In this document: in pieces, positions 1-64,000 of the stretch
How positions within the stretch are numbered: position 1 is the first letter of the stretch
Layout: the number at the start of each line of letters is the position of its first letter
DNA from: Planctomycetota bacterium
GTDB lineage: Bacteria; Planctomycetota; Brocadiia; Brocadiales; Bathyanammoxibiaceae
Assembly (NCBI GenBank): GCA_016209685.1
Contig: JACQVQ010000009.1
Location: 124,001 to 188,000, forward strand
DNA: 64,000 bases
Direction: 5' to 3'
Notes under the pieces: model-generated
Told to the model about the DNA's origin: nothing
What the model saw: the letters and a program-made list of their open reading frames with translations, nothing else
The model's database searches: none
Made by a program: the position numbers and the translations under genes

Positions 1-1
1 G

Positions 2-1363
2 GCAGAGGCCCTGGAGAAAGTGGGGTACCGGTGTGTGGTCGCCACTGAAGGCAGAGAGGGTCTCAGACATATAAGACGGGGGGGCAGGGCCACGCCTGAC
101 GGCGGGTTTGACGTGGTTATTACAGACCTGGTTATGAAGGACGTGGACGGTATGGAAGTCCTTAAGGAAACCAGGGAGCACCTCCCCCGAACCCAGGTAA
201 TCTTCCTCACCGGTTATGGTACCGTAGAATTAGCCGTAGCCGCCATGCAGAAAGGGGCTACCACCTTCCTCCGGAAACCCGTCAATGCACATCAACTCAG
301 GATAGCGGTAGAGGAGGCAATAAAAAAACAGACCCTCGTGGAGAGTTTCCCCCAGGCCCTTAGACCCTGGGTAAAGGGACTCCCCTTCCCTGAGATAGTG
401 GGCAAGAGCCCCAGGATGCAGCGTATCAACAGCCTGCTAAAACAGGTAGCCCCCACCAACGCCACGGTGCTCATCGGTGGTGAAAGTGGTACGGGCAAGG
501 AGCTTATTGCAAGGTCCCTCCACTATTACAGCCCAAGAAAGAACCGCCCCTTTGTGGTGTTGAATTCAGCGGCCATCCCGGAGGGCCTACTGGAGAGCGA
601 ACTCTTTGGTCACGAGAAAGGGGCCTTTACGGGGGCCATCTGCCAGAGGAAAGGAAAGTTTGAACATGCCCACAGGGGTACCTTGTTACTGGACGAGATA
701 GGGGACATGCCCTTAGCCATACAGGCCAAGCTCCTCAGGGTCCTGGAGGACGGAAAGGTAATCAAGGTAGGGAGCAATGAGCCAGTCTCGGTGGACGTCA
801 GGATTGTTGCGGCTACCAACAAAGACCTGGAAGGACTCGTGAAGGCCGGAAAGTTCAGGGAAGACCTCTACTTCAGACTCAATGTGGTTTCCGTCAAAGT
901 CCCTCCACTGAGAGAAAGACAGGATGATACCCCACTCCTTATAGATTGTTTCCTAAAAGAATTTTCTTCCACGCATGGGAGAGGGACGTGCACCATTACC
1001 CAGGAGGCCAGGAAGAGACTCTTCAACTATCCCTGGCCTGGGAACGTGAGGGAGCTAAGGAACTGCATAGAGAGTATGGTAGTCATGAGTCTGGATGGGG
1101 TTCTTAAGGTGGAGGACATTCCGGAACATATATCTCTTGCGAAAATGCGGAACTCGGAGTGCGGAGTGCGGAATTCCCCAATCCCCATTCCACAATCCCA
1201 ATTCCACAAGGTGCCTGTGGGGGGATCCATTGAAGAGATGGAAAAGGAACTCATAAAGAACACCCTTGCCTCAGCAGGGGGCAATAGAGAGACCTCCGCC
1301 AAGATACTGGGTATAGGTGAGCGTACCCTTTACAGAAAACTTGATAGGTATGGGCTGAAGTAA
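2..1363 (+). CDS. NtrC-family sigma54-dependent response regulator (receiver + AAA + Fis-type HTH), 5' end truncated by the window
   Basis: Receiver motif VVITDLVMKDVDGMEV, GESGTGKELIARSLH, GAFTGA, C-terminal GGNRETSAKILGIGERTLYRKL; frame is open to the window start. Confidence 0.93.
   Translation, partial: AEALEKVGYRCVVATEGREGLRHIRRGGRATPDGGFDVVITDLVMKDVDGMEVLKETREHLPRTQVIFLTGYGTVELAVAAMQKGATTFLRKPVNAHQLRIAVEEAIKKQTLVESFPQALRPWVKGLPFPEIVGKSPRMQRINSLLKQVAPTNATVLIGGESGTGKELIARSLHYYSPRKNRPFVVLNSAAIPEGLLESELFGHEKGAFTGAICQRKGKFEHAHRGTLLLDEIGDMPLAIQAKLLRVLEDGKVIKVGSNEPVSVDVRIVAATNKDLEGLVKAGKFREDLYFRLNVVSVKVPPLRERQDDTPLLIDCFLKEFSSTHGRGTCTITQEARKRLFNYPWPGNVRELRNCIESMVVMSLDGVLKVEDIPEHISLAKMRNSECGVRNSPIPIPQSQFHKVPVGGSIEEMEKELIKNTLASAGGNRETSAKILGIGERTLYRKLDRYGLK
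1145..1206. repeat. 'GCGGAATGC/GGAATTCC' degenerate repeat inside the NtrC-family gene
   Basis: atgcggaactcggagtgcggagtgcggaattccccaatccccattccacaatcccaattcc. Confidence 0.92.
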
Positions 1364-1365
1364 CG

Positions 1366-1482
1366 TCAAAGCCCAAAATCCAAATGTCAAATGAAATCCA
1401 AAGTTTAAAATCCAAAAGTTGTGTCCCTTATTTGTCATTTGAGCTTTGATATTGATTTGGCATTTGGGCTTTGACATTTAGA
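1366..1482. repeat. 'CAAAGCCCAAAATCCAAATGTC' degenerate inverted repeat
   Basis: tcaaagcccaaaatccaaatgtcaaatg...catttgggctttgaca; similar at 46328-46490. Confidence 0.88.
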
Positions 1483-1568
1483 TTTCTATCTACTACCTCT
1501 GCCTATCGGTCACTGCCTTTAGATATACTACCTGTGGATATTTTCCTCGCAATTATATACAATATGTA

Positions 1569-3323
1569 GTGGAGGTAAGAAGCATGGGGCACAAAGGTAG
1601 ACTGGAGTTGGGGGCTACGGCCCTCCTTATCTTAAAGAAGAGGTATCTAAAGAAAGACCTCACGGGTAATCCGATAGAGACCCCGGAGGAACTCTTTCTG
1701 AGGGTGGCCAGGAACGTGGCCCAGCCAGATGCCCTGTACAGTGAGGATGCAGAGAAGGCGGCGGAGACCTTCTATGAGATAATGTCGGGACTGGAGTTCC
1801 TCCCGAACTCCCCTACCCTGATGAATGCCGGGAGGGAGTTACAGCAGTTGGCCGCCTGTTTTGTCCTCCCGGTAGAGGACTCTATTGAGGGCATATTTGA
1901 GAGCGTAAAACAGGCGGCCATTATCCACCAGAGCGGTGGTGGGACGGGCTTCTCATTCTCCCGCCTCAGGCCCAAAAATGACGTAGTTAGCACCTCTGGC
2001 GGTCCGGCCAGCGGCCCGGTCTCCTTTATCAGGATATTCAACGAGTCCACGGAGGTTATAAACCAGGGGGGCTTCCGCCGTGGGGCTAATATGGCCGTAC
2101 TCCACGTCCAGCACCCGGACGTACTGGAATTCATCAACTCCAAGGGCAGGCAGGGAATCCTGACTAACTTTAACATCTCAGTAGGGGTGACCGACGCCTT
2201 TATGAAGGCTGTGGAGGAGGATACGGAGTGCGAACTCATAAACCCCAGGACAGGTCGCCCTGTCCGCAGACTCAGGGCAAGGGAGGTCTTCCAGGAGATT
2301 GTGGAGGAGGCCTGGAAGACAGGCGAACCGGGGATGCTCTTCCTGGATACCATAAACGCCGCCAACCCGACCCCGCTCCTGGGCAGGATAGAGAGCACCA
2401 ACCCTTGTGGTGAACAACCCTTACTGCCCTACGAGTCCTGCGTCCTGGGCTCGGTCAACCTCAAGAGGATGGTCCTTGACGGGGATAGACCCAGCATAAA
2501 CTGGCAGAGGCTCGGAGAAGTGGTGAGACACTCAGTCCACTTCCTTGATAACGTGATAGACGTCAACCGTTATCCCCTGCCCCAGATAGAGGCCGTAACT
2601 AAGGGCAACCGGAAGATAGGTCTTGGTCTCATGGGTTTTGCAGACATGCTCATAAGGCTGGGTATCCCTTACGACTCTGAAGAGGCGTTGAGACTGGCAG
2701 AAGAGCTGATGTCCTTCTTCTCCAGAGAGGCCAACCAGGCCTCCGTGGAACTGGCCCAGACCCGTGGCACCTTCCCCAATTTTACCATGAGCATATACAA
2801 TAAACCGGGTGGCCCCAGATACAGAAACGCCTCCCGCACCACCGTGGCCCCTACCGGCTCTATCAGCATCATGGCCGACTGCTCCAGCGGCATAGAGCCT
2901 ATCTTCGCCTTCTCTTACACCCGCCAGATACTGGACAATACCCATGTCTCTGAGACTTATGGGCCCTTCGTGGAGGGGGCCAAAAAGGAGGGATTCTACT
3001 CCGACGAGCTCATGCAGAGGGTATCCAGGGAGGGCTCCATACAGAATATCCCTGAGATACCCAGGGAGTTTAAGAGGGTCTTTGTAACCGCCAGGGACGT
3101 CCCCGCAGAATGGCACGTAAGGATGCAGGCCGCCTTCCAGAAGTACACGGATAGTGCGGTCAGCAAGACGATAAACTTCTCCGCCCACAGTTCAAGAGAA
3201 GAAGTGGAAAAGGCCTATCTCCTGGCTTATAAGTCAGGTTGCAAGGGCATCACCGTCTATCGTGATACCACTAGAATCTCCCAGGCCCTGGCCCTGGAGT
3301 GCGAGCCCTGTACCATTATTTAA
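1569..3323 (+). CDS. nrdJ: Adenosylcobalamin-dependent (class II) ribonucleoside-diphosphate reductase
   Basis: NSPTLMNAG, LAACFVLPVEDS, GGGTGFSFSRLRP, NPCGEQPLLPYESCVLGSVNL, GSISIMADCSSGIEP, CKGITVYRD motifs. Confidence 0.93.
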   Translation: MEVRSMGHKGRLELGATALLILKKRYLKKDLTGNPIETPEELFLRVARNVAQPDALYSEDAEKAAETFYEIMSGLEFLPNSPTLMNAGRELQQLAACFVLPVEDSIEGIFESVKQAAIIHQSGGGTGFSFSRLRPKNDVVSTSGGPASGPVSFIRIFNESTEVINQGGFRRGANMAVLHVQHPDVLEFINSKGRQGILTNFNISVGVTDAFMKAVEEDTECELINPRTGRPVRRLRAREVFQEIVEEAWKTGEPGMLFLDTINAANPTPLLGRIESTNPCGEQPLLPYESCVLGSVNLKRMVLDGDRPSINWQRLGEVVRHSVHFLDNVIDVNRYPLPQIEAVTKGNRKIGLGLMGFADMLIRLGIPYDSEEALRLAEELMSFFSREANQASVELAQTRGTFPNFTMSIYNKPGGPRYRNASRTTVAPTGSISIMADCSSGIEPIFAFSYTRQILDNTHVSETYGPFVEGAKKEGFYSDELMQRVSREGSIQNIPEIPREFKRVFVTARDVPAEWHVRMQAAFQKYTDSAVSKTINFSAHSSREEVEKAYLLAYKSGCKGITVYRDTTRISQALALECEPCTII

Positions 3324-3595
3324 AGACAAAGACTTGGACATATCATTCAGATTGGATTACTCCTGCCTTTGTGGTTGCAACTGCTAAGGTACAGGGCGAG
3401 TGTGAGGTGGGGGTGGTGGATTGAGACGAATTACAGATTACAAATTTCAAATTATTGTAGTGGCCGAGCTTGCTCGGCACTATGTCTTTGAAACAAGATT
3501 GCTTCCACGCTTAAGGCGGGTCGCAATACCAATTTGTGATTAAGAAATTCATAAATAGATTTTTAAACCTTGACTTTTAATAGTTTTTAAACAGT

Positions 3596-3850
3596 ATGAA
3601 ACTGATTCGCCTCTCTGGCCATGCACTGCAAAACTTGCAGTTCCGCGGTGTAACTGAGGCGGAGATTATTGAAACGATTCAAAGCAAGGAATGGACTCAA
3701 GCTGGAGGTGGATGGCTAGAGTGTCGTAAAAATTTTCCTTTTGGTAAGGATTGGAATGGTAAAATATATACGACAAAGCAGGTTAGGCCAATCTTTGTTG
3801 ACGAAGAAAAAGAAATCGTAGTAGTAACGGTTTATGCCTATTATTTTTGA
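3596..3850 (+). CDS. DUF4258-like small protein (putative toxin-like partner)
   Basis: 84 aa; 'LSGHALQNLQFRGVTEAEIIETI...KIYTTKQVRPIFVDEEKEIVVVTVYAYYF' pattern of DUF4258. Confidence 0.7.
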   Translation: MKLIRLSGHALQNLQFRGVTEAEIIETIQSKEWTQAGGGWLECRKNFPFGKDWNGKIYTTKQVRPIFVDEEKEIVVVTVYAYYF

Positions 3851-3865
3851 GAGAGAGAAAACCAA

Positions 3866-4081
3866 ATGAAGATTACATATGATCCAGAAGTTGACGCACT
3901 CTACATCAGATTCCGAGAGACGACGGTAACTACCAAACACCTGGCCGAGGGTATAGCCGCAGACTATAGTGCTGATGGACACCTGGCAGGGATAGAGATA
4001 TTGGATGCTACAAAGCGTTTGGGCTATAAAGATATTTTCCGTAAGGTTATCCTTGAAGATGTTGCTATAGGGAGGACGTAA
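3866..4081 (+). CDS. DUF2283 domain protein (putative antitoxin-like partner)
   Basis: 'MKITYDPEVDALYIRFRE...DYSADGHLAGIEILDA' is the DUF2283 signature; 16 bp after the DUF4258 ORF. Confidence 0.85.
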   Translation: MKITYDPEVDALYIRFRETTVTTKHLAEGIAADYSADGHLAGIEILDATKRLGYKDIFRKVILEDVAIGRT

Positions 4082-4218
4082 ATATATGAATTTAACGTGG
4101 TCTGCCATTCAGAATGTGAGGGCGTTAAAACGCACCCTACATTACTGGAGATTGCACATAATATTACTTAGCTTCGGGTGAATTCTTTAAGTGAACGTAG
4201 TGAGGTGCAAAGACCACG

Positions 4219-4707
4219 CTAGCTGTATTTTTTATAGCGCCCTACCCAATACAAAAGAACTAAGGTGGCTAATAGCAAAGATGTGGGTACTCCAATTGCC
4301 AGTGACCACTCTCGTTGTAAGCACCATCCTATAACCTTCGCACTTACGATGGCATAGGCTATGGATAAGGCATTACCTATCAAGAAAATATTGTAAAAGG
4401 TACGGCCTATAATCTTGCGTCCTCCATACTCCATATCCTCACCCCAACGTTTCCATTGTCCGGCAACCTTCAACGCAAGCCAAACACCTATGAATTCTGA
4501 TTTGTCTAATTGAAAAGATGCAGTGTACAAGGCCCTTTCCACACAACCAAGGATACGGGGCAAATGAGATTCTGGACGGAGTTCACTATCCTTATCCTTC
4601 TCCCAGCCGATAGAATTCCATAACCGGTCGACAACTAGCGATATAGAAAAGTGTGCAACAATTATCGCAAACAAATAACCAATAGTGTAAGCTACCCAAA
4701 TGTTCAT
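4219..4707 (-). CDS. Hypothetical membrane protein (2-4 hydrophobic segments)
   Basis: 162 aa open frame, hydrophobic N- and C-terminal segments, no family recognised. Confidence 0.55.
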   Translation of the reverse strand: MNIWVAYTIGYLFAIIVAHFSISLVVDRLWNSIGWEKDKDSELRPESHLPRILGCVERALYTASFQLDKSEFIGVWLALKVAGQWKRWGEDMEYGGRKIIGRTFYNIFLIGNALSIAYAIVSAKVIGWCLQREWSLAIGVPTSLLLATLVLLYWVGRYKKYS

Positions 4708-4781
4708 TGCCCTTTTAAGACTTAAGCATGTTGTAATGTTTCCAGCCCTTGGGGTGTCTTACGCACGTTGTATTGCTCAGT

Positions 4782-4860
4782 TCACAAGTACTCATCCACC
4801 CTCCTGTACCACTCCATCTCCCTTTCAAAAATCGTCCCTTCGGAGAGGTTTTGGGACCTT
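4782..4860 (-). pseudogene. Remnant of the 3' end of a B12-radical SAM gene (duplicate of the terminus of the gene at 5579-7054)
   Basis: Minus strand reads ...LSEGTIFEREMEWYRRVDEYL*, against the intact terminus LLSSERAVFEREMEGYRRVNEYL*. Confidence 0.8.
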
Positions 4861-4892
4861 CAGCAGGCATAGCCCATTGGCCTGTCTTTAGA

Positions 4893-5132
4893 CTACCGAT
4901 TCTCATAAAGCCTTAGAAATTCCTCTCTTGTCAATCCAGCCTGTCTTATTATCTCCACCAACGTACCTTTATCTACCTCTTTATGGTCAGGAACAACTAC
5001 CGCCTTTTTCCCCTTTTGAGGTTCTTGTTTTATAAGTACGACGTGACTGCCTCTTTGCCTGGCTGGCGAAAAGCCTGCCCTTTTAAGAAGCTTAATAACC
5101 TCCCTACCTGACAGGACTGGCAGTTTTTGCAT
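4893..5132 (-). CDS. hicA: HicA family toxin
   Basis: 79 aa: 'LSGREVIKLLKRAGFSPARQRGSHVVLIK...VVVPDHKEVDKGTLVEIIRQAGLTREEF'. Confidence 0.9.
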   Translation of the reverse strand: MQKLPVLSGREVIKLLKRAGFSPARQRGSHVVLIKQEPQKGKKAVVVPDHKEVDKGTLVEIIRQAGLTREEFLRLYENR

Positions 5133-5334
5133 TTTTTATCTGGATGTGCGTTACCAATATACCTTCGCCCCCCACACCCTCAGAAAGTCCCATTTCCTCC
5201 ACATAGAGTTCCACGGCCTCTTTTAAATTCTTTAACGCCTCCTCAATGGTGTAGCCCTGGCTTACTACGTCCACTTCGGGGCATAAGGCTACATACTGTT
5301 TCTCGCCCTTTTTAATGATGGCAGTAAGTTCCAT
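5104..5334 (-). CDS. hicB: HicB family antitoxin
   Basis: 76 aa: 'YVALCPEVDVVSQGYTIEEALKNLKEAVELYVEE'; overlaps hicA by 29 bp. Confidence 0.88.
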   Translation of the reverse strand: MELTAIIKKGEKQYVALCPEVDVVSQGYTIEEALKNLKEAVELYVEEMGLSEGVGGEGILVTHIQIKNAKTASPVR

Positions 5335-5445
5335 TTACTCCTCTCCTTACCCTCATAGTTTACTTGAAAGGCCTCTTAAATAACAGCTTGTCCTTGATAG
5401 AAATGCTAGCCTGAAGCTACAAAAAAGTCTTTACGATACTACCTG

Positions 5446-5528
5446 TCATTCTGAGTGAGCCAAAGCCCTGAGCGTAGCGAAGGGGAAGCGAAGAATCTAG
5501 ACCCTTTGCTTACGCTCAGGGTGACATT
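5446..5528. repeat. Dispersed repeat of the 'GTCATTCTGAG...AGCGAAGCGAAGAATC' family
   Basis: tgtcattctgagtgagccaaagccctgagcgtagcgaaggggaagcgaagaatct...gctcagggtgaca; recurs at 7064, 13954, 32520, 33055 and 34115. Confidence 0.9.
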
Positions 5529-5578
5529 TTGCTGAGATTCTTTGCCACCTGAGGCAGATTATGTGTTCTGCGAAATTC

Positions 5579-7054
5579 TCACAAATACTCATTCACCCTC
5601 CTGTACCCCTCCATCTCCCTCTCAAAGACCGCCCTTTCGGAGCTTAAGAGGAGCTGGCCCTTTTTCCACAGGTTCCTGAGGCCTCGGTAGGTAGAACCCA
5701 GTGTGCCCATGACCTCCCTATAAAGAGGAGTAGGTTCGGACAGGGTGTAATACTCCCTGTGGAGCTTCCAGCGTACAAACTCCAGTTCCTTATCGGAGAG
5801 GTGTTTTGTCCTCACGTTGGCCCAAAAACCGTTGTATCTAGTAAAGTCGTCAGGGTTGGTCACCAGGCCCTGTCTCATGAGTTCTTCCCTTATGCCGGTC
5901 TTGGGATAAGGGGTCAGAATCTGGTCAAAGTAGAAGTCCACCCCTTGCTCCTTAAAGAACTTAAAGTTTTCTTCAGTATCCTCATAAGTATCGTCTGGGT
6001 TGCCCACAATCATACCACCCACTATTAGTATCTTATTATCGTGGAGGAGGCGGATGGCCTTTTTATTATACTCTACGATGTCCCCCTTTTTCAGTTGTTC
6101 CAGGTTCCGTTTAGAGACGTTCTCTATCCCCAGGAAGACGCTCCTGAAGCCTGCCTGGGCCATGGCCCTGGAGAGTTCGGGTACGGAGGCGATGCCCCTG
6201 GAGCTGACCTGTGTCCAATACCAGAGGTCGTTATGTCCCTCCTTTACGATGGTCTCGCAGAGTTCCAGGAGCCTCTTGGGGTTCAGGGTTATGTTATCGT
6301 CTATCATCATTATCATCTTGGCCCCTGCCCTCTTACAGTTCTCAATGTCTGCTATTACCCTGGGTATTTCATAAGTCCTGAAGGTAGTGGAGTACATGTG
6401 GTGCATACTGCAGAAATTACAGGTGAAGGTGCATCCCCTGGAGGTCTCCAGGGTGTCCACCGGGGTACCGTGGTATGCGTAGCCGCTCCAGATTCTCCTG
6501 GACCTGTCGGGCAGGGGCAGGGTCTTCAGGTCTAAAAGGGGCCTTCGTGGGTTATGTTTCCAAATCCCATCTTCTTTATAGGACAGGCCCGCTATTCGGC
6601 TGAAGTCCCCCTTCCCCTCCAGCGCCTCCACTAGTTCCCTAAGGGTAACCTCACCTTCCCCGCATATTAGGAAGTCAAAGAGTTCGCCGTCCTCGCCGGA
6701 GCATATCTCCTGATGCATAAGGGTGGCATGGTAACCCCCCAGACAGATGTAGGGGCGACCCGGCGGGTCGCCCCTACCATTTAATTCTCTTATCAATTGG
6801 GCAATCTTCCGCGCAGTACGGTACTGGAAGGTCATGGAGGCGATGCCTACCAGATGTGGCTTGTAGGTGTTGACGGCCTGGATGATAGATTCCCGTACAC
6901 TGCTCCGCCTGTTAACAAGGTCACCCACATAGACGTTGTGTCCTGGGGGGAGGCTGGCGGCTATGGAGCAGAGTCCGAGATGGGGCGCCTTTAATGCGCT
7001 CTGGGGGGAGATGAAGGGCAGGTAATCGGGCATGTTGAGGAGTAGGATGTTCAT
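5579..7054 (-). CDS. B12-binding-domain radical SAM protein
   Basis: N-terminal cobalamin-binding-like domain; 'ETSRGCTFTCNFCSMHHMY' (CxxxCxxC); 'PKTGIREEL'. Confidence 0.9.
   Translation of the reverse strand: MNILLLNMPDYLPFISPQSALKAPHLGLCSIAASLPPGHNVYVGDLVNRRSSVRESIIQAVNTYKPHLVGIASMTFQYRTARKIAQLIRELNGRGDPPGRPYICLGGYHATLMHQEICSGEDGELFDFLICGEGEVTLRELVEALEGKGDFSRIAGLSYKEDGIWKHNPRRPLLDLKTLPLPDRSRRIWSGYAYHGTPVDTLETSRGCTFTCNFCSMHHMYSTTFRTYEIPRVIADIENCKRAGAKMIMMIDDNITLNPKRLLELCETIVKEGHNDLWYWTQVSSRGIASVPELSRAMAQAGFRSVFLGIENVSKRNLEQLKKGDIVEYNKKAIRLLHDNKILIVGGMIVGNPDDTYEDTEENFKFFKEQGVDFYFDQILTPYPKTGIREELMRQGLVTNPDDFTRYNGFWANVRTKHLSDKELEFVRWKLHREYYTLSEPTPLYREVMGTLGSTYRGLRNLWKKGQLLLSSERAVFEREMEGYRRVNEYL
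6749..6777. repeat. Perfect 29-bp palindrome GTAGGGGCGACCCGGCGGGTCGCCCCTAC inside the radical SAM gene
   Basis: Read directly; encodes GRGDPPGRPY in frame. Confidence 0.97.
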
Positions 7055-7056
7055 GC

Positions 7057-8154
7057 TTACTTTCTTGTCACCCTGAGTGCAATGAGGGGTCTGCTTCTTT
7101 CCTTAGGAGATTCTTCGCTTCGCTCAGAATGACTTTTGGACTTTTGGGCCATCACAATAGAAATATCCCTGGGTAGTGGTAGTTGGGGCCAGCTTATAGA
7201 CTTAAAGCCTGCCTCCTCCAGCCAGCCCTTTATCTCCTTAAAGGAATAGCTCCTGCCCTTCTCCGTGTAGAGTAGCATGTTCAGGGCAAAGGCCGAGGCA
7301 AAGGGTGGGTTGGCCTTGTCTTCCTTTAATATAAAGTCCTGTACCATTATCCTCCCGCCTGGGTTCAGGCACTCATATACCCTCTTCATCAGCTCCAGGT
7401 TCTCCTTCTCCCCCTCGGAATGGATGACGTGGGAGAGGAAGATCACGTCAAACCCCTTGGGCAGTGATTTATTATAATCACCCGGCAGGAGGATTATCCT
7501 CTTTTTCATGCCGTAATTGGCAACAAACTCCCTCGTTACCTCAAGGGTCTTGGGGAGGTCCAGTAGGGTGGCCCTGAGACCAGGGTTGGCCTTGCAGAAG
7601 TAGATGGAGAAGGCGCCTGAGCCTGCACCTATGTCCAGTAGTGTCTTAACCCCCTTAAGGGGGACAACCCTGGACAGCAGTTCTGCATGGCCCATGGCCG
7701 TGTTGTGCATGGCATGGATAAATGAGCGGGTTACGGCCTTATCCTCCAGGTACATCTCGTGTTGTTTTATTGGCCTACCCTTACGCAGGGATTCCTCTAA
7801 TCGCCCCCAGCCCTCCCAGAGGTTGTTGTGAAAGTTTAATATATCCCCCACATAGTAGGGGTGGGTTTTACACCCGCCCTTGCCTCTGAGGAGGACTTCC
7901 CTGGTGAGAGGGGTGTTGTAGTACCGTATGCCCCGTTTTCCTAAAACTTTCATCCCCACCAGGGCGTTCAATAGTAGTTCCATAGCCCTGGGGGCGCAAG
8001 AAGTCTTCCTGGCCAGTTCCCTGGCAGTGAGGGCAGATTCCCCAAGGCGGTTAAAGAGGTCTAGTTTTACTGCGGCCAAGAGGGCCTTGGCGTAGAAGTA
8101 AGAGTACCCAAGCTCTATTATGCGGCTTCTGAAGTCTTGCAAGGTCTTGTCCAT
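7057..8154 (-). CDS. SAM-dependent O-methyltransferase (AdoMet methyltransferase with N-terminal dimerisation domain)
   Basis: 'TLLDIGAGSGAFSIYFCKANPGLRATLLDLPKTLEVTREF', 'HVIHSEGEKENLELMKRVYECLNPGGRIMVQDF'. Confidence 0.88.
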   Translation of the reverse strand: MDKTLQDFRSRIIELGYSYFYAKALLAAVKLDLFNRLGESALTARELARKTSCAPRAMELLLNALVGMKVLGKRGIRYYNTPLTREVLLRGKGGCKTHPYYVGDILNFHNNLWEGWGRLEESLRKGRPIKQHEMYLEDKAVTRSFIHAMHNTAMGHAELLSRVVPLKGVKTLLDIGAGSGAFSIYFCKANPGLRATLLDLPKTLEVTREFVANYGMKKRIILLPGDYNKSLPKGFDVIFLSHVIHSEGEKENLELMKRVYECLNPGGRIMVQDFILKEDKANPPFASAFALNMLLYTEKGRSYSFKEIKGWLEEAGFKSISWPQLPLPRDISIVMAQKSKSHSERSEESPKERSRPLIALRVTRK

Positions 8155-8157
8155 ACC

Positions 8158-8232
8158 AGGAACACAGGATACAGAATTCAGGATATAGAATCAATAACAC
8201 AAAATTCTGAATTCTGCATCCTTTCTTCTATT
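8158..8232. repeat. 'TTCTGTATTC/CAGAATTC'-type degenerate repeat
   Basis: aggaacacaggatacagaattcaggatatagaatcaataacacaaaattctgaattctgcatccttt; similar at 12108, 20051 and 23001. Confidence 0.8.
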
Positions 8233-8267
8233 GACACCCTCACTGGTAGTTGATAGGATGTCTAAAC

Positions 8268-9107
8268 ATGAAGGCCTTTGTTGTTATTCCTGCCAGATAT
8301 GGGTCTTCCAGACTCCCAGGAAAGCTTATCCTCCCAGAAGCCAAGACGTTAACAGGAAAGTTCTTGATTGAGCACGTCTATTCCCGGGTCATAGAAGCAA
8401 AGGGGGTTCAGGGGGTACTGGTAGCTACGGATGACCGGCGTATCTTTGACGTCGTTAAGGGCTTTGGAGGGGAGGTAGTGATGACCTCCCCCGAGCACAA
8501 GTCCGGTACTGACCGTGTGGCAGAGGTTGCCAAAAAGATAGATGCCGATATAATCGTGAACGTACAGGGAGACGAACCTGAGGTACATCCTGAGATGGTA
8601 GATACTGTAGTGGAGGCCATGCAAAAGGATAAGGAGGCAGTAATGGCTACCCTGGCTAACGTTATAGATTCCAGGGAAGAATACCAGGACCCCCATGTGG
8701 TGAAGGTAGTGATGGATAGCAGGGGCTATGCCCTCTACTTTTCCAGGTCACCTATACCCTACGTAGCCTCTTGGGGAAACGAAGAGGGTTCAAACGTTCA
8801 AGGGTCTAAAGGTTCAAGAGAGGGGGCGTATTACAAACACCTTGGCATATATTCTTACAGGAGGGATTTCCTGCTGAGATATTCCCAATTACCCAGGTCT
8901 CCCCTTGAAGAGGCGGAAAAGCTGGAGCAGTTGAGGGTACTATCCAACGGGTACAAGATAAAGGTAGCGGTTACGCCTCACAGGTGCTGTGGTGTGGATA
9001 CCCCGGAAGATTTCAGGCGGTTCTTAGACAAATATCGGCTATTGGCTGTCGGCAGTCAGAAACCTGAAAGCCGAAAGAGGATAACCGAAGGCCAGGTTAG
9101 TAGATAA
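8268..9107 (+). CDS. kdsB: 3-deoxy-manno-octulosonate cytidylyltransferase
   Basis: [73 protein letters not shown]. Confidence 0.95.
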
Positions 9108-9111
9108 ATAC

Positions 9112-10800
9112 ATGGCAAAGCATATCTTTGTTACAGGTGGGGTGGTGAGCAGTCTGGGGAAGGGGCTGAACTCCGCCTCCATCGGGCTCTTGCTGGAGAG
9201 CAGGGGGCTAAGGGTAAACCTCCAGAAGTTTGACCCCTATGTGAACGTGGACCCCGGGACCATGAGCCCCTTTGAACACGGGGAGGTATACGTGACGGAG
9301 GATGGTGCAGAGACAGACCTGGACCTCGGCCACTATGAGCGTTTTACCAATGCGGTGATAAACAGGGACTGTAACTTCACCACAGGCTCTATCTATTATT
9401 CCGTAATAAACAAGGAAAGGCGTGGGGAGTACCTGGGCAAGACCGTACAGATAGTACCCCACATTACTAACGAGATTAAGGAGTGCATCAGGAAGGTAGC
9501 CACGCCAGGGGTGGACGTGGCCATCTCGGAGATAGGAGGCATAGTGGGCGATATTGAGAGTCAGCCCTTCCTGGAGGCCATAAGACAGTTTGGTCTTGAG
9601 GTAGGCAGACAGAACGTCCTCTATGTCCATCTAACCCTTGTGCCTTACCTGAGGGCCGCCGATGAGATAAAGACCAAGCCCACCCAACATGCCGTAAGCC
9701 TGCTGAGACAGGCAGGTATCCAGCCCGACGTTCTCATCTGTCGCTGTGAAAAACCCTTGAGCCAGGAGCTCAAGGCCAAGATAGCCCTCTTCACGAGTGT
9801 GGAGAAGGAGGCGGTGATTGACGAAAAAGACGTTAAGCCCTACCTTTACGAAATACCCCTGCTCCTCAAGGAACAGGGCATGGATAACATCATTATAAAG
9901 AGACTGGGGCTCAAGACGGATGGTGGCAACCTCCAGGGGTGGGAAAGGATGCTTGAGAGGCTTAAGAACCCCAGGTACTCCACAGAGATAGCAGTGGTAG
10001 GTAAGTATATCGGGCACCAGTCTGCTTATGAGTCCATTTATGAATCTATTGTCCATGGGGGTATAGCTAACGACGCCAGGGTCAAGGTGAGGCGGGTAGA
10101 GGCAGAGGACGTAGAGGATAAAGGACCGGAGGCCTGTCTGGACGGGGTAAGTGGTATATTGGTACCCGGGGGCTTCGGGGAGAGGGGTATAGAGGGCAAG
10201 ATAGCCTCAGCCAGATATGCCAGGGAGAAGGAGGTCCCGTACTTTGGGATATGCCTCGGGCTTCAGTGTGCCACTATTGAATTCGCCAGAAACGCCTGTG
10301 GGTTGAAGAAGGCTAACAGTACGGAATTTGATAAAGACACCCCGCACCCCGTCATATCCCTCCTGGAAGAACAGAGGGGTATAAAGGAGATGGGAGGGAC
10401 TATGCGATTAGGGGCCCAGGACTGCCTCCTCCTGCCCGGAACCAGGGCCCATGCCGCCTACGGACAGAATAAGGTCTCAGAGAGACACAGACACCGCTAC
10501 GAATTTAACAACGATTATCGGGAACTCTTTGACTCCCACGGGATGGTCCTCAGCGGCCTATCCCCGGACGGTAAGTTAGTGGAAACAATGGAACTCAGGG
10601 ACCACCCCTGGTTTGTATGCGTACAATTCCACCCGGAATTTAAGTCCAAGCCTACCCATCCCCACCCCCTTTTCAGGGAATTCGTAAAGGCCACTCTAAC
10701 AGTGGATAAGGGTCAAGGGGTGGAGGCTGGGGGGCAGAGGTCAGGGGTCAGAGGCCAGGGGTTAGGGGTCAGAGGTCAGGGGCCAGGGGTCAGAGGTTAG
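9112..10800 (+). CDS. pyrG: CTP synthase with a repeat-derived C-terminal tail
   Basis: [25 protein letters not shown]; GATase motif [30 protein letters not shown]. Confidence 0.97.
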
Positions 10801-10857
10801 TAATCTTTTTCCCTAATCCCTGTCCCCTGGTCCCTGATCCCTGGTTTTGGAGGTGGT
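10720..10857. repeat. 'GGGGTCAGGGGYTAGGG' degenerate repeat forming an inverted repeat across the pyrG stop codon
   Basis: ggtcaggggtcagaggccaggggttaggggtcagaggtcaggggcc... followed by ...ccctaatccctgtcccctggtccctgatccctgg. Confidence 0.92.
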
Positions 10858-10898
10858 AATCCTCCATTTGCCAGCCTGAGCGAATAGAAGGGGAAGGA

Positions 10899-11267
10899 AT
10901 GGCCGAAGAGAAAGATAAGATAGTAGACGAAGAGTGGAAGAGACACGTAGAGGAGGAAAAGGAGCGAGAGGCAGAGGAGGAGACCACTTCCGGGGAGGGT
11001 GGTCCCGACGCCGTTCCTGAGGCCAGCTTTATACTCTTTATATCCAGCCTTGCTACCCAGGTCCTGGTGGCCCTGGGGGAGATAGAAAATCCTATGACCA
11101 GAAAGAGGGAGAAAAACCTGGCCCAGGCCAAGTTCACTATAGATACCCTCGGGGTTATAGAAGAAAAGACCAGGGGTAACCTTACCCCAGAAGAGCAGAG
11201 GTATCTGGAAGGGGTACTTTACGACCTGAAGATGAGCTTTGTGAACAGTACGCAAACCAGGGGCTAG
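10899..11267 (+). CDS. DUF1844 family protein
   Basis: 'ASFILFISSLATQVLVALGEIENPMT...NLAQAKFTIDTLGVIEEKTRGNLTPEEQRYLEGVLYDLKMSFV'. Confidence 0.85.
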   Translation: MAEEKDKIVDEEWKRHVEEEKEREAEEETTSGEGGPDAVPEASFILFISSLATQVLVALGEIENPMTRKREKNLAQAKFTIDTLGVIEEKTRGNLTPEEQRYLEGVLYDLKMSFVNSTQTRG

Positions 11268-11359
11268 GGACCAGGGGACAGGGATTAGGGAAAAAGTATA
11301 ACGCAGGCTGAAGCCTGCGGCTACCTCTAACCCCTGACCCCTGACGAGAGGACGTCCAT

Positions 11360-12091
11360 TTGCTCTACGCCATCTTAGGAGATATCCACAGCAACTTTAA
11401 TGCCCTGGAAGTCGTGCTTGGAGAGATAAAGAAGGCTGGGATAGATGGTATCCTGAGCGCAGGGGACATAGTGGGTTATGGTGCCGAACCCAGCCTGTGC
11501 ATACAAGCCATTAGAGGGGTGAGTGGCACTGTCGTGGCGGGCAATCACGACTACGGTGCCGTTAACAAGACGGATATTGAGTATTTTAATCCAGAGGCAA
11601 GAGAGGCCGTGCTCTGGACGTCCAGGCAGCTCTCTCAGGAAGAGAACCTGTACCTATCCGGCCTCCCCCTGGTTATAGAGAAGGATAATATGACACTCGT
11701 CCACGGCTCCCTCCATCTCCCTGAACTCTTTGCCTATATCCATACCCTCTACGATGCAGAGCTATGCTTCAGGGGGCTCAAGAATGAGGTCTGTTTTGTG
11801 GGCCACTCCCATGTACCAGTAGCCATCGTCAGGGATGGTACTATTAAGGCAATCGGAGACCCGGAGGTAAGCCTCTCCGCCTTAGGCGGATTTCACAGGG
11901 CCATCGTCAACGTGGGCAGTGTGGGTCAGCCCAGGGACAGAAACCCAAAGGCCTGCTACGTCCTGTACGATACGGAGAAGAAGTTAGTAAGGTTCAAGCG
12001 GGTGGAATATGATATTGCTGCGGCCTCGGCAAAGATAATCAAGGCAGGACTGCCCACCTTCAACGCCGAGAGGATTAGGTGGGGAATCTAG
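11360..12091 (+). CDS. Metallophosphoesterase (YfcE/diadenosine tetraphosphatase-like), TTG start
   Basis: LYAILGDIHSNFNALEVVL, GDIVGYGAEP, VVAGNHDYGA, FVGHSHVP, NVGSVGQPRDRNPKACY. Confidence 0.9.
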   Translation: MLYAILGDIHSNFNALEVVLGEIKKAGIDGILSAGDIVGYGAEPSLCIQAIRGVSGTVVAGNHDYGAVNKTDIEYFNPEAREAVLWTSRQLSQEENLYLSGLPLVIEKDNMTLVHGSLHLPELFAYIHTLYDAELCFRGLKNEVCFVGHSHVPVAIVRDGTIKAIGDPEVSLSALGGFHRAIVNVGSVGQPRDRNPKACYVLYDTEKKLVRFKRVEYDIAAASAKIIKAGLPTFNAERIRWGI

Positions 12092-12201
12092 TCGGGGGGG
12101 GTAAGAACTAGAATTTAGAATACAAAATTTAGAATAAAGAATATTCTGAATTCTGACTGCTGAATTCTATATTCTTCTTTCTCACTAATCCCTAGCCCCT
12201 G

Positions 12202-13785
12202 TTAAGGCAACTGTACCAGCCTCACGGATTCTACCCCCTCCAGTTTTTCTATCTTTTCCAACGCCTTCAGGGATATTGGGTTATCCACGTTCACTATCAA
12301 GAGGGCGGTGCCGCCTGCCTTTTTCCTGCCAAAGGCCATCCTGGCAATATTAATACCTTCGCTACCCAGTATTGTGCCTACACCTCCAATGAGTCCAACC
12401 CTGTCCTTGGCATACACCACCAGCATAGTGCCCTCCAGTACTGCCTCTATCGTGTAACCATCAATAAAGACTAGCCTGGCATCACCCCTATTAAAGATGG
12501 TCCCCGTGACGGCGCTCTCCGCAGTCTCAGTCTTGACCTTTGCAGTAATCAGGTTCGTAAAGTCGCCGCATAGGCCGCTGGTGGTTACAGATACGTCTAT
12601 ACCCTTCTCCATGGCAAGGGATGGGGCATTGACCAGATTGGCCCCCTCTTCCATGCACGGTTTTAAGATTCCTACAAGAAAGCTGTCCGTTACCAATTTA
12701 GTGTTCTTCTTGGCTATCTCTCCGGCATAAATCAGGGCAACAGACCTCACCCCACAGCCGGTGAGTTGCATCAGGAAGATACCCATCCTTTCCGTAAAGT
12801 TGATGAAAGGCTGAAGCTGGGCAAACTCCTCAGGGTTTACCACAGGCAGGTTCAGGGCGTTACGGACACCCTTCCCCAACAGGGCGTCGGCCATCTGTTC
12901 GGCCGCCTCCACAGCCACGGCCTTCTGGGCCTCTACTGTCTGGGCCCCCAGATGAGGAGTAGCTATTACTTGCTCCAGTTCCAGGAGCTTATTACCCTTG
13001 GGTGGTTCAACTTCAAATACGTCCAGGGCCGCCCCAGCCACCTTCCCTGAGACGACAGCCTCATAGAGGTCTTTCTCATTGACTATCCCACCCCTGGCGG
13101 CGTTTACCAGTATCACCCCTGTCTTCATAAGATTAAACTCTCCCTCTGCGATGAGGTTCCTGGTAGAGGCGTTCAGGGGGACGTGGATGGTAATAAAATC
13201 TGCCTGGGGCAGGAGTTCCTCCAGGGTGTTAGTCCGCTGGATGAGGTATTGGGTAGTAATGTCTGGGGAGATAAAGGGGTCATAGGCAATCACCCTCATC
13301 TCCAGGGCGGCTGCCTTTTTGGCCACCTGCCTCCCTATACGGCCAAGACCTATAATGCCGAGGGTCTTTCCCGCAACCTGGAAACCAATGAACTTATCCC
13401 TCTTCCACTCCCCCCTCTGGAGGGACTTATGGGCCTGAGAGATATTTCTTGCTACGGCAAAGAGGAGTCCGATAGTGTGCTCTGCGGCAGAGGTGGCATT
13501 CCCCTCCGGGGTATTCATTACTATTACACCCCGCTTGGTCGCCTCTCCTACGTCTACATTGTCTACCCCAATACCCGCCCGGCATATAGCCCTCAGCCTC
13601 TCTGCCCTGGCCAGCACCCTGTCCGTAATCTTCACCCCGCTGCGGAGGATTACGCCCTCGTAACCCTTAATCTCCTCCTTGAGTTCCTCCTGAGAGATCC
13701 CCGGCCTCGTTACCACTTCTAGACCGGCCCTTGTCAGGATGTCTTCGCACTCCATTGCAAGGCTATCTGCTAAAAGTACTTTCAT
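12202..13785 (-). CDS. serA: D-3-phosphoglycerate dehydrogenase (long form with ACT domain)
   Basis: KVLLADSLAMEC, GVDNVDVGEATKRGVIVMNTPEGNATSAAEHTIGL, LGIIGLGRIG, C-terminal ACT 'DRVGLIGGVGTILGSEGINIARMAFGR'. Confidence 0.96.
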   Translation of the reverse strand: MKVLLADSLAMECEDILTRAGLEVVTRPGISQEELKEEIKGYEGVILRSGVKITDRVLARAERLRAICRAGIGVDNVDVGEATKRGVIVMNTPEGNATSAAEHTIGLLFAVARNISQAHKSLQRGEWKRDKFIGFQVAGKTLGIIGLGRIGRQVAKKAAALEMRVIAYDPFISPDITTQYLIQRTNTLEELLPQADFITIHVPLNASTRNLIAEGEFNLMKTGVILVNAARGGIVNEKDLYEAVVSGKVAGAALDVFEVEPPKGNKLLELEQVIATPHLGAQTVEAQKAVAVEAAEQMADALLGKGVRNALNLPVVNPEEFAQLQPFINFTERMGIFLMQLTGCGVRSVALIYAGEIAKKNTKLVTDSFLVGILKPCMEEGANLVNAPSLAMEKGIDVSVTTSGLCGDFTNLITAKVKTETAESAVTGTIFNRGDARLVFIDGYTIEAVLEGTMLVVYAKDRVGLIGGVGTILGSEGINIARMAFGRKKAGGTALLIVNVDNPISLKALEKIEKLEGVESVRLVQLP

Positions 13786-13863
13786 GTCCCTAATCTATGC
13801 CTTTCAGACCCTCTATGAAACAGACGCTTTATAAATATAATATCACCCCGGAACTTTAAATGC

Positions 13864-13897
13864 AAAAGGCAGCGCCTGGCAGGGGACGCTGCCTTTT
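13864..13897. terminator. Putative (bi-directional) intrinsic terminator
   Basis: AAAAGGCAGCG-cctggcagggga-CGCTGCCTTTT, 11-bp perfect stem with flanking A/T. Confidence 0.7.
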
Positions 13898-13953
13898 CTA
13901 CGGCTGGTTATGATTTACTTTAACTAAGAAAACTCTGAAAAACCCTGCTCACA

Positions 13954-14026
13954 TGTCATTCTGAGGGAGCGAAGCGACCGAAGAATCTCTTGAAAGACCA
14001 GATTCTTCGCTTCGCTCAGAATGACA
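13954..14026. repeat. Inverted repeat of the 'TGTCATTCTGAG...AGAATC' family
   Basis: tgtcattctgagggagcgaagcgaccgaagaatc...gattcttcgcttcgctcagaatgaca. Confidence 0.95.
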
Positions 14027-14059
14027 AGTAGTGCTGTGTAGACTTTTGCAGAGCTCTCA

Positions 14060-14410
14060 TTAAGAACATTTTCTCATGGAATAGATACCAATACAGCTCA
14101 CCGCCGCCCCGGTGAAGAGGGCAATGGCATGGGCACAGCCAAACCCAGGTCCACCCAACCCAATCCTGTCCCAAAGCAGAAAAAAGATTACCATAATAAT
14201 CCCTGCGGCAGTAACGTATTTCCCTTCAAATCTTGCCAGATAAACCCCTGCTATAACACCCAGAGCGCCTAAAGATGTGCCTAGCCCCTGCGCCCAGCCG
14301 AATCCAGACCTCGGAGCCCCAAAACCTATTTCATCAGCAAAACCAGCAACAAAGGCCAATACTACACCCACCACTATGAGGATTATACCATTAGTCCTTG
14401 ACCGTTCCAT
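14060..14410 (-). CDS. Small membrane protein of unknown function with two similar halves
   Basis: RBS aaaggaggtg before ATG at 14410; hydrophobic segments; repeated 'IGFGAPRSGFGWAQGLGTSLGALGVIAGVYL' / 'IGLGGPGFGCAHAIALFTGAAVSCIGIYS'. Confidence 0.65.
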   Translation of the reverse strand: MERSRTNGIILIVVGVVLAFVAGFADEIGFGAPRSGFGWAQGLGTSLGALGVIAGVYLARFEGKYVTAAGIIMVIFFLLWDRIGLGGPGFGCAHAIALFTGAAVSCIGIYSMRKCS

Positions 14411-14650
14411 CTTCCCACACCTCCTTTTTTTGACACCAGGCGGTACAACCGCCCTCTCCCCCAGGATCCTGCACAATTCCCCATCTGGAATAGCCCTCTT
14501 AGAGCTTAAAGATATACTCCAGAATCTTTGGTGTCAAATATATTTTTGGGGGCTTTAATGTAGGGGCAGGGGCTAGGGGGTAGGGAGTAGGGGAAAACCA
14601 TTGTAAATTTTAAAATTTACAATTTACAATTTCCAATTTTCAATAAAGGA

Positions 14651-14688
14651 GGTAGGGGCATCCGCCTCAGGCGGACAACGTGCCCCTA
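14651..14688. repeat. Nested palindromes: TCCGCCTCAGGCGGA within a GTAGGGGC...GCCCCTAC frame
   Basis: gtaggggcatccgcctcaggcggacaacgtgcccctac. Confidence 0.93.
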
Positions 14689-14798
14689 CTAAAAAGTGTA
14701 GCCCGTGTCTGTATACTCTACAATTTTTCCCTTTAAGCGTTTCCACTCTTTTGATAGGATAAAAACTAACGCATAGCTTATCTTGCAAGATATGCCTT

Positions 14799-16022
14799 AT
14801 GGAATTTGACCCTTATGAAGTTTTAGGCCACGTCAAGGCCCTTTCCTTTCCCCGCCGTACTGGTTCTACTGGGGAGGCCCAGACCCAGGAATATATAATT
14901 AATAGGTTCAAGGCCCTCGGTTTGGAACCCAGGGAGGAGGAGTTCAGCTTTACCCCTATATTGGGTCTCCTATCAAAAGGTTTTCTCTTGATAGTCTTGC
15001 TCTCCCTCACAGCCCTCCACCTCCTCTCCCCCTTTTACCCGCTTCCTGGGATAATACTGTGCCTCTGCATCTTAATTCTCACCCTGGGTTTTCTCTGGGG
15101 CAGGCCAGTGGTAGCCCTTCTTGGATGGGCCCTTTTCAAAGAGCTTCCATTAATCAGAAACCTCCATTCAAAAAACATAATGGCCTCATGGCCAATTGTA
15201 GATGAATTCCCCGTTGGTAGGGGCGTGTCGCAATACGCCCCCACGCACATTTACATCCTTGCCCATTATGATTCCAAGAGCCAGACCCTCCCCATTGGGG
15301 GGCGTATTCCACTGGTAATGGCCCTATTTTTATCTGCATTGTCTTTGTCGGCATACCACCTCCTGATACCCCTGGCCGGTCTTCACGTACTGGGCACAGT
15401 TGAGAGGACTATTTTTATAATGGCACTCACCAGTGGTCTAGTGTTGTTATGGACTAAGACCAGGAATCTCTCCCCGGGGGCGGTAGATAACGCCTCTGGG
15501 GTAGCGTTGATGCTCCATCTTGCGGAGGCCATCTCAAGGGACGTTCAAGGGTTCAAGGGTTTAAGGTTCCATTTTGTGGCCACAGGGGCGGAAGAGGAGG
15601 GGCTGGTCGGGGCCTTCTGGCTGCGCAAATCCGTAGAGGGCGACCCAACAGGTCGCCCCTACTATTTTATCAACCTGGATGGAGTGGGGACGAAGGGCAG
15701 GGTCTATTGCACAGATAAGATAGGGCTCCATCCCTATTCCCAGGGACAGAAGGAATTTTTAGCCTTAATAAGGAAGGCGGCAGAGGCCGTAGGGGCACGT
15801 TGCAACGTGCCCCTACAGGTATATTCTCCCCCCATTACAATGGGCGCTATGGCCGACCATTTCCCTTTTACTGCCAATGGATACCGTGCCGTTACGTTCT
15901 CCACCGTCTCCAGGCGTTCCTTATGGGTCCATACCCCGTGGGATACGCTGGAAATGGTGGAGGTGGAGGGTATGGAGGTGGTGGGAAGACTGATTCTAGG
16001 CGTATTGAGGCTTCTGAAGTAG
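14799..16022 (+). CDS. M28-like (Zn-dependent aminopeptidase family) membrane peptidase carrying several in-frame repeats
   Basis: 'IYILAHYDSKSQ', 'GAVDNASGVALMLHLAEAI', 'FHFVATGAEEEGLVGAFW', 'FINLDGVG', 'MADHFPF'; central TM segments. Confidence 0.85.
   Translation: MEFDPYEVLGHVKALSFPRRTGSTGEAQTQEYIINRFKALGLEPREEEFSFTPILGLLSKGFLLIVLLSLTALHLLSPFYPLPGIILCLCILILTLGFLWGRPVVALLGWALFKELPLIRNLHSKNIMASWPIVDEFPVGRGVSQYAPTHIYILAHYDSKSQTLPIGGRIPLVMALFLSALSLSAYHLLIPLAGLHVLGTVERTIFIMALTSGLVLLWTKTRNLSPGAVDNASGVALMLHLAEAISRDVQGFKGLRFHFVATGAEEEGLVGAFWLRKSVEGDPTGRPYYFINLDGVGTKGRVYCTDKIGLHPYSQGQKEFLALIRKAAEAVGARCNVPLQVYSPPITMGAMADHFPFTANGYRAVTFSTVSRRSLWVHTPWDTLEMVEVEGMEVVGRLILGVLRLLK
15789..15816. repeat. 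Perfect 28-bp palindrome GTAGGGGCACGTTGCAACGTGCCCCTAC inside the M28-like peptidase gene
   Basis: Read directly. Confidence 0.96.
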
Positions 16023-16162
16023 GGGCAGGGCCTGTGTGTCTGCCCATAAGGGCGAACATCCGCCTGAGGCGAATCTGCCTTAGGCACGACCTGCGGCTAC
16101 CCCTGTCCCCCGACCCCTGGCCTGGCCTTTATCTTGATAGATGTAGTCTTTTTTCATAACAA

Positions 16163-16235
16163 TTTAAAAGAATTGTAAATTGGAAATTAGAAATTTAAAA
16201 TTTGAAATTTACAGTTTACAATTTCCAATTCATTT
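16163..16235. repeat. AT-rich 'AATTGTAAATTKGAAATTT' degenerate palindrome
   Basis: atttaaaagaattgtaaattggaaattagaaatttaaaatttgaaatttacagtttacaatttccaattc; relatives at 14598, 51785, 57446 and 61163. Confidence 0.9.
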
Positions 16236-16270
16236 CATTTCCCTGACCCCTGTTCCCTGTCCCCTGACCT

Positions 16271-17722
16271 CTACCCCTTAATAACCCCCAGGGGTTTTAG
16301 TTGTACGACCTTGCGGGCGATGCCAGCGTTATGTACCACGTCCACCACCTCCGTAACGTCTTTATAGGCCTCGGGTATCTCTTCGGCCAGGGTGTCCCAG
16401 CCTGAGGCCCTGACGATGATACCCTTGTCCTCCATCTCCCTGAGGATATTTTTTCCTTTGGCCCGCTTCATTGCCTGGGTGCGGCTCATTACCCTGCCAG
16501 CCCCATGACAACTGCTGGTAAAGGTCTCCTGACTGGCCGCCTCCGTGCCTACCAGTACATAGGAACACCTACCCATATCTCCAGGGATGAGGACAGGCTG
16601 GCCTATCTCCTTATAGGCCGCAGGGGTCTGGGGATGCCCAGGGGGTAGTGCCCTGGTAGCCCCCTTCCTGTGGACGCAGAGCTTCGTGGGCTTGCCGTCC
16701 ACGTTGTGGGTCTCAAACTTGGCAATGTTATGGCAGACGTCGTATATAAGCTCCAGCCCCAGCTCTTCCGAAGGCCTTTTTAGCATGTGGGAAAAACTCT
16801 CCCTTACCCAGTGGGTAATCATCTGGCGGTTGGTAAAGGCAAAATTGGCTGCGCAGGCCATGGCAGCAAAATATCGCCTCCCTTCCTCAGAGTCTATCGG
16901 GGCACAGCATAGCTGGCGGTCTACAAGCTCTATCCCATACTTACTGGCGGCCCTCAGCATGACCCCTATGAAATCATCGCAGACCTGATACCCTAACCCC
17001 CTACTACCTGTGTGCACCTGGACGGCTACCCCGCCCAGTTCAAGGCCCAGGGTCCTGGCCAGCTTCTCATCATATATCTCAGAGATTACGTCCACCTCCA
17101 CAAAATGGTTCCCAGAACCCAGGGTGCCTACCTGGGCCCGGCCCCTCTCCATGGCCCTATCGGATACCTCCCCTGGGTCAGCCCCCTGGATACAACCCCG
17201 TTCCTCAATGTGATCCAGGTCTCTCTCGTAGCCGTAACCCCTGTTTACGGCCCAGCGGGCACCTTGCCTCAGGAGACCCTTTTCCTCTTCAATACCCAGC
17301 TTGAGGTCCTTCCTGTGCGAGCCTACCCCTGTGGGGATATTCCTAAAAAGGGTATTAACTAATTCTTTCATCATATTCTGTATCTCTTCTCTACGCAGAT
17401 TGGAGCGTAATACCCTTACCCCGCAGTTGATGTCATAACCTACGCCCCCCGGGGAGACCACGCCTGTCTCATCAAAGGCGGCTACGCCACCTATGGGGAA
17501 CCCGTACCCCTCATGGATATCTGGCATGGCCAGGGAGGCCCTCACTATCCCCGGCAGGGTGGCCACATTGGCCACCTGACGCAGGCTCAAATCCCTTTTT
17601 ATCTCCTCCATAATCCTGGAATCGGCATAGACTATGCCCTCTACCTTCATACTGCCTTCCTTCTCTATCTTCCAGCGGTAGGGGTCTATCTGCTTTATGT
17701 TAAGGGTTAATTCCTTTTCCAT
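16271..17722 (-). CDS. rtcB: RNA-splicing ligase RtcB; start placed at MEKELTLNIKQ, not at the ORF-track start
   Basis: 'MPDIHEGYGFPIGGVAAFD', 'GGVGYDINCGVRVL', 'GTLGSGNHFVEV', 'HTGSRGLGYQVCDDF', 'SSCHGAGRVMSRTQA'. Confidence 0.96.
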   Translation of the reverse strand: MEKELTLNIKQIDPYRWKIEKEGSMKVEGIVYADSRIMEEIKRDLSLRQVANVATLPGIVRASLAMPDIHEGYGFPIGGVAAFDETGVVSPGGVGYDINCGVRVLRSNLRREEIQNMMKELVNTLFRNIPTGVGSHRKDLKLGIEEEKGLLRQGARWAVNRGYGYERDLDHIEERGCIQGADPGEVSDRAMERGRAQVGTLGSGNHFVEVDVISEIYDEKLARTLGLELGGVAVQVHTGSRGLGYQVCDDFIGVMLRAASKYGIELVDRQLCCAPIDSEEGRRYFAAMACAANFAFTNRQMITHWVRESFSHMLKRPSEELGLELIYDVCHNIAKFETHNVDGKPTKLCVHRKGATRALPPGHPQTPAAYKEIGQPVLIPGDMGRCSYVLVGTEAASQETFTSSCHGAGRVMSRTQAMKRAKGKNILREMEDKGIIVRASGWDTLAEEIPEAYKDVTEVVDVVHNAGIARKVVQLKPLGVIKG

Positions 17723-17797
17723 ATTCCTCACCAGGGCAGGGGTAAACCCTGCCCCTACAATTGTTCCCTGGTGGCGGAGCACCAGGGCTATCCTCCC

Positions 17798-18235
17798 TCA
17801 GAGGTCTATTATCACCCTGGCCCGCCAGCCTCCGGGTACTTCTACCACCTCTATTTTATGATGGGTAACGGCCTTGGGGCTAGTCAAAATTAGGTGTCTC
17901 CCTTCACGGAAAGATTCCCCGTAGGCTACGGCCTCCAGATTGTCGGACTCCAATCCCTTTACTTCAAACCTCTTAAAGAGGAGTTGTTCTACCTCGTGGT
18001 AGTAGAGCAGTTCATTCAGCCAGTTTACCAGGAGCTCTTCCAGGTCAAATGAGCGGAGTCTGATAGTCCTTTCCACCTTCTCCTCTACCCTGGATAAGTC
18101 AGTAACGACGTCAAAGAGGGCAAAGGCGGCATTACCAAAGAGTTCCTTTAAGTCCCTGCCATAGACCTCCAGGGCCAGGTCTGCCGTGTGCTCCAGTACT
18201 TTGTATCGCTTTGACGCGGACTCCTTCATAGGCAT
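17798..18235 (-). CDS. Archease (RtcB cofactor)
   Basis: 'YKVLEHTADLALEVYGRDLKELFGNAAFALFDV', 'LLVNWLNELLYYHEVEQLLFKRFEV'; directly upstream of rtcB. Confidence 0.93.
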   Translation of the reverse strand: MPMKESASKRYKVLEHTADLALEVYGRDLKELFGNAAFALFDVVTDLSRVEEKVERTIRLRSFDLEELLVNWLNELLYYHEVEQLLFKRFEVKGLESDNLEAVAYGESFREGRHLILTSPKAVTHHKIEVVEVPGGWRARVIIDL

Positions 18236-18236
18236 T

Positions 18237-18265
18237 GTAGGGGCAGGTTTTAAACCTGCCCCTAC
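18237..18265. repeat. Perfect 29-bp palindrome GTAGGGGCAGGTTTTAAACCTGCCCCTAC
   Basis: Read directly; same family as 6749, 15789 and 40949. Confidence 0.97.
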
Positions 18266-18268
18266 CTT

Positions 18269-19183
18269 TCAGGCCTTGCCAGATGAGCCAAAGACCTGCA
18301 TCTTATTCCTCATGGTCTGGACCATTAATTCCCTGGCAGGACCCAGTATCTTTCTTGGGTCAAATTCCTCCGGGCGCTCCGTCAAGACTTTTCTTATAGA
18401 AGCCGTAAATGCAAGTCTCAAGTCAGTGTCAATATTTATCTTGTTTATACCGTTCTTTATGGCCTCCCTTATGGATTCCAGGGGTATGCCTTTTGCCCCT
18501 TTTAATCTTGCACCATAACCCTCAGCCATATCCACAATCTCCTTCTCCACGCTGGAGGCCCCGTGGAGGACCAGTGGGATATTTACTAAATCCTTTATCC
18601 TCTTTACCAGGTCAGTCCTCAACCTGGGTTCACCTTTGAATTTGTAGGCTCCATGACTTGTGCCAATGGCCACAGCCAGGGCGTCTACCCCTGTTTCCTT
18701 TACGAAACGCCCTGCGGCCTCGGGGTCTGTCAATTGTACCTCTCCTGCCACCTCGTCCTCAATCCCTCCCAGTCTCCCCAGTTCGGCCTCCACACTTACC
18801 CCCACCGGGTGGGCCACCTCTACTACCCTTCGGGTAAGCTCTATGTTTTTATTAAAGTCCAGGTGACTGCCATCAATCATCACGGAGGTAAAACCATTGC
18901 GTATGGCCTTCAGTACCGCCTCCACGCTACCCCCGTGGTCCAGGTGGAGGGCTACGGGTGCTGGGGAGCTCTCGGCGGCCTTATGCACCATGGCGGATAG
19001 CAGGTCAAACCCGGCGTACTCTCCTGCCTTTTCTGTGGCCTGCAGTATTACCGGGGAGTGCTCCAGTTGGGCCGCCTGGAAGGCCGCCTGGACGGTCTCC
19101 AGATTGTTTACGTTAAAGGCTGGTACTGCATAGCCCCCTGACGATGCCTTGTCCAGTAGTTCTTTCAGACTAACCAGTGCCAT
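18269..19183 (-). CDS. fba: Class II fructose-bisphosphate aldolase family
   Basis: 'GGYAVPAFNVNNLETVQA', 'VALHLDHGGSVEAVLKAIRNGFTSVMIDGSHLDFNKNIELT', 'AIGTSHGAYKF', 'LVLHGASSV', 'INKINIDTDLRLA'. Confidence 0.94.
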   Translation of the reverse strand: MALVSLKELLDKASSGGYAVPAFNVNNLETVQAAFQAAQLEHSPVILQATEKAGEYAGFDLLSAMVHKAAESSPAPVALHLDHGGSVEAVLKAIRNGFTSVMIDGSHLDFNKNIELTRRVVEVAHPVGVSVEAELGRLGGIEDEVAGEVQLTDPEAAGRFVKETGVDALAVAIGTSHGAYKFKGEPRLRTDLVKRIKDLVNIPLVLHGASSVEKEIVDMAEGYGARLKGAKGIPLESIREAIKNGINKINIDTDLRLAFTASIRKVLTERPEEFDPRKILGPARELMVQTMRNKMQVFGSSGKA

Positions 19184-19787
19184 GTGACGCCTGGCTTACG
19201 AGGGCCTCTAGTTCTCCCTCGTCAATAAAGGTCTGAAAGTCATCCAGTATGGCCTCTTTCATTGTACCGTCAAGTCTGAGCACCTGCTTCAGCCCTTCCA
19301 CCATCTTCTCCTTATCCCCCAGCACGGCGGAGGTCATGGCTATGTTATACCAGGCGGTGGCAAAACCGGGGTCAAGTTTCACTGTCTGGACGTAGGCTGA
19401 GAGGGCCTCTTTGTAGCGCTTGAGTTCACCCAGGACTACCCCTTTGTTGTTCCATGCCCTGGCAAATGCTGGGTCTAGCTTTAGGGCCTGTTCGTGGGAC
19501 TGAAGGGCCTCCTGTGGACGCATGAGGTTACCCAACGTCATGCCTTTCCCGTCCCAGGCAACGGGGGAATTGGGGTTGAGTTCCAGGGCCATCGCGTATG
19601 CCTTAAGGGCATTCTCATGCTCTCCTTTCTCGTAATAGAATTCTGCCTGCCTCAGACGGTGACCGAAGAGGGACATCTTTTCCTCGTGCCTCTCCAGTTC
19701 CAGTTTGGCCTTCTGAGAGGCCTCCTCTATCTTTTTCAGGGCCCCTTGCAGGAGCTTCTCTATCTCTGCCTTTATTTTATCATCCAT
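19170..19787 (-). CDS. TPR repeat protein
   Basis: Tandem 34-aa TPR units 'ALKAYAMALELNPNSPVAWDGKGMTLGNLMRPQEAL...'. Confidence 0.85.
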   Translation of the reverse strand: MDDKIKAEIEKLLQGALKKIEEASQKAKLELERHEEKMSLFGHRLRQAEFYYEKGEHENALKAYAMALELNPNSPVAWDGKGMTLGNLMRPQEALQSHEQALKLDPAFARAWNNKGVVLGELKRYKEALSAYVQTVKLDPGFATAWYNIAMTSAVLGDKEKMVEGLKQVLRLDGTMKEAILDDFQTFIDEGELEALVSQASHGTG

Positions 19788-20005
19788 AATTCTGCGTTTG
19801 GCCTTCTCCGCCTAAGGTGGACTCGGCCGACGGCCATTGGCAATTTGGAGGCCGAAAGCCGATAACCGAGTTTAGACTCCCAGTGCGCCCAGTATACCTG
19901 AAATTGCGCAGGTTTCAATTCCTGTGTTGTATATACACTATGTAAGGGGGGGCTCCCCCCTACATCCTAAAAAATAACAGAACAAGTTCCTCTAGCTTTA
20001 CAGTG

Positions 20006-22987
20006 ATGGAATCCATTATAATTTTGCCTATGGTGGCCTTTACTAAAGAAAATCCGGTATCCAGAGTCCAGAATACGGCAGGCAGAATCCTGTGTATTGC
20101 ATTCTGTATCCTGTATTCTGGATTCTGCCTTTCCGTTCAGGCCCTGGCGGGGGGACAGCCATGGGAGGTGCCAAGGGAAGAATCCGCCTCAGGCGGACTG
20201 CGATTCCGCCTGACCAACACCGTCTTTGCCCATATAAAGGATTACTACATAGATTTCCATAACCTGGCAGCCGCGGAGGTCCTGGGGGACGCCCTCAGGG
20301 GCATAGAGGGCATCACACCCAACCTAAAAATAGACGTCCGCGAAAAAGAAGTTCTGGTCCAGTTGGGTGGCTCTACTAAGACCTTCGACACCGTAGGAAT
20401 AAAGAACTGGCTGGTACTGCGGGAACTACTGAAAGAGATATTAACCTTCGTAGAATCTGGTGGTAGCACCACAGGCAACAAGGGGGATTATCCTTTGAGC
20501 ACACCCGAGCTGGAGTACGCAGCCCTAAATGGCATCCTGAATAGTTTTGACCCCTACTCCAGGCTGTACCGTCCAGAAGACCTGGAGAGGATAAGGAACC
20601 TGGGGTCAGGGAGTTTCATGGGATTGGGAGTGGAGGTAGAATTTAAGGAGGGATTTCTAACGGTAACGTACCTTCACAAGGACTCACCCGCCCACGAGGC
20701 GGGTCTACAGCTCGGGGACAGGATAGTAGAGATAGAGGGAGAGAGCACCAGGAATATGGGTCTTACTGAGGCTCTGGGCCGCATGAGCGGCCCGCAGGGC
20801 ACCAGCATCACCCTTTCGGTATGGAGGTCGGCGGTATCCAACTTGCCCATCAAAAAGCAAGGCCACTCCCATCAAAGCGGCAGGGCTGCTGCCGACGAAG
20901 GCGGCCAGATACTGAGCTTCACCTTGAAAACAGAGCGTATAGAGCCGGAGCCTGCCGAATGGGCCCTCTTAGAAGGTGGGAGGGCCACTTCCGATAGTAG
21001 GGGAGATGCTCCCAATGAGGGCCTGGGATACATAAAACTAAAGGGCTTTCAGGAGGGGGCCTTTTATTCCATGGTAAAAGCCATAAGAGGACTGGAAGAG
21101 GTTGGGGGACTGAAGGGGCTGGTGCTTGACCTTAGAAATAATTGCGGGGGGGTGATGGAGGAGATAATAAACGTGGCAGAACTCTTCCTCCCGGATGGAA
21201 TCATCACCATAAAGACCCGAACCGGCGAGGTACTGCCCGAGTTTGTTACCGCCCGTCCCTCCGGGAGGGTAGAGGAGGCGTGTCCCATCGTGGTCTTGAT
21301 GGACGGGGAGAGCGCCTCAGGTGCAGAGATATTGTCAGCCGCCTTAAGGGACAATGGGCGGGCCTTGCTCGTGGGGGAGCAGACCTTTGGCAAGGCCTGC
21401 ATCCAGCAGGTCTTCCGCCTCTATGGAAGGCACACCCTCAAACTAACCACCGCCAAGTACTTTACCCCCGGGGGCGAATATATAAACCTTAGGGGCCTTA
21501 CCCCAGACGTCCTCCTTGTGCCAATAAAGGTGGCGGGGGCCACCTCAGGCGGACCCACGTCCAGGGATAAGACTACCCTGGCCCGCAGGGCCCATTATGC
21601 CCATAGTGACAACGGTGATGGTACTACACACCGTACCCCTACTGTCCTGTGCTATCTGGAAAGGGAAGAGTCGGCAGGATCACCTCCGCCAGTGGAGTAC
21701 GCCTCGGGTAGCAAGGCCGCCCCCATCGGTGGATTCCAAAAAGACTTCCAGATACAACTGGCCAAAAACCTCCTGAAAGCGGTCCTTTCTGACGGTAAGA
21801 GGGCCTCTTTGGGGGTGGTAAAAGAGTACCAGGCCGAAGAGGATAGTAGGATTGTAAAGGCCCTGGAGTCCAGGAAGATAGACTGGTCCACGGGAGCAAC
21901 CGAGGGAATGCCTGTCTCTGTTGCCAATCTAGCCATTGATAAAGAAGAGGTAGAGGCAGGAGATACCGTCACCCTCACCCTCTCTGTGGAAAATCGCGGG
22001 GAACACCCCCTTTTCAGGGTCCTGGCAGAAGGCATCTCAGGAAATCCTGCCCTTAACGGACTGGAGTTCCCTATGGGAAAGGTAGAACCAGGTAAGAAGG
22101 TCAGTCATAGCCTTAAAATAAAAGTCCCTGATGATTCACTGGACAGACACGATGAAATAGTATTGAGGTTTACGGAGGATAATGGGTTTCCTCCCGCAGA
22201 TATTGTGAACTGGGTCACTATCTGGGCCCACCCAACTCCCTTATTTGCCTACTCCTGCCAATTACCCCGGGTCCAGGCAGTTTCCGCCTCAGACGGACCA
22301 GGTATAGAAAAGGCGGTATCCGCCCCTTCGGCTTCGCTCAGGGCAGGCTCAGACGTACCAGCAAAAAAGAGCGGAAAGGAGACGGAACTCTTACTGAAGG
22401 TGAAGAACATAGGTCTTGGGGTATCCCATCGGAACGTGGTGGTTCTGAAAGGAGATGAAGAGGCGGGAGTAACAGTCCTGAAGGGGCGGCAAGAACTTGG
22501 CGTACTGAAACCTGGTGAAGAGAGGGAGGTAAAATTTGCCTTCACCTTTACGCCGCCTGTCGGGGGGCCACTCCCAACCACGGCTAGACCACTAAGGCTG
22601 CTTATCACAGACCTCCTCCTGGGCGCCCAGCTATCTGCCAGGTTACCCCTACAAGCCCAGTACCCTATTGGCACGGGGCAGGAAGAAAGGGGTACGGAGG
22701 AGGTATCCGGCCTGCCACCCTCCATAATCCTTCAAAATGCTGTCCTGCTGGCGGCGGAGGGGTTCGTGGAGTTATCCTTCACGGCAAGAGACGACCGTCA
22801 CCCGGAAGGGGCCTATGTGCTGGTAAATGAACGTAAGGTCTTCTTCGGTTACAATCCTGAACCAACCCCGGAGCATACCTTCACCACCAGCCTCCCCATA
22901 ACCAGGGGACCGAACCTTGTCAGGATAGTGGCCTACGATGACCAGGGACTTTCAACGGAGAAGGCATTCGTGATTACGGGAAGGTAA
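20006..22987 (+). CDS. S41 C-terminal processing peptidase with PDZ domain and a long CARDB-like C-terminal extension
   Basis: 'FMGLGVEVEFKEGFLTVTYLHKDSPAHEAGLQLGDRIVEIEG' (PDZ), 'GESASGAEILSAALRDNGRALLVGEQTFGKACIQQ' (S41). Confidence 0.9.
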   Translation: MESIIILPMVAFTKENPVSRVQNTAGRILCIAFCILYSGFCLSVQALAGGQPWEVPREESASGGLRFRLTNTVFAHIKDYYIDFHNLAAAEVLGDALRGIEGITPNLKIDVREKEVLVQLGGSTKTFDTVGIKNWLVLRELLKEILTFVESGGSTTGNKGDYPLSTPELEYAALNGILNSFDPYSRLYRPEDLERIRNLGSGSFMGLGVEVEFKEGFLTVTYLHKDSPAHEAGLQLGDRIVEIEGESTRNMGLTEALGRMSGPQGTSITLSVWRSAVSNLPIKKQGHSHQSGRAAADEGGQILSFTLKTERIEPEPAEWALLEGGRATSDSRGDAPNEGLGYIKLKGFQEGAFYSMVKAIRGLEEVGGLKGLVLDLRNNCGGVMEEIINVAELFLPDGIITIKTRTGEVLPEFVTARPSGRVEEACPIVVLMDGESASGAEILSAALRDNGRALLVGEQTFGKACIQQVFRLYGRHTLKLTTAKYFTPGGEYINLRGLTPDVLLVPIKVAGATSGGPTSRDKTTLARRAHYAHSDNGDGTTHRTPTVLCYLEREESAGSPPPVEYASGSKAAPIGGFQKDFQIQLAKNLLKAVLSDGKRASLGVVKEYQAEEDSRIVKALESRKIDWSTGATEGMPVSVANLAIDKEEVEAGDTVTLTLSVENRGEHPLFRVLAEGISGNPALNGLEFPMGKVEPGKKVSHSLKIKVPDDSLDRHDEIVLRFTEDNGFPPADIVNWVTIWAHPTPLFAYSCQLPRVQAVSASDGPGIEKAVSAPSASLRAGSDVPAKKSGKETELLLKVKNIGLGVSHRNVVVLKGDEEAGVTVLKGRQELGVLKPGEEREVKFAFTFTPPVGGPLPTTARPLRLLITDLLLGAQLSARLPLQAQYPIGTGQEERGTEEVSGLPPSIILQNAVLLAAEGFVELSFTARDDRHPEGAYVLVNERKVFFGYNPEPTPEHTFTTSLPITRGPNLVRIVAYDDQGLSTEKAFVITGR

Positions 22988-23057
22988 GGCAGTCGTCAGG
23001 ATTCTGTATTCTGTATTCTTGATTCTATATTCCGAATCCTGTATCCTGTAGCCTGTC

Positions 23058-24071
23058 ATGAAAGTCGGCATAGCAGGGGCAACGGCCTATACCAGTCTTG
23101 AGTTAATCAAGCTCCTCCTGAGGCACCCAAGGGTAGAGATTAGTTACCTGGGGGTCAGGAGGGAAGGCTCTCCCAGGATATCTGAGATATTCCCCTCCCT
23201 GAGGCGGTTGATAGAGTTGCCCTGCTCAGGACTTGAGCCTGAGGACGTCCCTGAGGGGGTGGAACTCCTCTTCGTCACCCTCCCACCAAAGGTCTCCATG
23301 AACTACGTCCCCAAGTATCTACGGAGGGGAGTGAGGGTTATTGACTTCAGTGCAGACTATCGTTTTAAGGACCCCGCCGTCTATGAGAAATGGTATAAGA
23401 CCTCCCATACCGACCCGGAGGGTCTTAAGAGGGCGGTATACGGCCTGCCGGAGTTGTATCGTAAAGAGATAATAGGGGCATCCCTGGTGAGTAACCCCGG
23501 GTGTTACCCTGTCTCCACCATCCTTCCCCTTGCCCCTTTATTAAAGAAAGGGCTCGTGGAGCCTACGGATATAATCGTAGATTCCAAGTCTGGGGTATCG
23601 GGGAGGGGGCGGGAGGCAACGGAGGCCTCCCATTATTGCGAGTGTAATGAGAACATAGAGGCCTACAGTGTGGGCACCCACCGTCATACCCCTGAGATAG
23701 AAGAGGTGCTTACGGACAGGACGGGGATGCAGGTAAAGGTATACTTTACACCCCACCTGGCCCCCATGGACCGTGGGATCCTCTCCACCATATACGCCAG
23801 GCACAAGGGGAGTGTGGGAGAGGAGGCATTGAGGGAGACCTTAAAGAACTTTTACCAGGAAGAACTATTCATCCGTATAAAAGAGACAGGGGAGTTCCCC
23901 AGGACAAAGGAGGTTACAGATACCAACTTCTGTGACATCTCCCTGAATGTGGTAGGGGAGAGGGTCATCCTCCTCTCGGCGATAGATAACCTCATCAAAG
24001 GGGCCTCGGGGGAGGCAGTGCAGAATATGAACGTGATGTTTGGGTTTGAGGAGACTGCGGGGATTCTTTGA
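23058..24071 (+). CDS. argC: N-acetyl-gamma-glutamyl-phosphate reductase
   Basis: 'KVGIAGATAYTSLELIKLLLRHP', 'SNPGCYPVSTILPLAPL', 'GVSGRGREATEASHYCECNENIEAYSVGTHRHTPEIE'. Confidence 0.95.
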   Translation: MKVGIAGATAYTSLELIKLLLRHPRVEISYLGVRREGSPRISEIFPSLRRLIELPCSGLEPEDVPEGVELLFVTLPPKVSMNYVPKYLRRGVRVIDFSADYRFKDPAVYEKWYKTSHTDPEGLKRAVYGLPELYRKEIIGASLVSNPGCYPVSTILPLAPLLKKGLVEPTDIIVDSKSGVSGRGREATEASHYCECNENIEAYSVGTHRHTPEIEEVLTDRTGMQVKVYFTPHLAPMDRGILSTIYARHKGSVGEEALRETLKNFYQEELFIRIKETGEFPRTKEVTDTNFCDISLNVVGERVILLSAIDNLIKGASGEAVQNMNVMFGFEETAGIL

Positions 24072-24093
24072 TTCCGTGGGTCCTTTCCTGACC

Positions 24094-24786
24094 TTACCAG
24101 GGCTTAAGTTCAAAAGTCCCCCCAAAGTACCCCTTCCTCTCGGCCTCTCCCAGTTGCATGATACCACGCAGTTCCACGGCCCACTCAGTGACAGCAACCC
24201 TGGCGTGACCAAACTTTGTAAAGTCCTTTACGTTTGCGATACTATCCTTGCCCGCCCGTGCGTCCGTAAACCGTAGTACCGTCTTACCACTGGTGGCATC
24301 TACCATGCGTCCCTCTAGGGCAACCTCACCCTTGGAGAGCGGCATGGCTATAACGGCACTGGTAATGACGTTAGAGCCTACGTCCACCGGGGCGAGCTTT
24401 ACCAGGGCCGTCTCAAGGACCAACGTATTACCTGCCTTCTCAGGGGATTGATTGATAAGATAAGATTTTCCCAATTCCTCCGCAAACTCTTGCTTCATAA
24501 AGTCGGTGAGTTCTTTCAATTCCATCTGGTTGTACTGCTCGTCATACCACCTTAGCTTCTGCAAATAAGCGATGTTTACCGGCTTGATGATGATATTCTT
24601 ATAGGTCTTAAAGTCTACCCCTGGTTCGGTATAAAAACGATGGAAGTTTTTGGTCTGTGCCATGTTTGAGTAGTCACCAAGGAACCCTGTCTCCTTATAA
24701 GGCTTTGATGCACATGAGACCAATAGGCAGAGGCTGACGAACAGTACGGCCACAGGGAGTGACTTGATATTTCTAATATTTTTCAT
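24094..24786 (-). CDS. Lipoprotein of DUF3313/DUF4410 type
   Basis: Lipobox-like 'LFVSLCLLVSCASKPY'; 'GMV..TSGKTVLRFTDARAGK' pattern; start at MKNIRN. Confidence 0.65.
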   Translation of the reverse strand: MKNIRNIKSLPVAVLFVSLCLLVSCASKPYKETGFLGDYSNMAQTKNFHRFYTEPGVDFKTYKNIIIKPVNIAYLQKLRWYDEQYNQMELKELTDFMKQEFAEELGKSYLINQSPEKAGNTLVLETALVKLAPVDVGSNVITSAVIAMPLSKGEVALEGRMVDATSGKTVLRFTDARAGKDSIANVKDFTKFGHARVAVTEWAVELRGIMQLGEAERKGYFGGTFELKPW

Positions 24787-24790
24787 GGGA

Positions 24791-25471
24791 CTACCTCCTT
24801 CCAAAATTTTTATTAGAGGAAGTCTTAACATCTTCTGGGGTCTTTCCTGCCTTGACGTCGTCCTGGACTGCCTTATAGACGTCTTGCTGTAATTTAACGG
24901 ACAGTTCCCTCACCGCCGTACTCATGGCCACAACGACCGATAACGGTTCTTTTTTCTCACAGACGGCAGAATAATGGTAGTTCCTCTGGAAGAGTATCTT
25001 CTTCGCCGACTCTTTGGGTGGCACCTTAATAAAGGTAACCTCCAGGTCAATGACAGCAGTCCAGTCTTTACCTAAATCCTCTTCGGAGATCTCATGGACG
25101 TGGCCCAGAATCTCATAATCCCATATCATGCCCCCCGGGATAGGCGTAACGGCACGGTAACAGCTAGAATCCTGGAGGTCTTTTAAGAGTGCATTCTTAA
25201 CCATCGCACTCGGGTTTGTAATCCAGCGGTGATAATAATAGGCGTGTCGCTTGAAGGTGTCCTCTTTATAGATTATCCGGTCGTGATCATAAGTAGAGGC
25301 AATAGTAAAATTGCGTATGCCCAATACTACGTCCAGGGGTTCTGAGGCAGGAGAACCCAGTGGGCCATATTCAATCTGGTAGTAATCAACCTTTGCTGCA
25401 GGGTGCTGCAGATTAACACAGCCGGTGTACAGGAGGAGGGATACAAATGCCAGGCTAAGACGTAGACTCAT
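24791..25471 (-). CDS. ABC-type transport auxiliary lipoprotein (PqiC-like)
   Basis: Lipoprotein signal 'LLLYTGCVNL', 'YYQIEYGP', follows mlaD in operon. Confidence 0.75.
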   Translation of the reverse strand: MSLRLSLAFVSLLLYTGCVNLQHPAAKVDYYQIEYGPLGSPASEPLDVVLGIRNFTIASTYDHDRIIYKEDTFKRHAYYYHRWITNPSAMVKNALLKDLQDSSCYRAVTPIPGGMIWDYEILGHVHEISEEDLGKDWTAVIDLEVTFIKVPPKESAKKILFQRNYHYSAVCEKKEPLSVVVAMSTAVRELSVKLQQDVYKAVQDDVKAGKTPEDVKTSSNKNFGRR

Positions 25472-25473
25472 AT

Positions 25474-26316
25474 TTAATCCTTAGAAATTAATCTCGGTTG
25501 AGGGGGTTGGCTAAAGAGCATGGCGGAGGGGCTCTGTTTGAGTGTCTGGTTTAACTCCTTGACCGTTTCTCCGGTAGCCCTCAAGACATCGTCCATTTCC
25601 AACATGTTTTGCAGTTCAACTGTCGTTGCGTTTAGATTGCGTGATAAGAGTAGCCCTTCTTCCAGGAAGGCATTCGTCTTTTTAGAAAGCGTCTTGGCAT
25701 CAAGGTCAGCCATTAGCTCATTAAGAGATTTGACGGTGGTATTTAGGTTTCCGACAGTCTCGTGCAACTTAAGCTCTGCAATGAGTTTGTTGGAATTATC
25801 CAGCAGGTTGGTAAGTTTATCAGAGATTAGCTTAACGTCAAGCTGGTTGACGTTTTTCAAGGTCTTGTCAATTGCCTCGCCAAGTTGCTCAAGGCTGGAA
25901 GATTGCGAAGGGATAACAGGATATTCTGGTTTAAAGGATAATTTCACCGGTTTGGCGTCCGTACCCTCTTTCAGGGCCTCAACCTCAATATATCTCAGGC
26001 CCGTTATGCCTGCATATTCTACACGTGAGGTAAACTCTGGTTTCATACGGAATGAGGAGTCAATCTTCATCACAACCTCAACATGTTCTCCGTCCGGGGC
26101 AACATTAATCTCTGCAACGTGGCCTATCTTGACTCCTTTGTATTTTACTGGGGCATCTGGGTCTAGACCAGTGGTGGTCTCTAAGAAGTAGCTTACGTAG
26201 GTAGTCCTGTCTTCTGCGCCGAACCAGGAGAGTAGTCCAATTACGGCCCCCACAACCAGGACGATACCCACTATGACAAAAATCCCAACCCTAACTTTTA
26301 GAGCCGTACCAGCCAT
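25474..26316 (-). CDS. mlaD: MlaD/MCE family substrate-binding protein
   Basis: 'TGLDPDAPVKYKGVKIGHVAEI', 'YAGITGLRYIEV' MCE motifs. Confidence 0.9.
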   Translation of the reverse strand: MAGTALKVRVGIFVIVGIVLVVGAVIGLLSWFGAEDRTTYVSYFLETTTGLDPDAPVKYKGVKIGHVAEINVAPDGEHVEVVMKIDSSFRMKPEFTSRVEYAGITGLRYIEVEALKEGTDAKPVKLSFKPEYPVIPSQSSSLEQLGEAIDKTLKNVNQLDVKLISDKLTNLLDNSNKLIAELKLHETVGNLNTTVKSLNELMADLDAKTLSKKTNAFLEEGLLLSRNLNATTVELQNMLEMDDVLRATGETVKELNQTLKQSPSAMLFSQPPQPRLISKD

Positions 26317-26362
26317 GGCAAAAACCTCCTATCACTAACTCCTGTGTTCTACTTTAACTAAC

Positions 26363-27130
26363 CTAGACGTTTAAGCCCTCTCCAACCTGACGGTTAAAGA
26401 AATTCCTGACAAAGGGGTTGTCACTCTTATCTCTCAACTCCACAGGGCCACCTTCGGCTATGATGTTCTTTGCCCTTTTATCCAGCATGATTACCCTATG
26501 TGCAATAGAGTAAATACTTGGTAGTTCGTGGGTCACCACGACCATGGTTGTCCCAAGGCTGGCGTTAAATTGTACAATCAGATTATCAAGGCCTGCGGAG
26601 GTAACCGGGTCTAACCCGGCAGAGGGTTCGTCAAGGAAGAGTATCTCCGGGTCAAGTGCCATAGCACGTGCAATACCCGCCCTCTTTTTCATCCCCCCGC
26701 TGAGTTCGGCCGGCAGATACCCCTCATACCCACGAAGGCCCACCATATTTAGTTTCATGCGCACCAGGAAATCAATTGTCTCCCTGGGCAGAGACGTATA
26801 TTCTTGTAACGGCAGTGCAATGTTTTCGGCAATCGTCATTGAACCTAACAGTGCGCTGGACTGAAAGAGTACGCCAAACTTCCGCAGGATTTGCAGGCGT
26901 CTCTTACCTTCCGCAAGGACTATATCTTTTCCCTCTATGAGGACCTGCCCCCTGTAGGGGTCATGGAGTCCAATCATATTTTTCAACAAGGTGCTCTTCC
27001 CGCACCCGCTCCCTCCCAGGATTATAAATATCTCACCCCGGTAGATGTCAAAATTTACATTGTCAAGGGTTACTTCACCTTTGTACCCGGCAGTCAGACC
27101 TCTAACCTGTATAATCGGGGTTTTTCCCAT
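26363..27130 (-). CDS. mlaF: MlaF-like ABC transporter ATPase
   Basis: 'GGSGCGKSTLLKNMIGL', 'ELSGGMKKRAGIARAMALDPEILFLDEPSAGLDP'; start at MGKTPIIQVRGL. Confidence 0.93.
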   Translation of the reverse strand: MGKTPIIQVRGLTAGYKGEVTLDNVNFDIYRGEIFIILGGSGCGKSTLLKNMIGLHDPYRGQVLIEGKDIVLAEGKRRLQILRKFGVLFQSSALLGSMTIAENIALPLQEYTSLPRETIDFLVRMKLNMVGLRGYEGYLPAELSGGMKKRAGIARAMALDPEILFLDEPSAGLDPVTSAGLDNLIVQFNASLGTTMVVVTHELPSIYSIAHRVIMLDKRAKNIIAEGGPVELRDKSDNPFVRNFFNRQVGEGLNV

Positions 27131-27134
27131 GATA

Positions 27135-28286
27135 TTACCATTTAACGTAGTTAAACATAAGAGTAAATAGGGCATCGTAAAGGATGATAAGGAAAATCCC
27201 TGACACTGCGGCAGAGGTGGTGGAACGACCGACCCCCTGTGCCCCACCCTCCACTTGCAGTCCCCTCATGCACCCAACACCTGATATAAGCAGGGCAAAG
27301 ACCATGCTTTTGAAATAGCCAGAAAACACATCAAGTATATCAAGGGCCCTCTGCGTCTGCAATATATAACCCCACGGCGTCAGGTCTAGAAATACCACCC
27401 CTACCACCAACCCCCCGGAGATGCCAACCACGTCAGACATTAAGGTCAGGGTGGGGACGGTAATTAGGGCTGCCAGGACCTTGGGTATGATTAAAAAGCG
27501 AGTGGGTTCAAGCCCCATAACCTTCAAGGCATCTATCTCCTCGGATACCTTCATTGTACCAATCTCTGCGGCAAAGGCGGTACCAGACCTGCCAGCTACT
27601 ATGATAGCTGTCATGAGGGGGCCTAATTCTCTGACGATGGAGAGTCCTACCAGATTGGCCACGAAGATATCGGCCCCAAATTGCCTGAGCTGGACTGCGG
27701 CCTGAAAGGCCATTATAAAACCCACAAGGAAGCTGATGAGCAGTACAATAGGTACGGCCTCTATCCCGGTCCTCTCCATATAGAGAAAGGCATCATTCCA
27801 CCGTACTTTATTGGGATACCTGAAGGCATACCCCAGCGCCAGGGTAACGTCCCCCAGGTAAGCAAACGTAAAGCGCGTATCATTTATAAAGTTCAAGCTG
27901 GCCCCGCCAAGGAGCGCAATAAGGCTAGGGCCTTTCTCTATCAGACGGTCCCTCTCACTCAGCAGCGACTCCAGGTTAAGTATCTCAAATAACCCTTGAA
28001 TCTCTGGCTTGACATTTATTAGCCTTACGTGAGACCCCTGTTTCTCCAGCCTCAATCTTATCTGGGCAATAACGGCGGCGGCGGTACTGTCAAAATAGCT
28101 AATCTCACCAAGGTCTAATGTCACGTCCCTGACTGGCCCTCCGGACAAATAGTTTGTCAAGTCGGTTAAGAACCTGGAAGAGTTTGCTGACGACACGCTA
28201 CCACTAAGTTTAAGACGCCAGTGCTCAGCCCCCTCCTTTTCAACTGCAATGTGATACCCAGTACCTGCCTTGGCTTGTTTCGTCAT
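27135..28286 (-). CDS. mlaE: MlaE-like permease with N-terminal STAS (MlaB-like) domain fusion
   Basis: 'VTLDLGEISYFDSTAAAVIAQ' (STAS), 'FLVGFIMAFQAAVQLRQFGADIFVANLVGLSIVRELGPLMTAIIVAGRSGTAFAAEIGTMKVSEEIDALKVMG'. Confidence 0.93.
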   Translation of the reverse strand: MTKQAKAGTGYHIAVEKEGAEHWRLKLSGSVSSANSSRFLTDLTNYLSGGPVRDVTLDLGEISYFDSTAAAVIAQIRLRLEKQGSHVRLINVKPEIQGLFEILNLESLLSERDRLIEKGPSLIALLGGASLNFINDTRFTFAYLGDVTLALGYAFRYPNKVRWNDAFLYMERTGIEAVPIVLLISFLVGFIMAFQAAVQLRQFGADIFVANLVGLSIVRELGPLMTAIIVAGRSGTAFAAEIGTMKVSEEIDALKVMGLEPTRFLIIPKVLAALITVPTLTLMSDVVGISGGLVVGVVFLDLTPWGYILQTQRALDILDVFSGYFKSMVFALLISGVGCMRGLQVEGGAQGVGRSTTSAAVSGIFLIILYDALFTLMFNYVKW

Positions 28287-28483
28287 CTAAGATAGCCTTT
28301 TATAACGTGCCCCTTGCAATTAGAATTATGTGTACATTATTTTATTGGTAAAGAAATGTCAATGGCATAGCATTGGGAGTAAAAATTCTTGACACCCAGG
28401 TATCAATTTTGTAACATAACGCCTGCCCTGGGCAAAATTTAGCTAATTCCTGGTCCTATTGGAGAGGTTCACTTTAAACTACA

Positions 28484-29824
28484 GTGATACACGTTAGGTT
28501 TTCCCCCAGTCCAACTGGATTCCTGCACGTTGGAGGTGCTAGAACGGCCCTGTATAACTGGCTCTTCGCCAGGCACCACGGCGGCACCTTCAGCCTGAGG
28601 ATAGAGGATACAGACCGCCAGAGGTCCAGTCAGGAGTTTACAGAGGACATCCTGGAAGGTATCAAATGGCTGGGCCTTGACTGGGATACTGGCCCAATCT
28701 TCCAGAGCCAGAGACTGGAGCTATACAACCGATACATAGAAACGCTCCTCTCTTCCGATAAGGCCTATCACAGTGAAGAGGAGGGGAAGAAGGCCGTTCG
28801 TTTCAGGATGCCCCACGATGCACTGGAATTTAAAGACACCATCAGAGGCACCATCACCTTTGATGCCTCTCTCATTGAAGATTTTGTACTGAGGAAGGCA
28901 GACGGGTTCCCTACCTACAACTTTGCCTGCATGGTGGACGATGCCGAGATGCGGATAACCCACGTAATCAGAGGGGACGACCACATCGCCAATACCCCAA
29001 AACAGATTGCCCTCTATAAGGCCCTGGGGCTAGAGTCCCCACAGTTTGCCCACCTGCCCATGATACTCGGAGAAGACGGCGCCAGGCTCTCAAAACGCCA
29101 CGGGGCTACTGCCGTTAAAGAGTACAGGGATTTGGGTTACCTGCCGGATGCCTTAGTAAATTTTATTGCCCTGTTAGGGTGGTCTCCAGGGGAGGACCGG
29201 GAGGTAGTCTCACGGGAGGAAATGGTCAAGTGTTTTACCCTGGAACGGGTGGGGAGTACCAGCGCCCGTTTTGACAAGACCAAGCTAGACTGGATGAACA
29301 GCCTGTATATCAGACAGACACCTGCCGGGGAATTGCTCAGGGGACTAAAACCCTTTCTGAGTCGTGCAGGTGTGGACGTAGGAGGTCTGGAGGAGTCCTG
29401 GCTGAAGGCCCTTGTAGAACTCTACAGAGAGAGGTTCAAAACCCTTCAGGACTTCTTCCTCCAGACTTCTTTCTTTTTCACCGAAGAAGTGGAATATCAG
29501 CCAGAGGTAGTAGACAAATTCTTTAAAAAGGAAACCCTCACGGGTGTCCTCCAGGAGGTTCACGACGAGCTTTCTGGCCTGGAAGATTTCAAGAAGGAGA
29601 CCCTGGAGGGTTGTCTAAGAAGGTTGGTGGAGAGTAAACACATCAGCTTTGGCAAGCTGGCACAGCCCTTGAGGGTGGCAATCACGGGCAGGGCGGTGAG
29701 TGCCGGAATATTTGAGACCATGGAGCTCCTGGGCAAGGAGAAGACCCTGAAGAGACTGTCCCATTGCCTCCATACTTTTTGCAGGGCAGGAAGTCCGCCT
29801 GAGGCAAATCTGCCCAGGGCATAA
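28484..29824 (+). CDS. gltX: Glutamyl-tRNA synthetase (GTG start)
   Basis: 'RFSPSPTGFLHVGGARTALYNWLFAR', 'RIEDTDRQRS', 'LSKRHGATAV'. Confidence 0.96.
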   Translation: MIHVRFSPSPTGFLHVGGARTALYNWLFARHHGGTFSLRIEDTDRQRSSQEFTEDILEGIKWLGLDWDTGPIFQSQRLELYNRYIETLLSSDKAYHSEEEGKKAVRFRMPHDALEFKDTIRGTITFDASLIEDFVLRKADGFPTYNFACMVDDAEMRITHVIRGDDHIANTPKQIALYKALGLESPQFAHLPMILGEDGARLSKRHGATAVKEYRDLGYLPDALVNFIALLGWSPGEDREVVSREEMVKCFTLERVGSTSARFDKTKLDWMNSLYIRQTPAGELLRGLKPFLSRAGVDVGGLEESWLKALVELYRERFKTLQDFFLQTSFFFTEEVEYQPEVVDKFFKKETLTGVLQEVHDELSGLEDFKKETLEGCLRRLVESKHISFGKLAQPLRVAITGRAVSAGIFETMELLGKEKTLKRLSHCLHTFCRAGSPPEANLPRA

Positions 29825-29905
29825 CGTCTAGACCTCGCACGACAGTTGAAACCCAACGGAAAGAGGACAGACGGTAGCATTATATTATTTTGGGGAGACT
29901 GGTAG

Positions 29906-30808
29906 ATGCCTTTATTAGTGGTAGGTTCTGTAGGACTTGATTCAGTTGAGACCCCCCACGGGAAGGTGGAGGAAGTGCTCGGAGGTTCGGCCGTCTATTT
30001 CTCCTGGGCGGCCCATTTCTTTACCCCTGTGAGATTGGTAGGCGCGGTGGGCACCGACTTCCCTAAACACTTCAGAGAACTCCTCTCTAAAAGGGCTATT
30101 GATACCGCCGGACTAGAAGAGATAGAAGGAAAGACCTTCCGTTGGAGGGGCCGCTATCAGGGCAACATGCATAGTGCTACTACCCTGGCAGTAGAGCTTA
30201 ACGTCTTTGAACGATACGAACCCAGGGTCCCTGCAGCCTTCCTGGACAGCCGGTTCGTATTCCTGGCCAACGGACTTCCTTCCCTCCAGCAGCAAGTCCT
30301 TGAGCAGATAAGGGGACCGGAGTTTGTGGCCGCCGACACGATGAACCACTGGATAAACGAAAAGAAGGGGGAACTCCTGGAGGTACTCAAAAAGATAGAT
30401 GCCCTCATACTAAACGATGAGGAGGCCAGACAGCTGACAGGCCATCCTAACCTTATCAAGGCCGCCAGGAGCATCCAGGCAATTGGACCTAAATATATAA
30501 TAGTTAAGAAGGGCGAACACGGCGCCATACTGGTCACCCCGCAAGGTTTTTTCCTTATGCCTGGTTACCCAACGGAACACGTTAAGGACCCCACTGGTGC
30601 TGGAGATAGTTTCGCAGGGGGCGTCATGGGCTATCTGGCCAGGAGGGGGGCCGTGACGGAAGAGACCCTTAAACAGGCTATAGTTTATGGTACTATAATT
30701 GCGTCTTTTAACGTGGAGGACTTTAGTATCCAGCGACTCAATCGTCTAACCATGGAAGACATAGAGGACCGGAAGAGGGAGTTTGAGGCCATGGTGAGGT
30801 TCCGTTAG
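29906..30808 (+). CDS. PfkB family sugar/nucleoside kinase
   Basis: 'VGSVGLDSVETP', 'GGSAVYFSWAA', 'VKDPTGAGDSFAGGVMGYLA'. Confidence 0.9.
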   Translation: MPLLVVGSVGLDSVETPHGKVEEVLGGSAVYFSWAAHFFTPVRLVGAVGTDFPKHFRELLSKRAIDTAGLEEIEGKTFRWRGRYQGNMHSATTLAVELNVFERYEPRVPAAFLDSRFVFLANGLPSLQQQVLEQIRGPEFVAADTMNHWINEKKGELLEVLKKIDALILNDEEARQLTGHPNLIKAARSIQAIGPKYIIVKKGEHGAILVTPQGFFLMPGYPTEHVKDPTGAGDSFAGGVMGYLARRGAVTEETLKQAIVYGTIIASFNVEDFSIQRLNRLTMEDIEDRKREFEAMVRFR

Positions 30809-30868
30809 GGAGAGACTTTAGTCCTTATCTCCCATAGACCTTTACTCTTTTAGAAAGGAGGTAGAGAA

Positions 30869-31246
30869 TTGGAAACCTTCGGTCGCCATCTTGTACTGGA
30901 AATGTGGGATTGCGACAGGGAAATCCTGAACAACGCAAAAAGGTTAAGAGAAATTCTGCGCAAGGCTGCTGAGGAAGCAGGGGCCACAGTAATCAGGGTC
31001 TTTTGCCACGAGTTCAACCCGAAGGGAGTAACCGGGGTGGCACTCCTGGCCGAGTCTCATCTGACCATCCATACCTGGCCAGAGGAGGGGTATGCGGCCG
31101 CAGACATCTTCACGTGTGGGCAACATACAGACCCCCAACTAGCGGTCCAGTACCTCATCTCTAGTCTTAAGGCCAAAGACTCTACCACCTTTGAATTAAA
31201 GAGGGGAAGTATGCGGACCAGAGAGGTTGCTCAGCAATCTGCCTAA
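30869..31246 (+). CDS. speD: S-adenosylmethionine decarboxylase proenzyme, prokaryotic type (TTG start, RBS aaaggaggtag)
   Basis: 'FGRHLVLEMWDCD', 'ESHLTIHTWPEEGYAAADIFTCG'. Confidence 0.94.
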   Translation: METFGRHLVLEMWDCDREILNNAKRLREILRKAAEEAGATVIRVFCHEFNPKGVTGVALLAESHLTIHTWPEEGYAAADIFTCGQHTDPQLAVQYLISSLKAKDSTTFELKRGSMRTREVAQQSA

Positions 31247-31249
31247 CCA

Positions 31250-31540
31250 TGGCGTGATACATCCAGAGTCTTAGCCCAGAGACGGAGTACCGACCCAGAA
31301 CTGAGGTCTCGCCAGGCGTGTCCTGAGCGAGGTCTACCATCGATATGTCGTGTCCAGAGCCTGACGAAGGAGGATCGGGAGAACTGCCAAATCGGTAACG
31401 AAAGAGCAGGTTAGGTCTTATAACGCCTAGCCACTAAGGGCCAAAACCCAATGAAACTCCCCCCTCAGGAATCGGGGAGGACTTAAGTCCTACGATAGAA
31501 CTACCCACCTAGACCTCTTCAACCGCAGCGTAATAACAAA
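31250..31540. other. Unexplained ~290 bp intergenic region with several inverted repeats; candidate structured RNA or decayed ribozyme/mobile element
   Basis: No long ORF; hairpins such as CTCGC..GCGAG, CTCCCC..GGGGAG and the perfect palindrome AGGACTTAAGTCCT; none of the local dispersed repeat families present. Confidence 0.35.
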
Positions 31541-31543
31541 GGA

Positions 31544-32416
31544 ATGGAAATCCTCAAGGAAACCATACGCATAATAGAAGAGAAGGTACTTGTTAGACGG
31601 TCTGGTCTAGGGCCAGAGGACGTCAGACTCGGCGTCTTTTACACCGGCGTAAAGCTCTCCAGTGGCCATGCAGGGCTGGCCTATACCCCCATCCACGAAC
31701 TCCCCGAGGCCATCTGCTGTCCCAAGGCCCATGCCCGTATGCCCCAGGCCGGAGAACTCCTTAAATTGGACATAAAAACCCTGATGGACTACGCCCTGGA
31801 GGAAAACCCCCTGAGGGCCGCCATCGGAGTGGCCACCCTCAATGCCCTCTCTGCCATCCTGCTCGAAGAAAAGGATTGCCCCTACAAGCTGGCGGGGATG
31901 GGGGACGTCCTGGACCTCGTAGAAATCCGGGAAGAAGACACTGTAGGTATGATTGGGGCCTTTCCACCCTTCATAAAAAGATTAAAAGAGACCTGCAAGA
32001 ACCTCCACGTCTTTGAAAAAAACCCACAGCTTGCCAGAGAGGTAGGCATGGAGGAGCTACAACCCGAAAGCCTGGCCAGGGATATCTTACCCCACTGCGA
32101 CGTCCTCATCATCACAGGCGTTACGCTGGTAAACCATACCCTTGAACCCATACTCAAGTGGAGCAAGAAGGCCAGGGAGATAGTATTAGTAGGCCCGACG
32201 GCCAGCCTGTATCCCGAGGCCCTGTTTAAGAAGGGTATAACCACTGTAGGCGGAATCAGGATAAATGACGCCGATAGGGTCATGGAGATTATAGGGCAGG
32301 GAGGTTCAGGCTATGACCTGTTTGAGAGGTATGCGGATAGGATAGTCCTTAAAAAGGATGTCAAAGACCGGGCGGAGATAAAGGGGAGACATGGGAAAAT
32401 GGGAGCAGACGTTTAA
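31544..32416 (+). CDS. DUF364/DUF4213 (putative heavy-metal chelation, Rossmann-like) protein
   Basis: 'EDVRLGVFYTGVKLSSGHAGLAYTP', 'VGMIGAFPPFIKRLKETCKNLHVFEKNP', 'VLIITGVTLVNHTLEPIL', 'VGPTASLYPEALFKKGITTVGGIRI'. Confidence 0.85.
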   Translation: MEILKETIRIIEEKVLVRRSGLGPEDVRLGVFYTGVKLSSGHAGLAYTPIHELPEAICCPKAHARMPQAGELLKLDIKTLMDYALEENPLRAAIGVATLNALSAILLEEKDCPYKLAGMGDVLDLVEIREEDTVGMIGAFPPFIKRLKETCKNLHVFEKNPQLAREVGMEELQPESLARDILPHCDVLIITGVTLVNHTLEPILKWSKKAREIVLVGPTASLYPEALFKKGITTVGGIRINDADRVMEIIGQGGSGYDLFERYADRIVLKKDVKDRAEIKGRHGKMGADV

Positions 32417-32512
32417 AGTCGTTGAAATTATTATTTAAATGTCGTTAAATAGGCTGACACAACCATATATGTCTCGTAAGAGGAATTGAAAGGCAAGCAT
32501 TAATTCCGGGCA

Positions 32513-32659
32513 CTGCCAGCCAGTAAGCACTGAGACCCTTCGCTACGCTCAGGGTGACATTGCAATTGCTGTCATTCCGAGTAAGCCAAAGCCCTGAGCC
32601 GAGCGTAGCGAGTCCTGAACGTAGTGAAGGAGCTCGCGAAGGGGAAGCGAAGAATCTCT
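32513..32659. repeat. Upstream copy of a direct repeat flanking a DUF2283 gene ('CATTCTGAG..GAAGAATC' family)
   Basis: actgccagccagtaagcactgagacccttcgctacgctcagggtgacattgcaattgctgtcattc...gaagcgaagaatctc. Confidence 0.9.
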
Positions 32660-32706
32660 ATTTTGCAGAGGGCCGAGAGTCTATTATTCTAACAAGGAGT
32701 GATGCC

Positions 32707-32940
32707 ATGAAGATTCACTACGATGCAGAGGTGGATGCCCTCTACATAGAGTTTCATTCCCTGGCTCCGGGAACGGCTGAGAATCGTCCATTGAGTGATG
32801 AAGTAATAGCCAACTACGGACCCGACGGGAGGCTGGCGGGGCTGGAAATCCTTGATGCCAGTGTGGTACTTGGCGAAGACCTCAAGAAGCTGGTCTTTGA
32901 GGTCAGTCCTGTATTACGCCAGGTTACTACAGAATCATGA
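32707..32940 (+). CDS. DUF2283 domain protein (start corrected to MKIHYDAEVDALYIEF)
   Basis: 'MKIHYDAEVDALYIEFHS...NYGPDGRLAGLEILDAS'. Confidence 0.85.
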   Translation: MKIHYDAEVDALYIEFHSLAPGTAENRPLSDEVIANYGPDGRLAGLEILDASVVLGEDLKKLVFEVSPVLRQVTTES

Positions 32941-32954
32941 AAGTATAAGAGATG

Positions 32955-32983
32955 GGCTACCACTCCCTCAAAAAGAGGTAGCC
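32955..32983 (+). terminator. Putative terminator hairpin
   Basis: GGCTACC-actccctcaaaaaga-GGTAGCC followed by ttt. Confidence 0.5.
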
Positions 32984-33049
32984 TTTAACGCATGCAGGCC
33001 CACAATTCGGCATTTCTTAAAGTGGTGCGCCAATGACGCACCCTACCAG

Positions 33050-33165
33050 ACTGCCAGCCCAGTGAGCACTGAGACCCTTCGCTACGCTCAGGGTGACATT
33101 GCAATTGCTGTCATTCTGAGTGAGCCAAAGCCCTGAGCGTAGCGAAGGGGAAGCGAAGAATCTCT
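33050..33165. repeat. Downstream copy of the direct repeat flanking the DUF2283 gene
   Basis: actgccagcccagtgagcactgagacccttcgctacgctcagggtgacattgcaattgctgtcattctgag...gaagcgaagaatctct. Confidence 0.9.
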
Positions 33166-33206
33166 TAGTGAAAAATACCAAACCTAACCCTTTGTGGAAG
33201 AAGGGA

Positions 33207-34094
33207 TTACCCCGGCACAATAATATTCAAGGCCCCCGGTACTACCTGAAACCTGGCGGGCAAGGGGCCGCCCAGGTCGCCGTCAAGTTGATATGATACC
33301 TCATCTGCGGAGCTTACCTTTATCTCCTTCCCTTGCAGATACTTTACCTCCTTGATACGGTCAGCTATCCAGAAGAGGATGCCTGCGGTATATTTCAAGA
33401 ACTTCAGGTAATCCCTGCCCGGGAATATGAATACGTCTAAGAGGCCATCGTCCACCCTGGCCCTATTGGTAATAACGAATGGGCCTGTGTAGCGGCGGGT
33501 GTTGCTTACGAAGACGAAACCTGCCCCCTCAGCCACCAGCGTGCCGTCCACCTCCACATCAAGGGCAGGAAATTTGTAGTTCCATAGGGCCTTTAGAATG
33601 GGTATGGCGTAGGTGGCCATTGAGATGTTGCCCTTTCTGTTGGCCTCCAGAACTTTAACCACCTCTGCATCAAAGCCAATACCGGCCATAAGGAAGAAGT
33701 GGCGGCTATCTGCCTTACCTGCGTCTATCCTGCGGGTGTTACCCCTGGCGATAACGTGGGCGGCCTGGATTGGGTCAAGGGGTATCCTCATCTCCCTGGC
33801 CAGTACGTTGGCCGTACCGAGGGGGATAAGCCCAAGGGGGACGTCATTGCCTATGGCACCATTGATTACCTCATTAAAGGTGCCGTCTCCCCCCATCGTT
33901 GCTATGGCCTTATAGTCCAGGGAGTTCCTGGCCGCCTCTAGTGCATCCCCCTTCTTCTGCGTACGGAATACCTCTACCTCAAGGCCGCGCCGTTCAAGGC
34001 ATCTTAACACATGAGGGAGTATCTTAACACCGCAACCCCCCCCTGCTATGGGGTTCAGGATGAGTTTCAGTCTGGAATTTGGAGTTTCAGTCAT
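33207..34094 (-). CDS. Diacylglycerol/lipid kinase family (YegS/DgkB-like)
   Basis: 'LILNPIAGGGCGVKIL', 'IATMGGDGTFNEVINGAIGNDVPLGLIPLGTANVLAREMRIP'. Confidence 0.93.
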   Translation of the reverse strand: MTETPNSRLKLILNPIAGGGCGVKILPHVLRCLERRGLEVEVFRTQKKGDALEAARNSLDYKAIATMGGDGTFNEVINGAIGNDVPLGLIPLGTANVLAREMRIPLDPIQAAHVIARGNTRRIDAGKADSRHFFLMAGIGFDAEVVKVLEANRKGNISMATYAIPILKALWNYKFPALDVEVDGTLVAEGAGFVFVSNTRRYTGPFVITNRARVDDGLLDVFIFPGRDYLKFLKYTAGILFWIADRIKEVKYLQGKEIKVSSADEVSYQLDGDLGGPLPARFQVVPGALNIIVPG

Positions 34095-34304
34095 TTCTTA
34101 GAAACAACTTCATGCCAAAAGCGTCATTCTTTGTCCACTACAGGTGGACAAAGAATCTCAACCAAAACAAGAGATTCTTCGCTCCGCTCAGAATGACAGG
34201 TTAGTATCGTAACAACGTCTTCTGGACTCCCACTAGAAAACCAAGCGAAATTGTATATATAATAAAGCTTTTAAAATAAATTTAAACCCCCCTGACTAAT
34301 AATA

Positions 34305-36137
34305 ATGATTAATTATCTTGACGTAATCGTAGTAGGCGGTGGACATGCGGGCTGTGAGGCGGCACTGGCTACGGCAAGGATGGGACAGAGGACCCTCCTC
34401 CTCACCATTAACCCGGACACTATTGCCCAGATGTCCTGTAACCCGGCAATCGGGGGTATGGCCAAGGGACAGCTAGTCAGGGAGATAGATGCCCTAGGGG
34501 GTGAGATGGCCAAGGTCATTGACGCCACGGCCATCCAGTTCCACATGCTCAACACCAAAAAGGGCCCAGCCGTACGTAGTCCGAGGGCACAGGCCGATAA
34601 GCGACTCTACCAGAAGGAGATGAAACACCGACTGGAGGCACAAAAAAACCTGACTATACGCCAGGACGTGGCAGAGTCCTTGCTGGTAGAGAATGGAAAG
34701 GCCGTTGGGGTAGTAGGGCAGACGGGGACACATTACAAGGCCCGGGCAGTCATCCTTACCACCGGCACCTTCCTGAAAGGGCTTATACACATAGGGGAGA
34801 GCAAGAGACCTGGGGGTAGGACAGGGGAGCCCTCGGCCCAGGGACTATCAGATTCCCTCAGGGCGCTGGGTTTTGAGGTAGGACGCCTCAAGACTGGCAC
34901 CCCTCCCAGAGTCAATGCCAGGACCATAAATTTTGAGGGGCTTCAACAACAGTGGGGGGACACTGAACCCCAGCCCTTTTCTTTTTCAACAAAGAAGGAC
35001 CAGGAGTGGCCCTCCCACCCACAGGTACCTTGTCATATTACTTACACCAATGCCGAGACCCACAAGATAATCAGGGAAAACCTCCACAGGGCACCGCTCT
35101 ACACCGGCCAGATAAAGGCCGTGGGCCCCCGCTACTGCCCCTCCATAGAGGACAAGATAGTCCGCTTTGCCGATAAGGGACAACACCAGATATTCCTTGA
35201 GCCTGAGGGGCTGGATACCCTGGAGACGTACTGTAACGGCATCGCCACCAGCCTACCATGCGACGTGCAGGAACGACTGGTGCGTTCTATACGGGGGTTA
35301 GAGAAAGCAGAGATAATCCGCTACGGTTACGCCATAGAGTACGACTTCGTACCTCCCACCCAGCTTAAGCCCACACTGGAGACAAAGCTGGTTGAAAACC
35401 TCTTTTTGGCCGGGCAGATAAACGGCACGTCCGGTTACGAGGAGGCCGCCTCCCAGGGGATAATGGCAGGTATTAATGCGGCCCTGAAGCTAGAGGGCGG
35501 GGGAGGGTTCGTCCTGGACCGCTCAGAGGCCTACATAGGGGTGCTCATTGACGACCTGGTAACCAAGGGGACGCTTGAGCCTTACCGCATGTTTACCTCC
35601 AGGGCCGAATACAGGCTCATACTGCGACAGGATAACGCCGATAGGCGCCTCATGAAGTACGGATATAAGTTTGGGCTTATCCCACAGGGGCAGTGGAAGT
35701 CCCTGGAGGAGAAGGAATCCTTAATTGCCTGGACCAGGGCGTATCTGCAGGATACCCCCTACGAAGGGCAGAGTCTGGAGAAATTTCTCAGGAAGCCTGA
35801 AGTCGACTTTGCAAGACTGCTGACAATAAACCCCTTTCTTAGAGAAAAGGGACTCCCTCCTGGGGTAAAGGAGCAGGTAGAAATAGAAGTAAAATACGAG
35901 GGCTACATCCAGAGGCAGATGGCCCATGTAGAGAAGTTCAAGAAGATGGAATCCTGGAGCCTCCCTCCCTGGCTGGATTATCAGGAAATCCCTGAGCTAA
36001 GGAAGGAAGCCCGCCAAAAGCTCCTTGAGATAAGACCTGCTTCTCTGGGCCAGGCCGCCCGCATCTCAGGGGTGTCCCCTGCCGACGTCTCCATCCTGAT
36101 GGTATATCTTACCTCAAAGTCAGGGGCTAGGGGTTAG
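34305..36137 (+). CDS. mnmG: tRNA uridine-5-carboxymethylaminomethyl modification enzyme MnmG/GidA
   Basis: 'VIVVGGGHAGCEAALATARMG', 'MSCNPAIGGMAKGQLVREIDALGGEM', 'GQINGTSGYEEAASQGIMAGINAAL', 'FTSRAEYRLILRQDNADRRL'. Confidence 0.97.
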   Translation: MINYLDVIVVGGGHAGCEAALATARMGQRTLLLTINPDTIAQMSCNPAIGGMAKGQLVREIDALGGEMAKVIDATAIQFHMLNTKKGPAVRSPRAQADKRLYQKEMKHRLEAQKNLTIRQDVAESLLVENGKAVGVVGQTGTHYKARAVILTTGTFLKGLIHIGESKRPGGRTGEPSAQGLSDSLRALGFEVGRLKTGTPPRVNARTINFEGLQQQWGDTEPQPFSFSTKKDQEWPSHPQVPCHITYTNAETHKIIRENLHRAPLYTGQIKAVGPRYCPSIEDKIVRFADKGQHQIFLEPEGLDTLETYCNGIATSLPCDVQERLVRSIRGLEKAEIIRYGYAIEYDFVPPTQLKPTLETKLVENLFLAGQINGTSGYEEAASQGIMAGINAALKLEGGGGFVLDRSEAYIGVLIDDLVTKGTLEPYRMFTSRAEYRLILRQDNADRRLMKYGYKFGLIPQGQWKSLEEKESLIAWTRAYLQDTPYEGQSLEKFLRKPEVDFARLLTINPFLREKGLPPGVKEQVEIEVKYEGYIQRQMAHVEKFKKMESWSLPPWLDYQEIPELRKEARQKLLEIRPASLGQAARISGVSPADVSILMVYLTSKSGARG

Positions 36138-36208
36138 GGGTCAGGGGTTAGGGGAAAACTTTTAAACCTTTTAGTCCCTAATCCCTAGTCCCTAACCCCT
36201 AATCTGGC
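36118..36208. repeat. 'GGGGTCAGGGGTTAGGG' repeat as an inverted repeat between convergent mnmG and rho
   Basis: tcaggggctaggggttaggggtcaggggttagggg...tttt...agtccctaatccctagtccctaacccctaatc. Confidence 0.93.
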
Positions 36209-37588
36209 CTAGAGGTTAAAGCTCATCAGGAACTCTGCATTAGTCCTGGTCTTGGCCAGGCGGCTCTTGAGGAGTTCAATGGCCTCCACTGGGTTGGTCT
36301 CGTTGAGTACCTTTCTAAGGAGCCAGACTCTCTTGAGCTCCTCTGGGTCTAGTAGGAGCTCTTCCTTACGGGTCCCGGAGCGGGTAATGTCAATTGAAGG
36401 GTAGAGCCTGCGGTCAGCCAGACGTCTATCCAGGTGAAGCTCCATATTGCCGGTACCCTTAAACTCTTCAAAGATTACGTCGTCCATCCTGCTACCGGTA
36501 TCAATGAGGGCCGTGGCTATAATGGTCAGACTCCCACCCTCTTCAATGTTTCTGGCGCCTCCGAAGAACCGCTTGGGCTTCTGGAGGGCGTTGGCGTCTA
36601 TACCGCCAGAGAGTATCTTCCCACTGTGGGGTACCTCTGTGTTATAAGCCCTGGCCAGTCGGGTTATGGAGTCAAGGAGTATCAACACGTCCTTACCATA
36701 CTCCACCATCCTCTTGGCCTTCTCCAGTACCATGTCTGCCACCTGGACGTGACGGCTGGCTGGTTCGTCAAAGGTTGAGCTTACAACCTCTGCAGTGGTC
36801 GCCCGCTCCATCTCGGTCACCTCTTCGGGTCTCTCGTCTATGAGCAGTATAATGAGATAGACCTCTGGATGGTTCTTGCTCACGGCGTTGGCTATTTTCT
36901 GCAAGAGGACGGTCTTGCCTGCCCTGGGTGGGGAGACGATGAGTCCCCTCTGGCCCTTTCCTACGGGGGTAATGAGGTCCATTATCCTCATATTGATTTC
37001 CTCTGGTGTGGTCTCCAGGAGAAGCCTTTCATCAGGATGAAGGGGTGTGAGGTCATCAAATAGCACCCGTTCTGCCATGACTTCTGGGTCTTCAAAGTTA
37101 ATGGCCTCTACCTTCAACAGGGCGAAGTACCTCTCCCCTTCCTTCGGGGGGCGTATCTGCCCGGAGACGGTGACCCCTGTCTTTATCCCGAACCTACGTA
37201 TCTGGGAGGGGGAGATGTATATGTCATCTGGCCCGGGGAGGTAACTGTAGTCAGGAGAGCGCAGGAAGCCAAAACCCTCTGGCAGTACCTCCACCACCCC
37301 TTCCCCGTACATAAGACCGTTCTGGGTAACCCTGTCCTTCAGGATTTTGAAGATGAGTTCCTGTTTCTTCAGTCCATGACACTCCTTCACACCTTCCTTT
37401 TTGGCCAGGTCCTGAAGCTCCTTTATGGTCATCTTCTGGAGCTGTCTTATGTTCAGTTCCTCTTTTTTCTCTACCCTCTCTGTCCTCTCACTCCTTTCTA
37501 CCTTTTCGGCCCTTTCAGCCTTCTCGGTAGCCTTTCTGGTCTCCTCAACTACTGTTTGTTCTGCTACACTCGTCTTCTTAACAGCCAT
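36209..37588 (-). CDS. rho: Transcription termination factor Rho
   Basis: '[18 protein letters not shown]', '[49 protein letters not shown]', '[12 protein letters not shown]'. Confidence 0.97.
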
Positions 37589-37606
37589 AATGTTCCTCCA
37601 AGTAAC

Positions 37607-38221
37607 TTATAAAACTAACTTTTGCCAAAAATCCTTTACTTGTCTAAAAGTCTCCTCCTTTGAGGAGTCGTTGTTTATCACTACGTGGGCCCTCTTTTTC
37701 TTTTGGGACTCTGGGGACTGAAAGCCCTCCCGTCTCTGGACCTCCCCACTGGACCATCCCTTGAGTCGGGACCTTTCTTCTTTTACCTCAGGGCTTGCCT
37801 CCACGAAAACCAATAGGTCACAAGCCTCATCTAGCCCTGTCTCCAACAAAAGGGCCGCATCCAGAACCAGGGGTATAGACCCCTTTCCCTTCCTATCCAT
37901 CTCTCCCTCGCTCCGCTCAAGGACAAGCCTCCGGATGGACTCCAGGATTGGCGGGTGAAGTAGATTGGTCAGTTCTTTCAGGGCCTCCCCGTTGGAGAAT
38001 ACGATACTGGCCAATTTCCCGCGGTCTATCTCTCCCTTTACCCCCAAAAGCCCCTTTCCCCATCTTTCTAAGACCTTCTCTTTTATTTCTGGCTTTTCAA
38101 GGAGTTCGTGGGCCATCTCATCAGCATGGATTACCTCTGCCCCAAGTGAACCCAGCATCTCTGCCACCATGCTCTTACCACTCGCAACACCGCCCATAAT
38201 CCCTATAACCCTGGGTCTCAT
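37607..38221 (-). CDS. coaE: Dephospho-CoA kinase
   Basis: 'VIGIMGGVASGKSMVAEMLGSLGAEVIHADEMAHELLE', 'LVLDAALLLETGLDEACDLLVFVEASPEVKEERS'. Confidence 0.93.
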   Translation of the reverse strand: MRPRVIGIMGGVASGKSMVAEMLGSLGAEVIHADEMAHELLEKPEIKEKVLERWGKGLLGVKGEIDRGKLASIVFSNGEALKELTNLLHPPILESIRRLVLERSEGEMDRKGKGSIPLVLDAALLLETGLDEACDLLVFVEASPEVKEERSRLKGWSSGEVQRREGFQSPESQKKKRAHVVINNDSSKEETFRQVKDFWQKLVL

Positions 38222-38234
38222 GCGGGTCCGCCCT

Positions 38235-38267
38235 GTAGGGACATCCGCCTCAGGCGGACGCCCCTAC
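38235..38267. repeat. Nested palindrome: TCCGCCTCAGGCGGA inside GTAGGGAC...GCCCCTAC
   Basis: gtagggacatccgcctcaggcggacgcccctac. Confidence 0.92.
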
Positions 38268-40930
38268 TCCACCTCCATCCAATTTTTTCCTACCTTGACG
38301 TTGACCCTTATTGGTACCCGCAGAGAAATCGCCTGGATCATTACTTCCTGGAGGACGTGGGTAGTGGTGGTTAGCTCTCCCTCTGGCAATTCAAAGAGGA
38401 GTTCGTCATGTATCTGGATGAGGAGTCTTGCCCGCAAACCCATCTCTTCCAAACGCCTGCGGGCCCTGACCATGGCCACCTTTATCAGGTCAGCGGCAGA
38501 ACCCTGGATTATGGTATTTATTGCCACCCTCTCCGCCGCACCCCTCTTCTGCTTATTGAAGGAGTTTATACCAGGTATGGGGCGCTTCCTGCCTAAAAGG
38601 GTACTGACCCAACCCTTCTCTCTGGCCTCAAGGAGGGCCGTCTCCCTGAAATGCCTTACCCCACAGAAGAGATTAAAATAGGCCTCTATAAAACTCTTGG
38701 CCTCATCTATGGATATACCTAACTCCCTGGATAAACCCATCGGGGAAAGGCCGTATATGATGCCAAAATTTGCCGCCTTCGCAGTACGCCGCATCTCAGG
38801 ACTCACCTGCCCTGTCTCTACCCCATAGAGCCGGGAGGCGGTCCAGGCGTGTATATCCTGGTCTTCCTGGAAGGCCTTCAACATGGCAGGGTCTTCTGAA
38901 TAATGGGCCAGTATCCTGAGTTCTATCTGAGAATAGTCCAGGGCCAGAAAGACAAGGCCCTCCTGAGAAGGGATAAAGGCACGCCGTATCTGTCTGCCCA
39001 CATCAGTCCTTATGGGTATGTTCTGCAGGTTGGGCTCGCTGGAGGATAGCCTGCCTGTGGCAGTAACCGTCTGGTTAAAGGAGGCATGTACCCTACCGTT
39101 GCTCACGGTCCTGGGTAGGGCATCTATATAGGTAGACTTCAACTTGCTCAACTGTCTATGTTCCACCAGGAGGGCGGGGAGTGGATGTTCTCTTGCCAGG
39201 GATTCCAGCACCGCTGCCACCGTAGAGGGTCCCGTCTTGGTGCGTCTGGTGGGCTCTAGCCCCAGCTTTTCAAATAGGATATGGGCTATCTGCTTGGGGG
39301 AGTCCACATTAAAGCGTTCGCCAGCATGTCTGAAGATGTCTGCCTCCAGGGATTCCAGTCTCTTTTCCAGAGAGGAGGACATCTCTTTAAGTAAACTGGT
39401 GTCAATCCGTACCCCCGTGTACTCCATCTCTGCAAGTACGGTAAGGAGGGGTATCTCTACCTCCTCAAATAGTCTTGACAGCCCTTCCTTTTCCAGTAGT
39501 GGGCGAAAGACCCCAGCCAGGCGATAGGCCATGTCTGCGTCCTCACAGGCATAATTGGCTATTTTATGGAGTTCTACCTTATCCATGGTGAGTTGGGCCT
39601 TTCCATGGCCTATAAGCTCAGTAATGGGTGTCGTGGGGTGGGACAGGTATTCCATGGCCAGCTCGTCCAGGTTGTGGCGTCTCCTGGTGGGACTCAGGAG
39701 GTAAGAGGCTATCATTGTATCAAAGACGATGCCCTTGAGTCTTATTTCGTAATTCATCAAGACTGCGTAATCGTATTTAAGGTTTTGTCCTATCTTCTTT
39801 ATTCTTGGGTCTTCCAGGAGGGGCCTCAGTTCTTCCAGGACATTGGGGTCAAGGTGTGTCTCCCCCAGGGGTGCCATGAGGGGAAGATACCACCCTTGCC
39901 CTTCCTTCCAGGAGAATGATAGTCCCACTATCCTGGCCTCTGTAACCTGCAAACTGGTAGTCTCCAAATCCAGGGCAAACTCATCTGTTTCCTTTAACTC
40001 CTCCATGAAGGCCCTAAACCCTTGTGGGGTATTTATGATACGGTAGTCAACCTCTTTTTTGTCCGCGGCTGGGCCCATCTGGGCAAGAAAGGTCTTAAAG
40101 CCGAGTTCGGAGAACAAATTTCGGAGTTCCTTCTCATCCTCCCCGTCTCTGCGGCAGGCCCCCAGGTCCAACTCCACAGGGGCATGGGTATCAATGGTAA
40201 CCAGTCTCTTAGAAAATCTTGCCTGGTCTGCAAAGGTCTTTAGCCCTTCCCTGAGCCTTTCTTCACGCTTACCCCCCTTAATGCTATCAACGTTGTCCAG
40301 TACGGCCTCCAGAGAGCCGAAACGGTGGAGGAGTTCCAGTGCAGTCTTCGGGCCTATACCCGGTACGCCAGGGATGTTATCTATACTGTCCCCTGTCAAG
40401 GCCAGCAGGTCGGGTACCTGTTCGGGGGTGATACCCTTTTCCCTCTTGAGGGTCTCAAGGTCTAAGAGCATATCTTTTCTAGCGTTATAAATCTTTACGT
40501 GAGGGGCTATAAGTTGTTCCAGGTCTTTATCTGCGGTAATAATATAGACATCTAAGCCCCTCTGTGCGACTTGTCTGGCAACGGTACCTATAAGGTCATC
40601 CCCCTCGTAACCCTCGCATACATATACAGGTATGTTGTAGGCCCTTAAGACCTTGTGAATGAACGGCATCTGTATAGAGAAGTCGTCGGGGGTCTCCTTT
40701 CTATGGGCCTTATAGGCACTGTACTGCGTATGGCGAAAGGTAGGGGCACCTGAGTCAAATACAACCGCAAGGTATTCCGGCCTCTGCTCCTTCAGAAGCC
40801 TCCTTAGCATATTAGTAAAACCATATACGGCATTTACGGGTACACCCTTTGGGCTTGTTAAGTCTGAAATAGCATAATAGGCCTGGTAACTTTGAGAGTG
40901 CCCGTCTATTATGAAGAACCTCTCCGGCAT
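38264..40930 (-). CDS. polA: DNA polymerase I
   Basis: 5'-3' exonuclease 'FFIIDGHSQSYQAYYA', 3'-5' exo 'FALDLETTSLQ', Pol 'DYSQIELRILAHYSEDPAMLKAFQEDQDIHAWTA', 'QIHDELLFE'. Confidence 0.97.
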   Translation of the reverse strand: MPERFFIIDGHSQSYQAYYAISDLTSPKGVPVNAVYGFTNMLRRLLKEQRPEYLAVVFDSGAPTFRHTQYSAYKAHRKETPDDFSIQMPFIHKVLRAYNIPVYVCEGYEGDDLIGTVARQVAQRGLDVYIITADKDLEQLIAPHVKIYNARKDMLLDLETLKREKGITPEQVPDLLALTGDSIDNIPGVPGIGPKTALELLHRFGSLEAVLDNVDSIKGGKREERLREGLKTFADQARFSKRLVTIDTHAPVELDLGACRRDGEDEKELRNLFSELGFKTFLAQMGPAADKKEVDYRIINTPQGFRAFMEELKETDEFALDLETTSLQVTEARIVGLSFSWKEGQGWYLPLMAPLGETHLDPNVLEELRPLLEDPRIKKIGQNLKYDYAVLMNYEIRLKGIVFDTMIASYLLSPTRRRHNLDELAMEYLSHPTTPITELIGHGKAQLTMDKVELHKIANYACEDADMAYRLAGVFRPLLEKEGLSRLFEEVEIPLLTVLAEMEYTGVRIDTSLLKEMSSSLEKRLESLEADIFRHAGERFNVDSPKQIAHILFEKLGLEPTRRTKTGPSTVAAVLESLAREHPLPALLVEHRQLSKLKSTYIDALPRTVSNGRVHASFNQTVTATGRLSSSEPNLQNIPIRTDVGRQIRRAFIPSQEGLVFLALDYSQIELRILAHYSEDPAMLKAFQEDQDIHAWTASRLYGVETGQVSPEMRRTAKAANFGIIYGLSPMGLSRELGISIDEAKSFIEAYFNLFCGVRHFRETALLEAREKGWVSTLLGRKRPIPGINSFNKQKRGAAERVAINTIIQGSAADLIKVAMVRARRRLEEMGLRARLLIQIHDELLFELPEGELTTTTHVLQEVMIQAISLRVPIRVNVKVGKNWMEVE

Positions 40931-40948
40931 TTGTGTGCCTTTTATTTA

Positions 40949-40975
40949 GTAGGGGCGGGGTAACTCCGCCCCTAC
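40949..40975. repeat. GTAGGGGCGGGGTAACTCCGCCCCTAC palindrome
   Basis: Read directly upstream of polA. Confidence 0.95.
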
Positions 40976-41414
40976 CTCTAGCTAGGAAACCGGGGTAACC
41001 CCACCCCTACTCTAGGAAAGTTCGCCAAATACTAATCCGCCTCAGGCGGACATGGAAAGGCTGGGGGAGAGATGTCTCTTCAAAAGCACATTAGTCGGGG
41101 TTTGCCAAAATTCCTTCGTTACACTCGGGGCAAGGCCTGGCAAATCTACCTCAGATACGCCAAAGGCTAATTTGTCCGCCTACGGCGTGACACGACCTAT
41201 GGCATACCATAACTGGATGCGTCCCTTCCACCCCTAAAGTTTGTAGTGAGCAAAGCGAACCTAAGAAATGTTGTGCGAAACTATAAGCAAAACCTATTAA
41301 GGATTATGAATGATTTTCCCAGGAAGGGTTACTCTTGGTACTAGGTTTTAGTAAACCGGTGAGTCTTTACCTCACAGAAAGATACATAAAAAGAGGACTA
41401 TTGTCAAGTCTTTT

Positions 41415-42941
41415 TTATCTCCACCCCCTCTGGGAGATATCTACAAGGTGATGAGATACCTCCTCGGCGAGGGAGGCGTATTTGCCCCTGGAGGACTCCA
41501 GGAATTTCTGGTAATGGTACACGGCCTTAGCCACCTCTCCTTCTTCCTCCAGGATTATGGCCAGGTTATAATGGGCCTCAGCGTGGGTGGGGTCTATTTG
41601 TAAGACCTTTTGAAAGGCACTGTTGGCCCTTAGAAGGTCGCCCTGTTTTTTTAGCACCACCCCCAGGTTGGTAAGGCTCTGTACGTCCCTGGGATTTGCC
41701 TCAAGAAGGGCCTGAAACTCCCTTAAGGCACCATCCAGGTTTCCCTTCTTATATAGGGCAACTCCCAGGTTGTTGTGGGCGCCAAGGTAATCTGGTCTTA
41801 AGAGCACGGCCTTACGGAACTCCGTCTCGGCCTTTTCGTAGTACCCCAATTCCTGATAAATGGAACCCAGGTTGTTATGTGCCTCTGCGTCCATGGGGTT
41901 CTCTTTCAAGAGTTCCTGATACTGGGCCTCTGCCTTCTTCGTCTCTCCGCTCTTTTGGTAGAATAGGGCAAGTTTAAACTTCTCCGCCCTCTGTATCTTT
42001 CTCAGACCTGCAGTTACTTCCTCCTCAGGGGGCGCTACTGGGGCTGGGCCTTCAGCAGGTCCAGTTACGGGAGGAGCGACTCTTTCTCTAGCTACTTCGG
42101 GTACTTTGGGTACAGCGGGGGCTACCACTACCTCTTTTGGCGGGGGTGGTGCCAGGGGTTTCCCGGCCTCAATCCTGCGTTCCTCAGGTCTTTCTGGGGA
42201 TATTTCTGGCCGCACCACCGCTGGGACCTTTTCTATTGGTGGTGCCTCTGGCCTGGGGATTGGGGGGGCCGCCTTAATCTCTATCTTAGGTCTCTCCTCT
42301 TCCAGTCTCTTTGTGGCGGCAACCTCTGGGGCTGGAGGCGTAGCGGGAAGTAACTCTATCACCTCTATAAAGGGTTTTTCTGGCTTAACCGCCTCAGGTA
42401 TAGCAGGTGTGGCCTCGCGTATCACCACCTTTGGGGCCTCTTTAACCGGTTCTGGAGCTATTTCAACAATCTCCTGAATGCTAGGTTCAGAAATTATTAT
42501 CTCCTCTATAAGGACTTCCGATGGGAGCTTCTTAGCAGGCTTTTCTGGTATCTTAGCGATTTTCTCTGGGGCCTTGGCCTCTTTTTCTGGGACCTTGGCG
42601 ACCTTAGCCTCTTTCTCTGGGGCCTTGCCCTCTTTCTCTAGTGCTGGCCTGGGTTTTGGGGCCCTCTTTGGCATTACCATCGGTTGTGGGGTCTCCTTCT
42701 TCGGCGGTTCACTCTTAAAGAGGAGTCGGGGTAGTAAGAGGATGGCTACCAGGCTAAAGATGATTCCAACACCAAGGAGCAATAAGATTCTTAAATTGAT
42801 TTTTCTGGGTTTTTCTGGCTTTGAGGTGAATTGTGCCTTTAGGGATTCTGTGGGAAAAGGAAAAGCACCTTTAGCCGGAGGAGGTGTGGGTTCTGACTTT
42901 TTCCCCCTGAACTTCTTGAGTTCATCAAAAATTCTACTCAT
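41415..42941 (-). CDS. TPR protein with TM segment and long Pro/Ala/Glu/Lys-rich linker (MshN-like)
   Basis: One TM 'ILLLLGVGIIFSLVAILLLPRLLF', low-complexity 'KAPEKEAKVAKVPEKEAK', four or more TPRs at the C-terminus; follows the ExeA-like ATPase and secretin genes. Confidence 0.8.
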   Translation of the reverse strand: MSRIFDELKKFRGKKSEPTPPPAKGAFPFPTESLKAQFTSKPEKPRKINLRILLLLGVGIIFSLVAILLLPRLLFKSEPPKKETPQPMVMPKRAPKPRPALEKEGKAPEKEAKVAKVPEKEAKAPEKIAKIPEKPAKKLPSEVLIEEIIISEPSIQEIVEIAPEPVKEAPKVVIREATPAIPEAVKPEKPFIEVIELLPATPPAPEVAATKRLEEERPKIEIKAAPPIPRPEAPPIEKVPAVVRPEISPERPEERRIEAGKPLAPPPPKEVVVAPAVPKVPEVARERVAPPVTGPAEGPAPVAPPEEEVTAGLRKIQRAEKFKLALFYQKSGETKKAEAQYQELLKENPMDAEAHNNLGSIYQELGYYEKAETEFRKAVLLRPDYLGAHNNLGVALYKKGNLDGALREFQALLEANPRDVQSLTNLGVVLKKQGDLLRANSAFQKVLQIDPTHAEAHYNLAIILEEEGEVAKAVYHYQKFLESSRGKYASLAEEVSHHLVDISQRGWR

Positions 42942-42946
42942 GGCAG

Positions 42947-44404
42947 TTAGTCAACCCTTGAGATCTCGGAAAAGGCCATCACACGGGCATCCATGAGTTC
43001 TGCACGGTTATGGAGTCTTGCCAGTACGTTTTCTGCCTCTTCCTTCTCCTTGAAACTGCCTAGAACCAGGCGATACTGCTTCTCAGGGGAGGTGCCACTC
43101 AGTCCAACAACGTAGGCCTTATATCCTAACTCCTTGAGACTGGCACCCTTCTCTACGGCGGAGTCCTTGTCTTTAAAGACACCGAGAAATATGGTGAAAG
43201 AATCCTTGAGTTCCTCGGAGACCGCTACAGGGCTGGTGGCAGAAGGTTTGGTGCGTAGGGCTTCCACCTGTTCTTTTAGGTCTGCCATCTCTTTTTCCAA
43301 CCTGGACTTCTCCCCTTCCAAGCGGGCCTTTTCTCTCCGCCAGGAGCTCGTCTCCTGCTGGTGCTGTTGGTGCTGACGCTCTAGGTTTGCCCTAATTCCT
43401 TTGCCCTGGATTAGAACAAAAATAAGGAACCCAAAGGCTACCAAAATGACGATGCTTCCACCTATAATGAAGGGTAACCTGACCTTGGAAGAGCTAAATC
43501 TGGAGTGGCCGCCAGGGGTAGCACTAGCAGGAGCGGCAGGGGGGGCGCCAGAGGTCAACTCCGCCATCTTCTGTTTAGACATCACTGGTTTTTCTAGTTT
43601 CAGATTCTCTACGGCCTTCAGTACCAGGGCCTTATTGATTTTGGTGGTTTGTTGGGTGTAGGCCCCAAGGAGGGACCTGTCACATATAAGGTTTATCACC
43701 CTGGGGATGCCAAGTGAGTATTCATAAATGAGATCCAGTGCGTCTGGGGCAAAGGCAACCTCGCCGGAAGAACCAGCTACCGTTATGCGATATTCAATGT
43801 ATCTCTGTACCTCTTCCTTTTTTAACGGGTTAATCTGGCATTTGACAGATATCCTCTGGTCCAGTTGTTGTAATTCAGGGGAATTAAGGAGTCGCAAAAG
43901 ACCTAACTGTCCTACCAGGATAATCTGGAGGAGCTTTTCTTTGTCCGTCTCCAGGTTGGACAGGATACGGATTTGCTCCAGGGCAGGCATGGGCAGGTTT
44001 TGTGCCTCATCTATTATGAGGATGGCATTCTCCCCCCCTTTAAGGGTATTCAGCAAGAATTCGTTCAGCTTGTCCAGCATCTCCTTCTTGGAGAGCCGCT
44101 GACCGCCCTTCTCCAGGATGCCGAATTCATGGAGGATGGTCTCCAGGAGTTCATCCTCTGAGAGGAATGGGTTCAGTATCATAGCGGTATGGGTCTTCCT
44201 ATCCAGCTTATCGTAGATGGTACGGCAGAGGGTGGTCTTCCCTGCGCCTATGGCCCCCGTTACCACTATAAAGCCCTCCCTGTGCATAATCCCATACAGG
44301 GCCTGTTCTAAATTGGCCTTATGCGTCTCACTCTGGAAGAAAAATTTAGGGTCGGGGGTGAGGCTGAACGGTTTCTCTTTTAGACCAAAAAATTCTAGAT
44401 ACAT
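42947..44404 (-). CDS. ExeA/GspA/MshM-like AAA ATPase with C-terminal SPOR-like domain
   Basis: 'YLEFFGLKEKPFSLTPDPKFFFQSETHKANLEQALYGI', 'VTGAIGAGKTTLCRTI', 'LIIDEAQNLP'; C-terminal 'FLGVFKDKDSAVEKGASLKELGYKAYVV...YRLVLGSFKEKEEAENVLARL'. Confidence 0.88.
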   Translation of the reverse strand: MYLEFFGLKEKPFSLTPDPKFFFQSETHKANLEQALYGIMHREGFIVVTGAIGAGKTTLCRTIYDKLDRKTHTAMILNPFLSEDELLETILHEFGILEKGGQRLSKKEMLDKLNEFLLNTLKGGENAILIIDEAQNLPMPALEQIRILSNLETDKEKLLQIILVGQLGLLRLLNSPELQQLDQRISVKCQINPLKKEEVQRYIEYRITVAGSSGEVAFAPDALDLIYEYSLGIPRVINLICDRSLLGAYTQQTTKINKALVLKAVENLKLEKPVMSKQKMAELTSGAPPAAPASATPGGHSRFSSSKVRLPFIIGGSIVILVAFGFLIFVLIQGKGIRANLERQHQQHQQETSSWRREKARLEGEKSRLEKEMADLKEQVEALRTKPSATSPVAVSEELKDSFTIFLGVFKDKDSAVEKGASLKELGYKAYVVGLSGTSPEKQYRLVLGSFKEKEEAENVLARLHNRAELMDARVMAFSEISRVD

Positions 44405-44408
44405 AGGC

Positions 44409-46082
44409 TCATCTTCTCTCCGTAAGTTTTAGTCTCTGGATATCCTCGGTAGACAGGTCTTCTACCCTTTCTCCCACAAGGATGGTAGGCGTAAGGAATA
44501 TTACCAGGTCTACCTTCGTCTTTTTATTATTTACTTCCTTAAAGAGGAAACTTAGTCCAGGTATCTTCCCCAGGATAGGTACCTGGTTTTCGTTCAAGTT
44601 CTTTTTATCTTGCATAAGACCGCCTATTGCAATCGTCTCACCGTCTTTCACCCTTATTACAGTATCCGTCTCCCTCACGTCCAGGATGGGTGCCGTGGCG
44701 GATGCGGTGGGGGTATTAACGCGGGTCTCGCCTACTTGCTCTGTAACGCTGGGGTGTATGTTCATGGTAATGAACCCATCTTGACTTATCTGAGGGGTAA
44801 CATCCAGGGTAACGCCCACTGTGATTGTATTCTCGTCCACGGTTGAGCTTGTAATGAGACCAGTCCCTGCGCTCTGAGTTGTAGTTGAAACCGAAAAGAA
44901 CGTCTTTTGTTGTCCCACCCTTATTATGGCGGTCTGATTGTTTAGGGTGGAGACCTTGGGGCTGGAGATAACGTTTACGTCTCCCTGAATGGATAGGGCC
45001 TCTACGATGGGCTCTATGTCCCCAGTCCTCAAAGTGAATTGGAAGAATCCTGCTACGCTTGATATATCCCTCGCAATATTGGGTAAGAGCTCTCTAGCTG
45101 CCGTGTCCATGCCTTGTCCAAAGGAAGCAGCAGGAGGTCTTCTGTTACCAGTCGTGCTCCGTGACCCGAAGAGCATATCATAGTTTATGCCATAGCGGAA
45201 TTCGTTATTGAGGGAGACCTCCACTATCTTTGTTTGTATAAGTACTTGTCTCTGGATGGTGCCCTCTACGGCTTCAAGTAATTCACCCACCTTGGCAATT
45301 ACTTCAGGAAAGGCAGTTACCAGGATTATGCCGGCCTGACGGTTAATAGAGAATAACCCCTTTACACCAGGGGGTAAGGTGGTAATAATGGATATTGACG
45401 CCCCGGCTCCACCGCCTCCTTGTGCACCAGCCATCCCAGCCGACTTTAACCCAATGGCTATCAGGGATATCTCTATCTCCTGGAAGATATCCTGTGTATC
45501 CTCCCCTTTTACCTCACTCTTACCTGCCGCTAATCCAGCGCCTCCTGCCCCACCGCCTGCTGCAGAACCCACACTGGTAGAAAGGTTCCTCTCACCTTTT
45601 CTCTTGGTAAGGATATAGTTAAGACGGAATATCCTTGTAATAGCTTTGGGTTTGGATACCCTTATAAAACCGCTGTCTACCCTGTACTCCAGGCCCATAG
45701 GGGTCAGTAGGGCATCCATGGCCTGAGCCATGGTCACGTCTTCTAGGTCTATAGTTACTTTGCCCGACACGTCTGGGTCTACAATGATATTGACCTTGCT
45801 TTCTTTAGAAAAACCCTGGAGGACGTCCCTTATGTCGGCATCCCTGACGAAAATGCTGTAAACCCTGGGGGACTCGGGCTTTTTTACCTTCTCCTCCAAC
45901 TGTAGGACAGGTAATTCCTCAAGCCTCTTTTCCTTGGGAAGGTCTGTCAGGCTGGGGGATGTAACAGAGTCTGTAGGGAGCTTCTTGGCAGCAGGGACAC
46001 ACCCCACAACAACAATGGCCAGAAAGAAGACTGCTACGGGGAGGGCCTTTCCGCTTAAGACGGACCGACCTACAATGGACAC
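44409..46082 (-). CDS. Secretin (GspD/PilQ superfamily, MshL-like)
   Basis: 'VRDADIRDVLQGFSKESKVNIIVDPDVSGKVTIDLEDVTMAQAMDALL', 'VLIQTKIVEVSLNNEFRYGINYD', 'ETDTVIRVKDGETIAIGGLMQDKKN..QVPILGKIPGLSFLF'. Confidence 0.92.
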   Translation of the reverse strand: MSIVGRSVLSGKALPVAVFFLAIVVVGCVPAAKKLPTDSVTSPSLTDLPKEKRLEELPVLQLEEKVKKPESPRVYSIFVRDADIRDVLQGFSKESKVNIIVDPDVSGKVTIDLEDVTMAQAMDALLTPMGLEYRVDSGFIRVSKPKAITRIFRLNYILTKRKGERNLSTSVGSAAGGGAGGAGLAAGKSEVKGEDTQDIFQEIEISLIAIGLKSAGMAGAQGGGGAGASISIITTLPPGVKGLFSINRQAGIILVTAFPEVIAKVGELLEAVEGTIQRQVLIQTKIVEVSLNNEFRYGINYDMLFGSRSTTGNRRPPAASFGQGMDTAARELLPNIARDISSVAGFFQFTLRTGDIEPIVEALSIQGDVNVISSPKVSTLNNQTAIIRVGQQKTFFSVSTTTQSAGTGLITSSTVDENTITVGVTLDVTPQISQDGFITMNIHPSVTEQVGETRVNTPTASATAPILDVRETDTVIRVKDGETIAIGGLMQDKKNLNENQVPILGKIPGLSFLFKEVNNKKTKVDLVIFLTPTILVGERVEDLSTEDIQRLKLTERR

Positions 46083-46587
46083 AAAACCTCCCGAAATACC
46101 TAAGTCCTTGCCACCCCTCCCTCTCGCACAGAGGCCTTATCGTCCCAGGTAGGTTAAAGGAGACTGTGCTTCAAACGGTAAGAATATAGCAAATGAACGC
46201 CCCAAGTCAAGGGGAAAATAGCAGGTAGATGCTATGGACATGGGTAATCCGCCTGAGGCGGGTAAGGGGGCTTCCACCCCCCCATGCCGAAGGCAGATAC
46301 GCAGCCAGGGCTTAGGGGCTAGGAAAAATGTCAAAGCCCAAATGACAAATGTCCGCCAGAGGCGGATATGCCTCAGGTCATGCCATAGGCAGATTCGCCT
46401 CAGGCGAACATGAAAATCCAAAATCCAAATTTCAAAGAAAACCAGAGGCCAAAAACATTTGGCATTTGATCCGCCTCGGGCGGATTACCTAACGAATAAT
46501 ACAAAATCTACTCTCCTGGTGGGGTATATGAACACAGGTTGACGGGTGTATCGTAATGTGATAAACTGCCTTCCAGAAAGACTTAAA

Positions 46588-48927
46588 ATGTTTAGTTCTA
46601 TTCGTAGTAAGACAATAATTCTCTTTTTCCTCTTTTCCTTTGTCCCTTTACTGACCTCCAGGTTGGTGGTCTTTCCTAAGGTCTGGAAGGCCTTTCAAGA
46701 GGTGAGGATAAGGGACCTGGAGAGCGTGGGCCACAAGCAGGCCGAGCTTATCTCCGTGTGGATGAAGGAGCGCAAGGCCGATGTTGCGGCTACGGCCAGG
46801 GAGTACCTTGTCAGCTCCTTTCTGAAGTTTGTTCCGGGGGACAGGGAGTATCAGGAACTTATCTCTTATCTCCAGTTCGTAAGGGATAATTACGGTTACA
46901 AAGAGGTCTCTATTGCTGACATACAGGGCAAGCTCAGGGTATCTACCAGAGAGGACCTCCTGGGTCTCAGTATAGCGGAGTTTGATTACTTCCGGGAGGC
47001 ACTGAAGGGCAACGTCTTCGTAACCCGTGTCCACCCCTCTGCCTTCCCCATCCAGAACGAGTCCGGGGAGATGGAGAGGGGCGTACCCACCCTCTTTGTC
47101 TCAGGTCCCGTAAGGGACGACAGGCACAGGATTATTGGGGTAGCGAGCCTGAGGGTGGACGTCATGTCCCTCTCCAGGGAGATGCGCAGGGTAAAGCTTG
47201 GTGAGACGGGGGAGACCTATCTGGTGGACGAAAACGGTTACATGATTACTGAATCCCGTTTCGCCTCCACCATCAGGGAGATGGGGCTGATAAAGAAGCG
47301 GACGGCCCTGGAATTGAAACTAGTAGACCCCACTACCGGTCAGCTCACCAGGGGGGTGCAGGCCTGCCTGAAGGGGGAGCTGGGATATGACGTAGAAGGT
47401 TACCCGGACTACCGAGGGGTGAAGGTGCTGGGTTTCTGGCACTGGATCCCTGAGTACAACTGGGGGCTTATGTCTGAGATTGACGTGGACGAGGCCTACA
47501 GGGACCTTTATGAGCTTGATAGGGCACTCATATTTATTACCTTTGCCTTCACCCTGGTGATAGTGGCGGCGGCGGTCTTCCTTGGGCGCAGACTTACCGC
47601 CCCCATCCTTCACCTGACGGAAGTTACCAGGAGGATGTCCAGCGGAGACCTGCGTCAGAGGGTGGGCATAAGCTCTAAGGACGAGATAGGCGCCCTGGCC
47701 GAGTCCTTTAACACCATGGGGGAGACTATAGAAAAGAGGAGTGAGGAGCTAGAATCCACCAAGCAATACCTGGAGAGTATGTTTGACTCCATACGGGACG
47801 TCATCGTAGTAGTAGATAAGAACGAGACCATCATGAGGGTCAACCAGGCGGCCATAGATGAGTATGGAGAGGACATCATAGGTAAGAAATGTTACGAGGT
47901 CCTTATGGCCCGGGACTGCAGGTGCGACGTATGCCTGAACCTGAAGGTGGCAGAGGAACTTAAACCTGCCTTTGCGGAACATGCCGCCCCCAGTAAGGAG
48001 AAGGTCTTCTTCACCGAGTCCTACCCGCTCCTGGACGCCAGAGGTAACTTGCAGGCCATTATAATGGTCTCAAGGGACGTGACCCAGCAGAAGCAGATGG
48101 AACAGAGACTCCAGAGGTACACCCTTGACCTGGAAAAGGCGGTGGAGGAGAGGACCAGGGCGCTAATGCTTACTAATAAGGAGCTAGAAAAGGCCAACCT
48201 GGAACTGAGGACCCTGGATAGACTAAAGGACAGCATCATCAGGGACGTCTCCCATGAGCTTAAGAGTCCAGTGGCCCAGGTAAAGATGGCCTTTGACCTG
48301 TGGTTTGAAGAAAAGGATAGAGGGAAACTGGATGCGGAGAAAGAAAAGAAATTGGCCACGGTAATCAGCAATAACGTCATCAGGCTCCAGAGGACTATTG
48401 CGGCAGTACTAGACCTCTCCAGCATAGAATCAGGACAGGTGAAGTACAAAAAAGAGAAACTTCAACTGGAGGAGTTGGTCCAAAAGGTTATAATGGGTTA
48501 TGCACTGGTGGTGGAACAAAAGGGCCTCACGCTCAAGACAAATTTCCCCTCCAGGCTTCCAGAGGTTCAAGGGGACAAGGAGCATCTGGCCAGGGTTATC
48601 TCTAACTTGATAGATAACGCCGTCAAGTACACCCCTAAAGGGGAGATACTGGTCTATGGAGAGGAACGGGATGGCCTGGTAGAGATTCACGTAAGAGACA
48701 CAGGAATGGGTATTGGCCTGCCCAGGGAACAATATGATAAACTATTCCAGAGGTTTTACCAGGAAAGGCCCCGTTACGATGGTGTAGGGGTAGGGCTGGC
48801 CATCTGCAGGGCTATTGTGGAGGCCCATGGAGGGAAAATCTGGGCAGAAAGCGAGGGGACCGGTAAGGGGTCTACTTTCAGTTTCTCTGTACCATTAACA
48901 GGACAAAAGGATGAATCACACCAATAA
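46588..48927 (+). CDS. Membrane histidine kinase (sensor/Cache-HAMP-PAS-HisKA-HATPase)
   Basis: 'DVSHELKSPVAQVKMAFDLW', 'NLIDNAVKYTP', 'DTGMGIGLP', 'GVGLAICRAIVEAHGGKIWAESEGTGKGSTFSFSVPL'; HAMP 'GRRLTAPILHLTEVTRRMSSGDLRQRV'. Confidence 0.93.
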   Translation: MFSSIRSKTIILFFLFSFVPLLTSRLVVFPKVWKAFQEVRIRDLESVGHKQAELISVWMKERKADVAATAREYLVSSFLKFVPGDREYQELISYLQFVRDNYGYKEVSIADIQGKLRVSTREDLLGLSIAEFDYFREALKGNVFVTRVHPSAFPIQNESGEMERGVPTLFVSGPVRDDRHRIIGVASLRVDVMSLSREMRRVKLGETGETYLVDENGYMITESRFASTIREMGLIKKRTALELKLVDPTTGQLTRGVQACLKGELGYDVEGYPDYRGVKVLGFWHWIPEYNWGLMSEIDVDEAYRDLYELDRALIFITFAFTLVIVAAAVFLGRRLTAPILHLTEVTRRMSSGDLRQRVGISSKDEIGALAESFNTMGETIEKRSEELESTKQYLESMFDSIRDVIVVVDKNETIMRVNQAAIDEYGEDIIGKKCYEVLMARDCRCDVCLNLKVAEELKPAFAEHAAPSKEKVFFTESYPLLDARGNLQAIIMVSRDVTQQKQMEQRLQRYTLDLEKAVEERTRALMLTNKELEKANLELRTLDRLKDSIIRDVSHELKSPVAQVKMAFDLWFEEKDRGKLDAEKEKKLATVISNNVIRLQRTIAAVLDLSSIESGQVKYKKEKLQLEELVQKVIMGYALVVEQKGLTLKTNFPSRLPEVQGDKEHLARVISNLIDNAVKYTPKGEILVYGEERDGLVEIHVRDTGMGIGLPREQYDKLFQRFYQERPRYDGVGVGLAICRAIVEAHGGKIWAESEGTGKGSTFSFSVPLTGQKDESHQ

Positions 48928-49291
48928 CAAGATTATATTAATTGTAGAGGACGATGAGGAGTTCCAGGAACTCTTCGCCATGATGCTGGAAGATACGGGG
49001 TATCGTATCATAAGGGCCTATGACGGCACCGAGGCCCTAAAAAAACTGGAGGAACAGAAACCCAATCTCATCATCCTGGACATACTCCTGGAGGCAATGA
49101 TGGGGGATGCCCTCTTTCTCCACCTCAAGAGGGTGCCCGAATACTCCGACATACCCATCGTCATTACCAGCAGTTTTTCCGCCAAGGACTACCCCAATCT
49201 CCGTGAGATTGACCCCAGGCTTGTCTTCCTGGAGAAACCCTTTTCCAAAGAGACACTCCTGAAGGTAGTGCAGGAGAGGCTGGGGAAGTAG
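48911..49291 (+). CDS. Single-domain response regulator (CheY-like)
   Basis: 'IILIVEDDEEFQELFAMMLEDTGY', 'PNLIILDILLEAMMGD', 'VFLEKPFSKETLLKVV'; overlaps the kinase gene. Confidence 0.93.
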   Translation: MNHTNNKIILIVEDDEEFQELFAMMLEDTGYRIIRAYDGTEALKKLEEQKPNLIILDILLEAMMGDALFLHLKRVPEYSDIPIVITSSFSAKDYPNLREIDPRLVFLEKPFSKETLLKVVQERLGK

Positions 49292-49472
49292 CCCCTATAG
49301 GGGCTAGGGGTCAGGGGCCAGGGGGCAGGGATTAGGAAAAGAATTGCTGGTCTCTGGCTTCTAGGGCAAAAGCCCCTCTACATCTTAGTGAAATAAAAAA
49401 AGATCAAAACCAAAAATGTTACCTATGTCCATATATTTCATGACGACAGTCATTATTTGAACGCTATCAATC

Positions 49473-50225
49473 ATGCCTGATACCTTTGACCCCGAATACA
49501 GTTGGCTTACAACCTGGGAGGAGAACCCCCACCCGCCCGTCCTCTTTTATGGCACCAGTTCCAATCTGGTTCATAAGATTGAGGAACATGGGTTGACCCC
49601 CGGCATGGAAGAGGAGGATAACCTCATGGCCATTGCCAGACACGTCCTCTCCTCGGCCCAAAAGCTGGGAGATAAGAGGACGGCGGAACAGGCAGAAATA
49701 ATCCTGCTGGAGCATGGAGAAAAGCCAGGGCCTTTGAAGCTGACCTTTAATTATTACCATGCCCTCCATCTTGCCAGAAAAAGGACAAGGAGGTTAGAAG
49801 CCTTGCAGTGGCTTTGTGAGACCTTCGGGGAGAGGGCAGGACAATGCGAGGATACAAACCTGGCAGAGTTAGCCATAAACCGGGTGCGTTATTCCTGCCG
49901 GGGGACGTGTGACCTCCACCTCAGCCCGCCGGGGATAGTAGTATACGTATGTACTGACCTCTCAAAGTTCCAGAACCTCTCACCTTTACTGGAGGACAAA
50001 AAGGAGCTTGGAAGGGCCTTGAGAGGGAAGAGCCGCCTATGCAAGAATCATTGGCCGAAGGCCTCCTGGTGGAAGAAATTAACCAGGTCTGCGGTGGAAA
50101 GATACCTGGAGGAGTCCATCAGGGGAGACCAGGACCGTCCTGGCCTCGGCGAAGAGGTCACTACCCTTTACCCCATCCCCATCGCAGATATACTCAGGAT
50201 AGAATTACCCCCATCTATACAGTAG
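49473..50225 (+). CDS. Uncharacterised protein with possible ADP-ribosyltransferase/Tpt1-like motifs
   Basis: 'VLFYGTSSNLVHKIEEHGLTPG', 'VVYVCTDLSKFQNL', 'PIPIADILRIELPP' in that order. Confidence 0.45.
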   Translation: MPDTFDPEYSWLTTWEENPHPPVLFYGTSSNLVHKIEEHGLTPGMEEEDNLMAIARHVLSSAQKLGDKRTAEQAEIILLEHGEKPGPLKLTFNYYHALHLARKRTRRLEALQWLCETFGERAGQCEDTNLAELAINRVRYSCRGTCDLHLSPPGIVVYVCTDLSKFQNLSPLLEDKKELGRALRGKSRLCKNHWPKASWWKKLTRSAVERYLEESIRGDQDRPGLGEEVTTLYPIPIADILRIELPPSIQ

Positions 50226-50259
50226 GCAGTAAGGAGTAGGCAGTAGGCAGAACCCTACA

Positions 50260-51675
50260 TCAAGAGATAAATATCTTCCCAGGGTTCATTATGCCCTTAG
50301 GGTCAAAGAACTTCTTGAGGGACTTCATCAACTGGAGCTCTTGAGAAGGGACTTCCATAGGTAAGAACTCTGCCTTGGCAATGCCGATACCATGCTCCCC
50401 CGTTATTGTCCCCCCCACAGAGACCACCTTTCTTAGCATCTGTTCCACCATTTCCGCCACCTTCTTTTCGTCTTCTTCTCCGTACCCGTAGAGGAAATTC
50501 ACGTGGACGTTACCATCGCCTATGTGACCAAAGCAGGCGCTATGGATGGAGTATCTCTCCCCGAGGGAGTAGAGTTCTCTCAATACCTCTTTTACCTTGC
50601 TCCTGGGGACACAGATGTCTTCATTGAGCTTCCTCCCAGCCACCTTGAAGAGGGCAGGCGAGATGGACTTCCTGACGGCCCACAAGACCTCTCTCTCTTT
50701 CGCCGTCTTAGCTACGATGACCTGAAAGGCCCCATGCTCCCAACATGCCTTTTCTACGCCCGCCACGTCCTTTTCTACTAGAGACGCCTCACCGTCTACG
50801 TCTATCAGGAGGAAGGCATTGGCTTTTTCAGGTATCTCTACCCCTCCATACCCCCTGATGGAGTTGATGCAGATACTGTCCACGAACTCAAGGGTCTTTG
50901 GTATTATCCCCTGGCCCAGTATTATGCCATCGGCCGCATCCGCCGCCGCCTCGGGGTCATTGAAGTAGGCTAATAGGGTCTCCACCCTCTCAGGTAGTGG
51001 GAGGAGTTTTACCGTAATCTTGGTGAATACGCCCAGCGTCCCCTCAGAGCCTACGAAGAGCCTGGTAAGGTCGTAACCCGCCACACTCCTCAAGGTCCTT
51101 CGTCCGGTATTTATTACACTGCCGTCCGGCAAGACCACCTCCAGGGAGAGGACGTAGTCCCTGGTGACCCCATACTTAAGCCCGGCCATCCCACCCGAGC
51201 ACTCGGCCACGTTTCCCCCTAATGTGGAGAACTCGGCACTACCAGGGTCCGGGGGATAAAAGAGTTTGTACTTGGCCGCCTCGTCCTGAAACCGTTTTGT
51301 AACCACCCCAGGCTCCACAGTAGCCATAAGGTCATTGGGATTTATCTCCAGGATGCGGTTCATCCTGGTAGTATCCAGGACTATGCCTCCGTGCAAGGGG
51401 ACAGAGCCCCCGGAAAGCCCGCTGCGTGCCCCGCAGGGATACACAGGGATTTCGTACATATCTGCCACCTTTATAACGGCAGAGACCTCCTCTGTACTGG
51501 TAGCCTTTATTATTACGTCCGGGATGGCCTTTTGTCGGGTAGCGGTAGCGTCGTAAGAGTAACAGACCCTGTCCTCTATATGGGTGATAACGTTTTCCTT
51601 CCCTAAGGCCCTATAAAGGGCCTCAAGTGCATCAGGGCTTACTTTACTCTCTTTGGGGAGGGTGTCTTTTATCAT
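50260..51675 (-). CDS. FAD-binding oxidase, GlcD/D-lactate dehydrogenase type
   Basis: 'PVYPCGARSGLSGGSVPLHGGIVLDTTRMNRIL', 'FYPPDPGSAEFSTLGGNVAECSGGMAGLKYGVTRDYVL', 'CFGHIGDGNVHVNF', 'GEHGIGIAKAEFL'. Confidence 0.94.
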   Translation of the reverse strand: MIKDTLPKESKVSPDALEALYRALGKENVITHIEDRVCYSYDATATRQKAIPDVIIKATSTEEVSAVIKVADMYEIPVYPCGARSGLSGGSVPLHGGIVLDTTRMNRILEINPNDLMATVEPGVVTKRFQDEAAKYKLFYPPDPGSAEFSTLGGNVAECSGGMAGLKYGVTRDYVLSLEVVLPDGSVINTGRRTLRSVAGYDLTRLFVGSEGTLGVFTKITVKLLPLPERVETLLAYFNDPEAAADAADGIILGQGIIPKTLEFVDSICINSIRGYGGVEIPEKANAFLLIDVDGEASLVEKDVAGVEKACWEHGAFQVIVAKTAKEREVLWAVRKSISPALFKVAGRKLNEDICVPRSKVKEVLRELYSLGERYSIHSACFGHIGDGNVHVNFLYGYGEEDEKKVAEMVEQMLRKVVSVGGTITGEHGIGIAKAEFLPMEVPSQELQLMKSLKKFFDPKGIMNPGKIFIS

Positions 51676-51872
51676 TAACAACATCATCATAACAAATTTT
51701 AGACAGAATTCAAATTCCAGTATAGGCCCTTTGTCCAAGGACCAGGGAGTAGGAAATAGCAATCTTTTTTACCCCCCTTGCTAAAAGGATTGTAAATTGG
51801 AAGTTGTAAATTTTAAATTTGAAATTTCCAATTTACAATTTGCAATACAGTCTTTCCCCTACCCCCTAACCC

Positions 51873-53231
51873 TTAGTTCTTGGGGACTTCCATGGGGTGT
51901 TTTATCTTCTCCAAGTAAGATTCAAACTGAAACGTGGGGCTGTGTTCGGGGTCATGGCACCCCTTGCAACCCTCTGGGGAGACCTTGCCGTATCTCCCTG
52001 AGTGCGGAATTCGGAATTCGGAATTCGGAATTCCCCGCTCCACACCCTGCATTCCACATTCGGCAATGTGTAGGCTCCCAGGCCCATGACATGCCTCACA
52101 GCCTACGCCTGTGAGGTCAGGGCTTATGTCCTGAGACTGGAAACCGCTCACGTAATTGAGGCCCACCACATGGCAGGCCACGCACTCGGGGTCAGAGGCC
52201 CGTCCTGCCTTTAGTAGTGTCTCATAGGCAGTGGCATGGAGGGTACTCCCCCAGTGCTGGGATACGGCAGGGTGACAGGGGCTACATGCGCTACTCCCGA
52301 CGTAGCTGGTCTGTCCAGGGAGGGGAAACTTCTCTACCCGTAATAAGAGATTCTCCTCCCTGAGTCTCTCCTGGTAACTATCGAGCACTTGAAGCATAGG
52401 GGCCGAGTCCTTAAAGCGTTCATTCAGTGTTACAGTCTCTATTGCCCCTTCCACCTCAAGTGGATTATCCGGATTATAGCGGTACAACACCAGGTGTTTG
52501 CCCTTGATACCAGGGGTAAAGACCCAGGTCTTGCCCTCTTTTACTACCACAGGATGGTCTGCCCTGTGTCCCGATGCTATCAACTGAAATTCCGGGAAGT
52601 CCCTGGCTAGCTTAAGGGACTCTTCCATACTGGCATGGGAGAGGAGTACCAGGACGTCTACTTTATCCTTCAATTCTTTTATCAGGGGCTGGAGGGCCTC
52701 TGTAGGGGAAATTATTTCCACGCCAGCAGGTGGTGTACCAAGGAGGGCGGGGGAGAGGATCCCCAGGAAACCAATCCTTAAGGTCTTCACTCTATGGATT
52801 TTATAAGGAACCACCTCAATAAAGGGGTTGGCAACCCGTATATTGGAGGAGAGTAAGGGTACAGAATCTGGGGGGAAGAGATAGGCCAGTACCTCCAGCC
52901 CCATATCCAGGTCCATCTCCCCCAGATTATGTACGGAATAATTCATAATTTTTAGGGCCTGGACCAGGGTCTCTGCCTTTAATTCGTCCTGCCTCTGGAT
53001 GCTAAAAGTACTGCCACCATGACCTGCCAGGTCGCCAAGGCTTACTGACAACCACGGCTCAGAGAGAGATTTCAGAAAGGTGTGCCTCTTGGCTATACCA
53101 CCCATCAGGGGCTTCGCACAGCCACAGGGTTCTAGATAACCCCTTTCCTCACCGCTGAATAGGAGGCAGACCTCCTCTGCCTGTAACGAGGCAGAGAGGA
53201 GGGCGAGGAGCAGGAGTGCACAGGGTATCAT
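51873..53231 (-). CDS. Secreted tetraheme cytochrome c with N-terminal metallophosphatase/5'-nucleotidase-like domain
   Basis: Four CxxCH motifs (CSPCH, CVACH, CEACH, CKGCH); N-terminal 'GYLEPCGCAKPLMGGIAKRHTFL', 'VSLGDLAG', 'ASGHRADH'; signal peptide. Confidence 0.8.
   Translation of the reverse strand: MIPCALLLLALLSASLQAEEVCLLFSGEERGYLEPCGCAKPLMGGIAKRHTFLKSLSEPWLSVSLGDLAGHGGSTFSIQRQDELKAETLVQALKIMNYSVHNLGEMDLDMGLEVLAYLFPPDSVPLLSSNIRVANPFIEVVPYKIHRVKTLRIGFLGILSPALLGTPPAGVEIISPTEALQPLIKELKDKVDVLVLLSHASMEESLKLARDFPEFQLIASGHRADHPVVVKEGKTWVFTPGIKGKHLVLYRYNPDNPLEVEGAIETVTLNERFKDSAPMLQVLDSYQERLREENLLLRVEKFPLPGQTSYVGSSACSPCHPAVSQHWGSTLHATAYETLLKAGRASDPECVACHVVGLNYVSGFQSQDISPDLTGVGCEACHGPGSLHIAECGMQGVERGIPNSEFRIPHSGRYGKVSPEGCKGCHDPEHSPTFQFESYLEKIKHPMEVPKN
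52001..52065. repeat. 'GGAATTC' degenerate repeat inside the multiheme cytochrome gene
   Basis: agtgcggaattcggaattcggaattcggaattccccgctccacaccctgcattccacattcggc. Confidence 0.92.
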
Positions 53232-54265
53232 TCTTTTACCGTAGCAGAGATAGGGATAATAATTAGAGGATTGGAGTTACTCGTAGTATGTATCTTCAGA
53301 CTTCCTTCATGCCTACCTGCCTGGGCCTCTCTGCTAAGGACCACAACCATATTGTAACTCGTCTGAGATTGGCCTCCCATTGGTGGGTCTACTCGGAGGC
53401 TGAAGACCTCAGGTTCTACCTCTACCTTTCCTAACCTGACTTCCCGGTCGTGGAAGGTGACTAGGACGTGTGTTACAGCCTCTGCCCCTTTCTTGATAAA
53501 CCCAAAAGAGAGTTGGGCGGGATAGGCCGAGACGTCGCTAACTACCTCTCCGATGAAAGGGATGGAGATTACAGGTTGCCGCTGACTGCTGGTACGCACT
53601 ACCAGGTCTCCACCAAACCTGCCCGTAGGAGAATCTTTTTTTACTTCCAGGCTTATTGCATACGTACCATCTGCCTGTTTTTCTACAGAGGTTACCCCTA
53701 AGGCCCTGGAGGAGGATTGGGCCCCGTAGACCTCAAAGTTCAGCCCCGTTGGGGATTTTATCTCTACTTTAGAGTTCAGTCCCTCTTTCTGTTTTATCTG
53801 CCCCAGTGCCAGTCTAGGAGGTTTGGCCACCAACTCCTCTATGATATCGGCCTCCAGGGTTAAAGTGTGGGTAGGTTCCGATGGGTCATTGGTGTCTACC
53901 ATCACGGTCTTGGTTACTTTTCCCACGAAATTTTTAGAATCAAAGGTTACCTCCACATAGGCCTCTCCTCCAGGGGGGATTGCCTTCTGAGAGGGTTCGG
54001 CCGCAGTACACCCGCAGGAGGGCCTGACCTTTCTAATCTCCAACTCTGCCTCCCCCGCGTTTTTTAGTAGAAAACGATGTTGGACCTTCTCTCCACGATA
54101 TATCTGCCCAAAGGAATGAATACTTTCGGGAACGGTTAGACGGGGGATTTTTCCAGGAGTGGCCCTGCCACCTTCAGTATTGCATAAACCTTCTCCCCCA
54201 TAGTATCCTATGCAAATCAGGGCCGTCATAGCTATATACAGGATGATAGATGCGCCTCGTTTCAT
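53228..54265 (-). CDS. DUF1573 domain secreted protein
   Basis: 'SIHSFGQIYRGEKVQHRFLLKNAGEAELEIRKVRPSCGCTAAEPSQKAIPPGGEAYVEVTFDSKNFVGKVTKTVMVDTNDP'. Confidence 0.9.
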   Translation of the reverse strand: MKRGASIILYIAMTALICIGYYGGEGLCNTEGGRATPGKIPRLTVPESIHSFGQIYRGEKVQHRFLLKNAGEAELEIRKVRPSCGCTAAEPSQKAIPPGGEAYVEVTFDSKNFVGKVTKTVMVDTNDPSEPTHTLTLEADIIEELVAKPPRLALGQIKQKEGLNSKVEIKSPTGLNFEVYGAQSSSRALGVTSVEKQADGTYAISLEVKKDSPTGRFGGDLVVRTSSQRQPVISIPFIGEVVSDVSAYPAQLSFGFIKKGAEAVTHVLVTFHDREVRLGKVEVEPEVFSLRVDPPMGGQSQTSYNMVVVLSREAQAGRHEGSLKIHTTSNSNPLIIIPISATVKE

Positions 54266-54294
54266 GAGCTTTAATATTACAGGGCTTCGGTAAC

Positions 54295-55458
54295 ATGGTC
54301 AAGATAGTGGCATTAGTATTAACACTCTTGTTGGGAGTGGTACTGCCACACCCCGTATCTTGCTTTGGGCAGGGCCTGGGGCAGGAGCTCCCCACAGGTG
54401 GATACTGGCCCCTTTTCCATCACGACCAGAGACGTACGGGCCTTAGCCCTTTTCCAGGCCCTTCCAAAGGGGTATTGAGATGGCATTTTAAGACGTCCAA
54501 ACCCATAGACTCCTCCCCTGTGATAGGACGGGACGGTACGGTCTATTTTGGTTGTCTGGATGGCAAACTCTACGCAGTCAGCCCCCAGGGGAAGCTCCTG
54601 TGGAGTTTCCTTATAGGGGATAAGATATATTCCACGCCTGCCCTTACCCCCGGAGGTGACATATACTGCTGTTCCTGGGGAGGCAAGGTCTTTGCCCTGG
54701 ACGCACAGAGTAATCAGAGTGGCAGGGCCACTCCCGCCCAAAAATGGCTCACCCAGATACCAGGGAGGATTTCCTCCTCTCCAGCCCTGAATCCCGGAGG
54801 TGGGTTATACGTTGGCTCCGACAACTACAACCTCTACGCCCTGGATAATGCGGGGGGAGTAACGTGGGTCTTTACCACCAGGAAGTATATAGAAGCCCCT
54901 CCGGCCGTTGCACCTGACGGCACTATATATTTTGGTTCCAATGATGCCTATCTCTACGCCCTCAGTCCCGGGGGAACGCTAAGATGGAAATTCAACACAG
55001 GTGGCGCAATCACCTCTTCCCCGGCTATAGGCGATGGAGGCACCGTGTACGTCGGCTCCAGTAACGGGACCTTCTACGCCCTTAGTCCCCTTGGTGAAGA
55101 GGAGTGGAGGGTAAGGGTGTCCGCCTTAAGCGGATGGATAGACTCTTCCCCTGCCATAGGGGCGGATGGCACCATTTACTTTGGCTGTAATGACGGTAAT
55201 CTCTACGCCATAAGTAAGGAAGGGTCCCTCCTCTGGAAATATCAAACGGGGAGTACCATTACCTCCTCCCCGGTGGTGGACCCTGAGGGTAATGTATATG
55301 TTGGCTCGTGGGATGGGAAGCTTTATGCCTTAGATAGGTGGGGCGAACTCAGGTGGAGTTTTTCCACCCCTGGGCCCATCCATTCCTCCCCAGCCGTTTG
55401 TAGAGAAGGAGTGCTTTACATAGGGTCCAGCGACGGGCTGTATGCCCTGGGACCGTAG
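54295..55458 (+). CDS. Secreted PQQ-like beta-propeller repeat protein
   Basis: Repeated 'SSPAIGxDGTVYxGSxDGxLYALSPxGxLRW' units. Confidence 0.93.
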   Translation: MVKIVALVLTLLLGVVLPHPVSCFGQGLGQELPTGGYWPLFHHDQRRTGLSPFPGPSKGVLRWHFKTSKPIDSSPVIGRDGTVYFGCLDGKLYAVSPQGKLLWSFLIGDKIYSTPALTPGGDIYCCSWGGKVFALDAQSNQSGRATPAQKWLTQIPGRISSSPALNPGGGLYVGSDNYNLYALDNAGGVTWVFTTRKYIEAPPAVAPDGTIYFGSNDAYLYALSPGGTLRWKFNTGGAITSSPAIGDGGTVYVGSSNGTFYALSPLGEEEWRVRVSALSGWIDSSPAIGADGTIYFGCNDGNLYAISKEGSLLWKYQTGSTITSSPVVDPEGNVYVGSWDGKLYALDRWGELRWSFSTPGPIHSSPAVCREGVLYIGSSDGLYALGP

Positions 55459-55557
55459 AGAGAGTAGTCGGAATTTGGGATTTTGCATCCTGGGACGAGG
55501 GCCACAAGGGCCTTCTACGAGGCCATAAACTTCTAACTTGACTTTACATCAAACAGG

Positions 55558-55944
55558 ATGTATCCTCCTATAGGACAAGACCCCTTGCACAAGATAGTCC
55601 TTTACACAACACGGCGTGGAAACTCTCCCGTTGATGAGTTCCTGGACGGCCTGGACGCAAAGGCCAGGGCTAAGGTTGATACCTTTATTGAATTCCTTGC
55701 CAGGGAAGGCCATAGGCTACAAAGGCCGTACACGGACACCCTACGGGGGAAGATACGGGGGCTACGAATCCCGCACAGGACAAACCAGTACAGAGTCCTG
55801 TACTTCTTCCAAAAGGACTCTATCGTGTTACTGTGTGGGTTTGCTAAGAAGACCCAGGAAATCCCAAGAAGGGAGATTGAACGGGCAGAGTATTACATGC
55901 AGGACTTTATCAAACAGTCTGAATCAGGAGAGATTACACCATGA
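55558..55944 (+). CDS. HigB/Gp49-like RelE-superfamily toxin
   Basis: 'FLDGLDAKARAKVDTFIEFLAREGHRLQRPYTDTLRGKIRGLRIPHRTNQYRVLYFFQKDSIVLLCGFAKKTQEIPRREIERAEYY'. Confidence 0.88.
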   Translation: MYPPIGQDPLHKIVLYTTRRGNSPVDEFLDGLDAKARAKVDTFIEFLAREGHRLQRPYTDTLRGKIRGLRIPHRTNQYRVLYFFQKDSIVLLCGFAKKTQEIPRREIERAEYYMQDFIKQSESGEITP

Positions 55945-56252
55945 AAACAAAAGTCAGGTATTTTGAGGACAGACTTAAGGAAGACATGAGAGACCCTGAG
56001 TTCCGTAAGCACTACGAGCGGGAGAGGAAGGCCCTTGCGATAGCCTACGAAATCGCAAAGCTCAGACACAGGCTGAAACTCTCCCAGAAGGAAATGGCCA
56101 GGCGTGTGGGCACCACCCAGCAGGTTATATCCAGGCTGGAAAGCGGTGCATACACAGGCTACACCATCAAGACCCTGGAGAGGATTGCAAAGGCAACGAA
56201 TACTGAACTGGCAATCGGGTTTAGACCGGTACGGCAGAAACAAGCGGTATAA
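55941..56252 (+). CDS. XRE-family HTH antitoxin
   Basis: 'IAKLRHRLKLSQKEMARRVGTTQQVISRLESGAYTGYTIKTLERIAKATNTELAIGF'; overlaps the toxin by 4 bp. Confidence 0.9.
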   Translation: MKTKVRYFEDRLKEDMRDPEFRKHYERERKALAIAYEIAKLRHRLKLSQKEMARRVGTTQQVISRLESGAYTGYTIKTLERIAKATNTELAIGFRPVRQKQAV

Positions 56253-56382
56253 TTAAGATTAGAATACCCCCTGAAATTGCTTACGATTTAATGCCAGGTC
56301 TTGGCCAGGGATACCAGGGCCTTCTATGAGGCTATAAACTTCCAGGTTGACTCCTTAACATACCAGGTGTATCATACCCATA

Positions 56383-56670
56383 GTGAAGGCCAGACTTATA
56401 AGGCATGACAAGGGTTATGATGCAGAAGGTAACACCGTAAAGGTCAAGATGTGGAAAGTAGGAGTTACCCCTGACAAGCCACACGGTTACAAATACTCCC
56501 TTGTGTACATTGTCCAGGGTAGGCGTGTAGTTGGTTACGACAATGCAGAGGGCAAGGGAGACCATAGGCACTACGGAGACAGAATAGAGCCTTACAGGTT
56601 TGAGGGCCTGGAGAAGCTAGCAGAGGACTTTTACTCAGACGTTCAGAGATACAAGGAGGGAAAACTGTGA
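56383..56670 (+). CDS. TumE-like (DUF6516) putative toxin
   Basis: 'VYIVQGRRVVGYDNAEGKGDHRHYGDRIEPYRFEGLEKLAEDFYSDVQR' matches the DUF6516 pattern. Confidence 0.75.
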   Translation: MKARLIRHDKGYDAEGNTVKVKMWKVGVTPDKPHGYKYSLVYIVQGRRVVGYDNAEGKGDHRHYGDRIEPYRFEGLEKLAEDFYSDVQRYKEGKL

Positions 56671-57041
56671 GGGTTAAGAGGATAAAGATGGGGATAAAGA
56701 GCTTGAAGGAAATGCTCCAGGATTTTGTTAAGACGGGCAAGGCAGTAGAGAGGGGAGAAAAGGTCAAGAAGGAAGTAGGCGTCTATTTTGAGAATGCAGA
56801 GACTTTCGGAAAGGCCCTAACACCCAAGAGGCTTGAACTCCTACGCCTGATAAGGAAGCACCAGCCTAAGACCCTGCACACCCTCTCCAGACTTGCCGGC
56901 AGGGACACCAAGAACATAAGCCAGGATTTAAGGCTACTGGAAAATCTTGGCCTGGTGAGTATCAGGAAGGAAAAGACAGGCAGGAAAGAGGTATCTCCCT
57001 CAGTGGACTACGATGCCATTGAGTTGATGATAGCTGTATAA
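56667..57041 (+). CDS. Winged-HTH putative antitoxin partner (TumA-like)
   Basis: 'FGKALTPKRLELLRLIRKHQPKTLHTLSRLAGRDTKNISQDLRLLENLGLVSI'; overlaps the previous ORF by 4 bp. Confidence 0.75.
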   Translation: MRVKRIKMGIKSLKEMLQDFVKTGKAVERGEKVKKEVGVYFENAETFGKALTPKRLELLRLIRKHQPKTLHTLSRLAGRDTKNISQDLRLLENLGLVSIRKEKTGRKEVSPSVDYDAIELMIAV

Positions 57042-57240
57042 AGAGGAAGGCCCAGGGAGACGGCTGGAGGGCCTTTGCCTCCCTAGGGCAGGTGGGATAC
57101 GTTCAGACAACAATGTCTTATCCGCCTAAGCCTGCCCTTGAGCGGAGCGGAGGATAAAAACATTGATGTGCTGCACAAAAACTGACACAGTTTCAAGGGG
57201 TTAGTAAGAATGGGTTGTCATAAGTCCTTACAAGAAAAAA

Positions 57241-57312
57241 GCCCACGGGGGGAGTTGAACCCCCAACCCCGTCATTACGAATGACGTGCTCTGCCGGTTG
57301 AGCTACGTGGGC
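57241..57312 (-). tRNA. tRNA-Thr (anticodon CGT)
   Basis: Minus strand GCCCACG-TA-GCTC..GAGC-A-CGTCA-TTCGTAA-TGACG-..-GGGGG-TTCAACT-CCCCC-CGTGGGC folds as a cloverleaf. Confidence 0.95.
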
Positions 57313-57490
57313 ATTGGTTAGGGACCAGGGACCAGAGACCGGGGAACAGGGACTAGGGAAATAAAATTTTTCTAATCCCTGACCCCTGAACCCTGGCCTC
57401 TGTCCCCTGCTCCCAATCCTCAGGTGGTAATATTATACTCTTTTTACAAATTGAAAATTTAAAATTTACAATTTCCAATTCTGTATATTC

Positions 57491-58639
57491 CTACCTCACA
57501 AACCTCTTCCCTGCTAATTGCTTCACCAGCTTCTTTAGCTCAAGCACGGTCAGGTTGCTGGACACTACATGGGTAGGGAGACCGCTTGCCTCAGTAATCT
57601 CGTCAATAGTCTTGGGATGACTGCTCAGGAGGGAGAGTATTTTTTCTTCGTTGGGGTTGAGGTTGAGCTGGTGTCTTGGTGGAGTTTGAATTTCGGAATT
57701 ACGCACTCCGCATTCCGCATTGACTGTAGAGCCCAGTCCCTCCGGGGTAGACTCCTTTACTACTAACCCCTCGCCCAGCGGGCCTAATTCCTCCAGGATG
57801 TCTGAGACGTCTTCTACCAGTTTTGCCCCCTCTTTGATGAGCTTGTGGGTACCACGGCTGGAAGGGCTGTCTATCTGTCCTGGCAGGGCGAAGACCTCCT
57901 TGCCCTGTTCCAGTGCCCAGTGGGCGGTTATTAGTGAACCGCTCCTCTGCCCTGCCTCTATCACCACCACCCCAAGGGATAGTCCGCTGATGAGTCTGTT
58001 GCGTGGGGGGAAGTTGGTCCTGTCGGGAGGGGTGAGCATCGGGAGTTCTGAGACTATGGCCCCCTCCTTGCTTATCCTCTCTGCCAGTTCTACGTTCTCC
58101 CTGGGGTAAATCCTGGCCAGGCCACAGCCCATTACCGCAATGGTCCTGGCCCCGGCCTTGAGGGCACCAGAGTGGGCCGAGGTATCTATGCCCCTGGCAA
58201 GCCCGCTTACTATGGTAAAGCCGGCATGTCCCAGCACACCGGCAAATCGCTCTGCCTGAATCTGTCCGTAATAGGTACAGAGCCTTGAGCCTACTATGGC
58301 CATTGATAGGACGTCCTGGGGTCTTAGCTCCCCCTTGACGTATAGTACGGGGGGCGGGTCATAAATGAACTTCAGGTTGTGGGGATAATCTTTATCGTTC
58401 CGGGCTAACAGTCTCACCCCGTGTTCCTCCGCCAGACGGAGTTCCCCGTCAACGTCTGCCTCGGTACTCCGGAGGGATTTGACCTGTTGGGTGTCCAGTC
58501 CAGCCTCCAGTAGTCCCTTTTCCGTGGCCATGAGGGCTGACTGTGCCGAACCAAATCGCTCTAAGAGACGCCTGCACGTAGTGGGTCCGATACCCCTGGC
58601 GAGGTTTAATCTAAGGAGGGCACGGAGTTCCGCATCCAC
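57491..58639 (-). CDS. dprA: DNA processing protein DprA
   Basis: 'MAIVGSRLCTYYGQIQAERFAGVLGHAGFTIVSGLARGIDTSAHSGAL', 'FPPRNRLISGLSLGVVVIEAGQRSGSLITAHWALEQGKEVFALPG'. Confidence 0.96.
   Translation of the reverse strand: MDAELRALLRLNLARGIGPTTCRRLLERFGSAQSALMATEKGLLEAGLDTQQVKSLRSTEADVDGELRLAEEHGVRLLARNDKDYPHNLKFIYDPPPVLYVKGELRPQDVLSMAIVGSRLCTYYGQIQAERFAGVLGHAGFTIVSGLARGIDTSAHSGALKAGARTIAVMGCGLARIYPRENVELAERISKEGAIVSELPMLTPPDRTNFPPRNRLISGLSLGVVVIEAGQRSGSLITAHWALEQGKEVFALPGQIDSPSSRGTHKLIKEGAKLVEDVSDILEELGPLGEGLVVKESTPEGLGSTVNAECGVRNSEIQTPPRHQLNLNPNEEKILSLLSSHPKTIDEITEASGLPTHVVSSNLTVLELKKLVKQLAGKRFVR
57691..57721. repeat. 'GGAATTC' family repeat inside dprA
   Basis: tttcggaattacgcactccgcattccgcatt. 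Confidence 0.88.
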
Positions 58640-58640
58640 C

Positions 58641-59717
58641 TCACAAGACCTCCTGTGTCAGTAACTCTGAGGAGACCTCTTTGAGGACGACCTTTCCTAT
58701 CCTCAAGGGTAATACGAAGCGGAGCCTCCCCCCCACGACCTTCTTATCCCGATAAAGGAGTTCAAAGGCCTGCTTGACTTCCTCGGCCTTGCAATCCACA
58801 GGGGCACCCACCCTGAGCAGGAGGTCCCTCTGCCGTCCCAGGAGGTCGTCCCCTGCCAACCCCATTTTTATGGCTATCCTGGTGGCCAGGAGCATCCCCA
58901 TGGCTACCGCCTGCCCGTGCCTGTATCCCTTGTATCCGCCCAGGGCCTCCAGGGCATGACCGAAGGTGTGACCATAGTTGAGGATAGACCTCAGCCCGGT
59001 CTCCTCCCTCTCGTCCTTGCTAACCACCCAGGCCTTTATCTTACAGCAGGAGGTAATCACCCTTTCCGTGTGCCACGGCTCCAGCCTGAGCACCCCTGTA
59101 AGGTGCTCCTCCAGGAAGCGGAAGAGGGAAGGGTCTCTTATGACCCCGTATTTTATTACCTCCGCCATCCCTTCCGTTACCTCCCCGGCGGGTAGCGTCC
59201 TGAGTGTGTCAGGGTCAATGAAGACTGCCCTGGGCTGGTAGAAGCACCCCACCAGGTTCTTCCCCTCGGGGAGATTGACGGCCGTCTTGCCACCGATGCT
59301 GGAGTCCACCTGGGCCACCAGGGTGGTGGGTACTTGTACGTAGGGTACACCACGCATAAAGGTGGCGGCCGCGTAACCTGCAACGTCTCCCACTACTCCC
59401 CCTCCCAGTGCCACTATAAGGCCCCTGCGGTCCATCCCATGTCCCAGGAGGTGGTGGTAGAGGGATTCCACCGTGGCTAGATTTTTCTGCCCTTCTCCGC
59501 CTGAGGCGGATTCCAGGGCAATCACCTTTGGCTTGTAAGGGGCAAGGGTTTCGGCTACAATTGGCCCGTAGAGCTTTTCTACGTCCTTATCTGTAACTAT
59601 TAATATCTTTGTGAAGTTGCCGTAATTGCTGAGTAGCCTGCCCAGTTCTTTTAGTAATCCGCTGGCGATGAGGATGTCGTAACTTCTGGTCCCCAGTCTG
59701 ACTCTTATGGTCTTCAT
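58641..59717 (-). CDS. aroB: 3-dehydroquinate synthase
   Basis: 'GGGVVGDVAGYAAATFMRGVPYVQVPTTLVAQVDSSIGGKTAVNLPEGKNLVGCFYQP', 'LNYGHTFGHALEAL'. Confidence 0.96.
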   Translation of the reverse strand: MKTIRVRLGTRSYDILIASGLLKELGRLLSNYGNFTKILIVTDKDVEKLYGPIVAETLAPYKPKVIALESASGGEGQKNLATVESLYHHLLGHGMDRRGLIVALGGGVVGDVAGYAAATFMRGVPYVQVPTTLVAQVDSSIGGKTAVNLPEGKNLVGCFYQPRAVFIDPDTLRTLPAGEVTEGMAEVIKYGVIRDPSLFRFLEEHLTGVLRLEPWHTERVITSCCKIKAWVVSKDEREETGLRSILNYGHTFGHALEALGGYKGYRHGQAVAMGMLLATRIAIKMGLAGDDLLGRQRDLLLRVGAPVDCKAEEVKQAFELLYRDKKVVGGRLRFVLPLRIGKVVLKEVSSELLTQEVL

Positions 59718-59752
59718 GTTGGATGCCCAAAGGATAGGTCTTTTTAGAACTT

Positions 59753-61162
59753 ATGTCAAGGGATTCTGGTTTTAGGAGTTATCGGGAGGCCGTGGACTTC
59801 CTCTCCCAGGGGCCTGACCTGGAGAGACTGACTCCTGATAATAGGTACCACCTGCCTCGTTTTAACCTGGAGAGGGTGGAGAGACTCCTTGCCCGTGTCG
59901 GCAGTCCACAGGAGGGGCTAAAGGTAGTACACGTGGCAGGGACAAAGGGCAAGGGCTCCACGGCGGCCATGATTGCCCGGTTCTTAGAAGAGGCAGGGTG
60001 CAGGGTGGGGCTGTTTACCTCTCCCCATCTGATACACCTGGAGGAGAGGATAAAGATAAATGGGGACACGATACCCAAAGAGGAGGTGTGTCGTCTCCTC
60101 GGGAGATTGAAGGATTACGTAGAGGGGGAGAGGAAGAAGGATATCAATGATTCGCCCACCTTCTTTGAGATACTTACAGTCCTGGGATTGATGTATTTTT
60201 CCGGGCGGACTGGAATTCCTAATTCCGCATTCCGCATTCCGAACTCAGATGGGGTAGACTGGGCAGTCCTGGAGGTAGGCATGGGGGGGAGGTTGGATGC
60301 CACCAACGTGGTTACCCCGAGGGTATCCGTCATTACCGAGATTGGCATGGACCATACGGAGTTTCTGGGTGTTACCCTGAGGCAGATAGCGATGGAGAAG
60401 GCAGGGATAATCAAGGAGGGTGTCCCTGTAGTCTCTTCTCCTGGGTCTGAAGAGGCCCTGGCAGTGGTAGAGGAGAGGTGCCGGGAGAAAGGGTCCCCGC
60501 ATTATCTGGTCGGGCGGGATATAGAGGTAACGTCCGTAAAGGGTATCCCCCTGGAAGGAGTTGAATGCAACGTCAGGACGTGGGTCAGGGAATACAGGGG
60601 TTTGAGGATACCACTACTTGGGAACCACCAGGCCAGGAACTGTGCCTGTGCGCTGGGGGTAATGGAGGTGTTGGCAGAAGAGGGCAGTATTAAGTGGTCA
60701 GAAGAGCCAGAAGAGATGATCCAGAGGGCCTTGAACCACCTGCGCTGTCCAGCCAGGATAGAGGTGGTCTCAAGGGAACCCCTTACAATACTGGACTCGG
60801 CCCATAACGTCCCCTCCATGTGGGCCCTTGCAGAGACCCTCAAGAGGGACGTCCCCTTCAAGAGGTTAATCCTAGTACTTGGGTTAGCCCGGGATAAAGA
60901 CATAGATGGGATACTGAGGGAGATAGTACCGCTTGCCGATGAATTAATCTTGACGTCCTCTGGTTATCCCAGGGCCGCAGAGCCAGGGCTTCTAAGGGAG
61001 AAGGTGATGGGACTCTTTGGCCGAAGGGCCCTCGTAGTTGGGGAGGTTGAGAGGGTCATGGAGGAGGCCCAAAGGCTGGCCAGGCCCGGGGATTGCATCT
61101 GCGTGACAGGCTCCTTCTATCTGGCAGGGAGGGTGATGGAGGTTATGGGTGCACATGCCTAG
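59753..61162 (+). CDS. folC: Folylpolyglutamate/dihydrofolate synthase
   Basis: 'VVHVAGTKGKGSTAAMIARFLEEAG', 'FTSPHLIHLEERIKINGD', 'LEVGMGGRLDATNVV', 'GNHQARNCACAL', 'LDSAHN'. Confidence 0.95.
   Translation: MSRDSGFRSYREAVDFLSQGPDLERLTPDNRYHLPRFNLERVERLLARVGSPQEGLKVVHVAGTKGKGSTAAMIARFLEEAGCRVGLFTSPHLIHLEERIKINGDTIPKEEVCRLLGRLKDYVEGERKKDINDSPTFFEILTVLGLMYFSGRTGIPNSAFRIPNSDGVDWAVLEVGMGGRLDATNVVTPRVSVITEIGMDHTEFLGVTLRQIAMEKAGIIKEGVPVVSSPGSEEALAVVEERCREKGSPHYLVGRDIEVTSVKGIPLEGVECNVRTWVREYRGLRIPLLGNHQARNCACALGVMEVLAEEGSIKWSEEPEEMIQRALNHLRCPARIEVVSREPLTILDSAHNVPSMWALAETLKRDVPFKRLILVLGLARDKDIDGILREIVPLADELILTSSGYPRAAEPGLLREKVMGLFGRRALVVGEVERVMEEAQRLARPGDCICVTGSFYLAGRVMEVMGAHA
60211..60247. repeat. 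'GGAATTC' family repeat inside folC
   Basis: tggaattcctaattccgcattccgcattccgaactca. Confidence 0.9.
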
Positions 61163-61250
61163 CTAGAAGAATTGTAAAATGTAAATTAGAAATTTCAAAT
61201 TTAATCCGCCTTAGGCGGACCAGTTTCCAATGCGCAATATGATATTCCTT

Positions 61251-61814
61251 CTATTGTCTTATAACGTCCACTTCAAAAGTATAGACCTCAGTGTCGGGTT
61301 CCTTCCAGGCCTCGGGGGATAGCCCTGCCTTCCCAGCACAACACTGAGAGAGGAACTCTTCCTTGCCCCAGCCGGTCTCCTGGGCCACCTGGGGCAGAAA
61401 GCAGCCGTAACAAGACCCATTCTTTACGTAGACGCCATGTCTGCCCAGTTCAAAATTGAGCGGATCCGTAATCCTTTTTAAAGGAGACGTCACGGAGACC
61501 TCAATATCCACCTCCCTTAGTTCTTGTGGTCTTACGTGTTCGGTCCGGAAGCGTGGGTCTTCAAGGGCGGCGGCCACCGCCATTTCTATCACTAGCTGAT
61601 ACAGGGGCATTTCTGAGACAAACCGCCCCATACAACCCCTCAGGCGTTCGTGCCTCTTGAGGGTGACGAAGACCCCGTGATGGTGGAGGAGTTCCGGGTC
61701 ATTTATCTGGAAGTCGGGGATGGGGTTGCCCTGCAGGGTTGCCTCTAAGCTCTGTCTGGCTATCTCCAGGAGCTTACGGTGTACGTGGGTCTCATTACCT
61801 TCCAAGTCCTGCAT
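61251..61814 (-). CDS. AMMECR1-domain protein (AmmeMemoRadiSam system A-type); start at MQDLEGNE
   Basis: 'GVFVTLKRHERLRGCMGRFVSEMPLYQLVIEMAVAAALEDPRF', 'LREVDIEVSVTSPLKRI'. Confidence 0.9.
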   Translation of the reverse strand: MQDLEGNETHVHRKLLEIARQSLEATLQGNPIPDFQINDPELLHHHGVFVTLKRHERLRGCMGRFVSEMPLYQLVIEMAVAAALEDPRFRTEHVRPQELREVDIEVSVTSPLKRITDPLNFELGRHGVYVKNGSCYGCFLPQVAQETGWGKEEFLSQCCAGKAGLSPEAWKEPDTEVYTFEVDVIRQ

Positions 61815-63597
61815 GACTACCGACCGGCGAGCGTTCCTGAAAGACGGTGGAGGTGAAGACATAAAACTCCATATCTTTATTCCACCAGGCGTGCCAGGGC
61901 AGTCCTGCCTTCTGGCATAAGTGGTGGAGGGTCTCTTCCCTGTTCCACCCCTGCTCAGTAGCCACCTGGGGGAGAAAGACGGCAGAGGCATTCCCTAGTT
62001 GTATAAGGATCCCCTCCTGGCCTACCTGGAACTCCTCTGGCCCATTTATCCTCCTCAGGGGGCTGAGGACGGAGACCTCCAGGTTTATCTCTCTTAGCTC
62101 TTCTTCTTTCAGGGGAGGGAAGCGGAAGTCCCTGAAACCAGAACACATGGCATTTTCCACCACTGCCTGCCACAGGGGGGCCCTGGGCAGTATGTGACCT
62201 ATACAGCCCCGTAGCTCTCCATTCTTGTGGAGGGTTACAAATACGCCGCACTTCTCTCTGAGCCTGGGGCTGAGCGTGCCTTCCTTGACCTCTGGCAGTT
62301 TACGGTCTCTGGTATAGCTATCCAGGGTGGTGCGGGCCAGGGAGAGGAGGGCCTGTCCCTCCTCGGCAGTGAGTTCACCAGGAGGAGGGGGGTTCCCTCC
62401 TACAAGGAGGATAGGACTACTATAAAATTGGGAGCGCGGAGTGCGGAATTCGGAATGCGGAATTCCATAATCCACACTCCGCACTCCGTACTCTGCATTC
62501 CGCATTCCGGGGATGGCCTTCCCAGTCTTCTTCCCTGGGGCTGTGAATACGATGGAGGTATAGCTTACCGACTGGCTAAAGTCATTGACCATCCTGCCTG
62601 AGGTGTCGTAGACCAGCACGGTACCCTGGGTCTCTCTGGGCAGGAGCTTCAGGAGTACGGCAATGGGATAGAATCCGCAGACGGTAATACCTGTCTCTTC
62701 CCTGTACCTCATAAGGCCGTCAAAATCCAGGGCAAGTATCCTCTCTGTGGCCCCGTGGTCCAGTTTCTTTAGATTCTCCTCAATATTGCTCCTGAATGGG
62801 GTGTAGCTGAATCTGTCCCCGTAGTGGGTGAAGTCAGAGCTCACGACCACAAGGGTATTTTCATCCATGTATGGCCTCAGGGCGTCGGCTATCTTCTGGA
62901 AGTCATCTTCCATAAGGGCGCCCAGGAGGACAGGTACTAGCTTGAACTCCCCCAGTACGGTCTGTAAGAACGGGAGTTGTGTCTCTATAGAGTGCTCGTT
63001 TTTGTATGCCCCTGAGTAATAGCCGAAGAGGGCATCGTGTCCAAAGTAGGGGGGGTGTTCCACAAGCTGGTTGCAGACCTCCTGGTCTATCTCTACCTGC
63101 CCAAGGGGGGTCTTGTAGTAGCGGGCCTTGAGGATGGCCGCCCCACGGTATCTCTTACCGTAGTGGCTTGGGGCAAGGACAATCACCCTCTTGTATTCCT
63201 TGCCCTGGACGGTCTTATAGCCGTAGGCCGCTACGCTACCAGAATAATCATAGCCCGCATGGGGGGAAATAAGGGCCACGGGCCTGCCCGCTAGCTCTCT
63301 TTGAGGGACATTGGCGAGGAGACGGTCGAGCATCTCCTTGAGTTTGTCCGGGTCTCGTGGATAAAAGAACCCAGATACTGCGGGTTCCTGAACGTCTGTA
63401 CTCTCCGCCCCCGTAATAGCAGGGCCTGGTTTGCTTTCCTGTGCCGAACAAACTCTGCCACTACACCATAGTCCTCCGCTCAGGAGCAGGAGGACTATTA
63501 TCAAGTAAACAGTAGGCAGTAGACAGTAGACAGCGTACAGGGACAGTGCTCTCCCCTGTCTACTGTCTACTGTTTGCTGTCTACTGATTTTGGACAT
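61795..63597 (-). CDS. MEMO1-like (AmmeMemoRadiSam B) + AMMECR1 (A) fusion protein
   Basis: 'VALISPHAGYDYSGSVAAYGYKTV', 'VIVLAPSHYGKRYRGAAI', 'VVVSSDFTHYGDRFSY'; C-terminal 'GVFVTLHKNGELRGCIGHILP...LREINLEVSVLSPLRRI'. Confidence 0.92.
   Translation of the reverse strand: MSKISRQQTVDSRQGRALSLYAVYCLLPTVYLIIVLLLLSGGLWCSGRVCSAQESKPGPAITGAESTDVQEPAVSGFFYPRDPDKLKEMLDRLLANVPQRELAGRPVALISPHAGYDYSGSVAAYGYKTVQGKEYKRVIVLAPSHYGKRYRGAAILKARYYKTPLGQVEIDQEVCNQLVEHPPYFGHDALFGYYSGAYKNEHSIETQLPFLQTVLGEFKLVPVLLGALMEDDFQKIADALRPYMDENTLVVVSSDFTHYGDRFSYTPFRSNIEENLKKLDHGATERILALDFDGLMRYREETGITVCGFYPIAVLLKLLPRETQGTVLVYDTSGRMVNDFSQSVSYTSIVFTAPGKKTGKAIPGMRNAEYGVRSVDYGIPHSEFRTPRSQFYSSPILLVGGNPPPPGELTAEEGQALLSLARTTLDSYTRDRKLPEVKEGTLSPRLREKCGVFVTLHKNGELRGCIGHILPRAPLWQAVVENAMCSGFRDFRFPPLKEEELREINLEVSVLSPLRRINGPEEFQVGQEGILIQLGNASAVFLPQVATEQGWNREETLHHLCQKAGLPWHAWWNKDMEFYVFTSTVFQERSPVGSHAGLGR
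62431..62510. repeat. 'GGAATTC' family repeat (two-armed) inside the MEMO-AMMECR1 fusion gene
   Basis: ggagcgcggagtgcggaattcggaatgcggaattccataatccacactccgcactccgtactctgcattccgcattccgg. Confidence 0.93.
63503..63588. repeat. 'CAGTAGACAGTAGACAG' degenerate repeat as an inverted repeat, within the 5' coding region of the MEMO fusion
   Basis: aagtaaacagtaggcagtagacagtagacagc...ctgtctactgtctactgtttgctgtctactg. Confidence 0.9.
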
Positions 63598-63603
63598 TGG
63601 TGT

Positions 63604-64000
63604 CTACCCGGCAAGAAACTTTAGTGCTACATATCCCAGGACTAGCAACACTACGAAGACCACCGACAGTATATTAAAATATCTTTCAATGAGTGCCTTT
63701 ACCCGCTCCCCAAAGAAATAGATGAGCGCCCCTTCGGCAAAGAACCTGGCACTACGACTCAGGGCCGAGGCCAGCACCAGCGTAAGGAAATTTATCTTGC
63801 ATACACCGGCCGCGATAGTAAACAGTTTGTAGGGGATGGGGGTAAAGCCAGCTATAACAACGGCAAGAAAGGCGTTTTCGTTATAGCGGGCGCTCACATA
63901 ATTAAACTCCTCCCACAGGCCATAAAAGTTGATAATGGGTTTACCTACGACCTCAAAGAGTTCGTAGCCTATCAGGTAGCCCAGGCAACCGCCCAGTACA
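63604..64000 (-). CDS. DedA/YqaA (SNARE-associated/VTT) family membrane protein, 5' end beyond window
   Basis: 'AVVIAGFTPIPYKLFTIAAGVCKINFLTLVLASALSRSARFFAEGALIYFFGERV'; frame stays open to 64000. Confidence 0.85.
   Translation of the reverse strand, partial: VLGGCLGYLIGYELFEVVGKPIINFYGLWEEFNYVSARYNENAFLAVVIAGFTPIPYKLFTIAAGVCKINFLTLVLASALSRSARFFAEGALIYFFGERVKALIERYFNILSVVFVVLLVLGYVALKFLAG

Follow-up and report, generated by a model that had tools for sequence, protein, structure and literature searches.

In Yersinia, the palindromic element YAPL/RU-2 forms part of the predicted signal peptide (SP) at locus YPO1552 (Delihas; PMC2229807). Like the heptamer arrays described here for G000, a genome from a lineage of uncultured Brocadiales, it is a dispersed, hairpin-forming repeat that is read in frame as part of a predicted SP; unlike them, it measures 168 bp, has a single open frame and gives one new hypothetical gene (PMC2229807). 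The G000 arrays concern many conserved exported families, are built from a frame-independent heptamer and appear to have replaced ancestral SPs. Rickettsia palindromic elements and similar repeats are dispersed and lie in frame within conserved proteins (Ogata et al., as cited in PMC2229807), but they have a defined length and are not period-7 arrays. Direct repeats of the heptamer TAACTGA, for which translational control has been proposed, occur in Beggiatoaceae, cyanobacteria and Bacteroidetes (PMC4679880). These are, like the G000 arrays, dispersed, mostly intergenic heptamers with coding consequences noted on one strand; they differ in consisting of one heptamer and in that the coding cases fall mainly in hypothetical proteins or at the ends of proteins, and the sections consulted describe no SP role (PMC4679880). 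The G000 arrays are not built from the TAACTGA unit. PARCEL repeats resemble them as palindromic repeats that code for parts of membrane or exported proteins, yet they form 25-aa (75-nt) amphipathic repeat domains and not N-terminal SP h-regions (PMC2996958). In the papers searched for TAYCLLP-like peptide motifs and repeat-made SPs, only the Yersinia precedent came up, and none was found to report that heptamer repeats act as SPs in a range of conserved exported proteins or take the place of ancestral SPs. The scale, the frame-independence and the replacement of ancestral SPs appear to be new.

The window is a 64,000-nucleotide stretch (C9:124001-188000) of the 2.02-Mb genome G000. Among named genomes, Planctomycetes RIFCSPHIGHO2_12_FULL_52_36 (L061) and Brocadiaceae Yes70-17 (L062) are closest to it. 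L062 and G002 belong to the same genus as G000, G006 to a sister genus and G011 to another family of the order. Arrays were surveyed in sampled stretches of G000 (864 kb, 43% of the genome). SP calls combine hydropathy, charge, the AxA rule and homology.

A heptamer hairpin at the start of an S41 peptidase gene

The longest open reading frame of the S41 gene runs from GTG 20003 to the stop at 22987 (994 aa). It matches Peptidase_S41 (PF03572; 142.6 bits, 1.1e-41) and PDZ_6 (PF17820; 45.4 bits, 6.9e-12), and the Ser/Lys active-site motifs of peptidase family S41 are visible in the translation (ESASGAE, TFGKAC). The first-pass annotation had placed a dispersed repeat in frame at the beginning of this S41/PDZ frame, where it indeed lies, and had assigned copies near 8158, 12108 and 23001 to the same family, with which repeat families D14, I2 and I15 agree. 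The feature is larger than described there: positions 20062-20127 make up a whole imperfect hairpin with a folding energy of -15.7 kcal/mol, compared with -5.75 +/- 2.04 for shuffled sequences (z = -4.88). Its 5' arm encodes a polar segment with Arg (SRVQNTAGR) and its 3' arm a hydrophobic one (ILCIAFCILYSGFC). Within the window, ATTCTGKATTCTG occurs nine times at up to one mismatch, with 0.21 occurrences expected. Dispersed palindromic copies lie both between genes and in frame within them, as MITE/RPE-like elements do, and the heptamer arrays are degenerate and variable in length.

Table 1 Features of the window around the heptamer hairpins
Feature	Position	Strand	Basis
TATAAT, 7 nt 5' of ATG 20030	20017-20022	+	three-species alignment
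S41 (C-terminal-processing-type) peptidase gene with PDZ domain	20030-22987	+	profile matches; start by three-species alignment
Predicted SP MVAFTKENPVSRVQNTAGRILCIAFCILYSGFCLSVQALA, expected cleavage after ALA, before GGQPWE	20030-20149	+	AxA rule, conserved AGGQPWE context
Degenerate heptamer hairpin, in frame at S41 N-terminus	20062-20127	+	fold and repeat family
Heptamer (ATTCTGN) array encoding predicted SP h-region	20086-20127	+	array survey
Second dispersed palindrome (TCCGCCTCAGGCGGA) in S41 ORF	20183-20197	+	family D7
ATTCTGN-family copy, intergenic, downstream of S41 gene	22997-23056	+	repeat search, families
ATTCTGN-family copy, both arms	8160-8231	+	families I2, I15, D14
ATTCTGN-family copy	12140-12170	+	family D14
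Memo-AMMECR1 protein gene, second in-window case, N-terminus MSKISRQQTVDSRQGRALSLYAVYCLLPTVYLIIVLLLLSGG	61795-63597	-	complete heptamer hairpin
Heptamer hairpin of Memo-AMMECR1 gene, TACTGTC/GACAGTA family (I12)	63504-63585	-	z = -6.89
Polar-coding heptamer array (EYGVRSVDYGIPHSEFRTP), contrast case	62436-62495	-	Memo-AMMECR1 gene linker

The DNA alignment of three species indicates where translation begins. ATG 20030 and the TATAAT upstream of it are invariant, and the in-frame ATG 20006 is lost in the L062 orthologue; ATG 20030 is therefore preferred and is probably the start, rather than GTG 20003. Type I Sec SPs present a positively charged n-region, a hydrophobic h-region and small residues at -3 and -1, and a crude rule-based test finds these features in the S41 N-terminus as MVAFTKENPVSRVQNTAGR, ILCIAFCILYSGFCLSV and QALA/GG, the slash marking the expected cleavage site here and below. 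The protein would be translated from ATG 20030, exported by Sec and cleaved. One may conjecture that TATAAT is the -10 box of a leaderless or near-leaderless transcript; it lacks a -35 match and is absent from the listing of the sigma-70 promoter scan, which at this gene gives no site on the + strand.

Comparison with orthologues provides insight into the origin of this N-terminus. In L062, whose orthologue is ~90% identical elsewhere, a different heptamer, (TTACTGC)n, replaces the ATTCTGN array and also encodes an SP-like sequence, MQKTGFLVSTAYCLLLTAYCLLPIPAFA/GG. G006 has a repeat-free, ordinary SP in the same position, RLICFVLAALMAIAVSSSCILA/GGQPWEMPREE, with the same LAGGQPWE cleavage context. 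Among the three same-genus species, 89% of the left flank and 93% of the right flank are invariant at the DNA level, compared with 55% of the segment between. The comparison of N-termini, which the first-pass annotation had named as a check, supports its proposal that a repeat was exapted into an export signal, here a predicted SP. The other option it gave, in which translation starts downstream and the repeat serves as promoter or leader, is disfavoured because the flanks are conserved (the n-region start and AGGQPWEMPREE flank the repeat), because the other heptamer of L062 is SP-coding too and because G006 has an ordinary SP there; the array is probably not a misplaced start. For this gene, one of 13, the orthologues support an older SP having been re-created rather than a new one made.

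The S41 gene carries other repeats as well. The palindrome at 20183-20197 encodes ESASGGL, where the sister-genus orthologue has EEPDLSVQ. Further dispersed palindromes lie in frame at 21536-21552 and ~22320-22350, with TCCGCCTCAGGCGGA and CTTCGGCTTCGCTCAGG among these and the one at 20183-20197.

Heptamer arrays across the genome and its relatives

With each copy of a 7-bp unit the frame moves on by one base; if the unit has no stop, all three frames therefore yield the same heptapeptide, rotated. By the genetic code, (ATTCTGT)n translates to ILYSVFC and (TACTGCC)n to TAYCLLP, as seen in the translations; TACTGCN has no stop on its hydrophobic strand. A hydrophobic arm thus works in any frame. 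The complements of the ATTCTGT and TACTGCC arrays read as polar peptides with Arg, such as TEYRIQN and QTVDSRQ. Hairpin arms follow one another as polar, then hydrophobic, which is the order of SP n- and h-regions, and N-termini of this build are found in the S41 gene, the Memo-AMMECR1 gene and a second S41 gene (the latter in both G000 and G006). Units in G000 include ATTCTGN, TACTGCN, AATGCGG, ACTCCCT and others. Heptamer hairpins of other families (CAGGGGT, AAATTGT), one often beside or inside another, occur in the window at 10707-10850, 14593-14640, 16165-16277, 36114-36204, 51782-51871 and 57312-57504.

At a strict threshold the 864 kb contain 145 period-7 arrays, and each of the other lags between 4 and 12 gives 0-10; a looser threshold raises the period-7 count to 175. 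Hydrophobic arrays in G000 genes number 13 at N-termini and 0/24 elsewhere (p = 2.6e-5), a statistic partly inflated because longest-ORF callers easily absorb stop-free arrays at ORF starts. Same-genus G002 and sister-genus G006 show the N-terminal pattern too; pooling the three gives 23 N-terminal and 0/32 elsewhere, counts that are not fully independent because orthologues are counted separately and a hairpin may enter with both of its arms. The orthologue comparisons, in five families, are the stronger evidence. Array-poor G003 and G012 (400 kb each) contain almost no arrays and zero array-made SPs. The TACTGCN 20-mer is present in 15 of the 296 genomes of the phylum; in the more distant of them most arrays lie between genes or in frames open to doubt, with no clear SP. 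G011 (5.9 Mb) has 155 exact ATTCTGNATTCTG sites, the most of any relative searched. A RAYT/Y1 transposase was considered as a driver of the arrays and rejected, as PF01797 matches do not follow array density (array-rich G000 3, G002 3 and G006 1; array-poor G003 2 and G012 12; ATTCTGN-rich G011 27).

The 13 genes with array-made hydrophobic N-termini include TolC-like, M16, C11, cytochrome-like, Amt-kinase and lipoprotein genes, and repeat-free orthologues were compared for five of them (S41, TolC-like, M16, C11 and cytochrome). In the four besides S41, the array stands between the start codon and the conserved cleavage or mature region, and the sister genera have repeat-free SPs. The TolC-like protein of G000 reads MRRLS-LLTAYCLLHIVYCILPTT-LHA/EGVEF (whole, MRRLSLLTAYCLLHIVYCILPTTLHA/EGVEF), that of G002 MRRFLPLSTVYCLLSTFFCLTVLIPLTLHA/EGVEF and the repeat-free one of G006 MSKILRLFSLFCLTILMPITLHA/EGVEF. 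The M16 protein (LYA/QHG) has ...FLLLTAYCLLLTAPLYA/QHG in G000 versus ...SIFVLILFLAQPLYA/QHG in G006, while the c-type cytochrome-like protein has MKSALYRLLLTAYCLLPTAIYA/EG in G000 and plain SPs in G003-G007. The C11 peptidase follows the same pattern with a less conserved cleavage region. Shine-Dalgarno-like sequences precede the ATG ahead of the array in the TolC-like (GGAGGAGAAAGAC-ATG) and M16 (AAGGAGAAAAGGGAC-ATG) genes. Where the protein is of lipoprotein type, the lipobox adjoins the array (CLLLVGC in G000, MKTRRYLLLSTVYCLLSTVLLVGC in G002). The Memo-AMMECR1 hairpin presents its polar arm first and its hydrophobic arm after.

Two observations concern individual N-termini. A hairpin-made one belongs to a fusion protein that joins an ammonium transporter with PAS and histidine-kinase domains (G000 C3:132816-135779, L099). 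Two unrelated SPs, G000 C3:184859-186364 (L102) and G006 C64:33989-35365 (L215), have a GC-rich palindrome that immediately precedes the heptamer array and encodes RRLKPAA(T), by which the n-region gains Arg/Lys.

Arrays inside proteins encode polar peptides, for example NAECGMQNAE and TPHSAIRNPHS. The one in the Memo-AMMECR1 gene falls between the Memo (71-350) and AMMECR1 (419-586) domains. Polar-coding arrays of the AATGCGG/AATTCCG families were seen within proteins at G000 C8:313466-314383 (L078) and, in the window, at 62436-62495, 52000-52035, 57700-57722 and 60214-60246; one polar-array protein, with its array near the N-terminus, we take by eye to be TruA-like. These arrays resemble the Rickettsia palindromic elements, which to our knowledge are not known as a source of SPs.

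Weighing the origin of the probable array-made signal peptides

Directly observed are in-frame arrays, SPs free of repeats in the sister genera, sister species that differ in the heptamer they carry at one site, and the lack of hydrophobic arrays elsewhere in genes. On this basis, heptamer hairpin arrays have very probably become Sec SP parts of exported proteins, replacing pre-existing SPs, in 13 genes within 43% of the genome. The arrays could instead be intergenic leaders or promoters, stop-free by chance, with the real start downstream. The location of 127 of the 175 arrays between genes and the tendency of longest-ORF callers to swallow stop-free arrays speak for such an artefact, and genes among the 13 outside the orthologue comparison could be of this kind, for example C3:145441 and C9w:64997. 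It is nevertheless an improbable account, given that in the S41, TolC-like, M16, C11 and cytochrome genes the array follows the start codon and precedes the conserved cleavage or mature region, that the sister genera have ordinary SPs and that no second hydrophobic signal comes after the array.

Two further accounts are, in our estimate, very improbable. Slippage of a 7-bp unit, which is not a multiple of three, would shift the downstream frame by one base and could switch an exported protein on and off, and several arrays, as in the cytochrome gene, do consist of near-perfect units. The S41 array, however, is too degenerate for easy slippage, and SP arrays of equal length that differ by substitutions only are seen for the cytochrome (G000/G001/G002), C11 (G000/G002) and S41 (G000/G001). 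The assemblies give one state per genome, in which a rare switch could go unseen. Equally hard to credit is that slippage turned SP-coding DNA into tandem repeats on the spot, with no link to the dispersed elements. Low-complexity hydrophobic segments can gain tandem repeats; yet identical heptamers stand in intergenic hairpins throughout the genome, the SPs contain full hairpins including the opposite arm, and array-poor relatives have no SP arrays.

Heptamer hairpins as proposed portable signal-peptide cassettes

If dispersed hairpin arrays did become SP parts, the process would start from the degenerate 7-bp-period hairpin elements abundant in G000, which we assume arrive by block replacement or insertion and then decay. 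TACTGCN or ATTCTGN would always supply a hydrophobic stretch in one orientation (TAYCLLP, ILYSVFC), and in the opposite one a polar stretch with Arg. An array landing between the start codon and the existing cleavage region of an exported protein would then become the h-region, and a full hairpin would also supply the n-region of the Sec SP. Selection, and not chance alone, would retain the SP arrays; 11 of 21 substitutions in them are synonymous, compared with 31% expected (p = 0.03), and selection on the array sequence is weakly supported.

We lean toward a broader reading, in which heptamer hairpins are portable, frame-independent SP cassettes, with a polar Arg arm as n-region and a second arm as h-region, whose spread repeatedly overwrote ancestral SPs. 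The crude rule predicts ~145 SP-like genes in the sampled 864 kb, therefore ~9% of the SPs of the lineage (13/~145) would be repeat-made, turning over between sister species. As the unit is not a multiple of three and gives the same peptide in each frame, strand and not frame would decide function.

SPs evolve fast and retain little homology, and the origin of new ones is rarely visible. Here the raw material of new SPs is identifiable, with before and after states in sister genera. Dependence on strand and not on frame can be predicted directly for other genomes rich in heptamers, such as G011 and those of cyanobacteria, and the origin of targeting signals becomes countable and testable.
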